Below, piece after piece: positions 1 through 46,856 of a stretch of DNA of 46,856 nucleotides (positions are counted from its first letter, which is position 1; every line of letters starts with the position of its first letter). The stretch covers positions 1-46,856 of the forward strand of contig JAFGGQ010000074.1 in NCBI GenBank assembly GCA_016930435.1. Direction: 5' to 3'. Position numbers and translations under genes: made by a program. The DNA comes from a bacterium (GTDB lineage: Bacteria > UBP14 > UBA6098 > JAFGQG01). The notes beneath the pieces are model-generated. The model saw only the letters and a list, made by a program, of their open reading frames with translations. It made no database searches and had not been told where the DNA came from.

Positions 1-37
1 AATAAATATAAGGGGCGGCAAATTAGGATAGATAGTT

Positions 38-706
38 ATGGATTCCGATGGTATAAAATTCTTTTTGTTCTTTTTTCTGGCGGGGATAGCAACCCTTGCG
101 GTGTTTAGGCTGGCTCTGAACTGGACGCACAGCAGGGGCATTCACCTTATGGTCCTGATATTTGCCTTGTGCCTTTTTTGCTTAAGCTTATTTATGGTTT
201 TTTTCTTCAGGGACCCCCACCGGATGATCCCGGTTGAGCCGGAACAGATCATCTCTCCCGCGGATGGACGTATAGTTGAGATTGTTCCGGTTCAGGATGA
301 TTTTGTTGGAGAGGCTATTCGGGTGGCTATTTTTATGTCAGTATTCGATGTCCATATTAACCGGGCTCCTATTGCCGGAAAGGTGATTTCGGTGACCTCA
401 CACAACGGTTCTTTCTTGCCTGCATACCGGAAGGATTCTTCACTTCGTAACGCCAGGGTAATCTCCCGGCTGATGGGCAATAGGGGCGACCCGGTTGAAA
501 TCCGTCAGATCGCTGGAATATTGGCCAGGCGGATCGTCTCCCGGATACATCCAGGGGACCGTTTGGCGGCGGGAGATCGGATAGGTTTGATCCGCTTCGG
601 CTCGAGGGTGGAAATCCTATTCCCCGCGCATTACCGAATCATGGTCAAACAAGGTCAGAAGGTTAAAGCCGGTGAAACGATAGTGGCGGAGGTTGAAATT
701 GAATAG
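38..706 (+). CDS. psd: phosphatidylserine decarboxylase proenzyme, short form
   Basis: Decarboxylates phosphatidylserine to phosphatidylethanolamine at the inner membrane. The 222-residue protein has two N-terminal hydrophobic segments (about residues 8-27 and 36-57) followed by the decarboxylase domain with 'SPADGRI' near residue 73 and 'FDVHINRAPI' near 104. The self-cleavage site is FGSR, with Gly188-Ser189; in this family Ser becomes the pyruvoyl group of the small alpha subunit, here the last 34 residues. Length and the GS motif fit the short Psd type rather than the roughly 300-residue E. coli LGST form. The ATG at 38 is preceded by AGGA at 27-30. The end overlaps pssA by 14 bp, so the two consecutive steps of PE synthesis are probably translationally coupled. 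Confidence 0.95.
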   Translation: MDSDGIKFFLFFFLAGIATLAVFRLALNWTHSRGIHLMVLIFALCLFCLSLFMVFFFRDPHRMIPVEPEQIISPADGRIVEIVPVQDDFVGEAIRVAIFMSVFDVHINRAPIAGKVISVTSHNGSFLPAYRKDSSLRNARVISRLMGNRGDPVEIRQIAGILARRIVSRIHPGDRLAAGDRIGLIRFGSRVEILFPAHYRIMVKQGQKVKAGETIVAEVEIE

Positions 707-1430
707 AAAGGCCAAATTATTTATACCGGGATTTTTTACACTGGCAAATATGGCCTGCGGCTTCTTTAGCATCCTTTACAGTTTCAGGAACCAGGGTGAT
801 AATGCCGCCTGGATGATTATCCTGGCCTCATTCCTCGACCTGCTGGATGGCCGTATAGCAAGGGTTACACACTCAACCTCCGATTTCGGAATGCAGCTGG
901 ATTCATTCTCCGACCTGGTGTCCTTTGGTGTCGCACCGGCGGTTCTCCTTTATTCCCTGGACATCTTCGCATTCGGACGGTGGGGCGGACTGGTAGGCCT
1001 GGTCTTTATGGCATCCGGGGCCTTCCGGTTGGCACGGTTTAACCTCACCGCAAACCTGGAACGAAAGACCCAGTTTATCGGATTACCCATACCCTGGGCA
1101 GCTATATGCATCGCCTCCTATGTCATCCTCTCCCTGAAAGTGACCCAGGAGATCATGTTCCCCCAAGTCCTGGTAGGAATGGTTATCCTGCTTTCATGGC
1201 TGATGGTGAGCACCGTTAAATATGATGCCGTACCTCATCTCTCTCTCAAAGAAGGAAGGGGACAGCTTGAACTCGTTATGATTATTCTGACGGTTGTTTT
1301 AGTTTTATATAATCCTCAAATTTTCTTGTTTCCTTTTATACTAATGTATATATTTTTTGGCATTGCACGGGAAATAAGGTTAATTTTTATTAAAAAAGGT
1401 TTTGAAGGGAGCACCAATGAAAGATTATAA
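693..1430 (+). CDS. pssA: CDP-diacylglycerol--serine O-phosphatidyltransferase
   Basis: Makes phosphatidylserine from CDP-diacylglycerol and serine, supplying the substrate of the Psd encoded just upstream. The 245-residue protein is mostly membrane helices and carries the CDP-alcohol phosphotransferase motif DG-x2-AR-x8-G-x3-D-x3-D, seen as 'LLDGRIARVTHSTSDFG' followed by 'LDSFSD' (about residues 46-72). The start is a TTG inside the 3' end of psd (14-bp overlap); no better in-frame ATG precedes the family's conserved 'PGFFTLANMACGF' segment. The 3' end overlaps the ribosome site and start region of purS. Family assignment is clear from the motif and the gene pair. Confidence 0.94.
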   Translation: MKLNRKAKLFIPGFFTLANMACGFFSILYSFRNQGDNAAWMIILASFLDLLDGRIARVTHSTSDFGMQLDSFSDLVSFGVAPAVLLYSLDIFAFGRWGGLVGLVFMASGAFRLARFNLTANLERKTQFIGLPIPWAAICIASYVILSLKVTQEIMFPQVLVGMVILLSWLMVSTVKYDAVPHLSLKEGRGQLELVMIILTVVLVLYNPQIFLFPFILMYIFFGIAREIRLIFIKKGFEGSTNERL

Positions 1431-1671
1431 AGCCACCATATATATTAAGCGAAAAGAAGGTGTGCTGGATCCGGAGGGTTATACGATCAAGGAAGCAGTA
1501 ACTAATATCGGACACTATTATATCAAGGATATAAAGGTGGGGAAATTTTACAATATTGTGATCAGCGCGGATAGCCTTGCCGATGCAGAACAAAAATTGA
1601 CCTGGGTATCCGAACAGATACTCTCCAATCCCATCATCGAACAATTTAAAGTTGAAGTAGTAGAGGATTAG
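1417..1671 (+). CDS. purS: phosphoribosylformylglycinamidine synthase, PurS subunit
   Basis: Small 84-residue subunit of the three-part FGAM synthase (PurS-PurL-PurQ) of purine synthesis. It helps bring PurQ to PurL so that ammonia can pass between active sites. The sequence matches the family: an N-terminal strand ('[17 protein letters not shown]'), '[19 protein letters not shown]', and a C-terminal strand ending 'FKVEVVED'. I chose the ATG at 1417 over the in-frame TTG at 1402 because GAAGGGA at 1404-1410 is spaced 6 nt from the ATG. The gene begins before the pssA stop at 1430 and ends 4 nt before purQ. Confidence 0.93.
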
Positions 1672-1675
1672 GATT

Positions 1676-2377
1676 ATGAAAATAGGGGTGGTTACCTTTC
1701 CTGGCTCTAATTGCGACTATGACACTTTATGGGTGGGCAGGGAGGTGCTTAAACAGGATACTACTTTTTTATGGCATAACAATCATGATCTAAAGGATTG
1801 TGATCTGGTAGTGATCCCAGGTGGATTCTCTTATGGGGATTACCTTCGAACCGGAGGGATAGCCCGGTTTTCTCCAATCATGAAAGAGGTAGTCCAATTT
1901 GCCGGGCAGGGAGGCATGGTGCTTGGTATATGCAATGGATTTCAGATCCTGATGGAAGCAGGCCTGCTGCCCGGAGCCATGCTCCAGAATAAATCCATTC
2001 GCTTTATTTCCAGGTTCGTTTACGTCAAGACGATCAATAACCAGATTCCGTTCACAGGGCTTTTAGAACCTGGGGACGTTCTAAAAATTCCTATTGCACA
2101 TTACGAGGGCAATTACTTTGCCCCCCCGGAAATACTGAGTGAATTGGAAAAGGGAAACCGGATCGTTTTTCGCTATTGTGACCAAAAAGGCAATGTTACC
2201 CCTGAATCCAATCCCAATGGCTCACTGCTTAATATAGCCGGTATCTGCAATGAACAGGGCAACGTGCTTGGAATGATGCCCCATCCCGAAAGAGCATCTG
2301 AAGAAATACTGGGTTCCCGGGACGGTTTGAATATATTCCGTTCTGCAATGCAATATTTCCAGAGGTATAATTCCTGA
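1676..2377 (+). CDS. purQ: phosphoribosylformylglycinamidine synthase, PurQ glutaminase subunit
   Basis: Class I glutamine amidotransferase that releases ammonia from glutamine for FGAM synthase. The 233-residue protein shows the catalytic nucleophile in 'GICNGFQ' (Cys86) and the His-Glu pair in 'HPER' (His203, Glu205). '[13 protein letters not shown]' is the oxyanion-hole region typical of PurQ. It follows purS by 4 nt with GAGG inside the end of purS as ribosome site. Its TGA overlaps the ATG of the next gene (TGATG). The large synthetase subunit purL, often next to purSQ, is absent from the window and must be encoded elsewhere. Confidence 0.95.
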
Positions 2378-2637
2378 TGAATAAACTGGGTATTCTCATA
2401 TTAGCTATTTTTGTAGGATTGTTGATCGGCGGTCTGGTAGGCGAACTGCTGGCATATATCCTGCCTACCAGCGTAGTACGCACATTCTTCATGAAATCGG
2501 TTGACTTCGGATTGGATCCCGTTGTGCTTAATTTAATCGTGATAAAGTTGACCTTTGGAATAAGTTTAAAGTTCAATTTTATCAGTTTAGTATTGGTAAT
2601 ACTGACTGTGTACTACTTTAAATGGTGGTTTATTTGA
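2377..2637 (+). CDS. DUF4321 family small membrane protein
   Basis: An 86-residue protein of unknown function with an N-terminal membrane helix that contains 'GLLIGGLVGELLAYILP' and a C-terminal hydrophobic segment. The pattern 'LxxxVIxLTFGxxxxxNxxS' in the second half fits the DUF4321 family, short membrane proteins known from Firmicutes and other phyla. The start overlaps the purQ stop by 1 nt, so it is translated with the purine genes, although nothing in the sequence links it to purine metabolism. It ends the operon: the following 370 bp hold no gene on this strand. Confidence 0.7.
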   Translation: MNKLGILILAIFVGLLIGGLVGELLAYILPTSVVRTFFMKSVDFGLDPVVLNLIVIKLTFGISLKFNFISLVLVILTVYYFKWWFI

Positions 2638-3009
2638 AATAAAATTAACCTTTTGTAAACCCAATTTCCAATATGCTAAATATATATTATACAACTATTT
2701 GCGTTTGATAATGGTTTATTTTTTTTGAAAAATTTGCGATAGAATACAAAAAAACCTTGACAATTTCTCTATAACAATATATAATTTTAGCAACAAGTTG
2801 TTAATTAGAGTGTTTTTTTAAAGGTATTTGATAAGCTTTTGAGCAACAATGAAATAAGGGTATTTAAAAACATTAGAATCGAGTTCAAATGAAGTGTTCA
2901 TGCGGTTTTGATAAATTGGGGTTGGGTAGTATTGGATTGATAACCGAAACTAGCTATTTTTTAAGGAAAAAGGATAACATAAAAACTGATACCAAACAAG
3001 GAGGACAAG
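2638..3009. other. AT-rich intergenic region and long leader
   Basis: No coding sequence was found in this 372-bp gap. It holds a consensus promoter at 2757-2785 and, from the predicted start of transcription near 2792, a leader of about 218 nt before the giant exported protein. The leader has no riboswitch fold that I recognise. The ribosome site AAGGAGGA lies at 2998-3005. Confidence 0.6.
2757..2785 (+). promoter_or_regulatory. perfect consensus sigma-70 promoter
   Basis: TTGACA at 2757-2762, a spacer of exactly 17 nt, and TATAAT at 2780-2785. Both hexamers match the consensus at all 12 positions. It points at the three exported-protein genes that begin at 3010. Whether this organism's main sigma factor follows the E. 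coli consensus is an inference, but TTGACT/TTGACA boxes recur ahead of other genes here. Confidence 0.7.
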
Positions 3010-6000
3010 ATGAGTAAAAGACGTCTGTTTTACATCCTCTCCTTTATGCTAGTGGGCTTGCTTACTTCGTTATGGGGAGCCTCTAGCTGGACTGTAGATA
3101 CTCAGACAGACTGGAATACCGGTTACTTCTGGGGCATCCAGAGTTACCGTAGTCCCGGTGATGCTTTTCCAGGAGTAAATGAGGGTCAAATGAACCAGGT
3201 AGGCTACTGGCATTTTGACAATCTCGTTGGCAATACCGCTGATGCATCAGGGAATGGACATACCGCTGTGCCTTATGGTACTATTACCAGGGGAGAACCC
3301 GGTGTTCGGGGTAGCGGTTGCTTCTATTATGATGCAATAAACGACTTCGTGAAAGTATCTGATGCCAGCGACCTGGATAACTCCAAGGAAATGACCTGGC
3401 TATTCTGGATAAACTTAGATACCCTTACCGGAGACCCACAGGCGGTTCTTTCCAAACGGGATACTATAGACGTCAATGAGGCCTATTGCTTCGCCGTCTG
3501 GAACGGTGACCGCATGTTCATCGATATCGAATCCTCCGACGACCGCTTCTGGACTAACACCGTCTTCAACCAGGACCAATGGTATCACGTAGCCATCGTT
3601 TTCGACGGAAACGAGATTGCTGCTAACCGGGTTAAGGTCTATATCAATGGTGTGCTGGATGTCATCGGCGCTGAAACCGCAGATTCCCTGGCCAATCATC
3701 CATCCCATCTGTTTTTCGGAAGAATGGGCCCTACCGACCCACGGTTGTTTAATGGTTGGATAGATGAGGTGATGATCTATAATAGCGCTTTCTCGCCAAT
3801 TTTGGTTGCCAATCATTACAATATACCTTTTTATCAGACTGGTGTACATGACTTTGGAGCACCCCTGGTAGATTGGGATTCCCTCATCGTTGATATCTCA
3901 TTAGCCAATCCTGGCGATACTGTATTCGCGGCAGTATTGGTTAGTGATAATAACGTTACCCTTAAAGATGCAGATACCATACCCATCTTTATGAACGGGA
4001 GAAACAGCTTCCCGCTGCCAACCCTGGATAATTCACGATTTATGATTGTTGCTTTTTTATTCAATCTTGTTGATCCACCCGATATTGGCGGGAACAACCC
4101 GATATTGCACGATTTCACTATAATGCCCGTTGCCTCAGATTTCACTATACTTGATATCTGGTCTGACCTTCCCTATACCGATGGAGCTGCATTCGATTAT
4201 GAAGCCAACTGGCGCCAGGAACACAACGTTTATGTAGAGCTGGTTAACGATGGCCCTTATCCGGTTAATAACCTGTTTATGTACCTCAACAGCTTCCACA
4301 CCTGCGGCTCCCGGATCGAGTTTGAAAATATAGCCAGTATCGCCGTTGGGGAAACAGTTTTAGTGGTATTTACCATCTCAGAGCCTTCCTGCACCGGCCT
4401 GGATTCAATGTATATCGATTTCGGGGCAACCTGGATGGGTTATGACCATATTAACGTGGCCTCATTAACAGGTGATAACGACCTCATGATATGGGTGGAA
4501 CAGGAAGCCCACGTGATAATCGAAACCACATTCGTTGATCCGGCTACCGCGCCTTATGCACCATTCGTTACCCGCACACAGGACTTCGATATAATCGTGG
4601 TGGTCTCGAACTCCGGAGAAGAGAATGTCAGCTCCCTGGGCATAGAACTGACCTCCTCCAGCATCTGGGGTATCGCATCTAATATTCTCCTTCCGGTTCA
4701 GTATGTCTATGATCTGGATGGCGGAGAAACGGATACCCTGGTCTATAGTATCATTGCCGACGATGCTATCGGAGGAATGCTGGGTAATGATGAGATGTTC
4801 GAAGCCTGGGTTTATTATTCACGGGGGCAGAATACTCAGCTTCCCGTTGATTCCATATACTACTGGGATAACTTTGAACTGATTGACATTCAGAATCCAC
4901 CTTCTCTGACCATACTGGATATTTATGCTCAGGGCGGATTATCCCCTTACAATACCTGGCTGAATAGCTGGAACACCGTTAATGTGGACGTGGTTATCTC
5001 CAACGCTTTTGGTGATTATGCTATCGCTGATTTCTTTGATATCTATCGCTCCGTGCTGACCATCTGGTCTTCCGAAGTACTTGGCATTGGAGGCATAGAG
5101 GCTCCTTCAGCGGCATTTCTTACCCTACCCGCCGGGGCAACCGACACACTGACCTTTACCCTCTGGGCAATCGGACCTACCGAGCAGACTGTAGTCGATG
5201 TATGCGATACTACACACTACCATGACGGTAACTGGGCTTCTCAGGTCGAACCGGTTGCTTCTCCGGTCTGGGCTTGCTTCGATAATATATTTAATATCGA
5301 CGTGATAGAGCCTATCTCAGAGATCATCTGGCCTATCGCCGGAATGCCATGGCACTGCGATTCCATCGTGATCCAAGCCCATGATAACTACTCCGGCGTG
5401 GATTCGGTCATGATCTACCTGATGAGAACCGATGGCCGTTACTGGGATGGGGTTTGCTGTTGGACATGGACTCCTACTTTCTTCTACGCTACTTACCGCC
5501 CCGCATCTAACGATTGGGTGGTTTACCTGCCCATCTGCCCGGATGGTTCTACTACCGAAAATTACAATATTTATTCGCAAGCCGTTGACGTTGCAGGCAA
5601 CTGGGAACAATCCCCCTATCGTGTGCCTCACGGGGACTTCGCCTGGGTACATATCGTGGAAATGTGGTCCAGCCTGCCCTGGCAAAATTGCGATACATGC
5701 TATGACTATAGGGTAGAATGGGATTACGAGGCTGATTGGAATCAGGCGCATTATTGTTCCGTGCTAATCTGGAACTCCAACCCTTGGCCCTGCTATGATG
5801 TGGAGATCAACCTATATTCTATCTGGATGAATACTGCGATTACTACCCCATATATAATCCATTACCTCCCTGCCGATGCCGCAGTATGGGCATACTTCGA
5901 TGTAATTGAAGTGCCATCCTCGGTAAAGGATTCTATCTACGCCCACATCACCGGTGGCATCGACTCCCTCTATATGGAAAGGGTGGCTGAACAGATCACC

Positions 6001-9000
6001 GAAGGAGGTAACGACCTTCTTATTATGGTGCAGGAACCATCCCTCCTGGAAATGCTGACCTGCTATGCGGATAGTGCAGATGCTCCGGTTAGAAACGGCT
6101 TCGATTCGGTATATGTTACCCGCGGTCAGAATTTTACCGTTCATACCAGCTTCTCTAACTTCGGGATAGACCCATTCCATGACGGTCAGGATGTTGTCTG
6201 CAACCTTCGCATGCAATTGGTATCCCGCGGTACAAGCTGTTTTTCGTCCGTAGTCCCCTTTGGCCCGCAGGACTTCTATTGTCTGGACGACAGGTATTAT
6301 TTTGATTTTGAAGTAACTGCTGATTACTGTGTAGGCCACATGGGAACCCACGATGAAAGATTGGTCCTGGAACTGGTTGAAGCTACCGAAGATAATCAGT
6401 TGGCCGGGGTATGCTCCACAGTATATTATGATACACTCGAATGGCTGGGTATTCAATATCCGCCTACCCTGGATATCGTGGCGATCTACCCCAATATCCC
6501 CTGGTTGAATTCATGGAATAATATCGACGTTCATGTGATACTCCAGAATCATTGCTGCGATTATGCCACCGCTGATTCGCTGCAAACCTACCCCCATAAT
6601 CTGGTGATCTATACACCCGATACTACTGTGGTTAGCGGAGTAGCCGGTATAGGTGCTCCCAGGTATGTAGCCACCGATGAGATTCCAGAATGTCAGGTGG
6701 ATACCCTGATCTACCAGCTCTTTGCTGATCACCCTTCCTATGAAGGATGGGTAGGAGTTCAGAATACCAGTTACTTCCATGATAAGAACTGGCCAGCTCA
6801 GACCTATCCGGTTACCGCCCCTGTTCGCGAATTCTGGATCTCCCCAATCTTTGGTATCGATGTAACCCCTCCGACTACTGATATCTATTTTCCATTTATT
6901 CCTAAACACCAGACCTTCCCGGCGAGTTGCAGCATCTATACCTATGATGCGATTTCCGGCGTTGATACCGCCCGGGTTTACTATGCTATTAAAGACCCTT
7001 GGGGAAGATTCTGGAACAGCGTCAGCTGGAATTGGGGTTTGAACTGGCTTAATCCCGTCCTGGATATTCCCAATAATTACTGGCACTTTGACTTTCCTGC
7101 TCCTACGGTTAACGGTAAATACACCGTCTATGCATTCTGCTATGATATAGCCGGCAATATGGGAGCTCAGGATACCTTCTGGTTTATCTGGGATAACTGT
7201 TCTCCCGAAACTTATATAATCTACCCCGGCCCCGAGTTCTACAGTTACGATGGCGAGTGCCCCGAGTATCACTGGGATGGCACTATCAAGATATGGGCTC
7301 ATGATACCGCTTGCGGAACCGAAGATGTCGCTGGCGTAAAGGGTGTTTGGGTTTCCATACGCGATACCCTCACCGGCCGTTACTGGACTGGTTCCGACTG
7401 GAGCGCCCATGTATGGCCATGGAGAGCAACTACCCGGATCGCCGGAACGGATACATTTATCTATACCGGTTATACCGACCATACATCCAATGTGGTTCTT
7501 TCACTCTATTCCTATGGCCGGGACAGCGTCAATAACTTCGGTGGTGAAGATACCATGGAATACCTGGTCTATGATGTTACAGATCCGGTAACCATATTCT
7601 TCCCGCCATATCTGTTCGAAGATCTGTGGGGACCGTTAACCTGGCCCGGTTTTATCGGCGCAGTTACCCATGATTCCATCACCCGAATCGATTCTACACA
7701 GATCATGATCTACGATCAACTTGGCGGCCGTTACTATGACCCACTGGGCTGGACCGAGGATGAGAACTGGATCCGGGCTCGCTGGAACTTCGCACCCGGC
7801 GAATCCCTGGCCTATGAATACCATTTCCCCTGGACATACCCCTGGATACCTACGGCATCTACATATTACCGGGTCTGGGGACGCGGTATCGACGACGTTT
7901 GCAATACCGAACCATCACCGGATACCTGGAATCAGTTCTGGTTCTACTGGGATGCCAATTTGCCTTGCGTAGAAGATCGGCTCCCAGCCTCCGGAGCCAC
8001 CTACTTCCCCGGAGCAATTTGGTCCCGGGATACCGTCAAGATATATGCCTACGATTGCCTGGATGAACCATTCGACTCCCTGGACAGCGTGGTCATTGTT
8101 ATATCACGCTACTCCGATGATTTTTACTGGGACGGTTTCATCTGGACCCCGATGTACACTTACCTCCATTGCGCACCCCTTATCGATGACTCTATATGGT
8201 TCTACGCTCACGACTTTGTGTTCGACGATGAGGATGACTACCAGATCCGGGTTTACGCCTGGGATGCAGTGGGCAATAGGACAACTATATGGTACGCCTT
8301 TACAATCTCCTCTGACGTCTTCGCCCTGCGCGCCCGGTCCGCTCCCAGCGTAATTACTATTGGCGAAACCTTTACGGTTACATGTTCCGTATTCAATGTT
8401 GACGGACTGGATACTACCTTCTTTGGCCCCATTGAACTTGTTCCATATCCCTCTACCGGGGTTACTATTCTGGACACAGCTCCATTCATCTTCGAGGGTA
8501 TCGGATCCTTCAATGTTCAATGTGATGTCCCACTCCATGATCTTCTGATCCATTGCGCTACATACTATCCGGCCCCGGAAACACTCACTACATGGTCCAC
8601 CCCGCCGGTACAGGTTGAAGGCCCATTCGATTCCACTATCGAGATACTTGCGCTTTATGATAACCCAGGTGATCAGGGTGATACACTTGTCCTCATACAT
8701 GACCGAATGGCTAATGACCCGTTCCATCCCGATGCCGATACCACCTCCTGGATACTGCTCTATTACAAATACTTCCGCCTGAATGGCTTCTGGGCTGAAG
8801 TGGAATCCTTGCCACCAGCCGATGCCTGCTCATTGAAGGTAACCTGCAATGAGTCTTTCAATGCACGTTGCTTCAAGGTCATGGGCGTCGTATTCTCCCC
8901 GCTGATGGGATTGGATACCATCTGGAGCGAACCGGTTTGCGCTACTCCGGAGGATAATGTAAGGCCTATGGATATTACCGATCTGGATATCTTCCGGGTC

Positions 9001-10440
9001 GGAGGAAACATCCAGTTGATCTGGCCTGAGGTCCGCTGGGGCATTGGCTGGCTGCAGGAGATCAATCCGGAAGTAAACATATTCTATTATATTTATAGAT
9101 ATACCTATCCTTATGATAACCCCGCAGTCCCCTATGACTCAACCGACGATACAACCTGGTGGGATTTCGCCGCCGTTGGAGATTATGGCAATAACTACTT
9201 CTATCATGTGGTAGCGGTCGATCATAATTACAATATGAGCGGGATTTCCAACCGTGTTGGAGAGGTGGACTATCAGTCCGCACCCGGATTCTGCGGTCTG
9301 GGCGTTCCGTTCGATATGCCCGGGATTACCCAGTGTGACGACCTTGATGGATTCCTGCCCTATGTGGGAATTACCTCATTTGCCCGTTATACTGGCGGGA
9401 GAACCTGGACGCAATGGGCTTCCGCAGTGCCCGGATTCAATAATTTCGGGATCTTCCCACCCCACGAAAGTATGCTATTCTCTTCAAATTATACCGGAGC
9501 AGTAACACTCTGTGGCGATGTTCCTGAATCCCTCGACGTAACATTCAATCTGAACTTCATAGATGATTGGAATGCCATGTTGTTGCCATTGCATCATCCC
9601 GCCGGTAAGGCTTCCGACCTGTATGGCGGAATCCCCAACTGCACTGGCGTAGCCCAGATGCTCCCTGGCGGATTCTGGCAGCAATTGCTTATTACCGAAG
9701 AGGGAGATACCCTGTTCAACTTCAATACCCATCCCGGTTATCCTTATATGGTCTGGATGACTGCAGCCGGAGTATGGCCCGAATATGGACCAGTACGTCA
9801 AGCTGCACCATCAGGTGAAACGGGAGATCATCAATTCAATTCGCCTACCCTGCTCTATGGCCGTGTAGAGAATATCGATGGTTCCGCCCCGGAAGGGATA
9901 ACCTTCAATGCCTATATTAAAGGCAGACCGGAAGAGATGCTGACCGAAGTTACACCGGGTTGTGGATATCAGAACGGTTTGTTCGGTATCCAGGCCGGTA
10001 ACTTAACTACCATCTGGGAAGCGGGTGAAGTACTCCATATCGAAATCACCAATACATCTACCGGGGAGATCCTGGTTCTGGAAAGAAAACTTAACCAGTC
10101 CCCTACTATTGAACTGGGTAAATTAGCCTTCACCGTTGCCGTAGCTGCGAATCAGCTGCCTACTCAATTTGCACTCCACCAAAATTACCCCAATCCTTTC
10201 AATCCGGTTACTTACCTGCGATATGACGTCCCGCGGGAAACTCACGTTCAACTTAAGATCTACAACGTTCTGGGTTCCGAGGTTGCTACGCTGGTGGATA
10301 ACAGCAAGGAAGCTGGTTACCACAAGGCAATGTGGGATGGCACGGATTCTGACGGGGAACCGGTTCCCGGTGGAATATACTTCTGCAAGATGTACAGCAA
10401 GGATTATTCCGCTACGCTGAAATTAATGTTAATGAAATAG
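3010..10440 (+). CDS. giant T9SS-exported multidomain protein with LamG domain
   Basis: A 2476-residue surface or secreted protein of unknown role. It begins with a signal peptide (MSKRR plus a hydrophobic core, about 1-24). A LamG/concanavalin-like domain lies at about 67-265 ('YWHFDNLVGN' to 'WIDEVMIYNSAF'), a fold that often binds sugars or surfaces. Next come a block of about 400 residues (378-768) and a diverged copy (879-1287), each followed by an Ig-like module. Five such modules carry a [RF][YF][WY] motif near residues 809, 1332, 1457, 1574 and 1705. After these come a CARDB-like domain, an Fn3-like domain (about 1984-2090), a 'WNAMLLPLH' domain, a module shared with the next two genes (about 2281-2370), and a type A sorting domain with 'NYPNPFNPV' from about 2383. 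The start is fixed by AAGGAGGA 5 nt upstream. No catalytic domain was seen. Confidence 0.9.
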   Translation: MSKRRLFYILSFMLVGLLTSLWGASSWTVDTQTDWNTGYFWGIQSYRSPGDAFPGVNEGQMNQVGYWHFDNLVGNTADASGNGHTAVPYGTITRGEPGVRGSGCFYYDAINDFVKVSDASDLDNSKEMTWLFWINLDTLTGDPQAVLSKRDTIDVNEAYCFAVWNGDRMFIDIESSDDRFWTNTVFNQDQWYHVAIVFDGNEIAANRVKVYINGVLDVIGAETADSLANHPSHLFFGRMGPTDPRLFNGWIDEVMIYNSAFSPILVANHYNIPFYQTGVHDFGAPLVDWDSLIVDISLANPGDTVFAAVLVSDNNVTLKDADTIPIFMNGRNSFPLPTLDNSRFMIVAFLFNLVDPPDIGGNNPILHDFTIMPVASDFTILDIWSDLPYTDGAAFDYEANWRQEHNVYVELVNDGPYPVNNLFMYLNSFHTCGSRIEFENIASIAVGETVLVVFTISEPSCTGLDSMYIDFGATWMGYDHINVASLTGDNDLMIWVEQEAHVIIETTFVDPATAPYAPFVTRTQDFDIIVVVSNSGEENVSSLGIELTSSSIWGIASNILLPVQYVYDLDGGETDTLVYSIIADDAIGGMLGNDEMFEAWVYYSRGQNTQLPVDSIYYWDNFELIDIQNPPSLTILDIYAQGGLSPYNTWLNSWNTVNVDVVISNAFGDYAIADFFDIYRSVLTIWSSEVLGIGGIEAPSAAFLTLPAGATDTLTFTLWAIGPTEQTVVDVCDTTHYHDGNWASQVEPVASPVWACFDNIFNIDVIEPISEIIWPIAGMPWHCDSIVIQAHDNYSGVDSVMIYLMRTDGRYWDGVCCWTWTPTFFYATYRPASNDWVVYLPICPDGSTTENYNIYSQAVDVAGNWEQSPYRVPHGDFAWVHIVEMWSSLPWQNCDTCYDYRVEWDYEADWNQAHYCSVLIWNSNPWPCYDVEINLYSIWMNTAITTPYIIHYLPADAAVWAYFDVIEVPSSVKDSIYAHITGGIDSLYMERVAEQITEGGNDLLIMVQEPSLLEMLTCYADSADAPVRNGFDSVYVTRGQNFTVHTSFSNFGIDPFHDGQDVVCNLRMQLVSRGTSCFSSVVPFGPQDFYCLDDRYYFDFEVTADYCVGHMGTHDERLVLELVEATEDNQLAGVCSTVYYDTLEWLGIQYPPTLDIVAIYPNIPWLNSWNNIDVHVILQNHCCDYATADSLQTYPHNLVIYTPDTTVVSGVAGIGAPRYVATDEIPECQVDTLIYQLFADHPSYEGWVGVQNTSYFHDKNWPAQTYPVTAPVREFWISPIFGIDVTPPTTDIYFPFIPKHQTFPASCSIYTYDAISGVDTARVYYAIKDPWGRFWNSVSWNWGLNWLNPVLDIPNNYWHFDFPAPTVNGKYTVYAFCYDIAGNMGAQDTFWFIWDNCSPETYIIYPGPEFYSYDGECPEYHWDGTIKIWAHDTACGTEDVAGVKGVWVSIRDTLTGRYWTGSDWSAHVWPWRATTRIAGTDTFIYTGYTDHTSNVVLSLYSYGRDSVNNFGGEDTMEYLVYDVTDPVTIFFPPYLFEDLWGPLTWPGFIGAVTHDSITRIDSTQIMIYDQLGGRYYDPLGWTEDENWIRARWNFAPGESLAYEYHFPWTYPWIPTASTYYRVWGRGIDDVCNTEPSPDTWNQFWFYWDANLPCVEDRLPASGATYFPGAIWSRDTVKIYAYDCLDEPFDSLDSVVIVISRYSDDFYWDGFIWTPMYTYLHCAPLIDDSIWFYAHDFVFDDEDDYQIRVYAWDAVGNRTTIWYAFTISSDVFALRARSAPSVITIGETFTVTCSVFNVDGLDTTFFGPIELVPYPSTGVTILDTAPFIFEGIGSFNVQCDVPLHDLLIHCATYYPAPETLTTWSTPPVQVEGPFDSTIEILALYDNPGDQGDTLVLIHDRMANDPFHPDADTTSWILLYYKYFRLNGFWAEVESLPPADACSLKVTCNESFNARCFKVMGVVFSPLMGLDTIWSEPVCATPEDNVRPMDITDLDIFRVGGNIQLIWPEVRWGIGWLQEINPEVNIFYYIYRYTYPYDNPAVPYDSTDDTTWWDFAAVGDYGNNYFYHVVAVDHNYNMSGISNRVGEVDYQSAPGFCGLGVPFDMPGITQCDDLDGFLPYVGITSFARYTGGRTWTQWASAVPGFNNFGIFPPHESMLFSSNYTGAVTLCGDVPESLDVTFNLNFIDDWNAMLLPLHHPAGKASDLYGGIPNCTGVAQMLPGGFWQQLLITEEGDTLFNFNTHPGYPYMVWMTAAGVWPEYGPVRQAAPSGETGDHQFNSPTLLYGRVENIDGSAPEGITFNAYIKGRPEEMLTEVTPGCGYQNGLFGIQAGNLTTIWEAGEVLHIEITNTSTGEILVLERKLNQSPTIELGKLAFTVAVAANQLPTQFALHQNYPNPFNPVTYLRYDVPRETHVQLKIYNVLGSEVATLVDNSKEAGYHKAMWDGTDSDGEPVPGGIYFCKMYSKDYSATLKLMLMK

Positions 10441-10445
10441 GACAA

Positions 10446-10487
10446 GTGAGTGGGGGGAGCTTTTATGCTCCCCCCTTCACCCTCTTT
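10446..10487 (+). terminator. intrinsic terminator after the giant exported protein
   Basis: GGGGGGAGC (10452-10460) and GCTCCCCCC (10467-10475) form a 9-bp stem with a 6-nt loop. It extends by GTGA/TTCAC pairing outward with one bulge. CCTCTTTT follows at 10481-10488, a fair but not ideal T tract. It sits 11 nt past the stop codon. Confidence 0.7.
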
Positions 10488-10523
10488 TAAAAAAGGAGAA
10501 CTTAGCGAACAACTGCAAGAGAT

Positions 10524-10551
10524 TTGTAAACCTTAAACCAAAACTTATTAT
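10524..10551 (+). promoter_or_regulatory. possible promoter for the 229-aa exported protein
   Basis: TTGTAA (10524-10529), 16-nt spacer, TATTAT (10546-10551). It lies between the terminator at 10446-10487 and the next gene, where a new start of transcription would be expected. The match is moderate. Confidence 0.35.
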
Positions 10552-10589
10552 GGTTTTGAAAATTGAAATATTATATGGAGGGGATGACA

Positions 10590-11279
10590 ATGATTAAAGT
10601 CAGGTTCCTGATAATCGTTATTTTATTACTGATCCTTGGTGGGTTGGTTTATGGGCAGGGCACTGCGCATCTTGTGTATGGGTATGTGAACAGCGCTGAT
10701 GGTGGAGTGCCCGATTCTATTTGCTTTATCTTTAAAGCCTGGATTATCGGGGGGAATGACACCTTGAGCCACGAAACAGAAGGCTGTGGCTATAATGACG
10801 GAGTCTGGGGGGTTCAGGTTTCGCAATTTGAAGCCTATCCCAATACAGGTGATACCCTGGTAGTATCCTTCGAAGATACCTGCAAGGGAGAGATAGGTGT
10901 GGTATGGGGCTTGATTAATATGAGCGCGCCCGGCCATGTTCAATCCTTCGAAAGCACCGAACTGGTGGATACCAGCCTGGCGGTCGCCCCTAAAAACCAT
11001 CTGCCCTCTGACTTAACAATTCTGAATGCTTACCCCAATCCTTTTAATTCCAACTGCCGTATCGAAATTCGAAAAAGCGCGCGGGAGGCAAGGGTGAATA
11101 TTATTAACATACTGGGACAGGAGTGTCTCGAGCTCTATAGGGGCCCTATCGAAGGTTCACTTACTCTCCAATGGAACGGAAGGGATAACCGTAGTTTATT
11201 GTTGCCTGGCGGTAACTATATCTGCCGGGTGCAATTGGATCAGGAAACGATTTATCAACCTATTAACTTTCTAAAGTAA
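10590..11279 (+). CDS. small T9SS-exported protein
   Basis: A 229-residue exported protein of unknown function. The ATG at 10590 is preferred over in-frame TTG/ATG codons at 10563, 10575 and 10584 because GGAGGGG (10577-10583) is 6 nt upstream of it. It then begins directly with a signal peptide ('MIKVRFLIIVILLLILGGL', cut near 'YGQG'). Residues of about 24-120 form the module shared with both neighbours: 'HLVYGYV', 'GCGYNDGVWGVQV', 'GDTLVVSF'. The C-terminal 85 residues are a sorting domain with 'AYPNPFNSN' and 'LPGGNYICRVQL', ending in a lysine. It is essentially one shared module plus a sorting tail, placed between the two giant proteins that also contain it. Confidence 0.85.
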   Translation: MIKVRFLIIVILLLILGGLVYGQGTAHLVYGYVNSADGGVPDSICFIFKAWIIGGNDTLSHETEGCGYNDGVWGVQVSQFEAYPNTGDTLVVSFEDTCKGEIGVVWGLINMSAPGHVQSFESTELVDTSLAVAPKNHLPSDLTILNAYPNPFNSNCRIEIRKSAREARVNIINILGQECLELYRGPIEGSLTLQWNGRDNRSLLLPGGNYICRVQLDQETIYQPINFLK

Positions 11280-11315
11280 ACTAACTCTGAAGTTTAAAAA
11301 ATTCAAGGAGGTAAA

Positions 11316-14300
11316 ATGAGAACGAGAATCCTTCTAATTTTTGGAATGATTATTTTATTGATGATGGTTTCCGATGTTTTCTCGCAGGGGACCTCGCATA
11401 TCGTTTACGGTACGGTTGTTCGGGAAGAAGGATATGTTACGCCGGAAGCCTGCCTGTATCTTAATGCCTATATTGCCGCCCGTCCTACCATCATTATCGA
11501 TCAGGATTCCCCCTATTTTGTTTATAATGAAGCAACCGGTTCCTGGTACCTGAATCTTGCCGAGATACTCTGGGCGCCAGGGGAAGTCCTTTATGTCGAA
11601 TTTACTGATAGTTGCTGGATGGAACATGGTATCGTGGCCGGGGCGTTATCAAATACACCGGAAGACGAATTTGGTCTTTTGTACATGTCTCCTATTGAAG
11701 GCTTGCGGCCAGTATTGACCGATCCGGATATCGATCCAGATGAAGGTACGGTAATTACTGAATTCGAGTTTACTGTTACATATACCAGTACCCCCTGGAA
11801 CCGTGGACCGGCAACAATTGAGGTGCAGATAGATGGAATCCCTTATGGTATGGGGGCTTTGGATCCCTTTGATGCTGACTTCACCGATGGCGCTTATTAT
11901 AGTGTTATCGTAGATGCCGCCGATTTCGGAAAGGGGACCTATAACTACTTCTTCCATGCCCTGGATACCGATGGTTTACCCGCTTTTACAGATGAATTTG
12001 AGTTTACTATTTTAAATACCCCGCCTACCGCGCCGGTAGTGGATATCAACCCCGCATTGCCTTTTGTGGACGAAGACCTCGATTGCATTATCCTGACCGA
12101 TGGAACGGACATCGATGCCGCGGACGCAGTCACATATCAATACCAGTGGTACCTGGATGGTGAACTGCAGGTGGGGATGACCACGCAAATGGTACCGTCA
12201 GGTTTTACCGCAGTGGGTGAACTGTGGATGGTCATCGTTACCTCGTTTGACGGCGAAGATACCGGCGGTGCCGATACGGCCTGGGTGACCATTATCGCCC
12301 CTCTGCTTACCGACGGGATGGTGGACCCTGAAAGGGGAGACCTGACCACCAATTTTACCTATTCGGTAACATATTCTAACCCCCGTGGTATAGCCCCGGG
12401 AACCATCCTCGTGCAAAATAATTACGGCTGGTTCGAAATGGGTCCGGAAGATTCCCTGGATACCGATTACGAAGGTGGCGTACTCTATACCTTCAGTACC
12501 ACTTTGCCGGACTTTGGCTATTACTTCTATCGATTCTACGGAGAAGACGCCGATGGCCATACTGCCTTCGGGGATACAGGTATCCATGCCGGGCCAAGTG
12601 TGGAAAATGACCTCCCGGTGATCACATTGCTGGATGTTAATCCGGATTTTGGATACGAAAATACCGTTTTCGAGATTACCGTTGTGGCCACTGATCCCAA
12701 TAGCGATCCGGTAACCTTCTTCTATCAATGGTATAACCAGGATGGAATCATTTCCGGCGCCACCGGGCCTGACCTGAACGGCGATCGTTTCGATAAAGGA
12801 GATACTCTTTATTGTATAGTTTCACCTTTTGATGGTTATGAATATGGAGTTGCCCAACAGACCGAACTGGTCCCGGTATTAAACAGCCCTCCCATTATGA
12901 CCAGCGTTGATCTGATAGTAACACCCGAAGGAGATGTTACCGAACTTTCCACATTGACGGCCTATGGCTATGGGGCTATGGATATCGATGGGGATTCGGT
13001 ATGGTATGTTTATCAATGGTATGATCAAACCGGTATAATCGTACCCTGGAACTCCATTCAGGCTATTACCGGTGAATATTTCGATAAATTTGATACCATT
13101 TATTGCCATGTCCGCCCCTATGACGGAGATGATTACGGGGATCCAATAGCAACCGGCTGGGTAGTAATCGTAAATACACCTCCGGTAATAAGCTCTGCAT
13201 ATCTTCAGGTCAATCCTGATGACGAAGCTTACGAAACATCAACCATTACCGCCATCATCCGGGAAGTCGAAGACCCTGACGGCGATGTCTATATCTTCCA
13301 TTATAATTGGTTAGTAAATGGTGTCGAACTGGGACTGGATCCTTCTACCAACTCCATAGATGGTGACAATTTCGACAAGCATGATTGGGTTAGCTGCTGG
13401 ATAACTCCTTATGATTATGAGGACTACGGGGTTCCTTTTCCCACTGACACCGTTTATATTATGAATAGCATTCCATATTTTACATCCCTGGACATCTTCC
13501 CGGGCCGGCCCCATACCAATGATGACCTGGAGTGCTTTGCTGGTTTTGATGATGATGATCCGGGCGATGCCCTGACAGTATCTTACTCCTGGTACCAGGA
13601 TGGTCGCCTGGTCGATGCACTTACCGGGAACATTGTAACCTCTGATTATACTGCTTCCTGGGAAATTTGGACCTGTGTGGTGGAGATAAATGACGGCGAA
13701 GCATGGATTTATGATACGGTAGAAGTAATGATACTTAACACCCCTCCTGTAATCGGTCCTATAGATGATACCGTTGCCGTAGCAGAAACCCCATATACCT
13801 TCCAGGTAGAAGTAAACGATCCGGATTTTGACCGGCTATGGTTCGAACTTCTGGCCGCTCCTGAAGGGATGCTCATCGACCATGAAACCGGTCGGATCTT
13901 CTGGGGAGACCCTGCCGGGGTGGAAGCTATGTACTGGGTAGTTCTGGCAGTTTTCGATGGCTATGCTGCGGATACCATTGCCTATCCCCTCTGGCTGATC
14001 CAGTGGGATGATATGCTGTTAGCTCCATTTGGACTTAACGCGCACAGCGGTTTCCTTGCGGTTATTCCCCTGGACTGGCAGCAGCCAGATATTTTCGATA
14101 TGATTACCGGGGCTGTATTCCTTAACTTTGAATATTATGAAATTTACCGCTCTGCCGATCTGGAGACCTATGACCTGCTGGCAACAACTTATTTGCCCAA
14201 TTACACTGATGTGGATGTTGTCCCCGGGGTAATCTATTTCTATAAAGTCAGAACGGTTTATTCTACCGGTGTTTCGCCGTTCTGCGAAATGGACTATGCC

Positions 14301-17300
14301 TCCGCGGCGGATGAAGGGGCAGCAATGTGGTCCCCTTATACCGACGACCCGGTTCCCTTTATTGATGGGTTTCTGGATCCCGCCGAGTGGGCGGATGCCA
14401 ATGTGATGCCCTTTATGGTCGAAGACACGCCCAACGCCTATATGTTCATCAAGCATACCGATGATGATCTTTTCATCGGTATCGTGAATTATAATGATAC
14501 CTATATGGATATTGGGGATCAACTGCTGGTCTCGATGGATGATAATTTCAATGAGAGCTGGCCACTGGGCGCCCCGAGCGGGGAAGGCGAATATCTGCTA
14601 AGATTGGCGGATTTCGGCCCCATTTCTACATTTCAGGGCATCTGGGGCAGTTACCCTTATGATATCGTTCGGGACCTCCGTCATCCCTCACCCGCCGTTT
14701 TCGGGGAAATCGGAATGTATGAGGACCGCTTCGTCTCCTATGAGATGAGGATCAGTCTCACCGATATCGAAGGTTACAATGAGGCTCTCTTTGCACAGCC
14801 TGGCGATTATGTTGGATTCCGGTTTGCCTTATACGATGCCGGATTGAATTCCTGGAATCTGATCTGGCCGGATGGTTCCGATGCCGAAAACCCGGTCAGT
14901 TTCGGAGACCTGCTGCTGCAGGAAAAGATCGCTACTCCAACTATAGTGGTAAACCCTCGCGCATTTGATGTTTACCTTCCCATGGGCGAAACATCAAGCA
15001 GGATAATGGAAATAGAGAATGTAGGTGAAGGAGCACTGGTTTTCGATATCACAGAGAATTACACGCCTTTCGGCGGTGTGATAATGAGCGATATGAGTCC
15101 CGATGTGATAATCCTGAGGAATGCCGCAAGCCTTACCCCAATTGCTATGGCATACCTGGGATACGCCTATTCTGATTATACAGATTATTCCATCTTTATT
15201 TCTGCACTGGAAAGCGCTGATTGGGACCTGGCTATTGTCGATATCCGGAATGCCGATTATCCTGAACTATGGAACGCATTACAGAGATTTGTATCCGGAG
15301 GAGGCCACCTTATAATTGCCAGTCCGGACCTTGATATGGCTGCTGGTCACCCCCTCTGGTCAGACCTTGGAATGGCAATAAATGAGGACCTGGGGGACCG
15401 GCCCAGCGCGATATCCTGGGAAATAGCAGGACACCCCATCTTCAATATGCCCGAGACTATATTCCCCATTACACATATCGCCGGTGATTACGATGACTAC
15501 GGGGATAATATCGATATTACTTCAGCAAGCGCACTGGCTACATTCAACCGATTCCCATACCTGGGAAATGCCGCAATCGCCATTAATGAAACCGAAAATG
15601 TAATTGTTAACTCCTTTATATTCGCTCCGGAAATCAATATGGACCGCGATGGAATGGCTGATTGCGTGGAACTCCTCATTAATGAAATAATCTTCCTCTC
15701 AAGGGCTACCGATATCCCCTGGTTGAGCGTTTTCCCAACCTTCGGGGGATTGCCCAGCATTTCCTCCACCCATATAGAGGTGAATTTCGATGCTACCGAA
15801 CTGGGAATAGGGGATTATTTCGGATACCTTCTGGTCAAGAGCAACGATCCCGGTAACCGGGTGGTAGTAGTACCCTGTCACATGGAGATCGGACCGGTAG
15901 AATACGATACCCTGAGATTATGGTTCCCCGAAGAGGTTATCAGGGTCAAGCAGGGTGATATATTCGAAGTGCCACTATTCGTTAGTGATTGCTTCGAGCT
16001 GGGGATTACCGAGTTCACACTAACCGTTCAATGCAATGACCGGATACTTTCTCCCACCGATGTACGTTCGGACATGGCTGATCTGGAAATTCTGGGAGCC
16101 ACTACCTATTCCGTTGATTTCAGGATAAGCAGGGATTTCCCGTTTGGGGAGGGTGGACTACTTGCCTGGGTGGAATTTACCGTCGATCCTACCGCTTTTA
16201 TCGGCAGCTATTCCAATATCTGGGTGGCTGCACTCGAACTTAATGATGAAGCAGAGGTTGATGAGATAGAACTTTACAACGGGCAGGTGGCGATCATCTC
16301 CCGGGAAACCGACTGGGGTTTAACCCTCTGGATTTCCGTTGGAGAGGATGATAAGGATACCGTATGGATCGGTATTAACCCCGCTGCAACCAATATGTTT
16401 GATCCCCTCTTCGATGTCCTTTCCGATGATCTGAGCTACGATGCCTATTCGGACATATCCCTGTGGGATACCCTATTCCCCAATCTCGATGTGGATATTC
16501 GTCCCAGCGGCGATGGGCTTGTTACCTGGTATATTAATACCGGTATGGAAGAAGGAAAGGTTCAATGGGCTTTCCGTGAAGAGGATACCCTTTCCGAAAT
16601 GGGGACCCTGTTCCTTAATGGTTCAATCGACATGAAAGGTATCAGCGTTTATGACTTCACCGCCGGTGAAGTGCTGGAGATCGGTTATCAGACATCCGCG
16701 ATGGTACCCTTTGTTTACCATTTTGACCCGGGATATAATATGGTATCCCTGCCAATCTACATGCCTTCTCAGAATATCGCAGAGATATTCCCCGATTATA
16801 TTGAGGCCTGGTGGTTCGACCCCGATGAAAATAGCTGGGTTACGGTTACCAGTATGGAATATGGGTTTGGCTATCTGATCCTGTTCTTCGAGGAACATGA
16901 TTATGTATATTGGAGCTACCCCTTGACCGAATATAGTGTGGCACTGGCAGAAGGCTGGAACCTTATCGGCAGCATTTATGAAACCATCGATTTCAGCAAT
17001 CCTGACGATACCCCCGATGGCTCCATACTGCCCGGTACCTATTACTATAGCGCATTGGAACGCCGTTATGTGGCTTCCGATGTTCTTAAGCCCGGTTACG
17101 GGTACTTTATTGCTGCCCGGGTTAATTGCCTACTACATGCTCAATATGATGATGGTATGGGGATGCCCCGGATAAAACCCAGTGATGCCTCCATTCCTTT
17201 ATGGGAATTAAAATTGAATACGCTGATTGCCAAGAAAAATAACTGCTTGACAATCGGTGTCGGCCCGGAGACCCTGCGTGAATTGTTGCCTCCCAGCCTC

Positions 17301-17837
17301 CCTGATTGCGAGCACTTAAGCTATCTGCAGGATGGTCAATGGCATACTACCAAACATATTCTTCAGGAAGCCGAAGTTAATTCCTGGAACCTTGTGCTTC
17401 ATTCGGAAACTAAATTAAGCTGGGATCCTACATGTATCCCCGCTAATTTAAAGCTGGTTATTCAGGGCACCGGGAAGGAATTGGACCTGGCTAAATCAAG
17501 TTCAATAGATCTCCCTGCAGGAAATTATAAATTAACCGCCTCTATGCAGAATCTTCCCACTGCTTTCCGGATAACTCAAAATTACCCCAATCCCTTTAAT
17601 GCAGTTACTGCAATCGATTATGATATTCCTTGCGATACCCAGGTTAGAATAGATGTTTACAACTTGATCGGTGAAAAAGTGAATACACTAATTGATGAAA
17701 ACCAAAAAGCAGGATACAAGCATATTATGTGGGAAGGCACCGACCAGAATGGCGATATGGTTCCTTCAGGGGTTTATTTCTACCGGATAGAAGCGGGGAG
17801 TTTTAAACAGATAAATCGCATGGTTCTGATGAAATAG
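11316..17837 (+). CDS. giant T9SS-exported protein with Ig repeats and cohesin-like domain
   Basis: A 2173-residue exported protein, start fixed by AAGGAGGT (11305-11312). Signal peptide 1-24; shared N-terminal module about 25-120 ('HIVYGTV', 'WAPGEVLYVEF'). Ig/PKD-like repeats of about 95 residues fill about 130-808, most starting 'N[TS]PP' and carrying 'YQWY' and 'FDKxD' motifs. A He_PIG-like Ig domain follows (808-895), then Fn3 (about 903-1000) and a CBM9/DOMON-like domain (about 1016-1200, 'IDGFLDPAEW'). A Rossmann-like segment (about 1268-1450) and a BACON-like strand set come next. A cohesin-like domain occupies about 1543-1660. A tandem 'GYNMVSLP/GWNLIGS' unit (about 1802-1950) precedes the sorting domain from about 2079 ('NYPNPFNAV'). 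Binding or structural rather than enzymatic is my inference. Confidence 0.9.
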   Translation: MRTRILLIFGMIILLMMVSDVFSQGTSHIVYGTVVREEGYVTPEACLYLNAYIAARPTIIIDQDSPYFVYNEATGSWYLNLAEILWAPGEVLYVEFTDSCWMEHGIVAGALSNTPEDEFGLLYMSPIEGLRPVLTDPDIDPDEGTVITEFEFTVTYTSTPWNRGPATIEVQIDGIPYGMGALDPFDADFTDGAYYSVIVDAADFGKGTYNYFFHALDTDGLPAFTDEFEFTILNTPPTAPVVDINPALPFVDEDLDCIILTDGTDIDAADAVTYQYQWYLDGELQVGMTTQMVPSGFTAVGELWMVIVTSFDGEDTGGADTAWVTIIAPLLTDGMVDPERGDLTTNFTYSVTYSNPRGIAPGTILVQNNYGWFEMGPEDSLDTDYEGGVLYTFSTTLPDFGYYFYRFYGEDADGHTAFGDTGIHAGPSVENDLPVITLLDVNPDFGYENTVFEITVVATDPNSDPVTFFYQWYNQDGIISGATGPDLNGDRFDKGDTLYCIVSPFDGYEYGVAQQTELVPVLNSPPIMTSVDLIVTPEGDVTELSTLTAYGYGAMDIDGDSVWYVYQWYDQTGIIVPWNSIQAITGEYFDKFDTIYCHVRPYDGDDYGDPIATGWVVIVNTPPVISSAYLQVNPDDEAYETSTITAIIREVEDPDGDVYIFHYNWLVNGVELGLDPSTNSIDGDNFDKHDWVSCWITPYDYEDYGVPFPTDTVYIMNSIPYFTSLDIFPGRPHTNDDLECFAGFDDDDPGDALTVSYSWYQDGRLVDALTGNIVTSDYTASWEIWTCVVEINDGEAWIYDTVEVMILNTPPVIGPIDDTVAVAETPYTFQVEVNDPDFDRLWFELLAAPEGMLIDHETGRIFWGDPAGVEAMYWVVLAVFDGYAADTIAYPLWLIQWDDMLLAPFGLNAHSGFLAVIPLDWQQPDIFDMITGAVFLNFEYYEIYRSADLETYDLLATTYLPNYTDVDVVPGVIYFYKVRTVYSTGVSPFCEMDYASAADEGAAMWSPYTDDPVPFIDGFLDPAEWADANVMPFMVEDTPNAYMFIKHTDDDLFIGIVNYNDTYMDIGDQLLVSMDDNFNESWPLGAPSGEGEYLLRLADFGPISTFQGIWGSYPYDIVRDLRHPSPAVFGEIGMYEDRFVSYEMRISLTDIEGYNEALFAQPGDYVGFRFALYDAGLNSWNLIWPDGSDAENPVSFGDLLLQEKIATPTIVVNPRAFDVYLPMGETSSRIMEIENVGEGALVFDITENYTPFGGVIMSDMSPDVIILRNAASLTPIAMAYLGYAYSDYTDYSIFISALESADWDLAIVDIRNADYPELWNALQRFVSGGGHLIIASPDLDMAAGHPLWSDLGMAINEDLGDRPSAISWEIAGHPIFNMPETIFPITHIAGDYDDYGDNIDITSASALATFNRFPYLGNAAIAINETENVIVNSFIFAPEINMDRDGMADCVELLINEIIFLSRATDIPWLSVFPTFGGLPSISSTHIEVNFDATELGIGDYFGYLLVKSNDPGNRVVVVPCHMEIGPVEYDTLRLWFPEEVIRVKQGDIFEVPLFVSDCFELGITEFTLTVQCNDRILSPTDVRSDMADLEILGATTYSVDFRISRDFPFGEGGLLAWVEFTVDPTAFIGSYSNIWVAALELNDEAEVDEIELYNGQVAIISRETDWGLTLWISVGEDDKDTVWIGINPAATNMFDPLFDVLSDDLSYDAYSDISLWDTLFPNLDVDIRPSGDGLVTWYINTGMEEGKVQWAFREEDTLSEMGTLFLNGSIDMKGISVYDFTAGEVLEIGYQTSAMVPFVYHFDPGYNMVSLPIYMPSQNIAEIFPDYIEAWWFDPDENSWVTVTSMEYGFGYLILFFEEHDYVYWSYPLTEYSVALAEGWNLIGSIYETIDFSNPDDTPDGSILPGTYYYSALERRYVASDVLKPGYGYFIAARVNCLLHAQYDDGMGMPRIKPSDASIPLWELKLNTLIAKKNNCLTIGVGPETLRELLPPSLPDCEHLSYLQDGQWHTTKHILQEAEVNSWNLVLHSETKLSWDPTCIPANLKLVIQGTGKELDLAKSSSIDLPAGNYKLTASMQNLPTAFRITQNYPNPFNAVTAIDYDIPCDTQVRIDVYNLIGEKVNTLIDENQKAGYKHIMWEGTDQNGDMVPSGVYFYRIEAGSFKQINRMVLMK

Positions 17838-17869
17838 TCGGTTTTTATATTTACCCAATACCCCCCATG

Positions 17870-17911
17870 GTAAGGGATTCGGGAATCTCTCCCGGGTCCC
17901 TTACTTATTTT
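17870..17911 (+). terminator. strong intrinsic terminator
   Basis: A 15-bp stem, 17870-17884 with 17890-17904, containing two G-U pairs and a 5-nt loop, followed by TTATTTT. It lies 32 nt after the stop of the 2173-aa protein and should end the exported-protein transcript. Confidence 0.8.
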
Positions 17912-18030
17912 AAAGAACTCTTTGATCCGGGTATATTGAGCATTTAGATTAATCCCGGATTGCTTATAGAGTAATATTGATATTTAAATTATCCTGAAAA
18001 AAATTATACCTAAATTTTTAAAAAAACTCC

Positions 18031-18058
18031 TTGACATTTTATTTATCTTTATTAAAAT
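18031..18058 (+). promoter_or_regulatory. promoter-like element with no coding gene downstream
   Basis: TTGACA at 18031-18036, 16-nt spacer, TAAAAT at 18053-18058 (5 of 6 matches). It faces a gap without an ORF and the converging 3' end of the gene at 18263, so if used it would make a short non-coding transcript. Confidence 0.45.
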
Positions 18059-18064
18059 TGGTTT

Positions 18065-18187
18065 TTAGATTTGATAAGGTGAAGAAAGTTAAGCTTTGAT
18101 ATACACCTAACCCAAATACCCCCCCGTAGGGGAATTAGGACCCCCACCTAATTTCCCCTACACTCTTTTTAGGGGGTATGTTTTTTA
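18065..18187 (+). ncRNA. candidate small structured RNA of about 120 nt
   Basis: Predicted from a promoter at 18031-18058 and a terminator-like double hairpin. The inner stem pairs TAGGGGAATTAGG (18127-18139) with CCTAATTTCCCCTA (18147-18160), with one bulged base. The outer stem pairs ATACCCCC (18116-18123) with GGGGGTAT (18172-18179). Six T residues follow at 18181-18186. No known RNA family was recognised. An alternative is a second terminator behind the upstream operon. Confidence 0.3.
18116..18187 (+). terminator. nested hairpin with T tract
   Basis: Two stems, one inside the other (18116-18123/18172-18179 and 18127-18139/18147-18160), end in TTTTTT at 18181-18186. The sequence leading into it (ACCCAAATACCCCCC) resembles that ahead of the terminator at 17870 (ACCCAATACCCCCC), which suggests a shared origin. 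Confidence 0.6.
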
Positions 18188-18262
18188 CAGAACCACCCCC
18201 AGGACACCGTTCGCAAGGTACTATTAAATAAGGGTTTAAGAGAGTCTATGGAATAATATAAT

Positions 18263-18643
18263 TTAATCCAGGCAGTGGCTATCGCCCATAGCCCGGATAA
18301 AAAGGGATTCGAATTTGACCCTCCAGTCCGGTTCCCTGAGTTTGGCCATCAAATCATGAAAAGCGGTAGCATTTGATCCGTGGGGCTGGACCTTGGAAGC
18401 ACCCAAATAATTAAGGATCATGGTCGCATCCCTAGGTGCGAGTTGGGTATTCGCGAAATCAATAATATGAGCCATCAGTGATTTCAGATAAGCTTCAAGA
18501 TGTTTATGTTTTATTTTTTCCAGAATAGCTGGTGTGCAGCCCATCCCTTTGAGAATGTCACTGATCAGGGTGGGTCCGCCATAGATTTCAAAAAGCAGGC
18601 CATTTATATTCTGAAGGATATTTTGCAGCTCGATGTTAATCAT
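18263..18643 (-). CDS. hypothetical protein, unrecognised
   Basis: A 126-residue, probably all-helical, soluble protein that I cannot place in a family. It has no signal peptide or membrane segment and no cysteine motif apart from scattered residues. I use the ATG at 18643; a TTG two codons upstream (18649) is the other choice. Neither has a Shine-Dalgarno sequence, and the start lies just past the terminator hairpin of the aminotransferase gene (18659-18683). It may therefore depend on read-through transcription or be poorly expressed. Residue composition looks like a real protein (Leu-, Ile- and Lys-rich, no low-complexity runs), but its existence rests only on the open frame and position. 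Confidence 0.55.
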   Translation of the reverse strand: MINIELQNILQNINGLLFEIYGGPTLISDILKGMGCTPAILEKIKHKHLEAYLKSLMAHIIDFANTQLAPRDATMILNYLGASKVQPHGSNATAFHDLMAKLREPDWRVKFESLFIRAMGDSHCLD

Positions 18644-18649
18644 TTTCAA

Positions 18650-18683
18650 AATAAAATAGGGGCGGTCTTTTAAAGACCGCCCC
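18650..18683 (-). terminator. intrinsic terminator of the aminotransferase gene
   Basis: GGGGCGGTCTTT and AAAGACCGCCCC (18659-18683) form a 12-bp near-perfect palindrome. On the minus strand it is followed by TATTTTATTTT. It lies 25 nt past the aminotransferase stop and directly before the start of the 126-aa gene. Confidence 0.75.
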
Positions 18684-18708
18684 TTTGGTAAATTAGGATC
18701 GTATAGAT

Positions 18709-19776
18709 TTATAATCCAAGAATATCATTGATATTATCGATTAGTTCCTTAATCTCCTCGAGGGTAAGGTCTCCCATTGTTGCGATCCGGAAAGCTTTCT
18801 CTTTTAATTTTCCGTAACCATTGGAGATTGTGAATCCGCGGTTGCCAAGTTCTTTGTTCAGATCGCTTACCGATATTCCCCGGGTGTTATTCATGCAGGA
18901 GACGGTTTGGGATTCATATCCTGGTTCGGAGAACATGCTGAAGTACTGACGGGCCCAATCGCGAACATAGTTGGCCATATCAGCGTGCCTTTGAAAACGG
19001 TTATCCAATCCCTCTTTCAATATGCGGTCCAGTTGCACGTCGAGTGCAAAGAAATGCGGCAGGCTTGGAGTAGTAGTGGTCTGGCTCTTATCGTAATACT
19101 TTTCCAGCATCACCACGAAATCGAAGTAGTAACCCTTTCCTTTAGCTTCGCGTGATTTATCGATAGCTCTCTGGCTAACGGCTGCGAGGGCCAAGCCGGG
19201 GGGAAGAGCCCATGCTTTCTGTACCCCAGCCAGGATTACATCGATCCCCAATTTGTCCACCTCGATCTTTACGCCTACCATGGAACTTACAGCATCCACA
19301 AGGAACATCACATCGGGGTACTTGCGCATGACCTCGGCAACCTCTTCCAGAGGATTCATAACCCCCGTGGAAGTCTCATTATGGACAAAGGTTATGGCAT
19401 CGTATTGACCAGTGGACAATGCTTTATCGATCATCTCCGGCTTTACTGCTTTCCCCCATTCCACCTGCAGAGGGTCACAAGGGATATCACAGGATTGGGT
19501 AATTCCATACCAACGGTCGGAGAAAGCCCCGCACATACAATTCAATACTTTTTTACTGGCGCAGTTTCTTACTGATGCTTCCATCAAACCGGTTGAAGAA
19601 GAGGAAGACAAAAATATCTTGTTCTTGGTATAAAGGGTTTCCTGTACCTTGGGTATTATTCGATCGAAGAGCGCTGAAAAATCACCTGACCGGTGCCCGA
19701 TCATATAATGACCCATGGCCTCTAAAACCTCATCCCTGACCTCGGTTGGTCCCGGAATAAACAGCTTTTTTCTCAT
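18709..19776 (-). CDS. class V PLP aminotransferase (alanine-glyoxylate / phosphoserine type)
   Basis: A 355-residue fold-type I PLP enzyme that moves an amino group between small acids. It begins 'KKLFIPGPTEVRDEV' and has 'MIGHRSGDFSALF', typical of the alanine-glyoxylate/serine-pyruvate aminotransferase group. The PLP lysine is Lys187 in 'GVQKAWALPPGLAL', and the PLP-binding Asp is in 'FLVDAVSSM'. The ATG at 19776 is chosen because AGGAGG lies 8 nt upstream; the in-frame codon at 19806 would include the ribosome site. Many bacteria and archaea without serC use such an enzyme as phosphoserine aminotransferase, but no serA neighbour is present to support that here. The exact substrate is open. 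Confidence 0.85.
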   Translation of the reverse strand: MRKKLFIPGPTEVRDEVLEAMGHYMIGHRSGDFSALFDRIIPKVQETLYTKNKIFLSSSSSTGLMEASVRNCASKKVLNCMCGAFSDRWYGITQSCDIPCDPLQVEWGKAVKPEMIDKALSTGQYDAITFVHNETSTGVMNPLEEVAEVMRKYPDVMFLVDAVSSMVGVKIEVDKLGIDVILAGVQKAWALPPGLALAAVSQRAIDKSREAKGKGYYFDFVVMLEKYYDKSQTTTTPSLPHFFALDVQLDRILKEGLDNRFQRHADMANYVRDWARQYFSMFSEPGYESQTVSCMNNTRGISVSDLNKELGNRGFTISNGYGKLKEKAFRIATMGDLTLEEIKELIDNINDILGL

Positions 19777-20000
19777 TGACTTTCCTCCTGTATTCAAAAA
19801 GTTCACTAAATAATGCAGGATTAAATTACAAACTTAAAAATTTAAGTCAAGATAATTCATAATCGGTTTGTTTCCCTCTAACCCTTTGAGATACCATCAA
19901 GTATGGCCTTTAGGTTGTTTTTAGGCCCGGATTCCTTTGTTTTTAATGAAAAATATTTTCATAAATATCTTTTGGTGTCCATTAAAATATTAGATTAATC

Positions 20001-20028
20001 TTGAATAATTATTAAATACTATTATTTT
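20001..20028 (+). promoter_or_regulatory. possible tgt promoter close to the start codon
   Basis: TTGAAT (20001-20006), 16-nt spacer, TATTTT (20023-20028). Transcription would begin near 20035, only a few bases before the tgt ATG at 20039. The rest of the 262-bp divergent gap (19777-20038) shows a TTGACT box on the minus strand at 19845-19850 that could serve the aminotransferase. Confidence 0.3.
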
Positions 20029-20038
20029 TAATAATGAT

Positions 20039-21187
20039 ATGTTTGAATTCATGATCACAGACCGCGTTCCGGATTCCCGGGCCCGGGCAGGAGTACTGGA
20101 AACTGCTCACGGGAAGGTCTCTACCCCGGTATTTATGCCTGTCGGGACTCAGGGTACAGTCAAAACACTATCCAAAGGAGAATTGGAGGAGATCGGTATT
20201 GAGATCATTCTAAACAATTTGTACCATCTCTTTTTACGTCCCGGCATCGATCTGATAGAGCGAATGGGTGGTATCCACAAGTTTTCATCATGGGACCGGG
20301 CTATCCTGACCGACAGTGGCGGATTTCAGGTCTTCAGCCTGGCCGACCTCACAAAGGTGACCGAGGATGGTGTTACCTTTCAGTCGCACCTGGATGGTGC
20401 ACATCATCTCTTTACCCCGGAGTTGGCTACAGAATCCCAGTTTCGCCTGGGCGCAGATATCATTATGGCTTTTGATGAATGTTTGCCATACCCAAGCACT
20501 TACCAGAGGGCCAAGGTTTCTACTCAAAGGACCATCAATTGGGCGGAAAGATGTAAGAGCAAGCTTGAAATTCTGGTACGAGGGGAGAATGCCTTCACCG
20601 GTGGCGATCCGGCCCTTTTCGGCATAGTCCAGGGAAGCACCTACCCGGACCTCCGCAGGTACTGCGCTGATAAGCTTATGCTGATGGGGTTTCCGGGTTA
20701 TGCCCTTGGGGGTCTTTTCGTCGGCGAGCCTAAAACCGAAACCTTTCAGATCATCGAGCAGTTAGCGGGGTACCTTGACCGGAATAAGCCCTTATATTTG
20801 ATGGGATTTGGCACCCCCGTGGATATGTTGGAAGCAGTTCATTGGGGAGCAGACATGTTCGACTGTGTGATGCCTACCCGGAATGCCAGGAACGGTTCGG
20901 TGTTTACCTGGGGGGGTAAACTTTCTATTAAAGCGGCGCGTTATGCCGAAGATGACCAACCGATCGATCCCCGGTGCCAGTGCTATGCCTGTCGCACTTA
21001 CAGCCGAGCCTATATTCGGCACCTTTTCAGTGCGGGTGAATTGCTTGGCCCCCGAATGGCGACCCTTCATTCCATCTACTTCTTCAATGATCTAATGGCG
21101 AAAACCAGGGAAGCTATCCGGGACGGTACATTCCTTAAATTCAAAAAGGAATTTACGGCTAATTATCGGGAATATGAAGATGATTAA
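20039..21187 (+). CDS. tgt: tRNA-guanine transglycosylase
   Basis: Exchanges guanine 34 of GUN-anticodon tRNAs for preQ1 (queuosine pathway). The 382-residue length is normal for bacterial Tgt. Seen motifs: Asp92 in 'LTDSGGFQVFSL' (general base region), 'GIVQGSTYPDLR', 'YALGGLFVGEP', and the nucleophile Asp275 in 'DMFDCVMPTRNARNG'. The zinc site is CxCxxC ('CQCYACRTY') followed by His in 'YIRHLF'. No Shine-Dalgarno sequence precedes the ATG at 20039 or the alternative ATG at 20051, and the likely promoter is so close that the mRNA may be nearly leaderless. Other queuosine genes are not in the window. The gene converges on the DUF1460 gene with 8 bp between stops. Confidence 0.95.
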   Translation: MFEFMITDRVPDSRARAGVLETAHGKVSTPVFMPVGTQGTVKTLSKGELEEIGIEIILNNLYHLFLRPGIDLIERMGGIHKFSSWDRAILTDSGGFQVFSLADLTKVTEDGVTFQSHLDGAHHLFTPELATESQFRLGADIIMAFDECLPYPSTYQRAKVSTQRTINWAERCKSKLEILVRGENAFTGGDPALFGIVQGSTYPDLRRYCADKLMLMGFPGYALGGLFVGEPKTETFQIIEQLAGYLDRNKPLYLMGFGTPVDMLEAVHWGADMFDCVMPTRNARNGSVFTWGGKLSIKAARYAEDDQPIDPRCQCYACRTYSRAYIRHLFSAGELLGPRMATLHSIYFFNDLMAKTREAIRDGTFLKFKKEFTANYREYEDD

Positions 21188-21195
21188 TAAAATAC

Positions 21196-21918
21196 CTATG
21201 TACTCCCGGTCTTTACTTGTATGACTGAATAGCCTATTATCCGGTCATTTCTTGAAATCATGTACTCTTCGAATTTCTGGTCCACTATTTTCCCGGTCCG
21301 GGAACTGGCATGCCGAAGTATCACCGAACTATTAGCTGCCAGCAGAAAGCCCATGTGAGTGACTACCAGGCCGGGCTTTTTCCCCACAAAAAGGGCTATT
21401 AAAGGAAGTTTGGCCGCAGGGATAGGGGCAGGGCCCAATTGCACGGGAATATAGGGCAAATCTACCTTCAGGGGCTTTAGATCCAATCCCTCAAATGCCC
21501 TTTCCTTTTCACTGAAAAATCTGGCCTTATCAATAGTTCGGGAGCAGACCGGGGCTTCGGGATAAAGCTCAATGGTTTTGTTCTCCAGACACCACCGGTT
21601 ATTTACTAACCAGTCTGCCGTAACAAAGTGATTGCGCGAAAAAAATCCCACCTCGGCATTTTTATACCGGAGCTTATCTAAAAGACACAGGAACTCCTTT
21701 GGTGATGGTGCTAATGCTAAGGCCAGGACGGTTTCCACAAATGTCATGCAGTCGAAATAGTCAAAGGAATATCGTGGTAGCTCCGAGCCCTCCCCTAATG
21801 GACTTAACCGGTAGGGGTAATCCAGAAAGAAATTTGAAAATTCCTCTATTCGTTTAGAAAGAGGTTTCTCCGAAAGAGAGATAAACAATGCGATTAGCTT
21901 TTTCGGAAAATCAATCAT
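21196..21918 (-). CDS. DUF1460 family amidase-like protein
   Basis: A 240-residue protein of the DUF1460 group, which belongs to the NlpC/P60-like cysteine peptidase or amidase fold. Seen: candidate catalytic Cys57 in 'FDCMTFVETVLALAL', the family motif 'RYKNAEVGFFSRNHFVTADWL' at about 84-104, and His188 in 'VVTHMGFLL' with His203 in 'LRHASS'. Members are thought to act on cell-wall amide bonds. Unlike many members, it has no clear signal peptide, so its site of action is uncertain. The start overlaps the end of the phosphoglycerate mutase gene by 4 bp (ATGA), so the two are translated together, an unusual partnership for a glycolytic enzyme. Confidence 0.8.
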   Translation of the reverse strand: MIDFPKKLIALFISLSEKPLSKRIEEFSNFFLDYPYRLSPLGEGSELPRYSFDYFDCMTFVETVLALALAPSPKEFLCLLDKLRYKNAEVGFFSRNHFVTADWLVNNRWCLENKTIELYPEAPVCSRTIDKARFFSEKERAFEGLDLKPLKVDLPYIPVQLGPAPIPAAKLPLIALFVGKKPGLVVTHMGFLLAANSSVILRHASSRTGKIVDQKFEEYMISRNDRIIGYSVIQVKTGST

Positions 21919-23114
21919 GCCCCATATTTCTTTAATCGAAGGCTATTAGCCAGCAAAAGAGGCATCAGCTCTGTTGCGTGAATGTTCCCCAGTATGCCCC
22001 GTGAGCATTCTTTTTCGGTGAACCGTCTGGCATAGTCAGCAATTGCATAAGGTCCATGAATCAACAGAGGTGTTGGATGCCAGCTATGAGCGGCCAATTT
22101 GGCCGGGGTGGAATGGTCGCCGGTAATAGCCAGGACATCAGGATTCATCTCCAACAGAATGGGGAGAGCTTTATCCACCTTTTCGATCTCATGGACTTTC
22201 TCAATAAAATTTCCGTCTTCCCCCATGCTGTCTGTTTTTTTCACGTGCACGAAGAGAAAATCGTAGCTGCTGTAGTTTTTCTGGGCAGCTAAAAAAGCGC
22301 TTTCTATAGTCTCACCCCCATGGAGGGTCTTCATACCTACAAGCCTGGCTAATCCCCTATACATGGGATATGTAGCTACCGCGGCTGCGTTTAATCCGTA
22401 ACGTTCCTCGAAATGATTAATAGGAGGATAATTTGAATAACCCCTCATCAGTACGGTGTTTGCGGGTTTTTCCTGGGCCAGGAGTTCGGTAACCATTTCG
22501 ATGAAACGGTTGATGATATGCTCGCTCTTACGGGCTTTAGGGTTCAGTGCCTTGGCTGGAACCGGTGGCTGATTATCCTGTTGGGGATCGGCATCGCTTA
22601 GTCCTTCATTTAGATCCGGTCCCCGGAAAATAACCGCAAACCGGTGCTCCTTGCCGGACTGGATGAGCACCTTTACATCCTCGATCTGGCGGATATTGTT
22701 CTGAATAATTTCAACCAGTACCTTGTTTTTTTCGGTAGGGATACGCCCCGCCCGTCGGTCCTTAATGACACCGTTCTCCAGAGTAGCAAAGTTTCCTCGC
22801 ACGGCAAGGTCTCCCTGCTGTACATCCAGGTCGACCCCAAGGGCTTCCAGTATCCCCCGCCCAATCTGATATTTCAAGGGATTATATCCGAAAAGGGAAA
22901 GATGCCCGGGTCCGCTGCCCGGAGTGATACCCTCAGATACTAAGGTCATTAAACCACAGGAAGAATCCGAAGCCAGACTATCCAGATTCGGGGTATTAGC
23001 TGCCTCTAACTCGGTTTGACCTCCTACCTGTAAACCGCCTACTCCATCCATAACCAGCAATATTATTCGCTTCTTGTTCTTTATTACCAGGGAAGTAATT
23101 AAATCTTCGATCAT
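21915..23114 (-). CDS. apgM: cofactor-independent phosphoglycerate mutase, archaeal type
   Basis: Interconverts 3- and 2-phosphoglycerate. The 399-residue length and sequence fit the ApgM branch of the alkaline-phosphatase superfamily rather than the roughly 510-residue GpmI. Metal and phospho-Ser motifs are visible: 'LLVMDGVGGL' near the N-terminus, 'SGPGHLSLFGYNP' (about residues 67-79), 'HVKKTDSMGEDGN', and 'AITGDHSTP' with 'SWHPTPLLIHGP' near the C-terminus. The start is supported by AGGAGG 5 nt before the ATG. A good promoter lies upstream at 23183-23210. The gene is cotranscribed with the DUF1460 gene. Confidence 0.93.
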   Translation of the reverse strand: MIEDLITSLVIKNKKRIILLVMDGVGGLQVGGQTELEAANTPNLDSLASDSSCGLMTLVSEGITPGSGPGHLSLFGYNPLKYQIGRGILEALGVDLDVQQGDLAVRGNFATLENGVIKDRRAGRIPTEKNKVLVEIIQNNIRQIEDVKVLIQSGKEHRFAVIFRGPDLNEGLSDADPQQDNQPPVPAKALNPKARKSEHIINRFIEMVTELLAQEKPANTVLMRGYSNYPPINHFEERYGLNAAAVATYPMYRGLARLVGMKTLHGGETIESAFLAAQKNYSSYDFLFVHVKKTDSMGEDGNFIEKVHEIEKVDKALPILLEMNPDVLAITGDHSTPAKLAAHSWHPTPLLIHGPYAIADYARRFTEKECSRGILGNIHATELMPLLLANSLRLKKYGA

Positions 23115-23182
23115 AATGCCTCCTGCTCAACATAAATAGTGAAAAATTAATAATTATAATAATTAAAAGAAAAAATCTCTCG

Positions 23183-23210
23183 AAAATACAAGTAAAAAAT
23201 TGCAAGTCAA
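23183..23210 (-). promoter_or_regulatory. promoter for apgM
   Basis: Read on the minus strand: TTGACT (23210-23205), 16-nt spacer, TATTTT (23188-23183). It lies about 70 nt before the apgM start, in the divergent gap 23115-23387. Confidence 0.5.
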
Positions 23211-23300
23211 CAGAATATTTTGTAAATAGAACCACGCATACAGATAAATTTTACTATTAGATTTTACTTGCTCAGAAAAATTCTCTGTATAAAAAATAGC

Positions 23301-23328
23301 TTGACTTATGATAGAGTAAAACTATCTT
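23301..23328 (+). promoter_or_regulatory. promoter for the PpiC/SurA gene
   Basis: TTGACT (23301-23306), 16-nt spacer, TATCTT (23323-23328). It lies 60 nt before the start at 23388, in the same divergent gap as the apgM promoter. Confidence 0.45.
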
Positions 23329-23387
23329 GAAACGAATTGTCAAGTGAATTTAATAATGTTCATGAAATAATTACAGGAGGGATAGCT

Positions 23388-24254
23388 ATGTTGAGGTATT
23401 CTTTTTCAGTCGTAGTTGTTTTATTAGCGGGATTGCTTTCGGTAAGCATTGGGCAGGAGGCGCCCAGGAGCGATTTACAGGTGGAGCAGGTAGTTGCGGT
23501 TGTTAATGGTAATCCTATAACTACAAATGAGTTAAAAATAGAATTTATGAATCTGACCCCGCAGCAGAAAGAGAATCTGGATGATTCCGGGCGGGAAATG
23601 ATCCTGACCCAGTTGATCGACCGGAAATTACTTTTAGACCAGGCCGAGGACATGAGCCTGGATACATTTAAGGTAATAAAGGAGGCCATTGAACAGGCTA
23701 AGAGCAATATTATGGCAGATGCCGTATTGAATATCGTATTGCAGCAGCAAAATTTGAATGTTACCGATGAGCAATTACAGCAATATTATGCAGAGAATGA
23801 GAGCCTTTTCATTATCCCAACCAGGGTCAGGATCTCCCAGATCGTAGTCAATGATGAGGCCACTGCCCAGAGCATTGCAAGCAAATTGAAGGGGGGAGAG
23901 CGGTTCGCTAATTTAGCCAGGGAATATTCTAAGGGCCAGGAGGCGGAGATTGGTGGCGACCTTGGTTACTTCTCTGAAAAACAACTGTCACCCTCTATTG
24001 CAAAACTGGCTTTTAATATGAAGGTGGGAGAGGTAACAGGGGTAATTAATTTAGGTGAGAATTACCACCTGATTATGGTCACTGATCGTATTGAACCTAC
24101 CAAGCAGGCTTTTGAGGTGGTTAAAGAACAGCTTAAGCAGAGGGTTATGAACCAGCTTCGTAATCAGACCATGCAGGGCTATACCAGCCAGCTGCGTAAG
24201 AATGCTGAAATTACTATTAATAATCCTGTCCTTTACGGGATTCCAGTGGAATAG
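23388..24254 (+). CDS. secreted peptidyl-prolyl isomerase, SurA/PpiC family
   Basis: A 288-residue periplasmic folding factor. The ATG at 23388 is set by AGGAGG at 23375-23380 (7 nt spacing) and starts directly into a signal peptide ('MLRYSFSVVVVLLAGLL', cut near 'SIGQE'). A SurA-like helical N-domain follows ('VVAVVNGNPITTNEL'). The parvulin domain lies at about residues 145-235, seen as 'RVRISQIVV', 'GERFANLAREYS', 'GGDLGYFSEKQLSP' and 'LIMVTDRI'. A C-terminal helix completes the chaperone part. There is only one parvulin domain, against two in E. coli SurA. In an organism exporting very large beta proteins it probably helps outer-membrane or secreted proteins fold; that role is inferred. 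Confidence 0.9.
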   Translation: MLRYSFSVVVVLLAGLLSVSIGQEAPRSDLQVEQVVAVVNGNPITTNELKIEFMNLTPQQKENLDDSGREMILTQLIDRKLLLDQAEDMSLDTFKVIKEAIEQAKSNIMADAVLNIVLQQQNLNVTDEQLQQYYAENESLFIIPTRVRISQIVVNDEATAQSIASKLKGGERFANLAREYSKGQEAEIGGDLGYFSEKQLSPSIAKLAFNMKVGEVTGVINLGENYHLIMVTDRIEPTKQAFEVVKEQLKQRVMNQLRNQTMQGYTSQLRKNAEITINNPVLYGIPVE

Positions 24255-24296
24255 AATTCAAAGTCTTCTGAAAACACAGCCTATTTCAGGTTAATC

Positions 24297-26096
24297 ATGA
24301 AAAACCAAAAAATGGCCATATTAGAGGGTATTGGTGTCTCTGATGGAATTATCCTTGCACGTCCCTTTATTATTAACCGGGCAGAACTTATTGTTAAGGA
24401 ATCCAAACTCGGAAAAAAGGAAGCTGAAGCGGAAATAAACCGGTTTTTAGAAGCGATTGAACTAAGCAAGGAGCAGTTAAGGAAGGTCAGGGCAGCAATG
24501 GCCAAGACCACCGGGGAGAAGTCCGCCCAGATTATCGATGCTCAATTGGTCTTTCTTGAGGATACGAGTATGATCAATGAGATTACCGGGCAGATCCGCT
24601 CCGAGTTGAAGAACCCGGAATTCATTTTAGACCGGAAAATGAAGGAGACCATAAGTCGTCTGGAAAAGGTAAATAATCAGTATTTACGGGACCGGACCCA
24701 TGATTTTCAGGATGTATTTAGGAGGGTTACGGCAAATTTACTCGGTTTTAAGAGGGAGATTCTTAAGAAGCCCGAGGGGGAATATATATTGGTTATTGAT
24801 CACCTGGCACCCTCGGAAACAACACAGGTATTCCATGAGGGTTTTTGCGGGATCGTGACGGAAATGGGAGGGAAGACGTCGCATGTAGCCATTATGGCTA
24901 AAACTATGGAGATACCTACGGTACTCGGAGTGGTGGACGCTACCCGTCAGGTTCCCCCGGAAGGGATCCTTATTGTGGATGGTTCGAGGGGAAAAGTAGT
25001 AGTAAATCCCCCATCACCTTTGATTAAAAAATATGAGGAGTATCAGAAAAAGCTTGGTCTTCAAAGGCGCGAATTTTCCAAGCTAAAACCCCTTATCCCC
25101 AAAGCTCTTGATGGTCATCGCATAACCCTTTCAGCAAATATCGAGTTGCCCGAAGAGATCAGGGCAGTAAATAAATACAATGCAGAGGGGGTGGGTCTGT
25201 TCCGGACAGAAGTGATCTATACCACTCAGGAGGAATCCCCCACTGAGGAGGAGCAATATCAGATTTACCGCCAATTAGCCCAGGATGTAAAACCCCATTC
25301 CGCGATTATTCGAACCTTCGATATCGGAGGGGATAAATTTTCCAGCCACTTTGACCATTCCTTTGAGCCTAATCCCTTCCTTGGCTGGCGCGCGATCAGG
25401 ATAGGCTTGACCCATCCTGAACTCCTGAAAATCCAGATGAGAGCGATCCTTAGGGCTTCGGTACTGAAAAATCTGAAGATGATGTTTCCCATGATCTCTA
25501 CCCTGGATGAGATCTATGAAGTCAAAAAGCTACTGGATGAAACCAAGGATGAGCTTCGCGCCAAGGGGCAGCTTTTTGATGAAAAGATCCAGATCGGCAT
25601 CATGATCGAGGTACCCTCCGCCGCTCTTATTGCTCGTGAGTTAGCAAAGCATGTAGATTTTTTCAGCATCGGAACAAACGACCTGACACAATATATAATG
25701 GCCGCTGACCGGGGGAATGCCCGGGTTTCATACCTCTATCAGAGTTATAATCCCGCGGTGCTTAAGCTCATTCAACAGGTCGTGGTTGCCGGTCATTTTG
25801 AAGGTATCTGGGTTGGACTCTGCGGGGAACTGGCAGGCGATCCCCGGGCTACTATTATGCTTCTGGGCATGGGCCTGGATGAATTCTCAACCAATCCAAT
25901 CTCCGTACCCGCTGTCAAAAAGATCATCCGCTCGGTAAATTTCAGCGATGCACAACTGGTTGCCGAAGAGATTCGGCGTTTTACTACGGAGAAGGAGATG
26001 ATCGAGTTTCTTGACCGTAAAAATAAGGAGTTGTTACCCGCCGAGATATTGGATAATCCACTATTTTCCCCCATTAAAGTGGCTGATTTGGTTTAA
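24297..26096 (+). CDS. ptsI: phosphoenolpyruvate-protein phosphotransferase (enzyme I)
   Basis: First enzyme of the PTS: takes phosphate from PEP and passes it to HPr. The 599-residue protein is full length. The phospho-accepting residue is His196 in 'GGKTSHVAIMAK'. The PEP-binding barrel has 'GLFRTEVIY', 'RTFDIGGDK', 'NPFLGWRAIR', 'GIMIEVPSA', 'IGTNDLTQYIMAADR' and the Cys in 'GLCGELAGDP'. No strong ribosome site precedes the ATG at 24297; an ATG at 24312 ('MAILEGIGVSDG') would match the usual family N-terminus better. No HPr or sugar-specific EII gene is nearby, so it may serve regulatory phosphotransfer or components encoded elsewhere. Confidence 0.94.
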   Translation: MKNQKMAILEGIGVSDGIILARPFIINRAELIVKESKLGKKEAEAEINRFLEAIELSKEQLRKVRAAMAKTTGEKSAQIIDAQLVFLEDTSMINEITGQIRSELKNPEFILDRKMKETISRLEKVNNQYLRDRTHDFQDVFRRVTANLLGFKREILKKPEGEYILVIDHLAPSETTQVFHEGFCGIVTEMGGKTSHVAIMAKTMEIPTVLGVVDATRQVPPEGILIVDGSRGKVVVNPPSPLIKKYEEYQKKLGLQRREFSKLKPLIPKALDGHRITLSANIELPEEIRAVNKYNAEGVGLFRTEVIYTTQEESPTEEEQYQIYRQLAQDVKPHSAIIRTFDIGGDKFSSHFDHSFEPNPFLGWRAIRIGLTHPELLKIQMRAILRASVLKNLKMMFPMISTLDEIYEVKKLLDETKDELRAKGQLFDEKIQIGIMIEVPSAALIARELAKHVDFFSIGTNDLTQYIMAADRGNARVSYLYQSYNPAVLKLIQQVVVAGHFEGIWVGLCGELAGDPRATIMLLGMGLDEFSTNPISVPAVKKIIRSVNFSDAQLVAEEIRRFTTEKEMIEFLDRKNKELLPAEILDNPLFSPIKVADLV

Positions 26097-26246
26097 GCGA
26101 ATAACATTCCTTATAAAAAGCCACCCTGTAAACAGAGCAGTTTTGGGACTGGATAACATCAATAATAAACAGTATCCAGCAAGCAATTATTCCAGAGAGT
26201 ACATTAATGGTTTTCGGCACTGGGCGATGAATACAACTTAATTCAT

Positions 26247-26648
26247 TTAGAAGGGGACATCGTCCTCGGTTTCCTCGGGAATATCATCATCATGTGCGAT
26301 GGTTTCGGAATCAATTGCACCGCTCTTGGGCTCCAGGAATTGAAACCGCAACGCTCTTATCTGGGTAGTCCGCCTCTGATTGCCATCCTTGTCCTCCCAG
26401 CTTCGGGTTTGTATGTTGCCCTCGACGAAGATCAGACTGCCCTTTTTCAGGTATTCCGCGGCGGTTTCCGCCTGGCTGCCCCACAGCACAATGCGATGCC
26501 ATTGTGTATCGCTGCGCAGATTACCATCACGATCTTTCCAGCGCCGGTCAGTGGCCAGGTTAAAGGTGGTAACCGGGGTTGACTGAGGGGTGTACTTGAT
26601 CTGAGGGTCCTGCCCAAGGCGACCGATCAAAAACACTCGATTTAACAT
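26247..26648 (-). CDS. ssb: single-stranded DNA-binding protein
   Basis: Binds single-stranded DNA in replication and repair. The 133-residue protein begins 'MLNRVFLIGRLGQDPQIKY' and has an OB fold to about residue 105, including 'DRRWKDRDGNLRSDTQWHRIVLWG' (read in two halves) and 'VEGNIQTRSWED'. The short acidic tail ends 'DDVPF', the protein-interaction tip of bacterial SSB. The linker is very short. The start is supported by AGGAGGTAGATA just before the ATG. It converges with ptsI; the 150 bp between their stops show no clear terminator. No rpsF or rpsR is next to it, unlike in many bacteria. Confidence 0.95.
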   Translation of the reverse strand: MLNRVFLIGRLGQDPQIKYTPQSTPVTTFNLATDRRWKDRDGNLRSDTQWHRIVLWGSQAETAAEYLKKGSLIFVEGNIQTRSWEDKDGNQRRTTQIRALRFQFLEPKSGAIDSETIAHDDDIPEETEDDVPF

Positions 26649-26830
26649 TATCTACCTCCTAAAGGTTTAAAGTTAATGGCTCTAATAATATTTACGAGTT
26701 ATCAATGTTAGCTTTTATGCAATTTTGGAGTATAAAACTGTATAAAATTTTGCGATTTTTTTCGTTTAACTATACTTTATAGCCGTTTCTTATAAATGAT
26801 TTGTTCTTATAACAGTTTCTTAAAAAAGTA

Positions 26831-26995
26831 CTATTCGCTTAATGCCCTCTTAAAATGTTCACAGGTACCGTACTTGTCCACGATTACCTTTTTAAGGTTG
26901 CATAATAATCCACCGGTCTTGGGACATATAGCACGTGTGGAAATAAATTCACTGTGCTGACATAACAAACAATATTTAGGTTTTCCTTTTTCCAT
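26831..26995 (-). CDS. small cysteine-rich (zinc-finger-like) protein
   Basis: A 54-residue ORF, translated here by hand. It has Cys9 and Cys12 in 'YCLLCQ', Cys24 in 'AICPKTGG', Cys32 in 'LLCNLKK' and Cys45 in 'YGTCEHF'. Such spacing suggests a bound zinc ion or, less likely, an iron-sulfur cluster. It overlaps the last 20 bp of ddl in another frame, which suggests translational coupling, and no separate Shine-Dalgarno is obvious. The basic C-terminus (HFKRA) would suit nucleic-acid binding. No family name can be given. The regular Cys pattern is the main reason to believe it is a gene. Confidence 0.6.
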   Translation of the reverse strand: MEKGKPKYCLLCQHSEFISTRAICPKTGGLLCNLKKVIVDKYGTCEHFKRALSE

Positions 26996-27905
26996 GTGCT
27001 AAGTTCAGAATGGTATCTATCAACTGGTCGAAATCAATCCCCTTTGCCCGGGCGGCCATAGGCACCAGGGAGAGTTCGGTCATACCAGGCAGGGTATTTA
27101 CCTCCAGACAGTAACAATTCTCCCCGTCAAAGCGGAAATCTGCCCGGCCATAGCCCGAGCAGCCAATGGCCTTAAAAGCCTTTCGACCCATATACTGCAA
27201 TTTTTCCCGAACTGCGTTATCGATCTCCGCAGGGCAGATATACCGGGACCCTCCCTTGGTGTATTTACAGGTATAATCATAGATCCCGTGCGAGGGTATG
27301 ATCTCCACAACCGGAAGGATCTGGTCACCAAGAAAACTGATTGTAAATTCCCGTCCGGGAATGAATTTTTCGATGAGTATATCATCATCATATTTAAAAG
27401 CCTCGACGATACCCCCTTCCAGGAACCCGGAGGATTCAATTACATTGATACCAACAGTAGAGCCCTGAGAAGAGGGTTTTACTACAACAGGGTAACAGAA
27501 AGAATCCCGGATACTTTGGTCAATTACCTCAAATGAAGGGCATTCCCAACGGTGAAGCTCCATGCCCGGAGGTACGGCTATGCCCTCGGAAGTAAACAGC
27601 TTTCGGGAGATAATCTTGTTCATTCCTATGGCGGAGGTTAGTGGCCCCGAACCGGTATATGGTACCCCAAGCATATCAAGCACCGATTGTACATGACCAT
27701 CCTCGCCGAGAGTCCCGTGATACGCAATAAATACAACCTCAAATTCCATTAACTCCTGGCTCTTTGTGATCAATTCCAACTCGTTCCAGACCAGTTCGGA
27801 AGGGCTATGTTTTAAACGCTTAAGTGATGATACAATAGCTTTACCCGTTTCCAGTGATATCTCTCTCTCGGATGAAGTGCCACCCATCAGAACCCCTATT
27901 TTCAT
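26976..27905 (-). CDS. ddl: D-alanine--D-alanine ligase
   Basis: ATP-dependent ligase making D-Ala-D-Ala for peptidoglycan. The 309-residue ATP-grasp protein starts 'MKIGVLMGGTSSEREISLETG' and has 'YHGTLGEDGHVQSVLDMLGVPYTGSG' (in two parts), 'PVVVKPSSQGSTVG', 'EKFIPGREFT', 'GYGRADFRFD' and 'CLEVNTLPGMTELSLVP'. These are the nucleotide, metal and substrate motifs of DdlB-type enzymes. AAGGAG lies 13 nt before the ATG, a little far. It is flanked on the same strand by two tiny cysteine-rich ORFs. The mur genes often near ddl are not in the window. Confidence 0.95.
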   Translation of the reverse strand: MKIGVLMGGTSSEREISLETGKAIVSSLKRLKHSPSELVWNELELITKSQELMEFEVVFIAYHGTLGEDGHVQSVLDMLGVPYTGSGPLTSAIGMNKIISRKLFTSEGIAVPPGMELHRWECPSFEVIDQSIRDSFCYPVVVKPSSQGSTVGINVIESSGFLEGGIVEAFKYDDDILIEKFIPGREFTISFLGDQILPVVEIIPSHGIYDYTCKYTKGGSRYICPAEIDNAVREKLQYMGRKAFKAIGCSGYGRADFRFDGENCYCLEVNTLPGMTELSLVPMAARAKGIDFDQLIDTILNLAHGKRKT

Positions 27906-28005
27906 AATAAGTACGGTTCTCCTTCCCCAGGCATTATTATTCTCCCAGGCTTGAATCCAATTCCATTATCTGACGGTTTTTCCAACGCCCCATTATCTCA
28001 CGCTA

Positions 28006-28164
28006 TTAAACTATAATCTCCTGCAGATGCATACATTTATCAGAACATTGAAGGTCTTCGCCACGGGCTTCTGCGCAACAGCGATTGCAGAGATGGCAAT
28101 TCAAAACAGGACAAAATCACTTAGCCTTTTTACTACAGTGGCCGCATTTTTGTTTATCTGTCAT
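28006..28164 (-). pseudogene. small cysteine-rich ORF interrupted by in-frame TGA
   Basis: Read on the minus strand from ATG at 28164: 15 codons (MTDKQKCGHCSKKAK), a TGA at 28119-28117, then 36 codons in the same frame to TAA at 28008-28006. The part after TGA reads 'FCPVLNCHLCNRCCAEARG' and continues with two more Cys, then 'MHLQ'. The pattern CxxC...CP...LCxxCC...R...C...C resembles small zinc-binding proteins in which the stop position would hold Arg or Lys (TGA is one change from CGA or AGA). TGA is an ordinary stop elsewhere here, for example in purQ. A nonsense mutation or sequencing error is most likely; selenocysteine is possible but no good SECIS fold was seen. Confidence 0.5.
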
Positions 28165-28223
28165 CCCCGGAATTACCTGGTTATATATTGCAATTTAGAA
28201 ATCGGTTAAAGTAGGTCAAGGAA

Positions 28224-29783
28224 TTATTTTAAATATATTATTTTTTTACCATGGTAAAGGTTTTCCTGGTCAGCTAAATTTAAAAAATATATACCTGCTC
28301 CGATTTCCCTTTGAGCGGATTGAACTGCTTCCCAGCGGATCAAGCCGCGGGATTCTTTGAGTTCCCATTGATTAACCAATGCACCGCGAATATCCCGTAC
28401 TTCCAGAATTGCACCGGACTGGCCATTATATACAAGAGCGTATCGTATATTGATCATTTGATTGAAGGGATTGGGGTATGCGTTCAGTGTAATCTGGTTG
28501 GGCAATCCGGGTCCGGTTTCCGGAATACCTACCCAGCTTAAATCAACAGAGATACTGGTGCGCATGCTATCCCTCACCTCAACGATAAGGGTTTCCGGCC
28601 GGTATTCATCGCAACTTACGAGAAGTGTGTAGGTTCCGGGTCTCAAAAGGCGGAAAAAACTACCGTATGTAGAGTCGCTAAATCTTGGCGATATTTCGGG
28701 CGCGGTGGCTTCCAGGATTTCGATCTGAGCCACCAGAGGCTCTTCGGAAATGCTGTCGAAGACGTGGCCCCAGATCCCCGCTCCCAGTGTTCGGTCGAAC
28801 AGGTACATCAAGCCATTGAGCTGATTGGTGGTAGCGGCTTCCAGGCGCCGTGCTTCCGGAATGGTACAGGTATCAATCTCCACGATATAAGCCATAGTCC
28901 CAAGCCGGCAATATAACCAATCGCTGGCGTTACCGTTGGGGTAAAGACTTACCCAGGTATCATATACCCCAATTTCTCCAACCCTGTGAATATTCCCGGC
29001 AAGCCCTTCAGCAATAAGATAGATGGTGTAATAATCGGGGGGGAAAGTCCCGCGCCAATTGTAGGGGTAAATCACCTTTTCATTGTAATACCCCGAGCCG
29101 GAGGAATGATAGAAAATAGAGGAAAGGAATTTTTCCCGGGATGCTAATTTTTGGATCGCCCTAACCTCATTTTCACTTGCTGCATAGGGGCCTCGGTATT
29201 GATATGAAATCATGGACGGTTCCCCATCCTCCCAATTGATATCGAAGTTACGGTTGAGGTCAACTCCGTCTGAATCCCCGCCATCGCCCGGCGTAAAGTC
29301 GAAAATACCATTAAGATTGTTGTCCCGCTTATTTTTACGGTAAGTAATATCAAGGCCCTCCGTCACTACGTTATGGCCCTCCGGATTTACGACCGGGATC
29401 ACCCAGATCTCCAGGGAATCCACCCATCGGGTAACACGAGCATTGCTTCCGTAAAGTGAAGTTAAATAGTCCATGAGGTGCACGCAGACTTCAGTCGATA
29501 CTAATTCCTCTGCGTGAATGCAGCCGGTAATCAGGACCGCTGGTTCGTCTTCCTGGCTATCCGCATTATCGGAGATCCTGACTGCCCAAATGGGGATTGA
29601 ATCACGGGTACTCACGGTAAGGCTCTCGGCATAAAAGATGTCCGGATAGATTGCTCTGTAGTAATCCATCAGCTCCAGTATTTCGTTATAATCGTGATAA
29701 GCGCTATCAGGGGGTTCCTGAGAGAATCCCAAAGCGTTGAATATAAAGATAAAAAACAGGGTTAATATTTCTCTGAATTTCAT
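28224..29783 (-). CDS. exported M14 zinc carboxypeptidase with T9SS sorting domain
   Basis: A 519-residue secreted metallocarboxypeptidase. The ATG at 29783 follows GGAGG by 7 nt and starts a signal peptide ('MKFREILTLFFIFIFNALGF', cut near 'SQ'). Zinc ligands are His90 and Glu93 in 'GCIHAEELVSTE' and His226 in 'IFYHSSGSGY'. 'GVDLNRNFDINW' is the substrate-binding loop and Glu302 in 'AYIVEIDTC' is the expected catalytic Glu. A carboxypeptidase regulatory-like beta domain follows ('GAGIWGHVFDSIS', 'LRPGTYTLLVSCDEY'), then a sorting domain with 'AYPNPFNQM' ending in lysine. It probably trims peptides outside the cell for uptake; the substrate is unknown. Confidence 0.92.
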   Translation of the reverse strand: MKFREILTLFFIFIFNALGFSQEPPDSAYHDYNEILELMDYYRAIYPDIFYAESLTVSTRDSIPIWAVRISDNADSQEDEPAVLITGCIHAEELVSTEVCVHLMDYLTSLYGSNARVTRWVDSLEIWVIPVVNPEGHNVVTEGLDITYRKNKRDNNLNGIFDFTPGDGGDSDGVDLNRNFDINWEDGEPSMISYQYRGPYAASENEVRAIQKLASREKFLSSIFYHSSGSGYYNEKVIYPYNWRGTFPPDYYTIYLIAEGLAGNIHRVGEIGVYDTWVSLYPNGNASDWLYCRLGTMAYIVEIDTCTIPEARRLEAATTNQLNGLMYLFDRTLGAGIWGHVFDSISEEPLVAQIEILEATAPEISPRFSDSTYGSFFRLLRPGTYTLLVSCDEYRPETLIVEVRDSMRTSISVDLSWVGIPETGPGLPNQITLNAYPNPFNQMINIRYALVYNGQSGAILEVRDIRGALVNQWELKESRGLIRWEAVQSAQREIGAGIYFLNLADQENLYHGKKIIYLK

Positions 29784-29898
29784 CAAGTAGCCTCCTGCAT
29801 TTTCGCCATAGTAATATATAATACTATATAGCAAAAATATGCAAGCAGTTTTTTGGGACTGCATTTAATGAACAGGGCTTTATGGAATGTAAAACCAG

Positions 29899-32800
29899 CT
29901 AAATTGTTTCCTGGTCTGGTTCAAACGGAATGGTGGATACCGGTATTGCCTTTTTAGCGTAAGTCAATATATGGTAAACAATTTTTAGGCGAGTTAGGCT
30001 ATCCTGTTCATCAGAAAAATCAAAGACAAGCTGATGAGTTTCACCAGCCGTGAACCTTAGGGGGAAGACTGCACCTTTAAGGGCCTGCTGAAATTTCATT
30101 AGGGGGAATATGAAGTTTTTATTAAAGAACACAGTAGCCCTGTTTTTACGGAAAATAACTTTTGCAATGGGTAGCTGGGATGCTAACAGTCTGATCATAA
30201 GATACTGATAGATGGCCAGTACTTCCTGGGGAGGGTTCCCAAAGCGGTCCTTAATCTCTGCTCTAACCCGTTGCAGCTTCTTTTCATTATTGGCCATATA
30301 CGCTTTTTGATAAAAGCCGATACGCTGGTCAGGTGAGGGGATATAGTCTTTAGGGACGAACATAGGAAAATCGACCTGTACCGGAATGGGTATAAAAACA
30401 GGTGGTTTCTGCCCCTTTAATTCGGCAATGGCCTCTTTTAAAAGTTGTGTGTAAAGGGTCATTCCCACTTCTTCAATGAAACCGTGCTGCTCTTTCCCCA
30501 GGAGATTTCCGGAGCCACGGATTTCCAGGTCGCGCAGTGCGAGCTGAAACCCGCTTCCCAGGTCGGAATGTTCCAGGAGGGCGTTAAGCCTTTTCCGGGC
30601 CTGATGAGTGATCTTCCGGTAAGGCGGGATAACGAGGTATGCGAAGGCTTGCTGGTCGGACCGTCCCACCCTGCCACGAAGCTGATAAAGATCCGCCAGC
30701 CCGAACTGGTCAGCACGGTTGATGAAGATGGTGTTCACATTTGGAATATCAGTACCTGATTCGATGATATTGGTAGTCACCAGTACATCGTATTTTCGGT
30801 TCAGAAAATCCATGAAGACATTTTCAAGCTGGTGGTCCTTCATCTGGCCGTGGGCAACCACGAAGCGCACTTCAGGTAGTAAATCCTGAAGATATCGGGC
30901 TATAGCCTGAATGGTCTGTACACGGTTGTGCAGAAAGAAGACCTGGCCGCCCCGGTCAAGTTCACGATGAATGGCATCGATGAAGATCTCAGGGTCAAAT
31001 TCCACAACCTGTGTATAAACCGATAAGCGCTGCTCCGGCGGAGTATTGATGAAAGATATATCCCGGGCGCCGGATAATGAGAAATAGAGTGTTCGGGGGA
31101 TAGGAGTGGCGGTCATGGTGAGAACATCGATCTGACTCCGCCAGCGTTTGATCTTCTCCTTGTGTGCTACCCCAAAGCGTTGCTCCTCATCTATTACCAG
31201 CAAACCAAGGTCCTTGAACTGGATGTCCTCGGAGAGCAGCCGATGGGTACCGATGAGGATGTCCACCCGCCCTTCCTGCACCTTTTTCAGTATCTCCTTT
31301 TGCTGCTCACGGGAACGAAAGCGACTGAGCATGTCCACCTTAACCGGAAAGTCCCGGAACCGCTCCGAAAAAGTGTTAAAATGCTGTTGGGCCAGAATAG
31401 TGGTAGGCACTAAAAGGGCTACCTGGCGGGACTCCCGAACAACCTTGAAAGCAGCACGGAGGGCTACCTCGGTCTTGCCGAAACCAACATCCCCGCAGAG
31501 CAAGCGGTCCATAGGCGTTGCCTTCTCCAGATCCCTCTTGACCTCCTGAATGGAACGCAGTTGGTCCTCTGTTTCGGTATAAACAAAGGAATCCTCGAGC
31601 TGTTGCTGCAACTCGTCATCTTCACTGTAGGAATACCCCTTCAGGGTTTCCCGTAGGGCATACAAATGTATAAGCTCGCCGGTAAGTTCCCGGAGACGCG
31701 TTTTCAGCCGGGATCTCTTGTTCTCCCATTTTTTGCTGCCCAGAGTGGCCAGTTTGATGCTTCCGGTCTTGCCCAGATATTTTTGGACTAAATGGAAATC
31801 CTCCACCGGAACATACAATTTTTCCTCGTTAGCATATTCGATAACAATGCATTCGGTTATGCCCACTTTAGAGGTAAGCTTTTCCAGCCGCAGGTATTTC
31901 CCAATCCCATAGTTGGTGTGTACTACATAGTCCCCTTCTTTGAGGTCCTGATAGAAGCTTTGTTCTTGACCTTCATGGTACCATCTGTGCCGGAAGCGTA
32001 TTTTGTAACGTGCAAATATCTGGTGGTCCGTGAACACCGCCAGTTTAAGAGCGGGATAAATAAAGCCACCTCCAATACGCTCTACATCTAATTGGGCCTT
32101 CTCTATTTGAAATGAGTTCTCCTCCAGGCGCTTTAACTGACCGACATTCTCGCATAATATAAAGATTCGGTAATGGTGTTCATGAAGATGCTTGAGTTCG
32201 TTGTCCAGAATGTTCATCTTGCCGAGAATAACCGGGTGGGGTTTCAGATCAAAATCAATATTGGTGCTTTTCTCCCCGATCATTGAATGAATCTGAATAG
32301 AATGCGCCTGAGCCAATACCTGGTCAAGCTTCTCCGGGGTCAACAGGACTTGTTGAGGTTCGGGAAGGGGAAGCTCCCGCTCATGTGCCCGGTGAAAGAG
32401 TTCCCCCGCTTCCCTTATTGCGCTCTCCATTACCTCATGGATTTTAGGTGGCTCCAGGAGAATATACAGACAGGGCTTCTCCAGATACTGCAGAAGGAAT
32501 GAAGGCTCCGGCTTAAAAAACGGCAAATACCAATGATGCCCGGGAAAATTTCGGTCAAGCCTCAATTTTGCTACCAGATTCTCTAATATAAACGGACTGT
32601 ACTCCTGCCGAAACCGCGGAAATATTTGTTCTTCGAGTGAAATTTCCTTGCCATCGACCTGGCTGTCGAAATTCTTCAAACTCTCTTTTGTAGGGAGTAT
32701 CCGAACACTATCCAATTCCTTGTAAGAACGTTGATCGGATGTACGGAAAAGCCTGATGGATTCCACACGGTTTCCCAAAAACTCTATCCTTACAGGGTCC

Positions 32801-33354
32801 TGATAATTAAAGGAAAAGATATCCACAATCCCCCCCCGGCGTGAGCAGGTTTGGGTGAACTCCACCAGATTTTCCCGGGAATAACCCGCCCGGAAGAGCT
32901 GTTTCATTAGATGGTCCTGGCTTATTATATCACCGGGGCTTATCTGGAAGCTGATCTCCTTTAATAGATCCGGGTTGATAGTGGGTTGCTGAATTGCCCT
33001 CGGGGAAGTTACTAAAAGTGCAGGTGGTCCGAAAAGGAGCCTTTCCAGCGTTCTTAATCGAAAGCCGGTGAGCTGGTTATCCGGCAGTTTATGTTCATAG
33101 GGCAGAATATCCCAGGGTGGAAACCAATAGACGGGGTCGATACCGGCAATGGCCTGTAGATCTTCAAAGAGATTCTCTTCATCATAGGGGGTTATCACGA
33201 CAATATTATGATTTACTAAATCAAATAATTCTGCTATAATAAAAGCGGGGAACGAGCCGATATTTCCCCTTATTACCAGGTTTTGTTTTGCATCAACAGC
33301 AATTTTTAACTGCCCGAAGTGAGGGGATTGACGTATGTAATTTTTAAGGTCCAT
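29899..33354 (-). CDS. mfd: transcription-repair coupling factor
   Basis: DNA translocase that removes RNA polymerase stalled at lesions and recruits UvrA. The 1151-residue protein is full length. The N-terminal half is the UvrB-like region ('WDILPYEHKLPD', 'YSRENLVEFTQTCSRRGGI'). The RNA-polymerase-interacting domain begins 'LKEGDYVVHTNYGIGKYL'. The RecG-like motor has Walker A 'LLCGDVGFGKTEVAL', the DEEQ box in 'LVIDEEQRFGV', 'TMTATPIPRTL' and 'ESGTDIPNVNTIFINRADQ'. The TRCF C-domain starts near 'PSPDQRIGFYQKAY'. The ribosome site before the ATG at 33354 is weak. It is preceded on the same strand by the 205-aa membrane protein gene. Confidence 0.95.
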   Translation of the reverse strand: MDLKNYIRQSPHFGQLKIAVDAKQNLVIRGNIGSFPAFIIAELFDLVNHNIVVITPYDEENLFEDLQAIAGIDPVYWFPPWDILPYEHKLPDNQLTGFRLRTLERLLFGPPALLVTSPRAIQQPTINPDLLKEISFQISPGDIISQDHLMKQLFRAGYSRENLVEFTQTCSRRGGIVDIFSFNYQDPVRIEFLGNRVESIRLFRTSDQRSYKELDSVRILPTKESLKNFDSQVDGKEISLEEQIFPRFRQEYSPFILENLVAKLRLDRNFPGHHWYLPFFKPEPSFLLQYLEKPCLYILLEPPKIHEVMESAIREAGELFHRAHERELPLPEPQQVLLTPEKLDQVLAQAHSIQIHSMIGEKSTNIDFDLKPHPVILGKMNILDNELKHLHEHHYRIFILCENVGQLKRLEENSFQIEKAQLDVERIGGGFIYPALKLAVFTDHQIFARYKIRFRHRWYHEGQEQSFYQDLKEGDYVVHTNYGIGKYLRLEKLTSKVGITECIVIEYANEEKLYVPVEDFHLVQKYLGKTGSIKLATLGSKKWENKRSRLKTRLRELTGELIHLYALRETLKGYSYSEDDELQQQLEDSFVYTETEDQLRSIQEVKRDLEKATPMDRLLCGDVGFGKTEVALRAAFKVVRESRQVALLVPTTILAQQHFNTFSERFRDFPVKVDMLSRFRSREQQKEILKKVQEGRVDILIGTHRLLSEDIQFKDLGLLVIDEEQRFGVAHKEKIKRWRSQIDVLTMTATPIPRTLYFSLSGARDISFINTPPEQRLSVYTQVVEFDPEIFIDAIHRELDRGGQVFFLHNRVQTIQAIARYLQDLLPEVRFVVAHGQMKDHQLENVFMDFLNRKYDVLVTTNIIESGTDIPNVNTIFINRADQFGLADLYQLRGRVGRSDQQAFAYLVIPPYRKITHQARKRLNALLEHSDLGSGFQLALRDLEIRGSGNLLGKEQHGFIEEVGMTLYTQLLKEAIAELKGQKPPVFIPIPVQVDFPMFVPKDYIPSPDQRIGFYQKAYMANNEKKLQRVRAEIKDRFGNPPQEVLAIYQYLMIRLLASQLPIAKVIFRKNRATVFFNKNFIFPLMKFQQALKGAVFPLRFTAGETHQLVFDFSDEQDSLTRLKIVYHILTYAKKAIPVSTIPFEPDQETI

Positions 33355-33447
33355 TTGGTACCCGGAGTTTTTTAAAATTGCAAAATTACTAAATATTATT
33401 CCAAAGGCAATTGTTTTTTAAACGGGGAAGTGATTTAATGGAAAGGA

Positions 33448-34065
33448 TTAATCGGGAATATTGCTGCATTTGAGCTTCAGGGTTCTATTATAGCGGTCCA
33501 CCATTTCGATGGACTGGGTGGCGGTCAGGTAATGGTCTGTAGGCGATCTTTCCCGGGAGAACAGAAGTTGGATTGAGGAACCGATTATTGTTCCGATTCC
33601 TCCGCACATCAGTAGTGCAGCCCCGCTTTTTTCCAGATTGCCCACATCTTCACGCTGGAAGATGCTGTTTAACCAATAGCTGCTGCCGATCATCATTGCG
33701 ATCCCTGCTGGAATACCCAGTATAAAGCGCTGCATCCTGCGTTTTTGCTGGGCATCCCATTGCTGCTTGAGGTGCAGGGCTTCTTTTTCCCTGCCCAGGT
33801 ATGCCATTAGCTGAGCATCGTCCAGGTTTTTACCTTTGCCTGTTTTGATGAACCAATTGAATTCCTCGCGGAGCAGAAGAGTATCTCGTTCTGCGGCGCC
33901 CCAGTCTTCAAAAGTGGTAAAAGGCAAAGCTTTGTTGTTATTCTTGAAGCTTAGGATAAGCTGTACTTTCTGGCTATCGTAGCAGGCTGATGAAAACCCC
34001 TGGCCGTAACAATATACTCCAATAGAAATAAACGCAAATATCAGTAAACAGAATTTCAGCTTCAT
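33448..34065 (-). CDS. membrane protein with signal peptide, unrecognised
   Basis: A 205-residue protein of no family known to me. It has an N-terminal signal sequence or anchor ('MKLKFCLLIFAFISIGVYCYGQG') and a hydrophilic, partly coiled-coil-like stretch at about 55-115 rich in Glu, Lys and Gln ('REKEALHLKQQWDAQQKRR'). Two short glycine-rich hydrophobic segments follow at about 116-135 and 148-168. GGAAAG lies upstream of the ATG. It sits 46 nt after the large LVIVD-repeat protein on the same strand and ahead of mfd, so it probably belongs with the exported proteins rather than with repair. Envelope location is inferred. Confidence 0.75.
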   Translation of the reverse strand: MKLKFCLLIFAFISIGVYCYGQGFSSACYDSQKVQLILSFKNNNKALPFTTFEDWGAAERDTLLLREEFNWFIKTGKGKNLDDAQLMAYLGREKEALHLKQQWDAQQKRRMQRFILGIPAGIAMMIGSSYWLNSIFQREDVGNLEKSGAALLMCGGIGTIIGSSIQLLFSRERSPTDHYLTATQSIEMVDRYNRTLKLKCSNIPD

Positions 34066-34111
34066 ATTTCAGCTTTCCGGATGGATTACAATTAGCATAA
34101 AAAATGCCACT

Positions 34112-37100
34112 TTATTTCAGCAGGATCATCTTATTGATCTTTTGCTCTTCCTGCCAATTTAACTTAACGTAATAAATTCCGGTGGCTACATTCTCCCGGT
34201 GGTCGTTTTTCCCATCCCAACGGAGGGTATAATAGCCCCTTTCCAGATGATCATTCAGCAGTGTCCGTACCCTTTCACCGAGGATATTGTATATACCCAT
34301 GGAGACTTCACTTTTTTCGGGAATGCTGAATTTGATGGTAGTAGAGCTGTTAAATGGATTGGGAAAATTCTGGTCCATGCTGAAACAGATGGGTAACGGA
34401 GCTCCACCCTCCAGCCATAAGCGGTAGATTCCCTGTGTCAGAATAAGAGAATTAGTCTGGAGGAGATCGATAACATTATCTCCCGCAATTATGTAAGGTA
34501 TGTATCCTTCGGGAAACTGGCCGAGATCAAATGAAACCAGGAATTCCCCGCTTCCGTTGAGAAGCAATTCCCACTCCGGAAGGTTTGATGGTTTGATATC
34601 ATTGAGGTATTCCCTGATTTGACCGGAGTTAATCAGGTAGCTTTGCCATTCCCGTCCGGGATTTGGTGGCGGGGCGATGCGGTCGAAATAGGGATCATAT
34701 CCGGTGGATGCTTTTGAGTGGAAGCCGAAGAGAAGTTGGGTTCCCGTTTCATCCTGCTGAATGTTGATTATACCCTGCCATTCCGGATAACGGGGTTGCG
34801 GAGTTTCGGGAATATCCCTGGCGATCAGCAGGTCCGAATCTACGGTCAGGCGGCAGGGTGAGTTCACATAAACCCAGTTCCCTGTGCCGGGTTCTAAGGT
34901 ATAAGTAGATATGTAGCTTTCGGAAGGGTTATCATAATAATACATTGAGCCGGGCATTAGAGCATCCGGGGGAACGGTGATTAAGGCACTCCAGGGGACC
35001 GGGTATCCGCTTAGGCCCCCGATCATGTTCCATCCGGTCTCCAGGTCGATAGAGTATTTATTGACCGGTATTCCCCGATAGGAATAGGCTTGCGATTGAG
35101 GCACATTGATAAAATAGGCTTTTCCGGGTTCGATCTGGTCCACCATATCGTACATACGGGACGATGGATTATAAATAAATGCCGAGCCCCGCATATCGCT
35201 AAAGTATTCAGTGGCTTCATTATCCTTTTGAAATCCTTTCAGGGAGACCATATTCCAGCCGGGTTTCAGTGGATGAAGGTAATAGATATATGATGCGGGA
35301 GGTTCGTAATCCAGGTTAACGGTATCCCCTTCGCCGAATGCATATTCGCTTTCCAGGTGCATGTTCAGTTCGCCCAGGTAAAAATCGCCGTCAGGCAGCG
35401 CATCGGGGGCCCAGGTAATGCGGCCGGGGCCCCCGGTGGTAACTATCTTGATGGTTTGGGGTTTATCAAATAGTCCCACAAGGTTGTCGGTTAAACCAGC
35501 TATGCCTGGATGCTCCGGGTCTTCTATGAGGAAATAGGCTTCGCAGCCTATGCCGGTGGGGATATAAGGAATATCCAGTCCATCGTCGTAACCCCAGGAA
35601 GCGGTGGAATCTCCGCCCAAACCCAAATTTCGCTCGCCCTCGGTAAGTTCGACAACAATTTCGATATGCCAGGAACGCATCAGCCAGATAGTAGCCCGGT
35701 AGTCTATCTTGACCTTTTGAACATACCAGGCCGTGTCGGTTTGCTCTTCAGGTGATTGATTATGACAGTGGATGTCCGCACTCCACCATAAGGAATCATA
35801 ATTGGTTGCTCCAAGATAATAGAACAATGTGAATCCAAAAAAGGGCGGGGGATCTTCTTCATTATGCATGATGTTAAATGTTTCAAGGGCGCTACCTCCA
35901 GCCCGGTATTTCAAATAGTACCAAATAGTGTCAAAAGGAGCGGAATCGTCATTAATATAATCGTGTATTTCAGGTGAATACCAGGTTTCCCAATGAACAA
36001 AATGGAAAACGGAGCCACCTGTGATTTCGGTGGAGTGAAGGGTACTAACATCCTGCAAAGAATCGAGGTTATCCTCAAATATTTGAATCTTGTTAATGCC
36101 GGTGCCATAATCTGCAAAGAATAGATCGCTTCCATCCAAAACCACATTCTCCGGTAAAGCTACATCCCCAAAGGCAACCAGACTGTCGGGGGCTCCGGGA
36201 TCGGCTACATCCATAATGTAAATCCCGCGGGTAGTAGCTAAAAAAGCATATCCGGAAGAAACTCCCACTCCGAAAGCGTTAGACCACCGGGGTACATGGC
36301 TTTCTAACGTTAAATTTTCCGGATCGGATATATTTACAATTGAAAATCCCAAAGAATATTGCGCGATATATGCAAATGGTGCTTCAACGGCTACATCCCA
36401 GCAATGCAGCATATATAGGGTATCTAAAAGGTTTAGTCCGGAATCGAGGGATAGGATGCCTGCAGCGTCAGAAACAGCGTAAACCTTCCCACCGTCAATA
36501 TCAAGGCTGCTTATGGAGGGACAAGGATAATAGGTATCTCCAGAGCCATTCGCAGTGCTTATTCTCCTGATACCCGAAGAGCTCCCTCCGATTGCCAGAA
36601 AGACATAATCACCCCAGACGTCGAGGTCATAGATGGTTCCGATTCCTGTCCGGTGCCATGATAATGAAGGACTTTCCGGATTGGAAATATCATAGGCATA
36701 GACCCCATCCTCTCCAGCAGCAATATAAATCTTGTTGCCCAGATTCTCAATTCCAACCGTAACATGGGCACCCATTGGAATAGTGTCAATAGCATAGATT
36801 GTATCCGGGTCACTAATGTCAAATATAACAAGACCGATATCATCGCTGACACCGTAAGCATAATCGCCAATTACTGCAATATCTATGAGGTTCCCCCCTT
36901 CGTCATTATTGATGAAGCTCGTGATTCCAGTGAAAACACCGCCCCCGTTTAAAGTCTGCAGATTAGCGGAATCAACGATGCAGACCTTGTTCCCGCTCAC
37001 GGATACTCCGGTAGCGCTTATTCCCGAGCCATCCAGAGGTCCCTTGGATACGGGATGAATTTTGGTAGGGTCCGATATTTCATAATAAGCTAACCCCATT

Positions 37101-38026
37101 CTCCCGTCAGCAACGATCACGTATTTATTCTGAACGTCGAGGTCATATCCCTTATCACGCACAGGGCAGGAATTTTCAAGGGTAGGTGAAGCGGGTGAAG
37201 AGATATCTACTACATAGACATAAGTATCCCCTGCGACAAAAACATACATTCCGTAAAGGGTAATCGCATTGCCGTTAGAGACTCCGGCTATGGTAGCTCC
37301 CCATGATGGCGAGGCGGGATTGGATATATCTAAAACCCTCAATCCTACGGCTCTATCAACAACATAAGCGTAGTTTCCGTAGGTTACCAGGTCCCTGGCA
37401 TCAGTCGCGGCAACGCTGCCGGTAATCGAAAGGGATGCCGGACTGGAAATATTTACCACTACAACTTGCGATCCGGCCGCTACATAAGCATAATTTCCCT
37501 GGACAGCTAATCCGTAACAATTACTGCCGATGGTAATAGAGGAAACTTCTGAAGGGGAAGCTGGATCAGTTACGTTTATTGCCCTAAAGTTATTTGCGCC
37601 TGCTTCGGTAGTAACGAAGGCATGGACTCCGCTAACTGAAACATCTCTGCAATCATAAGCACCTACCCCTCCTCCGGTGGCATCAGATACATGGTGGGTC
37701 TGTAATCCCGCGCCTTTGGTAGCCATATAAGCCCATTGTCCAGAATAATGGACCTTAACCGGATTGCCGCTAATAGTCCAATAATCGAGTTGGGGAAGCG
37801 GTCTCCTGCCCACGTAAGAGTAGGTAATGTCTGTGCTGGTGTCCGGGATATTGATAAATGTCGGTGTTTCGCCTCCGGTATGCCATGCCGCAGTGGTTTT
37901 GGATATATCAAGGTAATCGAAATCCTCAAAATCCTCGATAAATTCGGTTGCTTCAAGCGGGATTGTTCCTAATCCTGCAAGGACTAATCCCAGGAAAATG
38001 ATGAATAAACTATAGCATAGGCGCAT
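34112..38026 (-). CDS. T9SS-exported LVIVD-repeat beta-propeller protein
   Basis: A 1304-residue secreted protein. Signal peptide about 1-26. About residues 60-640 consist of LVIVD-type repeats of 40-45 residues, seen as alternating 'GNYAYVA', 'VVVVNISSPASL', 'GLRVLDISNPASP' and 'GDYVFLAIGG' units, enough for one or two beta-propellers. A beta-sandwich region follows, then a tandem 'KPGWNMVSLKG' / 'ETGWNMIGGLSG' unit at about 915-1065. After another beta domain the protein ends in a sorting domain with 'DQNFPNPFNSS' from about 1211. AGGAGGT precedes the ATG by a few bases. LVIVD proteins are common on the surface of FCB bacteria; binding partners are unknown. Confidence 0.9.
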   Translation of the reverse strand: MRLCYSLFIIFLGLVLAGLGTIPLEATEFIEDFEDFDYLDISKTTAAWHTGGETPTFINIPDTSTDITYSYVGRRPLPQLDYWTISGNPVKVHYSGQWAYMATKGAGLQTHHVSDATGGGVGAYDCRDVSVSGVHAFVTTEAGANNFRAINVTDPASPSEVSSITIGSNCYGLAVQGNYAYVAAGSQVVVVNISSPASLSITGSVAATDARDLVTYGNYAYVVDRAVGLRVLDISNPASPSWGATIAGVSNGNAITLYGMYVFVAGDTYVYVVDISSPASPTLENSCPVRDKGYDLDVQNKYVIVADGRMGLAYYEISDPTKIHPVSKGPLDGSGISATGVSVSGNKVCIVDSANLQTLNGGGVFTGITSFINNDEGGNLIDIAVIGDYAYGVSDDIGLVIFDISDPDTIYAIDTIPMGAHVTVGIENLGNKIYIAAGEDGVYAYDISNPESPSLSWHRTGIGTIYDLDVWGDYVFLAIGGSSSGIRRISTANGSGDTYYPCPSISSLDIDGGKVYAVSDAAGILSLDSGLNLLDTLYMLHCWDVAVEAPFAYIAQYSLGFSIVNISDPENLTLESHVPRWSNAFGVGVSSGYAFLATTRGIYIMDVADPGAPDSLVAFGDVALPENVVLDGSDLFFADYGTGINKIQIFEDNLDSLQDVSTLHSTEITGGSVFHFVHWETWYSPEIHDYINDDSAPFDTIWYYLKYRAGGSALETFNIMHNEEDPPPFFGFTLFYYLGATNYDSLWWSADIHCHNQSPEEQTDTAWYVQKVKIDYRATIWLMRSWHIEIVVELTEGERNLGLGGDSTASWGYDDGLDIPYIPTGIGCEAYFLIEDPEHPGIAGLTDNLVGLFDKPQTIKIVTTGGPGRITWAPDALPDGDFYLGELNMHLESEYAFGEGDTVNLDYEPPASYIYYLHPLKPGWNMVSLKGFQKDNEATEYFSDMRGSAFIYNPSSRMYDMVDQIEPGKAYFINVPQSQAYSYRGIPVNKYSIDLETGWNMIGGLSGYPVPWSALITVPPDALMPGSMYYYDNPSESYISTYTLEPGTGNWVYVNSPCRLTVDSDLLIARDIPETPQPRYPEWQGIINIQQDETGTQLLFGFHSKASTGYDPYFDRIAPPPNPGREWQSYLINSGQIREYLNDIKPSNLPEWELLLNGSGEFLVSFDLGQFPEGYIPYIIAGDNVIDLLQTNSLILTQGIYRLWLEGGAPLPICFSMDQNFPNPFNSSTTIKFSIPEKSEVSMGIYNILGERVRTLLNDHLERGYYTLRWDGKNDHRENVATGIYYVKLNWQEEQKINKMILLK

Positions 38027-38070
38027 ATTGACCTCCTGATTGATAATTTGTTCTAAAATATTTTAATAAT

Positions 38071-39321
38071 TCAATCTCCCAGGTAAATCCAGGCGTTTCT
38101 ATCCACGAACAGCCAAAAGGCTTTACCCGGAGTAATACTCTCCAAAAATTCATAACGCCGCAAACGAGGGCTATACCAGAATACATGCGGGAATAATGCT
38201 TCCGGAGGATCGGAAGCGATTGAGGAAGCGCTGATAGGAAAAGAAATGGTGCCGAAAAGATGCCACCCCGCTTCAAGATAGAATTCGAATGCATGAACGG
38301 GATTACCGATAATTAAAAGGGTAGTATCGGTGTGAGCATAGGCGAAATATCCCTTGGCAAGTCTGAGTGAATCTGCGGTATTAAAAGTGTGCGTCCTTGA
38401 GTTGTAGCTGTAAATATCTCCCTGGAAAAAGGGGAGGCAATAGGCTTTTCTCATGTTGGGAGCAAGCACGGGCATGGAAAACAAATTCCAGCCCTCTTTA
38501 AGCTCCAGATTGTAACGTTCCCCGGAACCGGTTACTTCAAGAAACAGGGAGTCCCGCAGTCCGAAATAATCGGCGACAATGGTTGTGCGTCCATGAGCGA
38601 CGGCGAAAACCAGACCGGGTTCTTCAATCCGGCAGCATGTATCGGAGGACAACCACTGCGGTTGAACTATAAATGAATCCCCATCCTCTTCATAAAGAAA
38701 GGCGTTAAAATAGACCCGTTCTCCCAGAGTAATAGTATTTCGATATGGGAGAATCCGGATGCCGATATTAACGGAATCCCGGACAATGAGCTGGAATTTT
38801 TTTGTACCCCGGGGCATCAGGAAGCGAAGAGAATCCTGTTCCCGGATATTATAATAATTTTCATCCGTTTCATCGTAAAGATAGAGGCCATAACGGAAGG
38901 GTATATTACTCAGGTTTTTCCACCAGAGAAAGAGGTCCCGTGCTGAGGTCGCACGGTTCCAGATTTCCAAATGCCAAATTTCCTGGTTAAAGCCCGGTGG
39001 CCGGAAATCATACGAAAACAAATTGCTGTGAGGTGGGGGCCAATAATCGGGTTCAGCAGGATCGTCGTGTGGAAAGTAGAGAATAATATAGGTTGGCTCA
39101 GGGGGCAGCATCTCTGCGGCATCACTGGGATCATACCCGCGGGAAGCGGTTTCTTTAACGCCGGCCATGTTGTACCAATCTGCATAGCCGGTACCATGCC
39201 CATCGTAATCGGGAGTTTCAATTCCCAGTTGAATATGCCATTCTTCGGGACTGGATACGCCTATCAGACATAAAAACAAAATAAGGCAACCTGTCCATTT
39301 TAAAAAGGTATTTTTCTTCAT
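38071..39321 (-). CDS. secreted protein with tandem GWN module, no sorting domain
   Basis: A 416-residue exported protein of unknown role. Signal peptide about 1-25 ('KWTGCLILFLCLIGVSS'). An N-terminal beta domain and an Ig-like domain ('NTITLGERVYFNAF') lead to two copies of the GWN unit ('KEGWNLFSMPVL' and 'EAGWHLFGTISF', the last 140 residues) like those in the 1304-aa and 2173-aa proteins. It stops at 'NAWIYLGD', immediately after the second GWN unit, where the relatives continue into further domains and a sorting tail. It therefore lacks a visible T9SS signal and may stay in the periplasm or be truncated. The next gene begins 45 nt downstream with its own AGGAGGT. Confidence 0.85.
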   Translation of the reverse strand: MKKNTFLKWTGCLILFLCLIGVSSPEEWHIQLGIETPDYDGHGTGYADWYNMAGVKETASRGYDPSDAAEMLPPEPTYIILYFPHDDPAEPDYWPPPHSNLFSYDFRPPGFNQEIWHLEIWNRATSARDLFLWWKNLSNIPFRYGLYLYDETDENYYNIREQDSLRFLMPRGTKKFQLIVRDSVNIGIRILPYRNTITLGERVYFNAFLYEEDGDSFIVQPQWLSSDTCCRIEEPGLVFAVAHGRTTIVADYFGLRDSLFLEVTGSGERYNLELKEGWNLFSMPVLAPNMRKAYCLPFFQGDIYSYNSRTHTFNTADSLRLAKGYFAYAHTDTTLLIIGNPVHAFEFYLEAGWHLFGTISFPISASSIASDPPEALFPHVFWYSPRLRRYEFLESITPGKAFWLFVDRNAWIYLGD

Positions 39322-39455
39322 AACCCTTAAACCAGCCTAAAAGGACTTTGGTTAGGGATTTGCTTGTTATTCCTGCTGTATTTAAACAGCTCACTTTTTC
39401 CTAAATAAAAAGAAAGCAAAAAAAAACCAGAAGTCAAGATTTATTAAATTATAAT

Positions 39456-40361
39456 CTATTGCTTAAAAGTGTAAACAAATGTAGCCACTACTGCTCCCAC
39501 TTTAGCCAGGCTCTCCGGTGAGCATTTATCCCGGGTATCCTTCATGGTATGCCAGTAGGGGTAATCAAAATCGATAATGTCGATAGTTTTGATCCCCGCC
39601 TCATTCAACGGAAGGTGATCATCGATCACAGCATGCCTTTCGCTATCAACAAATTCTTTGATACTCAGGCTATCGGCAATATGCCAGATGCGGTCCGCTA
39701 TATCCCGCGCGTGAGCCATGGAGTATTTTTCGCGGTATATCTGAAGGTCCCTGTCCCCAATCATATCCAGGAGTATCCCGGCCACGGGCAATTCATCACG
39801 GAGGTTTTGGGCATAATATTTAGCTCCTAAAAGATAGTTGTCCAGGTCGCCGGGCTGACCGTAATCCTCGCCGTCAGTAAGAAATATCTCGATGCCTACT
39901 TCAGGGGGGTTTTCCTTGAACATCCGTGCCAATTGCATCAGGACCGCTACCCCGGAAGCGCCATCATTTGCGCCCATTATGGGCTTTTCCCGGTCATCCT
40001 CATTTTCCGCATACTCCGCCCAGGGCCGGGTATCCCAGTGTGCCGCCAATAATATCCTGGTCTTATTCTGTGGATTGAACCGGGCTATGATATTCGTCAT
40101 GTGGATGAATTGACCCCGGTAGCCCAGATGGGTGAAAGTTTGCTTTTCGACTTTGTCGGCGTACTTTTCAAAATGCTCTACAAGATAGTTGAGACATTGT
40201 TCATGAGCTTCGGAGCCCGGTGGCCGGGGACCAAAATCACACTGCGCCTCCAGATATTGATAAGCGGAATCCCCGTCAAAATTGACCTTGTATTTTCCGC
40301 TGTTGCAGGACAGCACAAGAAATAAAGCCATTAGAAAAGCTAAAGCAATCCTGTATTTCAT
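39456..40361 (-). CDS. M28 family metallopeptidase lipoprotein (glutaminyl-cyclase-like)
   Basis: A 301-residue zinc enzyme. A lipobox 'LVLSC' places Cys19 as the lipid-modified residue, so it should sit on a membrane facing the periplasm. Metal-site motifs of the M28/glutaminyl cyclase group are present: 'LLAAHWDTRP' (His108), 'GANDGASG' (Asp133), 'FLTDGEDYG' (Glu165) and 'YWHTMKDT' (His271). It could be an aminopeptidase or a glutaminyl-peptide cyclotransferase; the 'WDTRPWAE' and 'YWHTMKDT' segments favour the cyclotransferase-like subgroup. Its start overlaps the PHP gene by 4 bp, so it is the last gene of a three-gene operon with the PHP protein and the ABC exporter. Confidence 0.88.
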   Translation of the reverse strand: MKYRIALAFLMALFLVLSCNSGKYKVNFDGDSAYQYLEAQCDFGPRPPGSEAHEQCLNYLVEHFEKYADKVEKQTFTHLGYRGQFIHMTNIIARFNPQNKTRILLAAHWDTRPWAEYAENEDDREKPIMGANDGASGVAVLMQLARMFKENPPEVGIEIFLTDGEDYGQPGDLDNYLLGAKYYAQNLRDELPVAGILLDMIGDRDLQIYREKYSMAHARDIADRIWHIADSLSIKEFVDSERHAVIDDHLPLNEAGIKTIDIIDFDYPYWHTMKDTRDKCSPESLAKVGAVVATFVYTFKQ

Positions 40362-41194
40362 GATATACCTCCAGGTAAATCAAATCCAATATCCTGAGCC
40401 AGTTCGTATGCATCGGGTATCAAGAAACCTACCTGATCGGGTTGGTGGGCATCGGAACCGATCGATGCCAGCTTAATGCCGGCGCGATAGGCCATTTCAA
40501 GGATCTCATTGGATGGATAAAACTCCTGATGGCCCTTTCTACGAGCTGATGTGTTTATTTCCAGTCCCACGCCCTTTTGGGCCATAAGTTCCAGAACCGG
40601 GTTGATGAACTCCCGGTGAGCCGTAAGGATTTGGGGTCCATAGTAGGCAAGCCCGTACTTTTTATAGCAGTCCAGGTGCCCAATAGCTCCAAAACGCCCA
40701 AAATCCACGCAATAATAGAGGGCGCTGTAATAGTCCTGAACAAGCTCTTTAAGGCCATGACTGCGGAAATAACCAAATACCTCCTGCGATGATGTAATGG
40801 AAACATTGCCCAAACAGTGAACAGAACCGATAATAAAATCGAGGTCATAACCATTGATAAAATCAAGAAGGATGTCTTCAAAGTGTCGGCCATAGCTAAG
40901 TTCCGCACCGCAGGCAACGTCGATTTTGGATGAATACTTGCGCGCAATTCGCCTGACCTCTTCTGTATAACGCGAGAAGTTTTCGCGGTTGAACCGTGAG
41001 TACTTGCCCCCTAAATTGATATATAGATCCCAAACCTTTCTCTGGGGGTTCAGATCCACATGGGTCGTGAAACATATTTTCCCCAAGCCTTTTGAGATAG
41101 CTTCCCTGGTGAATTCCTCGACGTTCCCCCGGGCATCTACGGAATAACCCGGGTGAATATGATAATCAATATAAGATGAAATTTTGCCTCGCAT
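40358..41194 (-). CDS. PHP-domain phosphatase, histidinol-phosphatase-like
   Basis: A 278-residue PHP-family metal-dependent phosphoesterase. Motifs: 'DYHIHPGYSVDA' (HxH), 'ICFTTHVDL', 'GAELSYGRHFED', 'GSVHCLG', 'GHLDCYKKYG' and 'LASIGSDAHQPDQVG'. These match the HisK/HisJ histidinol phosphatase type, but the group also includes enzymes with other substrates, and no other his gene is in the window. I prefer the ATG at 41194: GGAGG at 41206-41210 lies ahead of it, whereas the ATG at 41212 would sit inside that ribosome site. The gene follows the ABC exporter and overlaps the M28 gene by 4 bp. Confidence 0.85.
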   Translation of the reverse strand: MRGKISSYIDYHIHPGYSVDARGNVEEFTREAISKGLGKICFTTHVDLNPQRKVWDLYINLGGKYSRFNRENFSRYTEEVRRIARKYSSKIDVACGAELSYGRHFEDILLDFINGYDLDFIIGSVHCLGNVSITSSQEVFGYFRSHGLKELVQDYYSALYYCVDFGRFGAIGHLDCYKKYGLAYYGPQILTAHREFINPVLELMAQKGVGLEINTSARRKGHQEFYPSNEILEMAYRAGIKLASIGSDAHQPDQVGFLIPDAYELAQDIGFDLPGGIS

Positions 41195-41220
41195 TATATA
41201 TAAATCCTCCATGAGAGCAA

Positions 41221-42963
41221 TTATATATTCTCGATCATCTGTTCCAGTTGCTGACGCTGATAGATATTGTAATATATTCCCTGCTGATCCAGCAACTGCT
41301 CGTGAACTCCCTGTTCCGCAATCCGGCCCCCGTCCAGCACATAGATTCGGTCAGCATCCTTAACCGTGGAAATGCGGTGAGAGATAATAATGGTAGTAGT
41401 ATTCTTCCGGACTTCTTTCAGGCTTTGGATTATCTTTTCCTCGGTATGAGTATCTACTGCGGAGAGGGCGTCATCCAGTATCAGCACTTGCGGGTTGATG
41501 GCCAGGGCACGGCTGATGGCTACACGCTGTTTTTGTCCACCGGAAAGGGTTACTCCCTTTTCACCAATGACGGTATCAAAACCCTCGGGAAACTCCTTTA
41601 TCTCATCGTAAATATTAGTGATCCGGGCATATCTCTCCACTTCCTCCCGGGGTAATTCCTTTCCAAAGGCAATATTATCGTGAAGACTTTCAGAGAATAA
41701 AAAGGTATCCTGCGGCACACAACCGATATTGCGCCGAAGGAGTTTGAGAGGGATTTTTTTGATATCATGGCCATCGACAAGGATTTCCCCCTCATTTGCT
41801 TCAAATAGCCGGGGGAGGAGGTTTACCAGGGTAGTTTTCCCGGCGCCTGTTCTCCCGATCAATGCGATAGTATGATTGGGGGGTATATCCATATTAATAC
41901 CCTTCAGCACAGGCTCTTTTGCGCCATCATAACTGAAGCTGAGATCCTTGATCTTGATGGCCCCCGCCAGTGACTCTAATTCCAGCATTTCGGGACCATC
42001 CGCGATCTCCGGAACGGCATCGAATATCTGGTTCAAGCGTCCCATAGAAGCCTTACCCCGCTGATAGAGGTTGATCACCCACCCGATGGCCATCATGGGC
42101 CAAACCAGGATCATCAGGTAGCTGTTGAAGGCTACGAAGGTCCCCATGGTCATCTCGTTGAAAATAACCTTCTGTCCGCCAATCATAAGGATTATAGCCA
42201 GGCTGAGACCAACCAGAAAGGAACTAAGGGGGAAAAAGAATCCCCAGATCTTGACCAGATCCATGTTCTTTTTTACATATTCATTGCTCAAATTCCGGAA
42301 GTTGGATAGTTCCGCATCCTCCTGCACATAAGCCTTGATCACCCTGATTCCGGAATAAACCTCCTGAGCCTTTGCGGTTAAATCTGAAAAAACCTCCTGC
42401 ACTCTCTCAAAACGGTTGTGCAGCAATCGGCTGAAGCGGATTACAATTAAAGTCAGTAAGGGCAATGGAATGAGAACAAAAAGGGTTAGTTTCACGTTCA
42501 GAGTAAAGAGCATTATCAGGGAAGCAGAAGAAAGCAGGATGCTATCAGTTGCCGCTACGATGGTAATCCCTACCGACATTCGAACCGCATGCAGATCATT
42601 GGTGGCCCGGGCCATAAGGTCGCCGGTTTTAGAATTATTGAAATAGTTGAAAGAGAGGGTGAGAAGATGCTCGAAAAACTCGTTCCTGATATTACGCTCT
42701 ATTCTCCAGGCATTACCCATAATGCAATAGCGCCAGGCAAATCGGGTAATAGCAATGCCCAACGCAATGAGCATGATCAAACCGGCATACTTAAGCAGCC
42801 CGGCTCGGGTGGCAAAACCGTAAACCATATCATCGATAGCATGCTTTAATATGCGGGGGGTGATCAGTTGCAACCCGTCCACCAGGAGCAGTGAAAGGAA
42901 TCCCAAAAGATAGATCCATTTGTATTGCTTGAAGTACTTTTTTAACCTGGCGAATGTTTTCAT
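41221..42963 (-). CDS. ABC exporter, fused membrane and ATPase domains
   Basis: A 580-residue half-transporter. Six membrane helices occupy about residues 15-310, and the ATPase domain follows. Walker A is 'GRTGAGKTT' (about 366-374), the signature 'LSGGQKQRV' (about 471-479), and Walker B 'VLILDDALSAVD' (about 492-503), with the H-loop in 'IISHRISTV'. The residue after the Walker B Asp is Asp, not the catalytic Glu. This is typical of the degenerate half of heterodimeric multidrug exporters such as YheI/BmrC, yet no partner gene is next to it. It could still work as a homodimer. It is the first gene of an operon with the PHP and M28 genes. Substrate unknown. Confidence 0.9.
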   Translation of the reverse strand: MKTFARLKKYFKQYKWIYLLGFLSLLLVDGLQLITPRILKHAIDDMVYGFATRAGLLKYAGLIMLIALGIAITRFAWRYCIMGNAWRIERNIRNEFFEHLLTLSFNYFNNSKTGDLMARATNDLHAVRMSVGITIVAATDSILLSSASLIMLFTLNVKLTLFVLIPLPLLTLIVIRFSRLLHNRFERVQEVFSDLTAKAQEVYSGIRVIKAYVQEDAELSNFRNLSNEYVKKNMDLVKIWGFFFPLSSFLVGLSLAIILMIGGQKVIFNEMTMGTFVAFNSYLMILVWPMMAIGWVINLYQRGKASMGRLNQIFDAVPEIADGPEMLELESLAGAIKIKDLSFSYDGAKEPVLKGINMDIPPNHTIALIGRTGAGKTTLVNLLPRLFEANEGEILVDGHDIKKIPLKLLRRNIGCVPQDTFLFSESLHDNIAFGKELPREEVERYARITNIYDEIKEFPEGFDTVIGEKGVTLSGGQKQRVAISRALAINPQVLILDDALSAVDTHTEEKIIQSLKEVRKNTTTIIISHRISTVKDADRIYVLDGGRIAEQGVHEQLLDQQGIYYNIYQRQQLEQMIENI

Positions 42964-43099
42964 TGCGACAATACTTCATCCTTCTAAAATAAATTAAGTT
43001 TACAAACTAAATTAGTTATTTTAGATTGGCAAGAAAATTATGGTTCATTTACAAATAGGTTGCTGCATGTAATTAACCGATTGCTTGCTTATTTGATAC

Positions 43100-43120
43100 T
43101 CGGCATAGATTCTATGCCGA
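43100..43120. promoter_or_regulatory. perfect 21-bp palindrome, candidate operator
   Basis: TCGGCATAGA, a single central T, then TCTATGCCGA: ten bases on each side match exactly. No T tract follows, so it does not look like a terminator. It lies about 40 bp ahead of the -35 box for the RpiB-like gene, where an activator or repressor dimer could bind. Confidence 0.5.
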
Positions 43121-43157
43121 ATTATAAAAGACTTACGAGCCAGTATTTTTTTTCAAC

Positions 43158-43186
43158 TTGACTTCAGGCCAAAGTAGGTATAAATT
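43158..43186 (+). promoter_or_regulatory. possible promoter of the RpiB-like/deoC operon
   Basis: TTGACT (43158-43163) and, after 17 nt, TAAATT (43181-43186); TATAAA at 43179-43184 with a 15-nt spacer is the alternative. Transcripts would have a leader of roughly 155 nt. Confidence 0.4.
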
Positions 43187-43346
43187 TAATTTATCAATTT
43201 AGGATTTTGCAGATGTAAGGGGAAAAGGATTACCCTGATGAGTTTAAATGAGTTGTGTCAACCTTTCGTAATATAACAGGTCAAGAAGCAACCTTAAAAT
43301 TCCAAATTATAAATAATATGGTTAAAATTTAGCTAAAGGAGTTGTA

Positions 43347-44228
43347 TTGAAAGAGGATGATATCAAACGGATAATAGAGGAGACCCTGGATGTTTTAAAG
43401 AGCTCTGAAAAGCTTGTGCCCCAAGACTCACCTGAAGGTCCCGTTAAAGAAGAGATTGCTGAAAATTTAAAAGAGTCCGTAGAACCTGTAAATGACAAAG
43501 AAAAAGTTGAAAAGCCCTTAGACGGGGAAGAAGCTGTCGACAAAGACCGGGTGGAATCTCCGGCAGTTATTAATCGAGCGGATTTCCGGGCGAAAGCGGG
43601 GAACAAGGTTTTGCTAACCGAGAACCGGGTCAGGGCCTTCGGGAAGGACGGTACAATAAGTATAGAAGGGGATTATTTGATCACTCCCAGCGCGCAAGAC
43701 CTTGTTGATGAGTTGGGTATCAAGATCATCAGCATCAACATTGATAATATTGACAAGTCAAGTGATAAAATGACAAATATTGTCAAGTCGGTTGCCCTTG
43801 GATCCGATCATCGGGGTTTTGAGTTGAAGAAGCAACTAAAGCAATTCTTGATTATGAAGGGATTTGAGGTTGCTGATCTGGGAACAGACTCGCCGGAGAC
43901 CTGCGACTATCCGGATTTTGCATATCTGGTAGCACACGCAGTGGTTTCTGATAAAGCTCAACGCGGGATCATGATTGATAGCAGGGGACTTGCTTCGGCC
44001 ATGGTCGCAAATAAGGTCAAAGGCTCCAGAGCGGCAGTTTGTAATGATATCTCCAGCGCCCTCTCCAGCCGTGCACATAACGACTCCAATATCCTGGCGC
44101 TTGGAGCTGAGGTGATTACGACTGAGCAGGCCAAAGGGATATTGGAGGTATGGTTGAAGACCCCGTTCGAGGGGGGCCGCTATCAGAAAAGACTTGACAA
44201 AATATCTAAAATAGAACAAAGTACTTAG
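43347..44228 (+). CDS. RpiB/LacAB-like sugar-phosphate isomerase homologue with microcompartment-type N-terminus
   Basis: A 293-residue protein in three parts. Residues 4-20 form an amphipathic helix ('DIKRIIEETLDVLKSSE') like a microcompartment encapsulation peptide, followed by an acidic, proline-containing linker to about 75. Residues of about 76-130 hold 'VLLTENRVRAFGKDG' and 'LITPSAQDLVDELGIKI', an element I associate with microcompartment proteins. Residues 147-290 are an RpiB-type domain ('VALGSDHRGFELKK', 'CDYPDFA', 'AHNDSNILALG', 'TPFEGGRYQKR'). Where ordinary RpiB has CGTG, this has Asp211-Ser-Arg-Gly, so the catalytic Cys is missing. The start is a TTG with AAAGGAG 5 nt upstream. 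It may isomerise a sugar phosphate by another residue, or be non-catalytic. Cotranscribed with deoC. Confidence 0.85.
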   Translation: MKEDDIKRIIEETLDVLKSSEKLVPQDSPEGPVKEEIAENLKESVEPVNDKEKVEKPLDGEEAVDKDRVESPAVINRADFRAKAGNKVLLTENRVRAFGKDGTISIEGDYLITPSAQDLVDELGIKIISINIDNIDKSSDKMTNIVKSVALGSDHRGFELKKQLKQFLIMKGFEVADLGTDSPETCDYPDFAYLVAHAVVSDKAQRGIMIDSRGLASAMVANKVKGSRAAVCNDISSALSSRAHNDSNILALGAEVITTEQAKGILEVWLKTPFEGGRYQKRLDKISKIEQST

Positions 44229-44237
44229 GGGATCATC

Positions 44238-44984
44238 ATGGAACGGGAAGTGATTAAAAGAATAGTAGCGGAGGTAGTTGATGAAATTAGTAAATCAGGT
44301 GAGGATAGCGCTGCTTTGGGGGTTAAAACCCCTGATTTTGCCCTGGCTTCCCTGATCGACCATACAATGCTTAAACCTGAAGCCTCCCGGGATGATATAC
44401 TCAGGCTCTGTGATGAAGCCCTGGAATATAAATTCGCCTCGGTCTGCGTTAATCCCTGTTGGGTAGATCTGTGTGCGAATAAACTGAAGGGAAGCGGGGT
44501 AAAGGTCTGTTCGGTAATCGGGTTTCCGCTGGGAGCAACTACCACCAGGGTGAAGCGGTTGGAGGCGGAAGAGGCGATAGCTCATGGCGCTGCTGAAGTA
44601 GATATGGTTATTAATATCGGGTTCTTGAAATCGGGGGATCTCCTTGCTGTCCGTAATGACATAGCAGAGGTAGTTGAAATATGCGGACCTGATGTAATTC
44701 TCAAGGTAATCATTGAGACCGCCCTGTTAAACGAAGAGGAAAAAATCAAGGCTTGTGTCGCAGCGAAATCCGCCGGTGCAAATTTTGTAAAGACCTCAAC
44801 CGGATTTGCCGCCGGGGGCGCCACAGTGGAAGATGTTGCATTGATGCGCCGCGTAGTGGGGGAAGAGATGGGAGTGAAGGCATCCGGGGGGATAAGGGAC
44901 TATCATAAAGCATTGGAAATGGTGAAATCCGGAGCATCCCGGATTGGTGCTTCCTCCAGCGTCGGGATTTTAAAAAGAAGTTGA
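44238..44984 (+). CDS. deoC: deoxyribose-phosphate aldolase with N-terminal targeting-like helix
   Basis: Splits 2-deoxyribose 5-phosphate into acetaldehyde and glyceraldehyde 3-phosphate. Catalytic residues are all present: Asp122 in 'EVDMVINIG', the Schiff-base Lys185 in 'NFVKTSTGF' and Lys214 in '[10 protein letters not shown]'. The core begins near residue 36 ('[15 protein letters not shown]'). Ahead of it are about 35 extra residues that start with '[20 protein letters not shown]', nearly the same helix as in the RpiB-like protein. That makes encapsulation in a microcompartment likely, which would confine the toxic acetaldehyde product. AGGGGAT precedes the ATG, 9 nt after the upstream stop. 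No shell, aldehyde dehydrogenase or phosphotransacylase gene is in the window. Confidence 0.93.
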
Positions 44985-45076
44985 TGAATACCACTGAATC
45001 TGGATCAGAGACCATCCTAAGAAATTCTGTTCAATACCCTGAACTGAAAACAGAATGCTAATAAGGAGATTTTCAG

Positions 45077-45544
45077 TTGAGTAAAATTGTCCTCTTAACC
45101 GTAGGCAAGGTGCAGAATCCAAATGCTTCGAGAATGATAGGAGAATATCTTAAGAGGCTATCCCGTTTTGTCACCCTCGAGCATATCCCGGTTAAAGGGG
45201 AAAAGTTGGGTAGCGTTGAGGATCAGGTTATTTTACACAGGGAAGGGGAGAGAATCCGGGGAGAATTGAAGGAGGGGGACTATCTCATTGCTTTGACTGA
45301 TAACGGCAAAGCCCTGTCCACTGTTGATTTTAAGGATTTTCTTAACCGTACAATGATCGACCAGAAGCGCCTGGTGTTTATCATCGGTGGGCCACTGGGT
45401 CTGGAACATAAATTGATAAATCAGTCCCATTTCAAGTTATCCCTTTCCAGGCTGACCTTTCCACACGAGCTTGCCCTTGTGATGCTCTCGGAGCAGATAT
45501 ACCGGGCTTTCACTATCATGTCCGGCCATCAATATCACAAATGA
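45077..45544 (+). CDS. rlmH: 23S rRNA pseudouridine-1915 N3-methyltransferase
   Basis: SPOUT-class methyltransferase that modifies pseudouridine 1915 in helix 69 of 23S rRNA. The 155-residue length is the family norm. It has the SAM-binding knot 'VFIIGGPLGLEHKL' and the C-terminal signature 'SLSRLTFPHELALVMLSEQIYRAF' (read in two parts), ending in 'HQYHK'. The start is TTG with AAGGAG at 45063-45068, 8 nt upstream. It is followed after 1 nt by the recombinase gene, so the two are probably translated together. It starts 92 bp after deoC and may be part of the same transcript or have its own promoter. Confidence 0.94.
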   Translation: MSKIVLLTVGKVQNPNASRMIGEYLKRLSRFVTLEHIPVKGEKLGSVEDQVILHREGERIRGELKEGDYLIALTDNGKALSTVDFKDFLNRTMIDQKRLVFIIGGPLGLEHKLINQSHFKLSLSRLTFPHELALVMLSEQIYRAFTIMSGHQYHK

Positions 45545-45545
45545 A

Positions 45546-46436
45546 ATGCTTGATAATTACTTGACAAGATTCTTGAATTATGTAGCACTTGAACGGGGTT
45601 ATTCTGAAAATACCCTTGAAGCCTACCGAAGGGACATTCAAAGGTTTCTGAAATTTTTGGAGGACTACCAGATAGTGGAACCGGAAATGGTTGACAACAA
45701 ACATATTTCTGGTTTTATCAGGTATCTGAGCGACCTGGATCTGAGCGCCCGGTCAATCGCCAGAAACTTCTCTTCCCTGCATTCTTTTTACCGGTTTTTG
45801 ATTTTAGAGAACATTGTAAAAAGGGATCCACTTGAGGGGATGTCACTGCCCCGCCAGAAAATGGCGCTTCCCCATGTGCTAACAGTAGAGGAAGTCGAAA
45901 GGATTATCAACTGCATAGATATCAGCGATAAACTGGGCTTGAGGGATCGGGCCATCGTGGAATTCATGTACGCTACCGGCGCCCGTATATCAGAGGTCAT
46001 TAATATGGTCCCCCGGAACCTGCTGAAGGATATTGAGGTGGTTCGGATCTTCGGAAAGGGGCAGAAGGAACGGCTGGTGCCCATCAGCCAGACGGCCCTT
46101 TACTGGGTGGATCGATATATGCGGGACAGTCGTTCCCTTTTGGGAAAAAGCAGGCATAGCGAGCACCTCTTTCGTACTAACCGGGGTGGTGGATTCACCC
46201 GCATGGGCCTCTGGAAAGTGATTAAAAAACGTGTACAGGGAGCCCGTATCGATAAACCGGTACACCCCCATACCTTTCGGCATTCATTCGCCACTCACCT
46301 CATCGAGGGGGGCGCTGATCTCCGGGCGGTACAGGAAATGCTGGGCCATGCCGATATATCAACCACCCAGATCTATACCAATATCAGCCGAGAATACGTT
46401 AAAAAAGTCTATAATAAATACCATCCCAGGGCTTGA
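45546..46436 (+). CDS. xerD: tyrosine recombinase XerC/XerD
   Basis: Site-specific recombinase expected to resolve chromosome dimers at dif. The 296-residue protein has the N-terminal SAM-like DNA-binding domain ('ALERGYSENTLEAYRRDI') and the catalytic set Arg147 ('ATGARISEV'), Lys171 ('FGKGQKERLVP'), His242 and Arg245 ('HPHTFRHSFATHL'), His268 ('MLGHADISTT') and Tyr277 ('QIYTN'). XerD fits slightly better than XerC by the overall sequence, but this is not certain. No ribosome site is visible; the ATG is 1 nt past the rlmH stop, so translation is probably coupled. No second recombinase, integron or phage gene is nearby, which supports a housekeeping role. Confidence 0.92.
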   Translation: MLDNYLTRFLNYVALERGYSENTLEAYRRDIQRFLKFLEDYQIVEPEMVDNKHISGFIRYLSDLDLSARSIARNFSSLHSFYRFLILENIVKRDPLEGMSLPRQKMALPHVLTVEEVERIINCIDISDKLGLRDRAIVEFMYATGARISEVINMVPRNLLKDIEVVRIFGKGQKERLVPISQTALYWVDRYMRDSRSLLGKSRHSEHLFRTNRGGGFTRMGLWKVIKKRVQGARIDKPVHPHTFRHSFATHLIEGGADLRAVQEMLGHADISTTQIYTNISREYVKKVYNKYHPRA

Positions 46437-46512
46437 CTAATCAATCTTGAAATAAATATTACTGTTTATTGCTATCACCAGTTTTAGGGATATCTATGCC
46501 TTAATTACAAAA

Positions 46513-46593
46513 ATGACGGTCTATTTTTTTATTGCTCTTCTCATATTTTTATTTAGTTTCATCTATCTGATTTTTTTTAAAAAAGCACGTTGA
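46513..46593 (+). CDS. possible 26-residue single-helix membrane protein
   Basis: ATG at 46513 to TGA at 46593 encodes 26 residues: an almost entirely hydrophobic helix (Phe, Ile and Leu) ended by 'FFKKAR', the layout of a small membrane protein with its C-terminus inside. There is no ribosome site close to the ATG, and the T-rich DNA could give such a frame by chance. It lies 23 nt before the DUF4438 gene. Confidence 0.3.
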   Translation: MTVYFFIALLIFLFSFIYLIFFKKAR

Positions 46594-46616
46594 AAATGAA
46601 ATTAAGGAGGTTTAAG

Positions 46617-46856
46617 ATGCTGAAGACCAACAAGGATAAAGTAGTGATGATGTCAGTTCAGGGGACCGTAGCCCCTCCGGGAGGAGCCCGGAACCACATG
46701 GTCAGCAAGGATGGGATGCCCTTTCTGCTTCCGGGAACCGGCGGTATCGTTTATAATATCAAGGTTGGCGATCCTGTTTACGGCTGGTCATCCGATCATA
46801 TCGAGCCCTGCGTATCTACCAGTTTGGACGAGAAAAACAAGTTTGATCCCCCTAAC
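46617..46856 (+). CDS. DUF4438 family protein, 5' part only
   Basis: The first 80 residues of a protein that runs off the window. 'MPFLLPGTGGIVYNIKVGDPVYGWSSD' (about residues 34-60, read in two parts) and 'HIEPCVSTSL' match the DUF4438 family, of which Thermotoga maritima TM1086 is a member as I recall. The function is unknown. The start is firm: AAGGAGG at 46604-46610 is 6 nt from the ATG. It has no signal peptide. It lies downstream of the recombinase after a 180-bp gap and is likely a separate transcript. Whether it belongs to the same pathway as the RpiB-like/DeoC pair cannot be told here. Confidence 0.75.
   Translation, partial: MLKTNKDKVVMMSVQGTVAPPGGARNHMVSKDGMPFLLPGTGGIVYNIKVGDPVYGWSSDHIEPCVSTSLDEKNKFDPPN

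Follow-up and report, generated by a model that had tools for sequence, protein, structure and literature searches.

A probable pseudogene of an eight-cysteine zinc-finger-like protein between an M14-type peptidase gene and ddl in a UBP14 bacterium

RESULTS

Organization of the locus

The window, that is, the whole stretch of 46,856 nucleotides that was analysed (contig JAFGGQ010000074.1), carries on its minus strand a short cysteine-rich reading frame located between two intact genes. The upstream neighbour (28224..29864, minus strand) encodes a protein with a C-terminal sorting-type domain, which from its sequence is a putative M14-type zinc carboxypeptidase-like protein. The downstream neighbour (26976..27905, minus strand) is presumably ddl, encoding a D-alanine-D-alanine ligase-like protein, a name adopted from the first-pass annotation and the sequence. 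Re-reading of the sequence confirmed the coordinates and frame originally assigned to the cysteine-rich element (28006-28164, minus strand). It opens with an ATG (28164-28162) and comprises fifteen sense codons, MTDKQKCGHCSKKAK, a single in-frame TGA at codon 16 (28117..28119), 36 further sense codons, FCPVLNCHLCNRCCAEARGEDLQCSDKCMHLQEIIV, and a TAA (28006-28008). The TGA separates the halves of a zinc-finger-like N-terminal domain remnant (28009..28164, minus strand; CxxC...CP...CxxCC...R...C...C). The interrupted frame is single-copy in its own genome (2.85 Mb, 180 contigs, 90% complete). An in-frame start within the second half was considered and rejected, the sole candidate being a TTG past the CP motif for which a ribosome site is not visible.

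A second cysteine-rich mini-gene of 54 codons (26831-26995, minus strand), MEKGKPKYCLLCQHSEFISTRAICPKTGGLLCNLKKVIVDKYGTCEHFKRALSE, lies between ddl and ssb. Since it is intact and conserved in place in a genome of the same family (58% identity, E = 3.7e-14), it probably encodes a real small zinc-binding-type protein.

A syntenic, intact orthologue in a genome of the same family

A search for orthologues, proposed in the first-pass annotation, led to an intact frame of 228 codons, beginning with MGKLVCSKCGKKAKFYCPVLEKHLCSMCCAVLRKSQIKCSIDCLHFAEV, in the metagenome-assembled genome bacterium isolate Zod_Metabat.733 of the same family (JAFGQG010000081.1; L055, positions 5001-5687). There, the gene order is mfd-like, M14 peptidase, the 228-codon Cys gene, ddl, a small Cys-rich frame, ssb and ptsI-like, and the order is identical in the window. 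Both neighbours are thus syntenic, with ddl 58% identical between the two genomes. The Cys gene starts 60 bp past the peptidase gene in the window versus 57 bp in the same-family genome, where its stop codon overlaps the ddl start.

When the TGA is read through, the resulting 52-residue peptide is 49% identical to the intact frame (E = 1.1e-10) over an alignment that spans both halves. The eight cysteine columns are invariant in the alignment of homologues, the window sequence included. The original judgement that the cysteine pattern on both sides of the stop is not due to chance is therefore well founded; it had been said that a second half without conservation in relatives would speak against it, and the second half is homologous to real proteins. 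In pairwise counts between the window and this one genome, differences fall at codon positions 1, 2 and 3 in 24, 15 and 32 of 47 codons, respectively, the third position being the most affected, and ddl displays a similar pattern (106, 63 and 201 of 310). Accordingly, the two halves formed a single coding frame during most of the period that followed the divergence of the two lineages. The remaining matches of the read-through peptide had weak E-values and were set aside, being mostly in other frames or in unrelated sequence. A scan of genome contigs with the peptide found no relatives, and a scan with the orthologue returned its own record only.

Most of the gene is absent from the window

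The description of the element as a self-contained mini-gene is not tenable, as the protein of its relatives has about 200 amino acids or more with the domain at its N-terminus, and the interrupted frame corresponds to only the N-terminal fifth of the 228-codon gene. From the start codon to the ddl-overlapping stop we counted 263 nt in the window versus 687 nt in the same-family genome. The net loss of 424 nt is not a multiple of three, so that the frame is shifted, and it covers nearly everything beyond the zinc domain. A helical body of ∼150 residues is expected after the domain; it is absent, just 104 nt separating the domain TAA from the ddl overlap. The full orthologue, searched against the window's own genome (90% complete), matched this place only, with three stops. 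As there is no second match, the body has not been relocated within the sequenced part of the genome.

At 27902..27994 on the minus strand, in a frame other than that of the zinc-finger part, the sequence reads DNGALEKPSDNGIGFKPGRIIMPGEGEPYLL, followed by a stop, and is probably what is left of the C-terminal tail. This stop shares an ATGA with the start of ddl, an overlap also seen in the intact orthologue. Within it, GRIIMPGEGE aligns with GNIIAPSRGD close to the orthologue's end, and other family members end with similar short motifs (SRLIIPAP, SSLIYPKG). The alignment with the orthologue tail scores 28.0 on a bits-scale BLOSUM measure, a value reached by 41 of 2000 shuffles, and the score summed over nine tails was reached by 66 of 2000 resampled DNAs. 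This candidate tail is suggestive of an internal deletion.

Two imperfect 18-bp direct copies, CCATTATCTGACGGTTTT and CCATTATCTCACGCTATT, lie 27 bp apart at 27963-28007 and coincide with the place of the missing body. They could be a deletion scar or a product of chance.

There is one intact syntenic orthologue, and whether the long form is the derived one rests on more distant homologues. In other lineages, these more remote homologues are complete, with ∼200 residues or more, which points to the long form as ancestral and to the window copy as shortened.

The TGA codon and the decoding machinery

At the site of the TGA, intact homologues have Arg in most cases, Phe in the orthologue, or Asn, and Cys in none. 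A search of the window's own genome (90% complete) and of the same-family genome for selA found it in neither. Searches for the other components of selenocysteine incorporation yielded matches below the cut-off only: for selB, the best one in the window's own genome has the sequence of translation factor IF-2, for selD it has a ThiL-like sequence, and for tRNA-Sec it is Ser, Leu and Trp tRNAs that score best, with no UCA anticodon among those inspected. The anticodon of the tRNA-Trp is CCA, as usual. A 66-nt segment that surrounds and follows the TGA forms no stable fold (z = +1.04), 171 of 200 shuffles folding at least as well, in agreement with the doubt already expressed about the weak hairpin as a SECIS element.

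DISCUSSION

Gene decay and its alternatives

The locus is most probably a pseudogene, what remains of the 5′ part of a gene that encoded an eight-Cys zinc-finger-like protein of about 228 residues located between the M14 peptidase gene and ddl. The options listed by the first-pass annotation were a nonsense mutation, a sequencing or assembly error, selenocysteine and regulated read-through, and the first of these fits best: an intact orthologue is in place elsewhere, and here at least one disabling change is present, namely the TGA together with the missing body. That a relative retains an intact copy in the corresponding position argues for ordinary gene decay and against selenocysteine or recoding. 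In this lineage, the gene would have gained a nonsense codon at codon 16 and lost a net ∼424 bp, with the frame altered, so that a domain remnant and a short tail piece persist, and we infer that it has ceased to function. Such gene decay is already well known. Two observations do not sit easily with a pseudogene. That all eight cysteines survive, in a frame open save for one stop, would be unexpected in an old pseudogene, and the match of the tail remnant is of weak significance. The retention of the cysteines suggests that the decay was fairly recent.

Were the TGA alone an assembly or sequencing error, the real gene would be a shortened but intact 52-residue zinc-finger protein. All eight cysteines are kept, the stop is single, the TAA follows soon past the last cysteine, and the codon-position pattern resembles that of a constrained gene. 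However, the body is missing independently of the TGA, so that the gene is damaged or remodelled in any case; correction of the TGA would leave a short intact zinc-domain peptide with the protein body still missing. Moreover, the homologues of other lineages are all longer, and GC3 in the interrupted frame is lower (0.37 versus 0.47-0.62, for just 52 codons). We therefore regard such an error as an unlikely account of the locus. A stop that is real yet passed by the ribosome, through programmed or leaky read-through giving a functional zinc mini-protein, would agree with the conservation of the codons past the TGA, but the TGA itself is not conserved in relatives, no structure follows it and the orthologue is a long protein. 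Regulated read-through also lacks support, since the remainder of the gene is absent and the tail remnant lies in another frame, and we consider a functional read-through product very improbable. Equally improbable is a micro-gene remodelled rather than dead, cut down to a zinc mini-protein of 52 residues that would still be produced through leaky reading of the TGA.

The position of the TGA within a cysteine-rich domain, with conserved sequence on both sides, is what could recommend selenocysteine. Against this stand the absence of selA from the 90% complete genome and from that of the same family, the best matches for selB, selD and tRNA-Sec, all below the cut-off, the Arg, Phe or Asn of the homologues where Cys would be looked for, and a fold past the TGA no stabler than that of shuffled sequences, and decoding as selenocysteine is thus extremely improbable. 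Nothing besides codon 16 itself favours a reassignment of TGA in this organism, for instance to Trp or Gly. TGA is an ordinary stop that ends 7 of the 25 window genes (the long ones have no TGA inside them, as follows from the use of the standard code), and with the ordinary anticodon of the tRNA-Trp this makes reassignment next to inconceivable.

The significance of this probable pseudogene is small. It illustrates how a stop within a cysteine-rich frame can be mistaken for a sign of a selenoprotein, a question that is settled by an intact orthologue with conserved neighbours. What interest is left concerns an uncharacterised zinc-domain family.

Comparison with related proteins and known zinc domains

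No match to the read-through peptide was found in Pfam and NCBIfam, and those to intact homologues were all below the cut-off. The latter bear a faint likeness in cysteine spacing to the B-box and ArfGAP zinc fingers (PF00643 and PF01412; E 0.17-0.41); membership was rejected, as the scores are far under the curated cut-offs. Nothing significant emerged from a profile search of the PDB (best E 0.17), and the AlphaFold2 model predicted from the orthologue sequence alone (mean pLDDT 38.7) was too poor for a fold search. From its cysteine pattern, the intact protein presumably binds zinc.

The Zod_Metabat.733 orthologue resembles the window copy in its neighbours on both sides, its eight-Cys N-terminal domain, its start and its ddl-overlapping stop. 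It differs in its 228 uninterrupted codons and in the Phe at the TGA position, whereas the window copy lacks everything past residue ∼50, save possibly the final few residues. More widely, both belong with an unnamed, scattered bacterial family of ∼200-residue proteins with an N-terminal CxxC-x(7-8)-C-x(7-8)-CxxCC...C-x3-C domain (G042, G052, G093, L006, L057, L058, L060 and others), which is without a Pfam or NCBIfam model and may merit a family entry. A short C-terminal motif like SRLIIP is a trait of this family. The window copy has all eight cysteines, R33 and the CP/CK..L motif in common with these proteins; unlike it, they are full-length, with an open reading frame that runs uninterrupted across the domain and Arg where the window copy has the TGA of codon 16.
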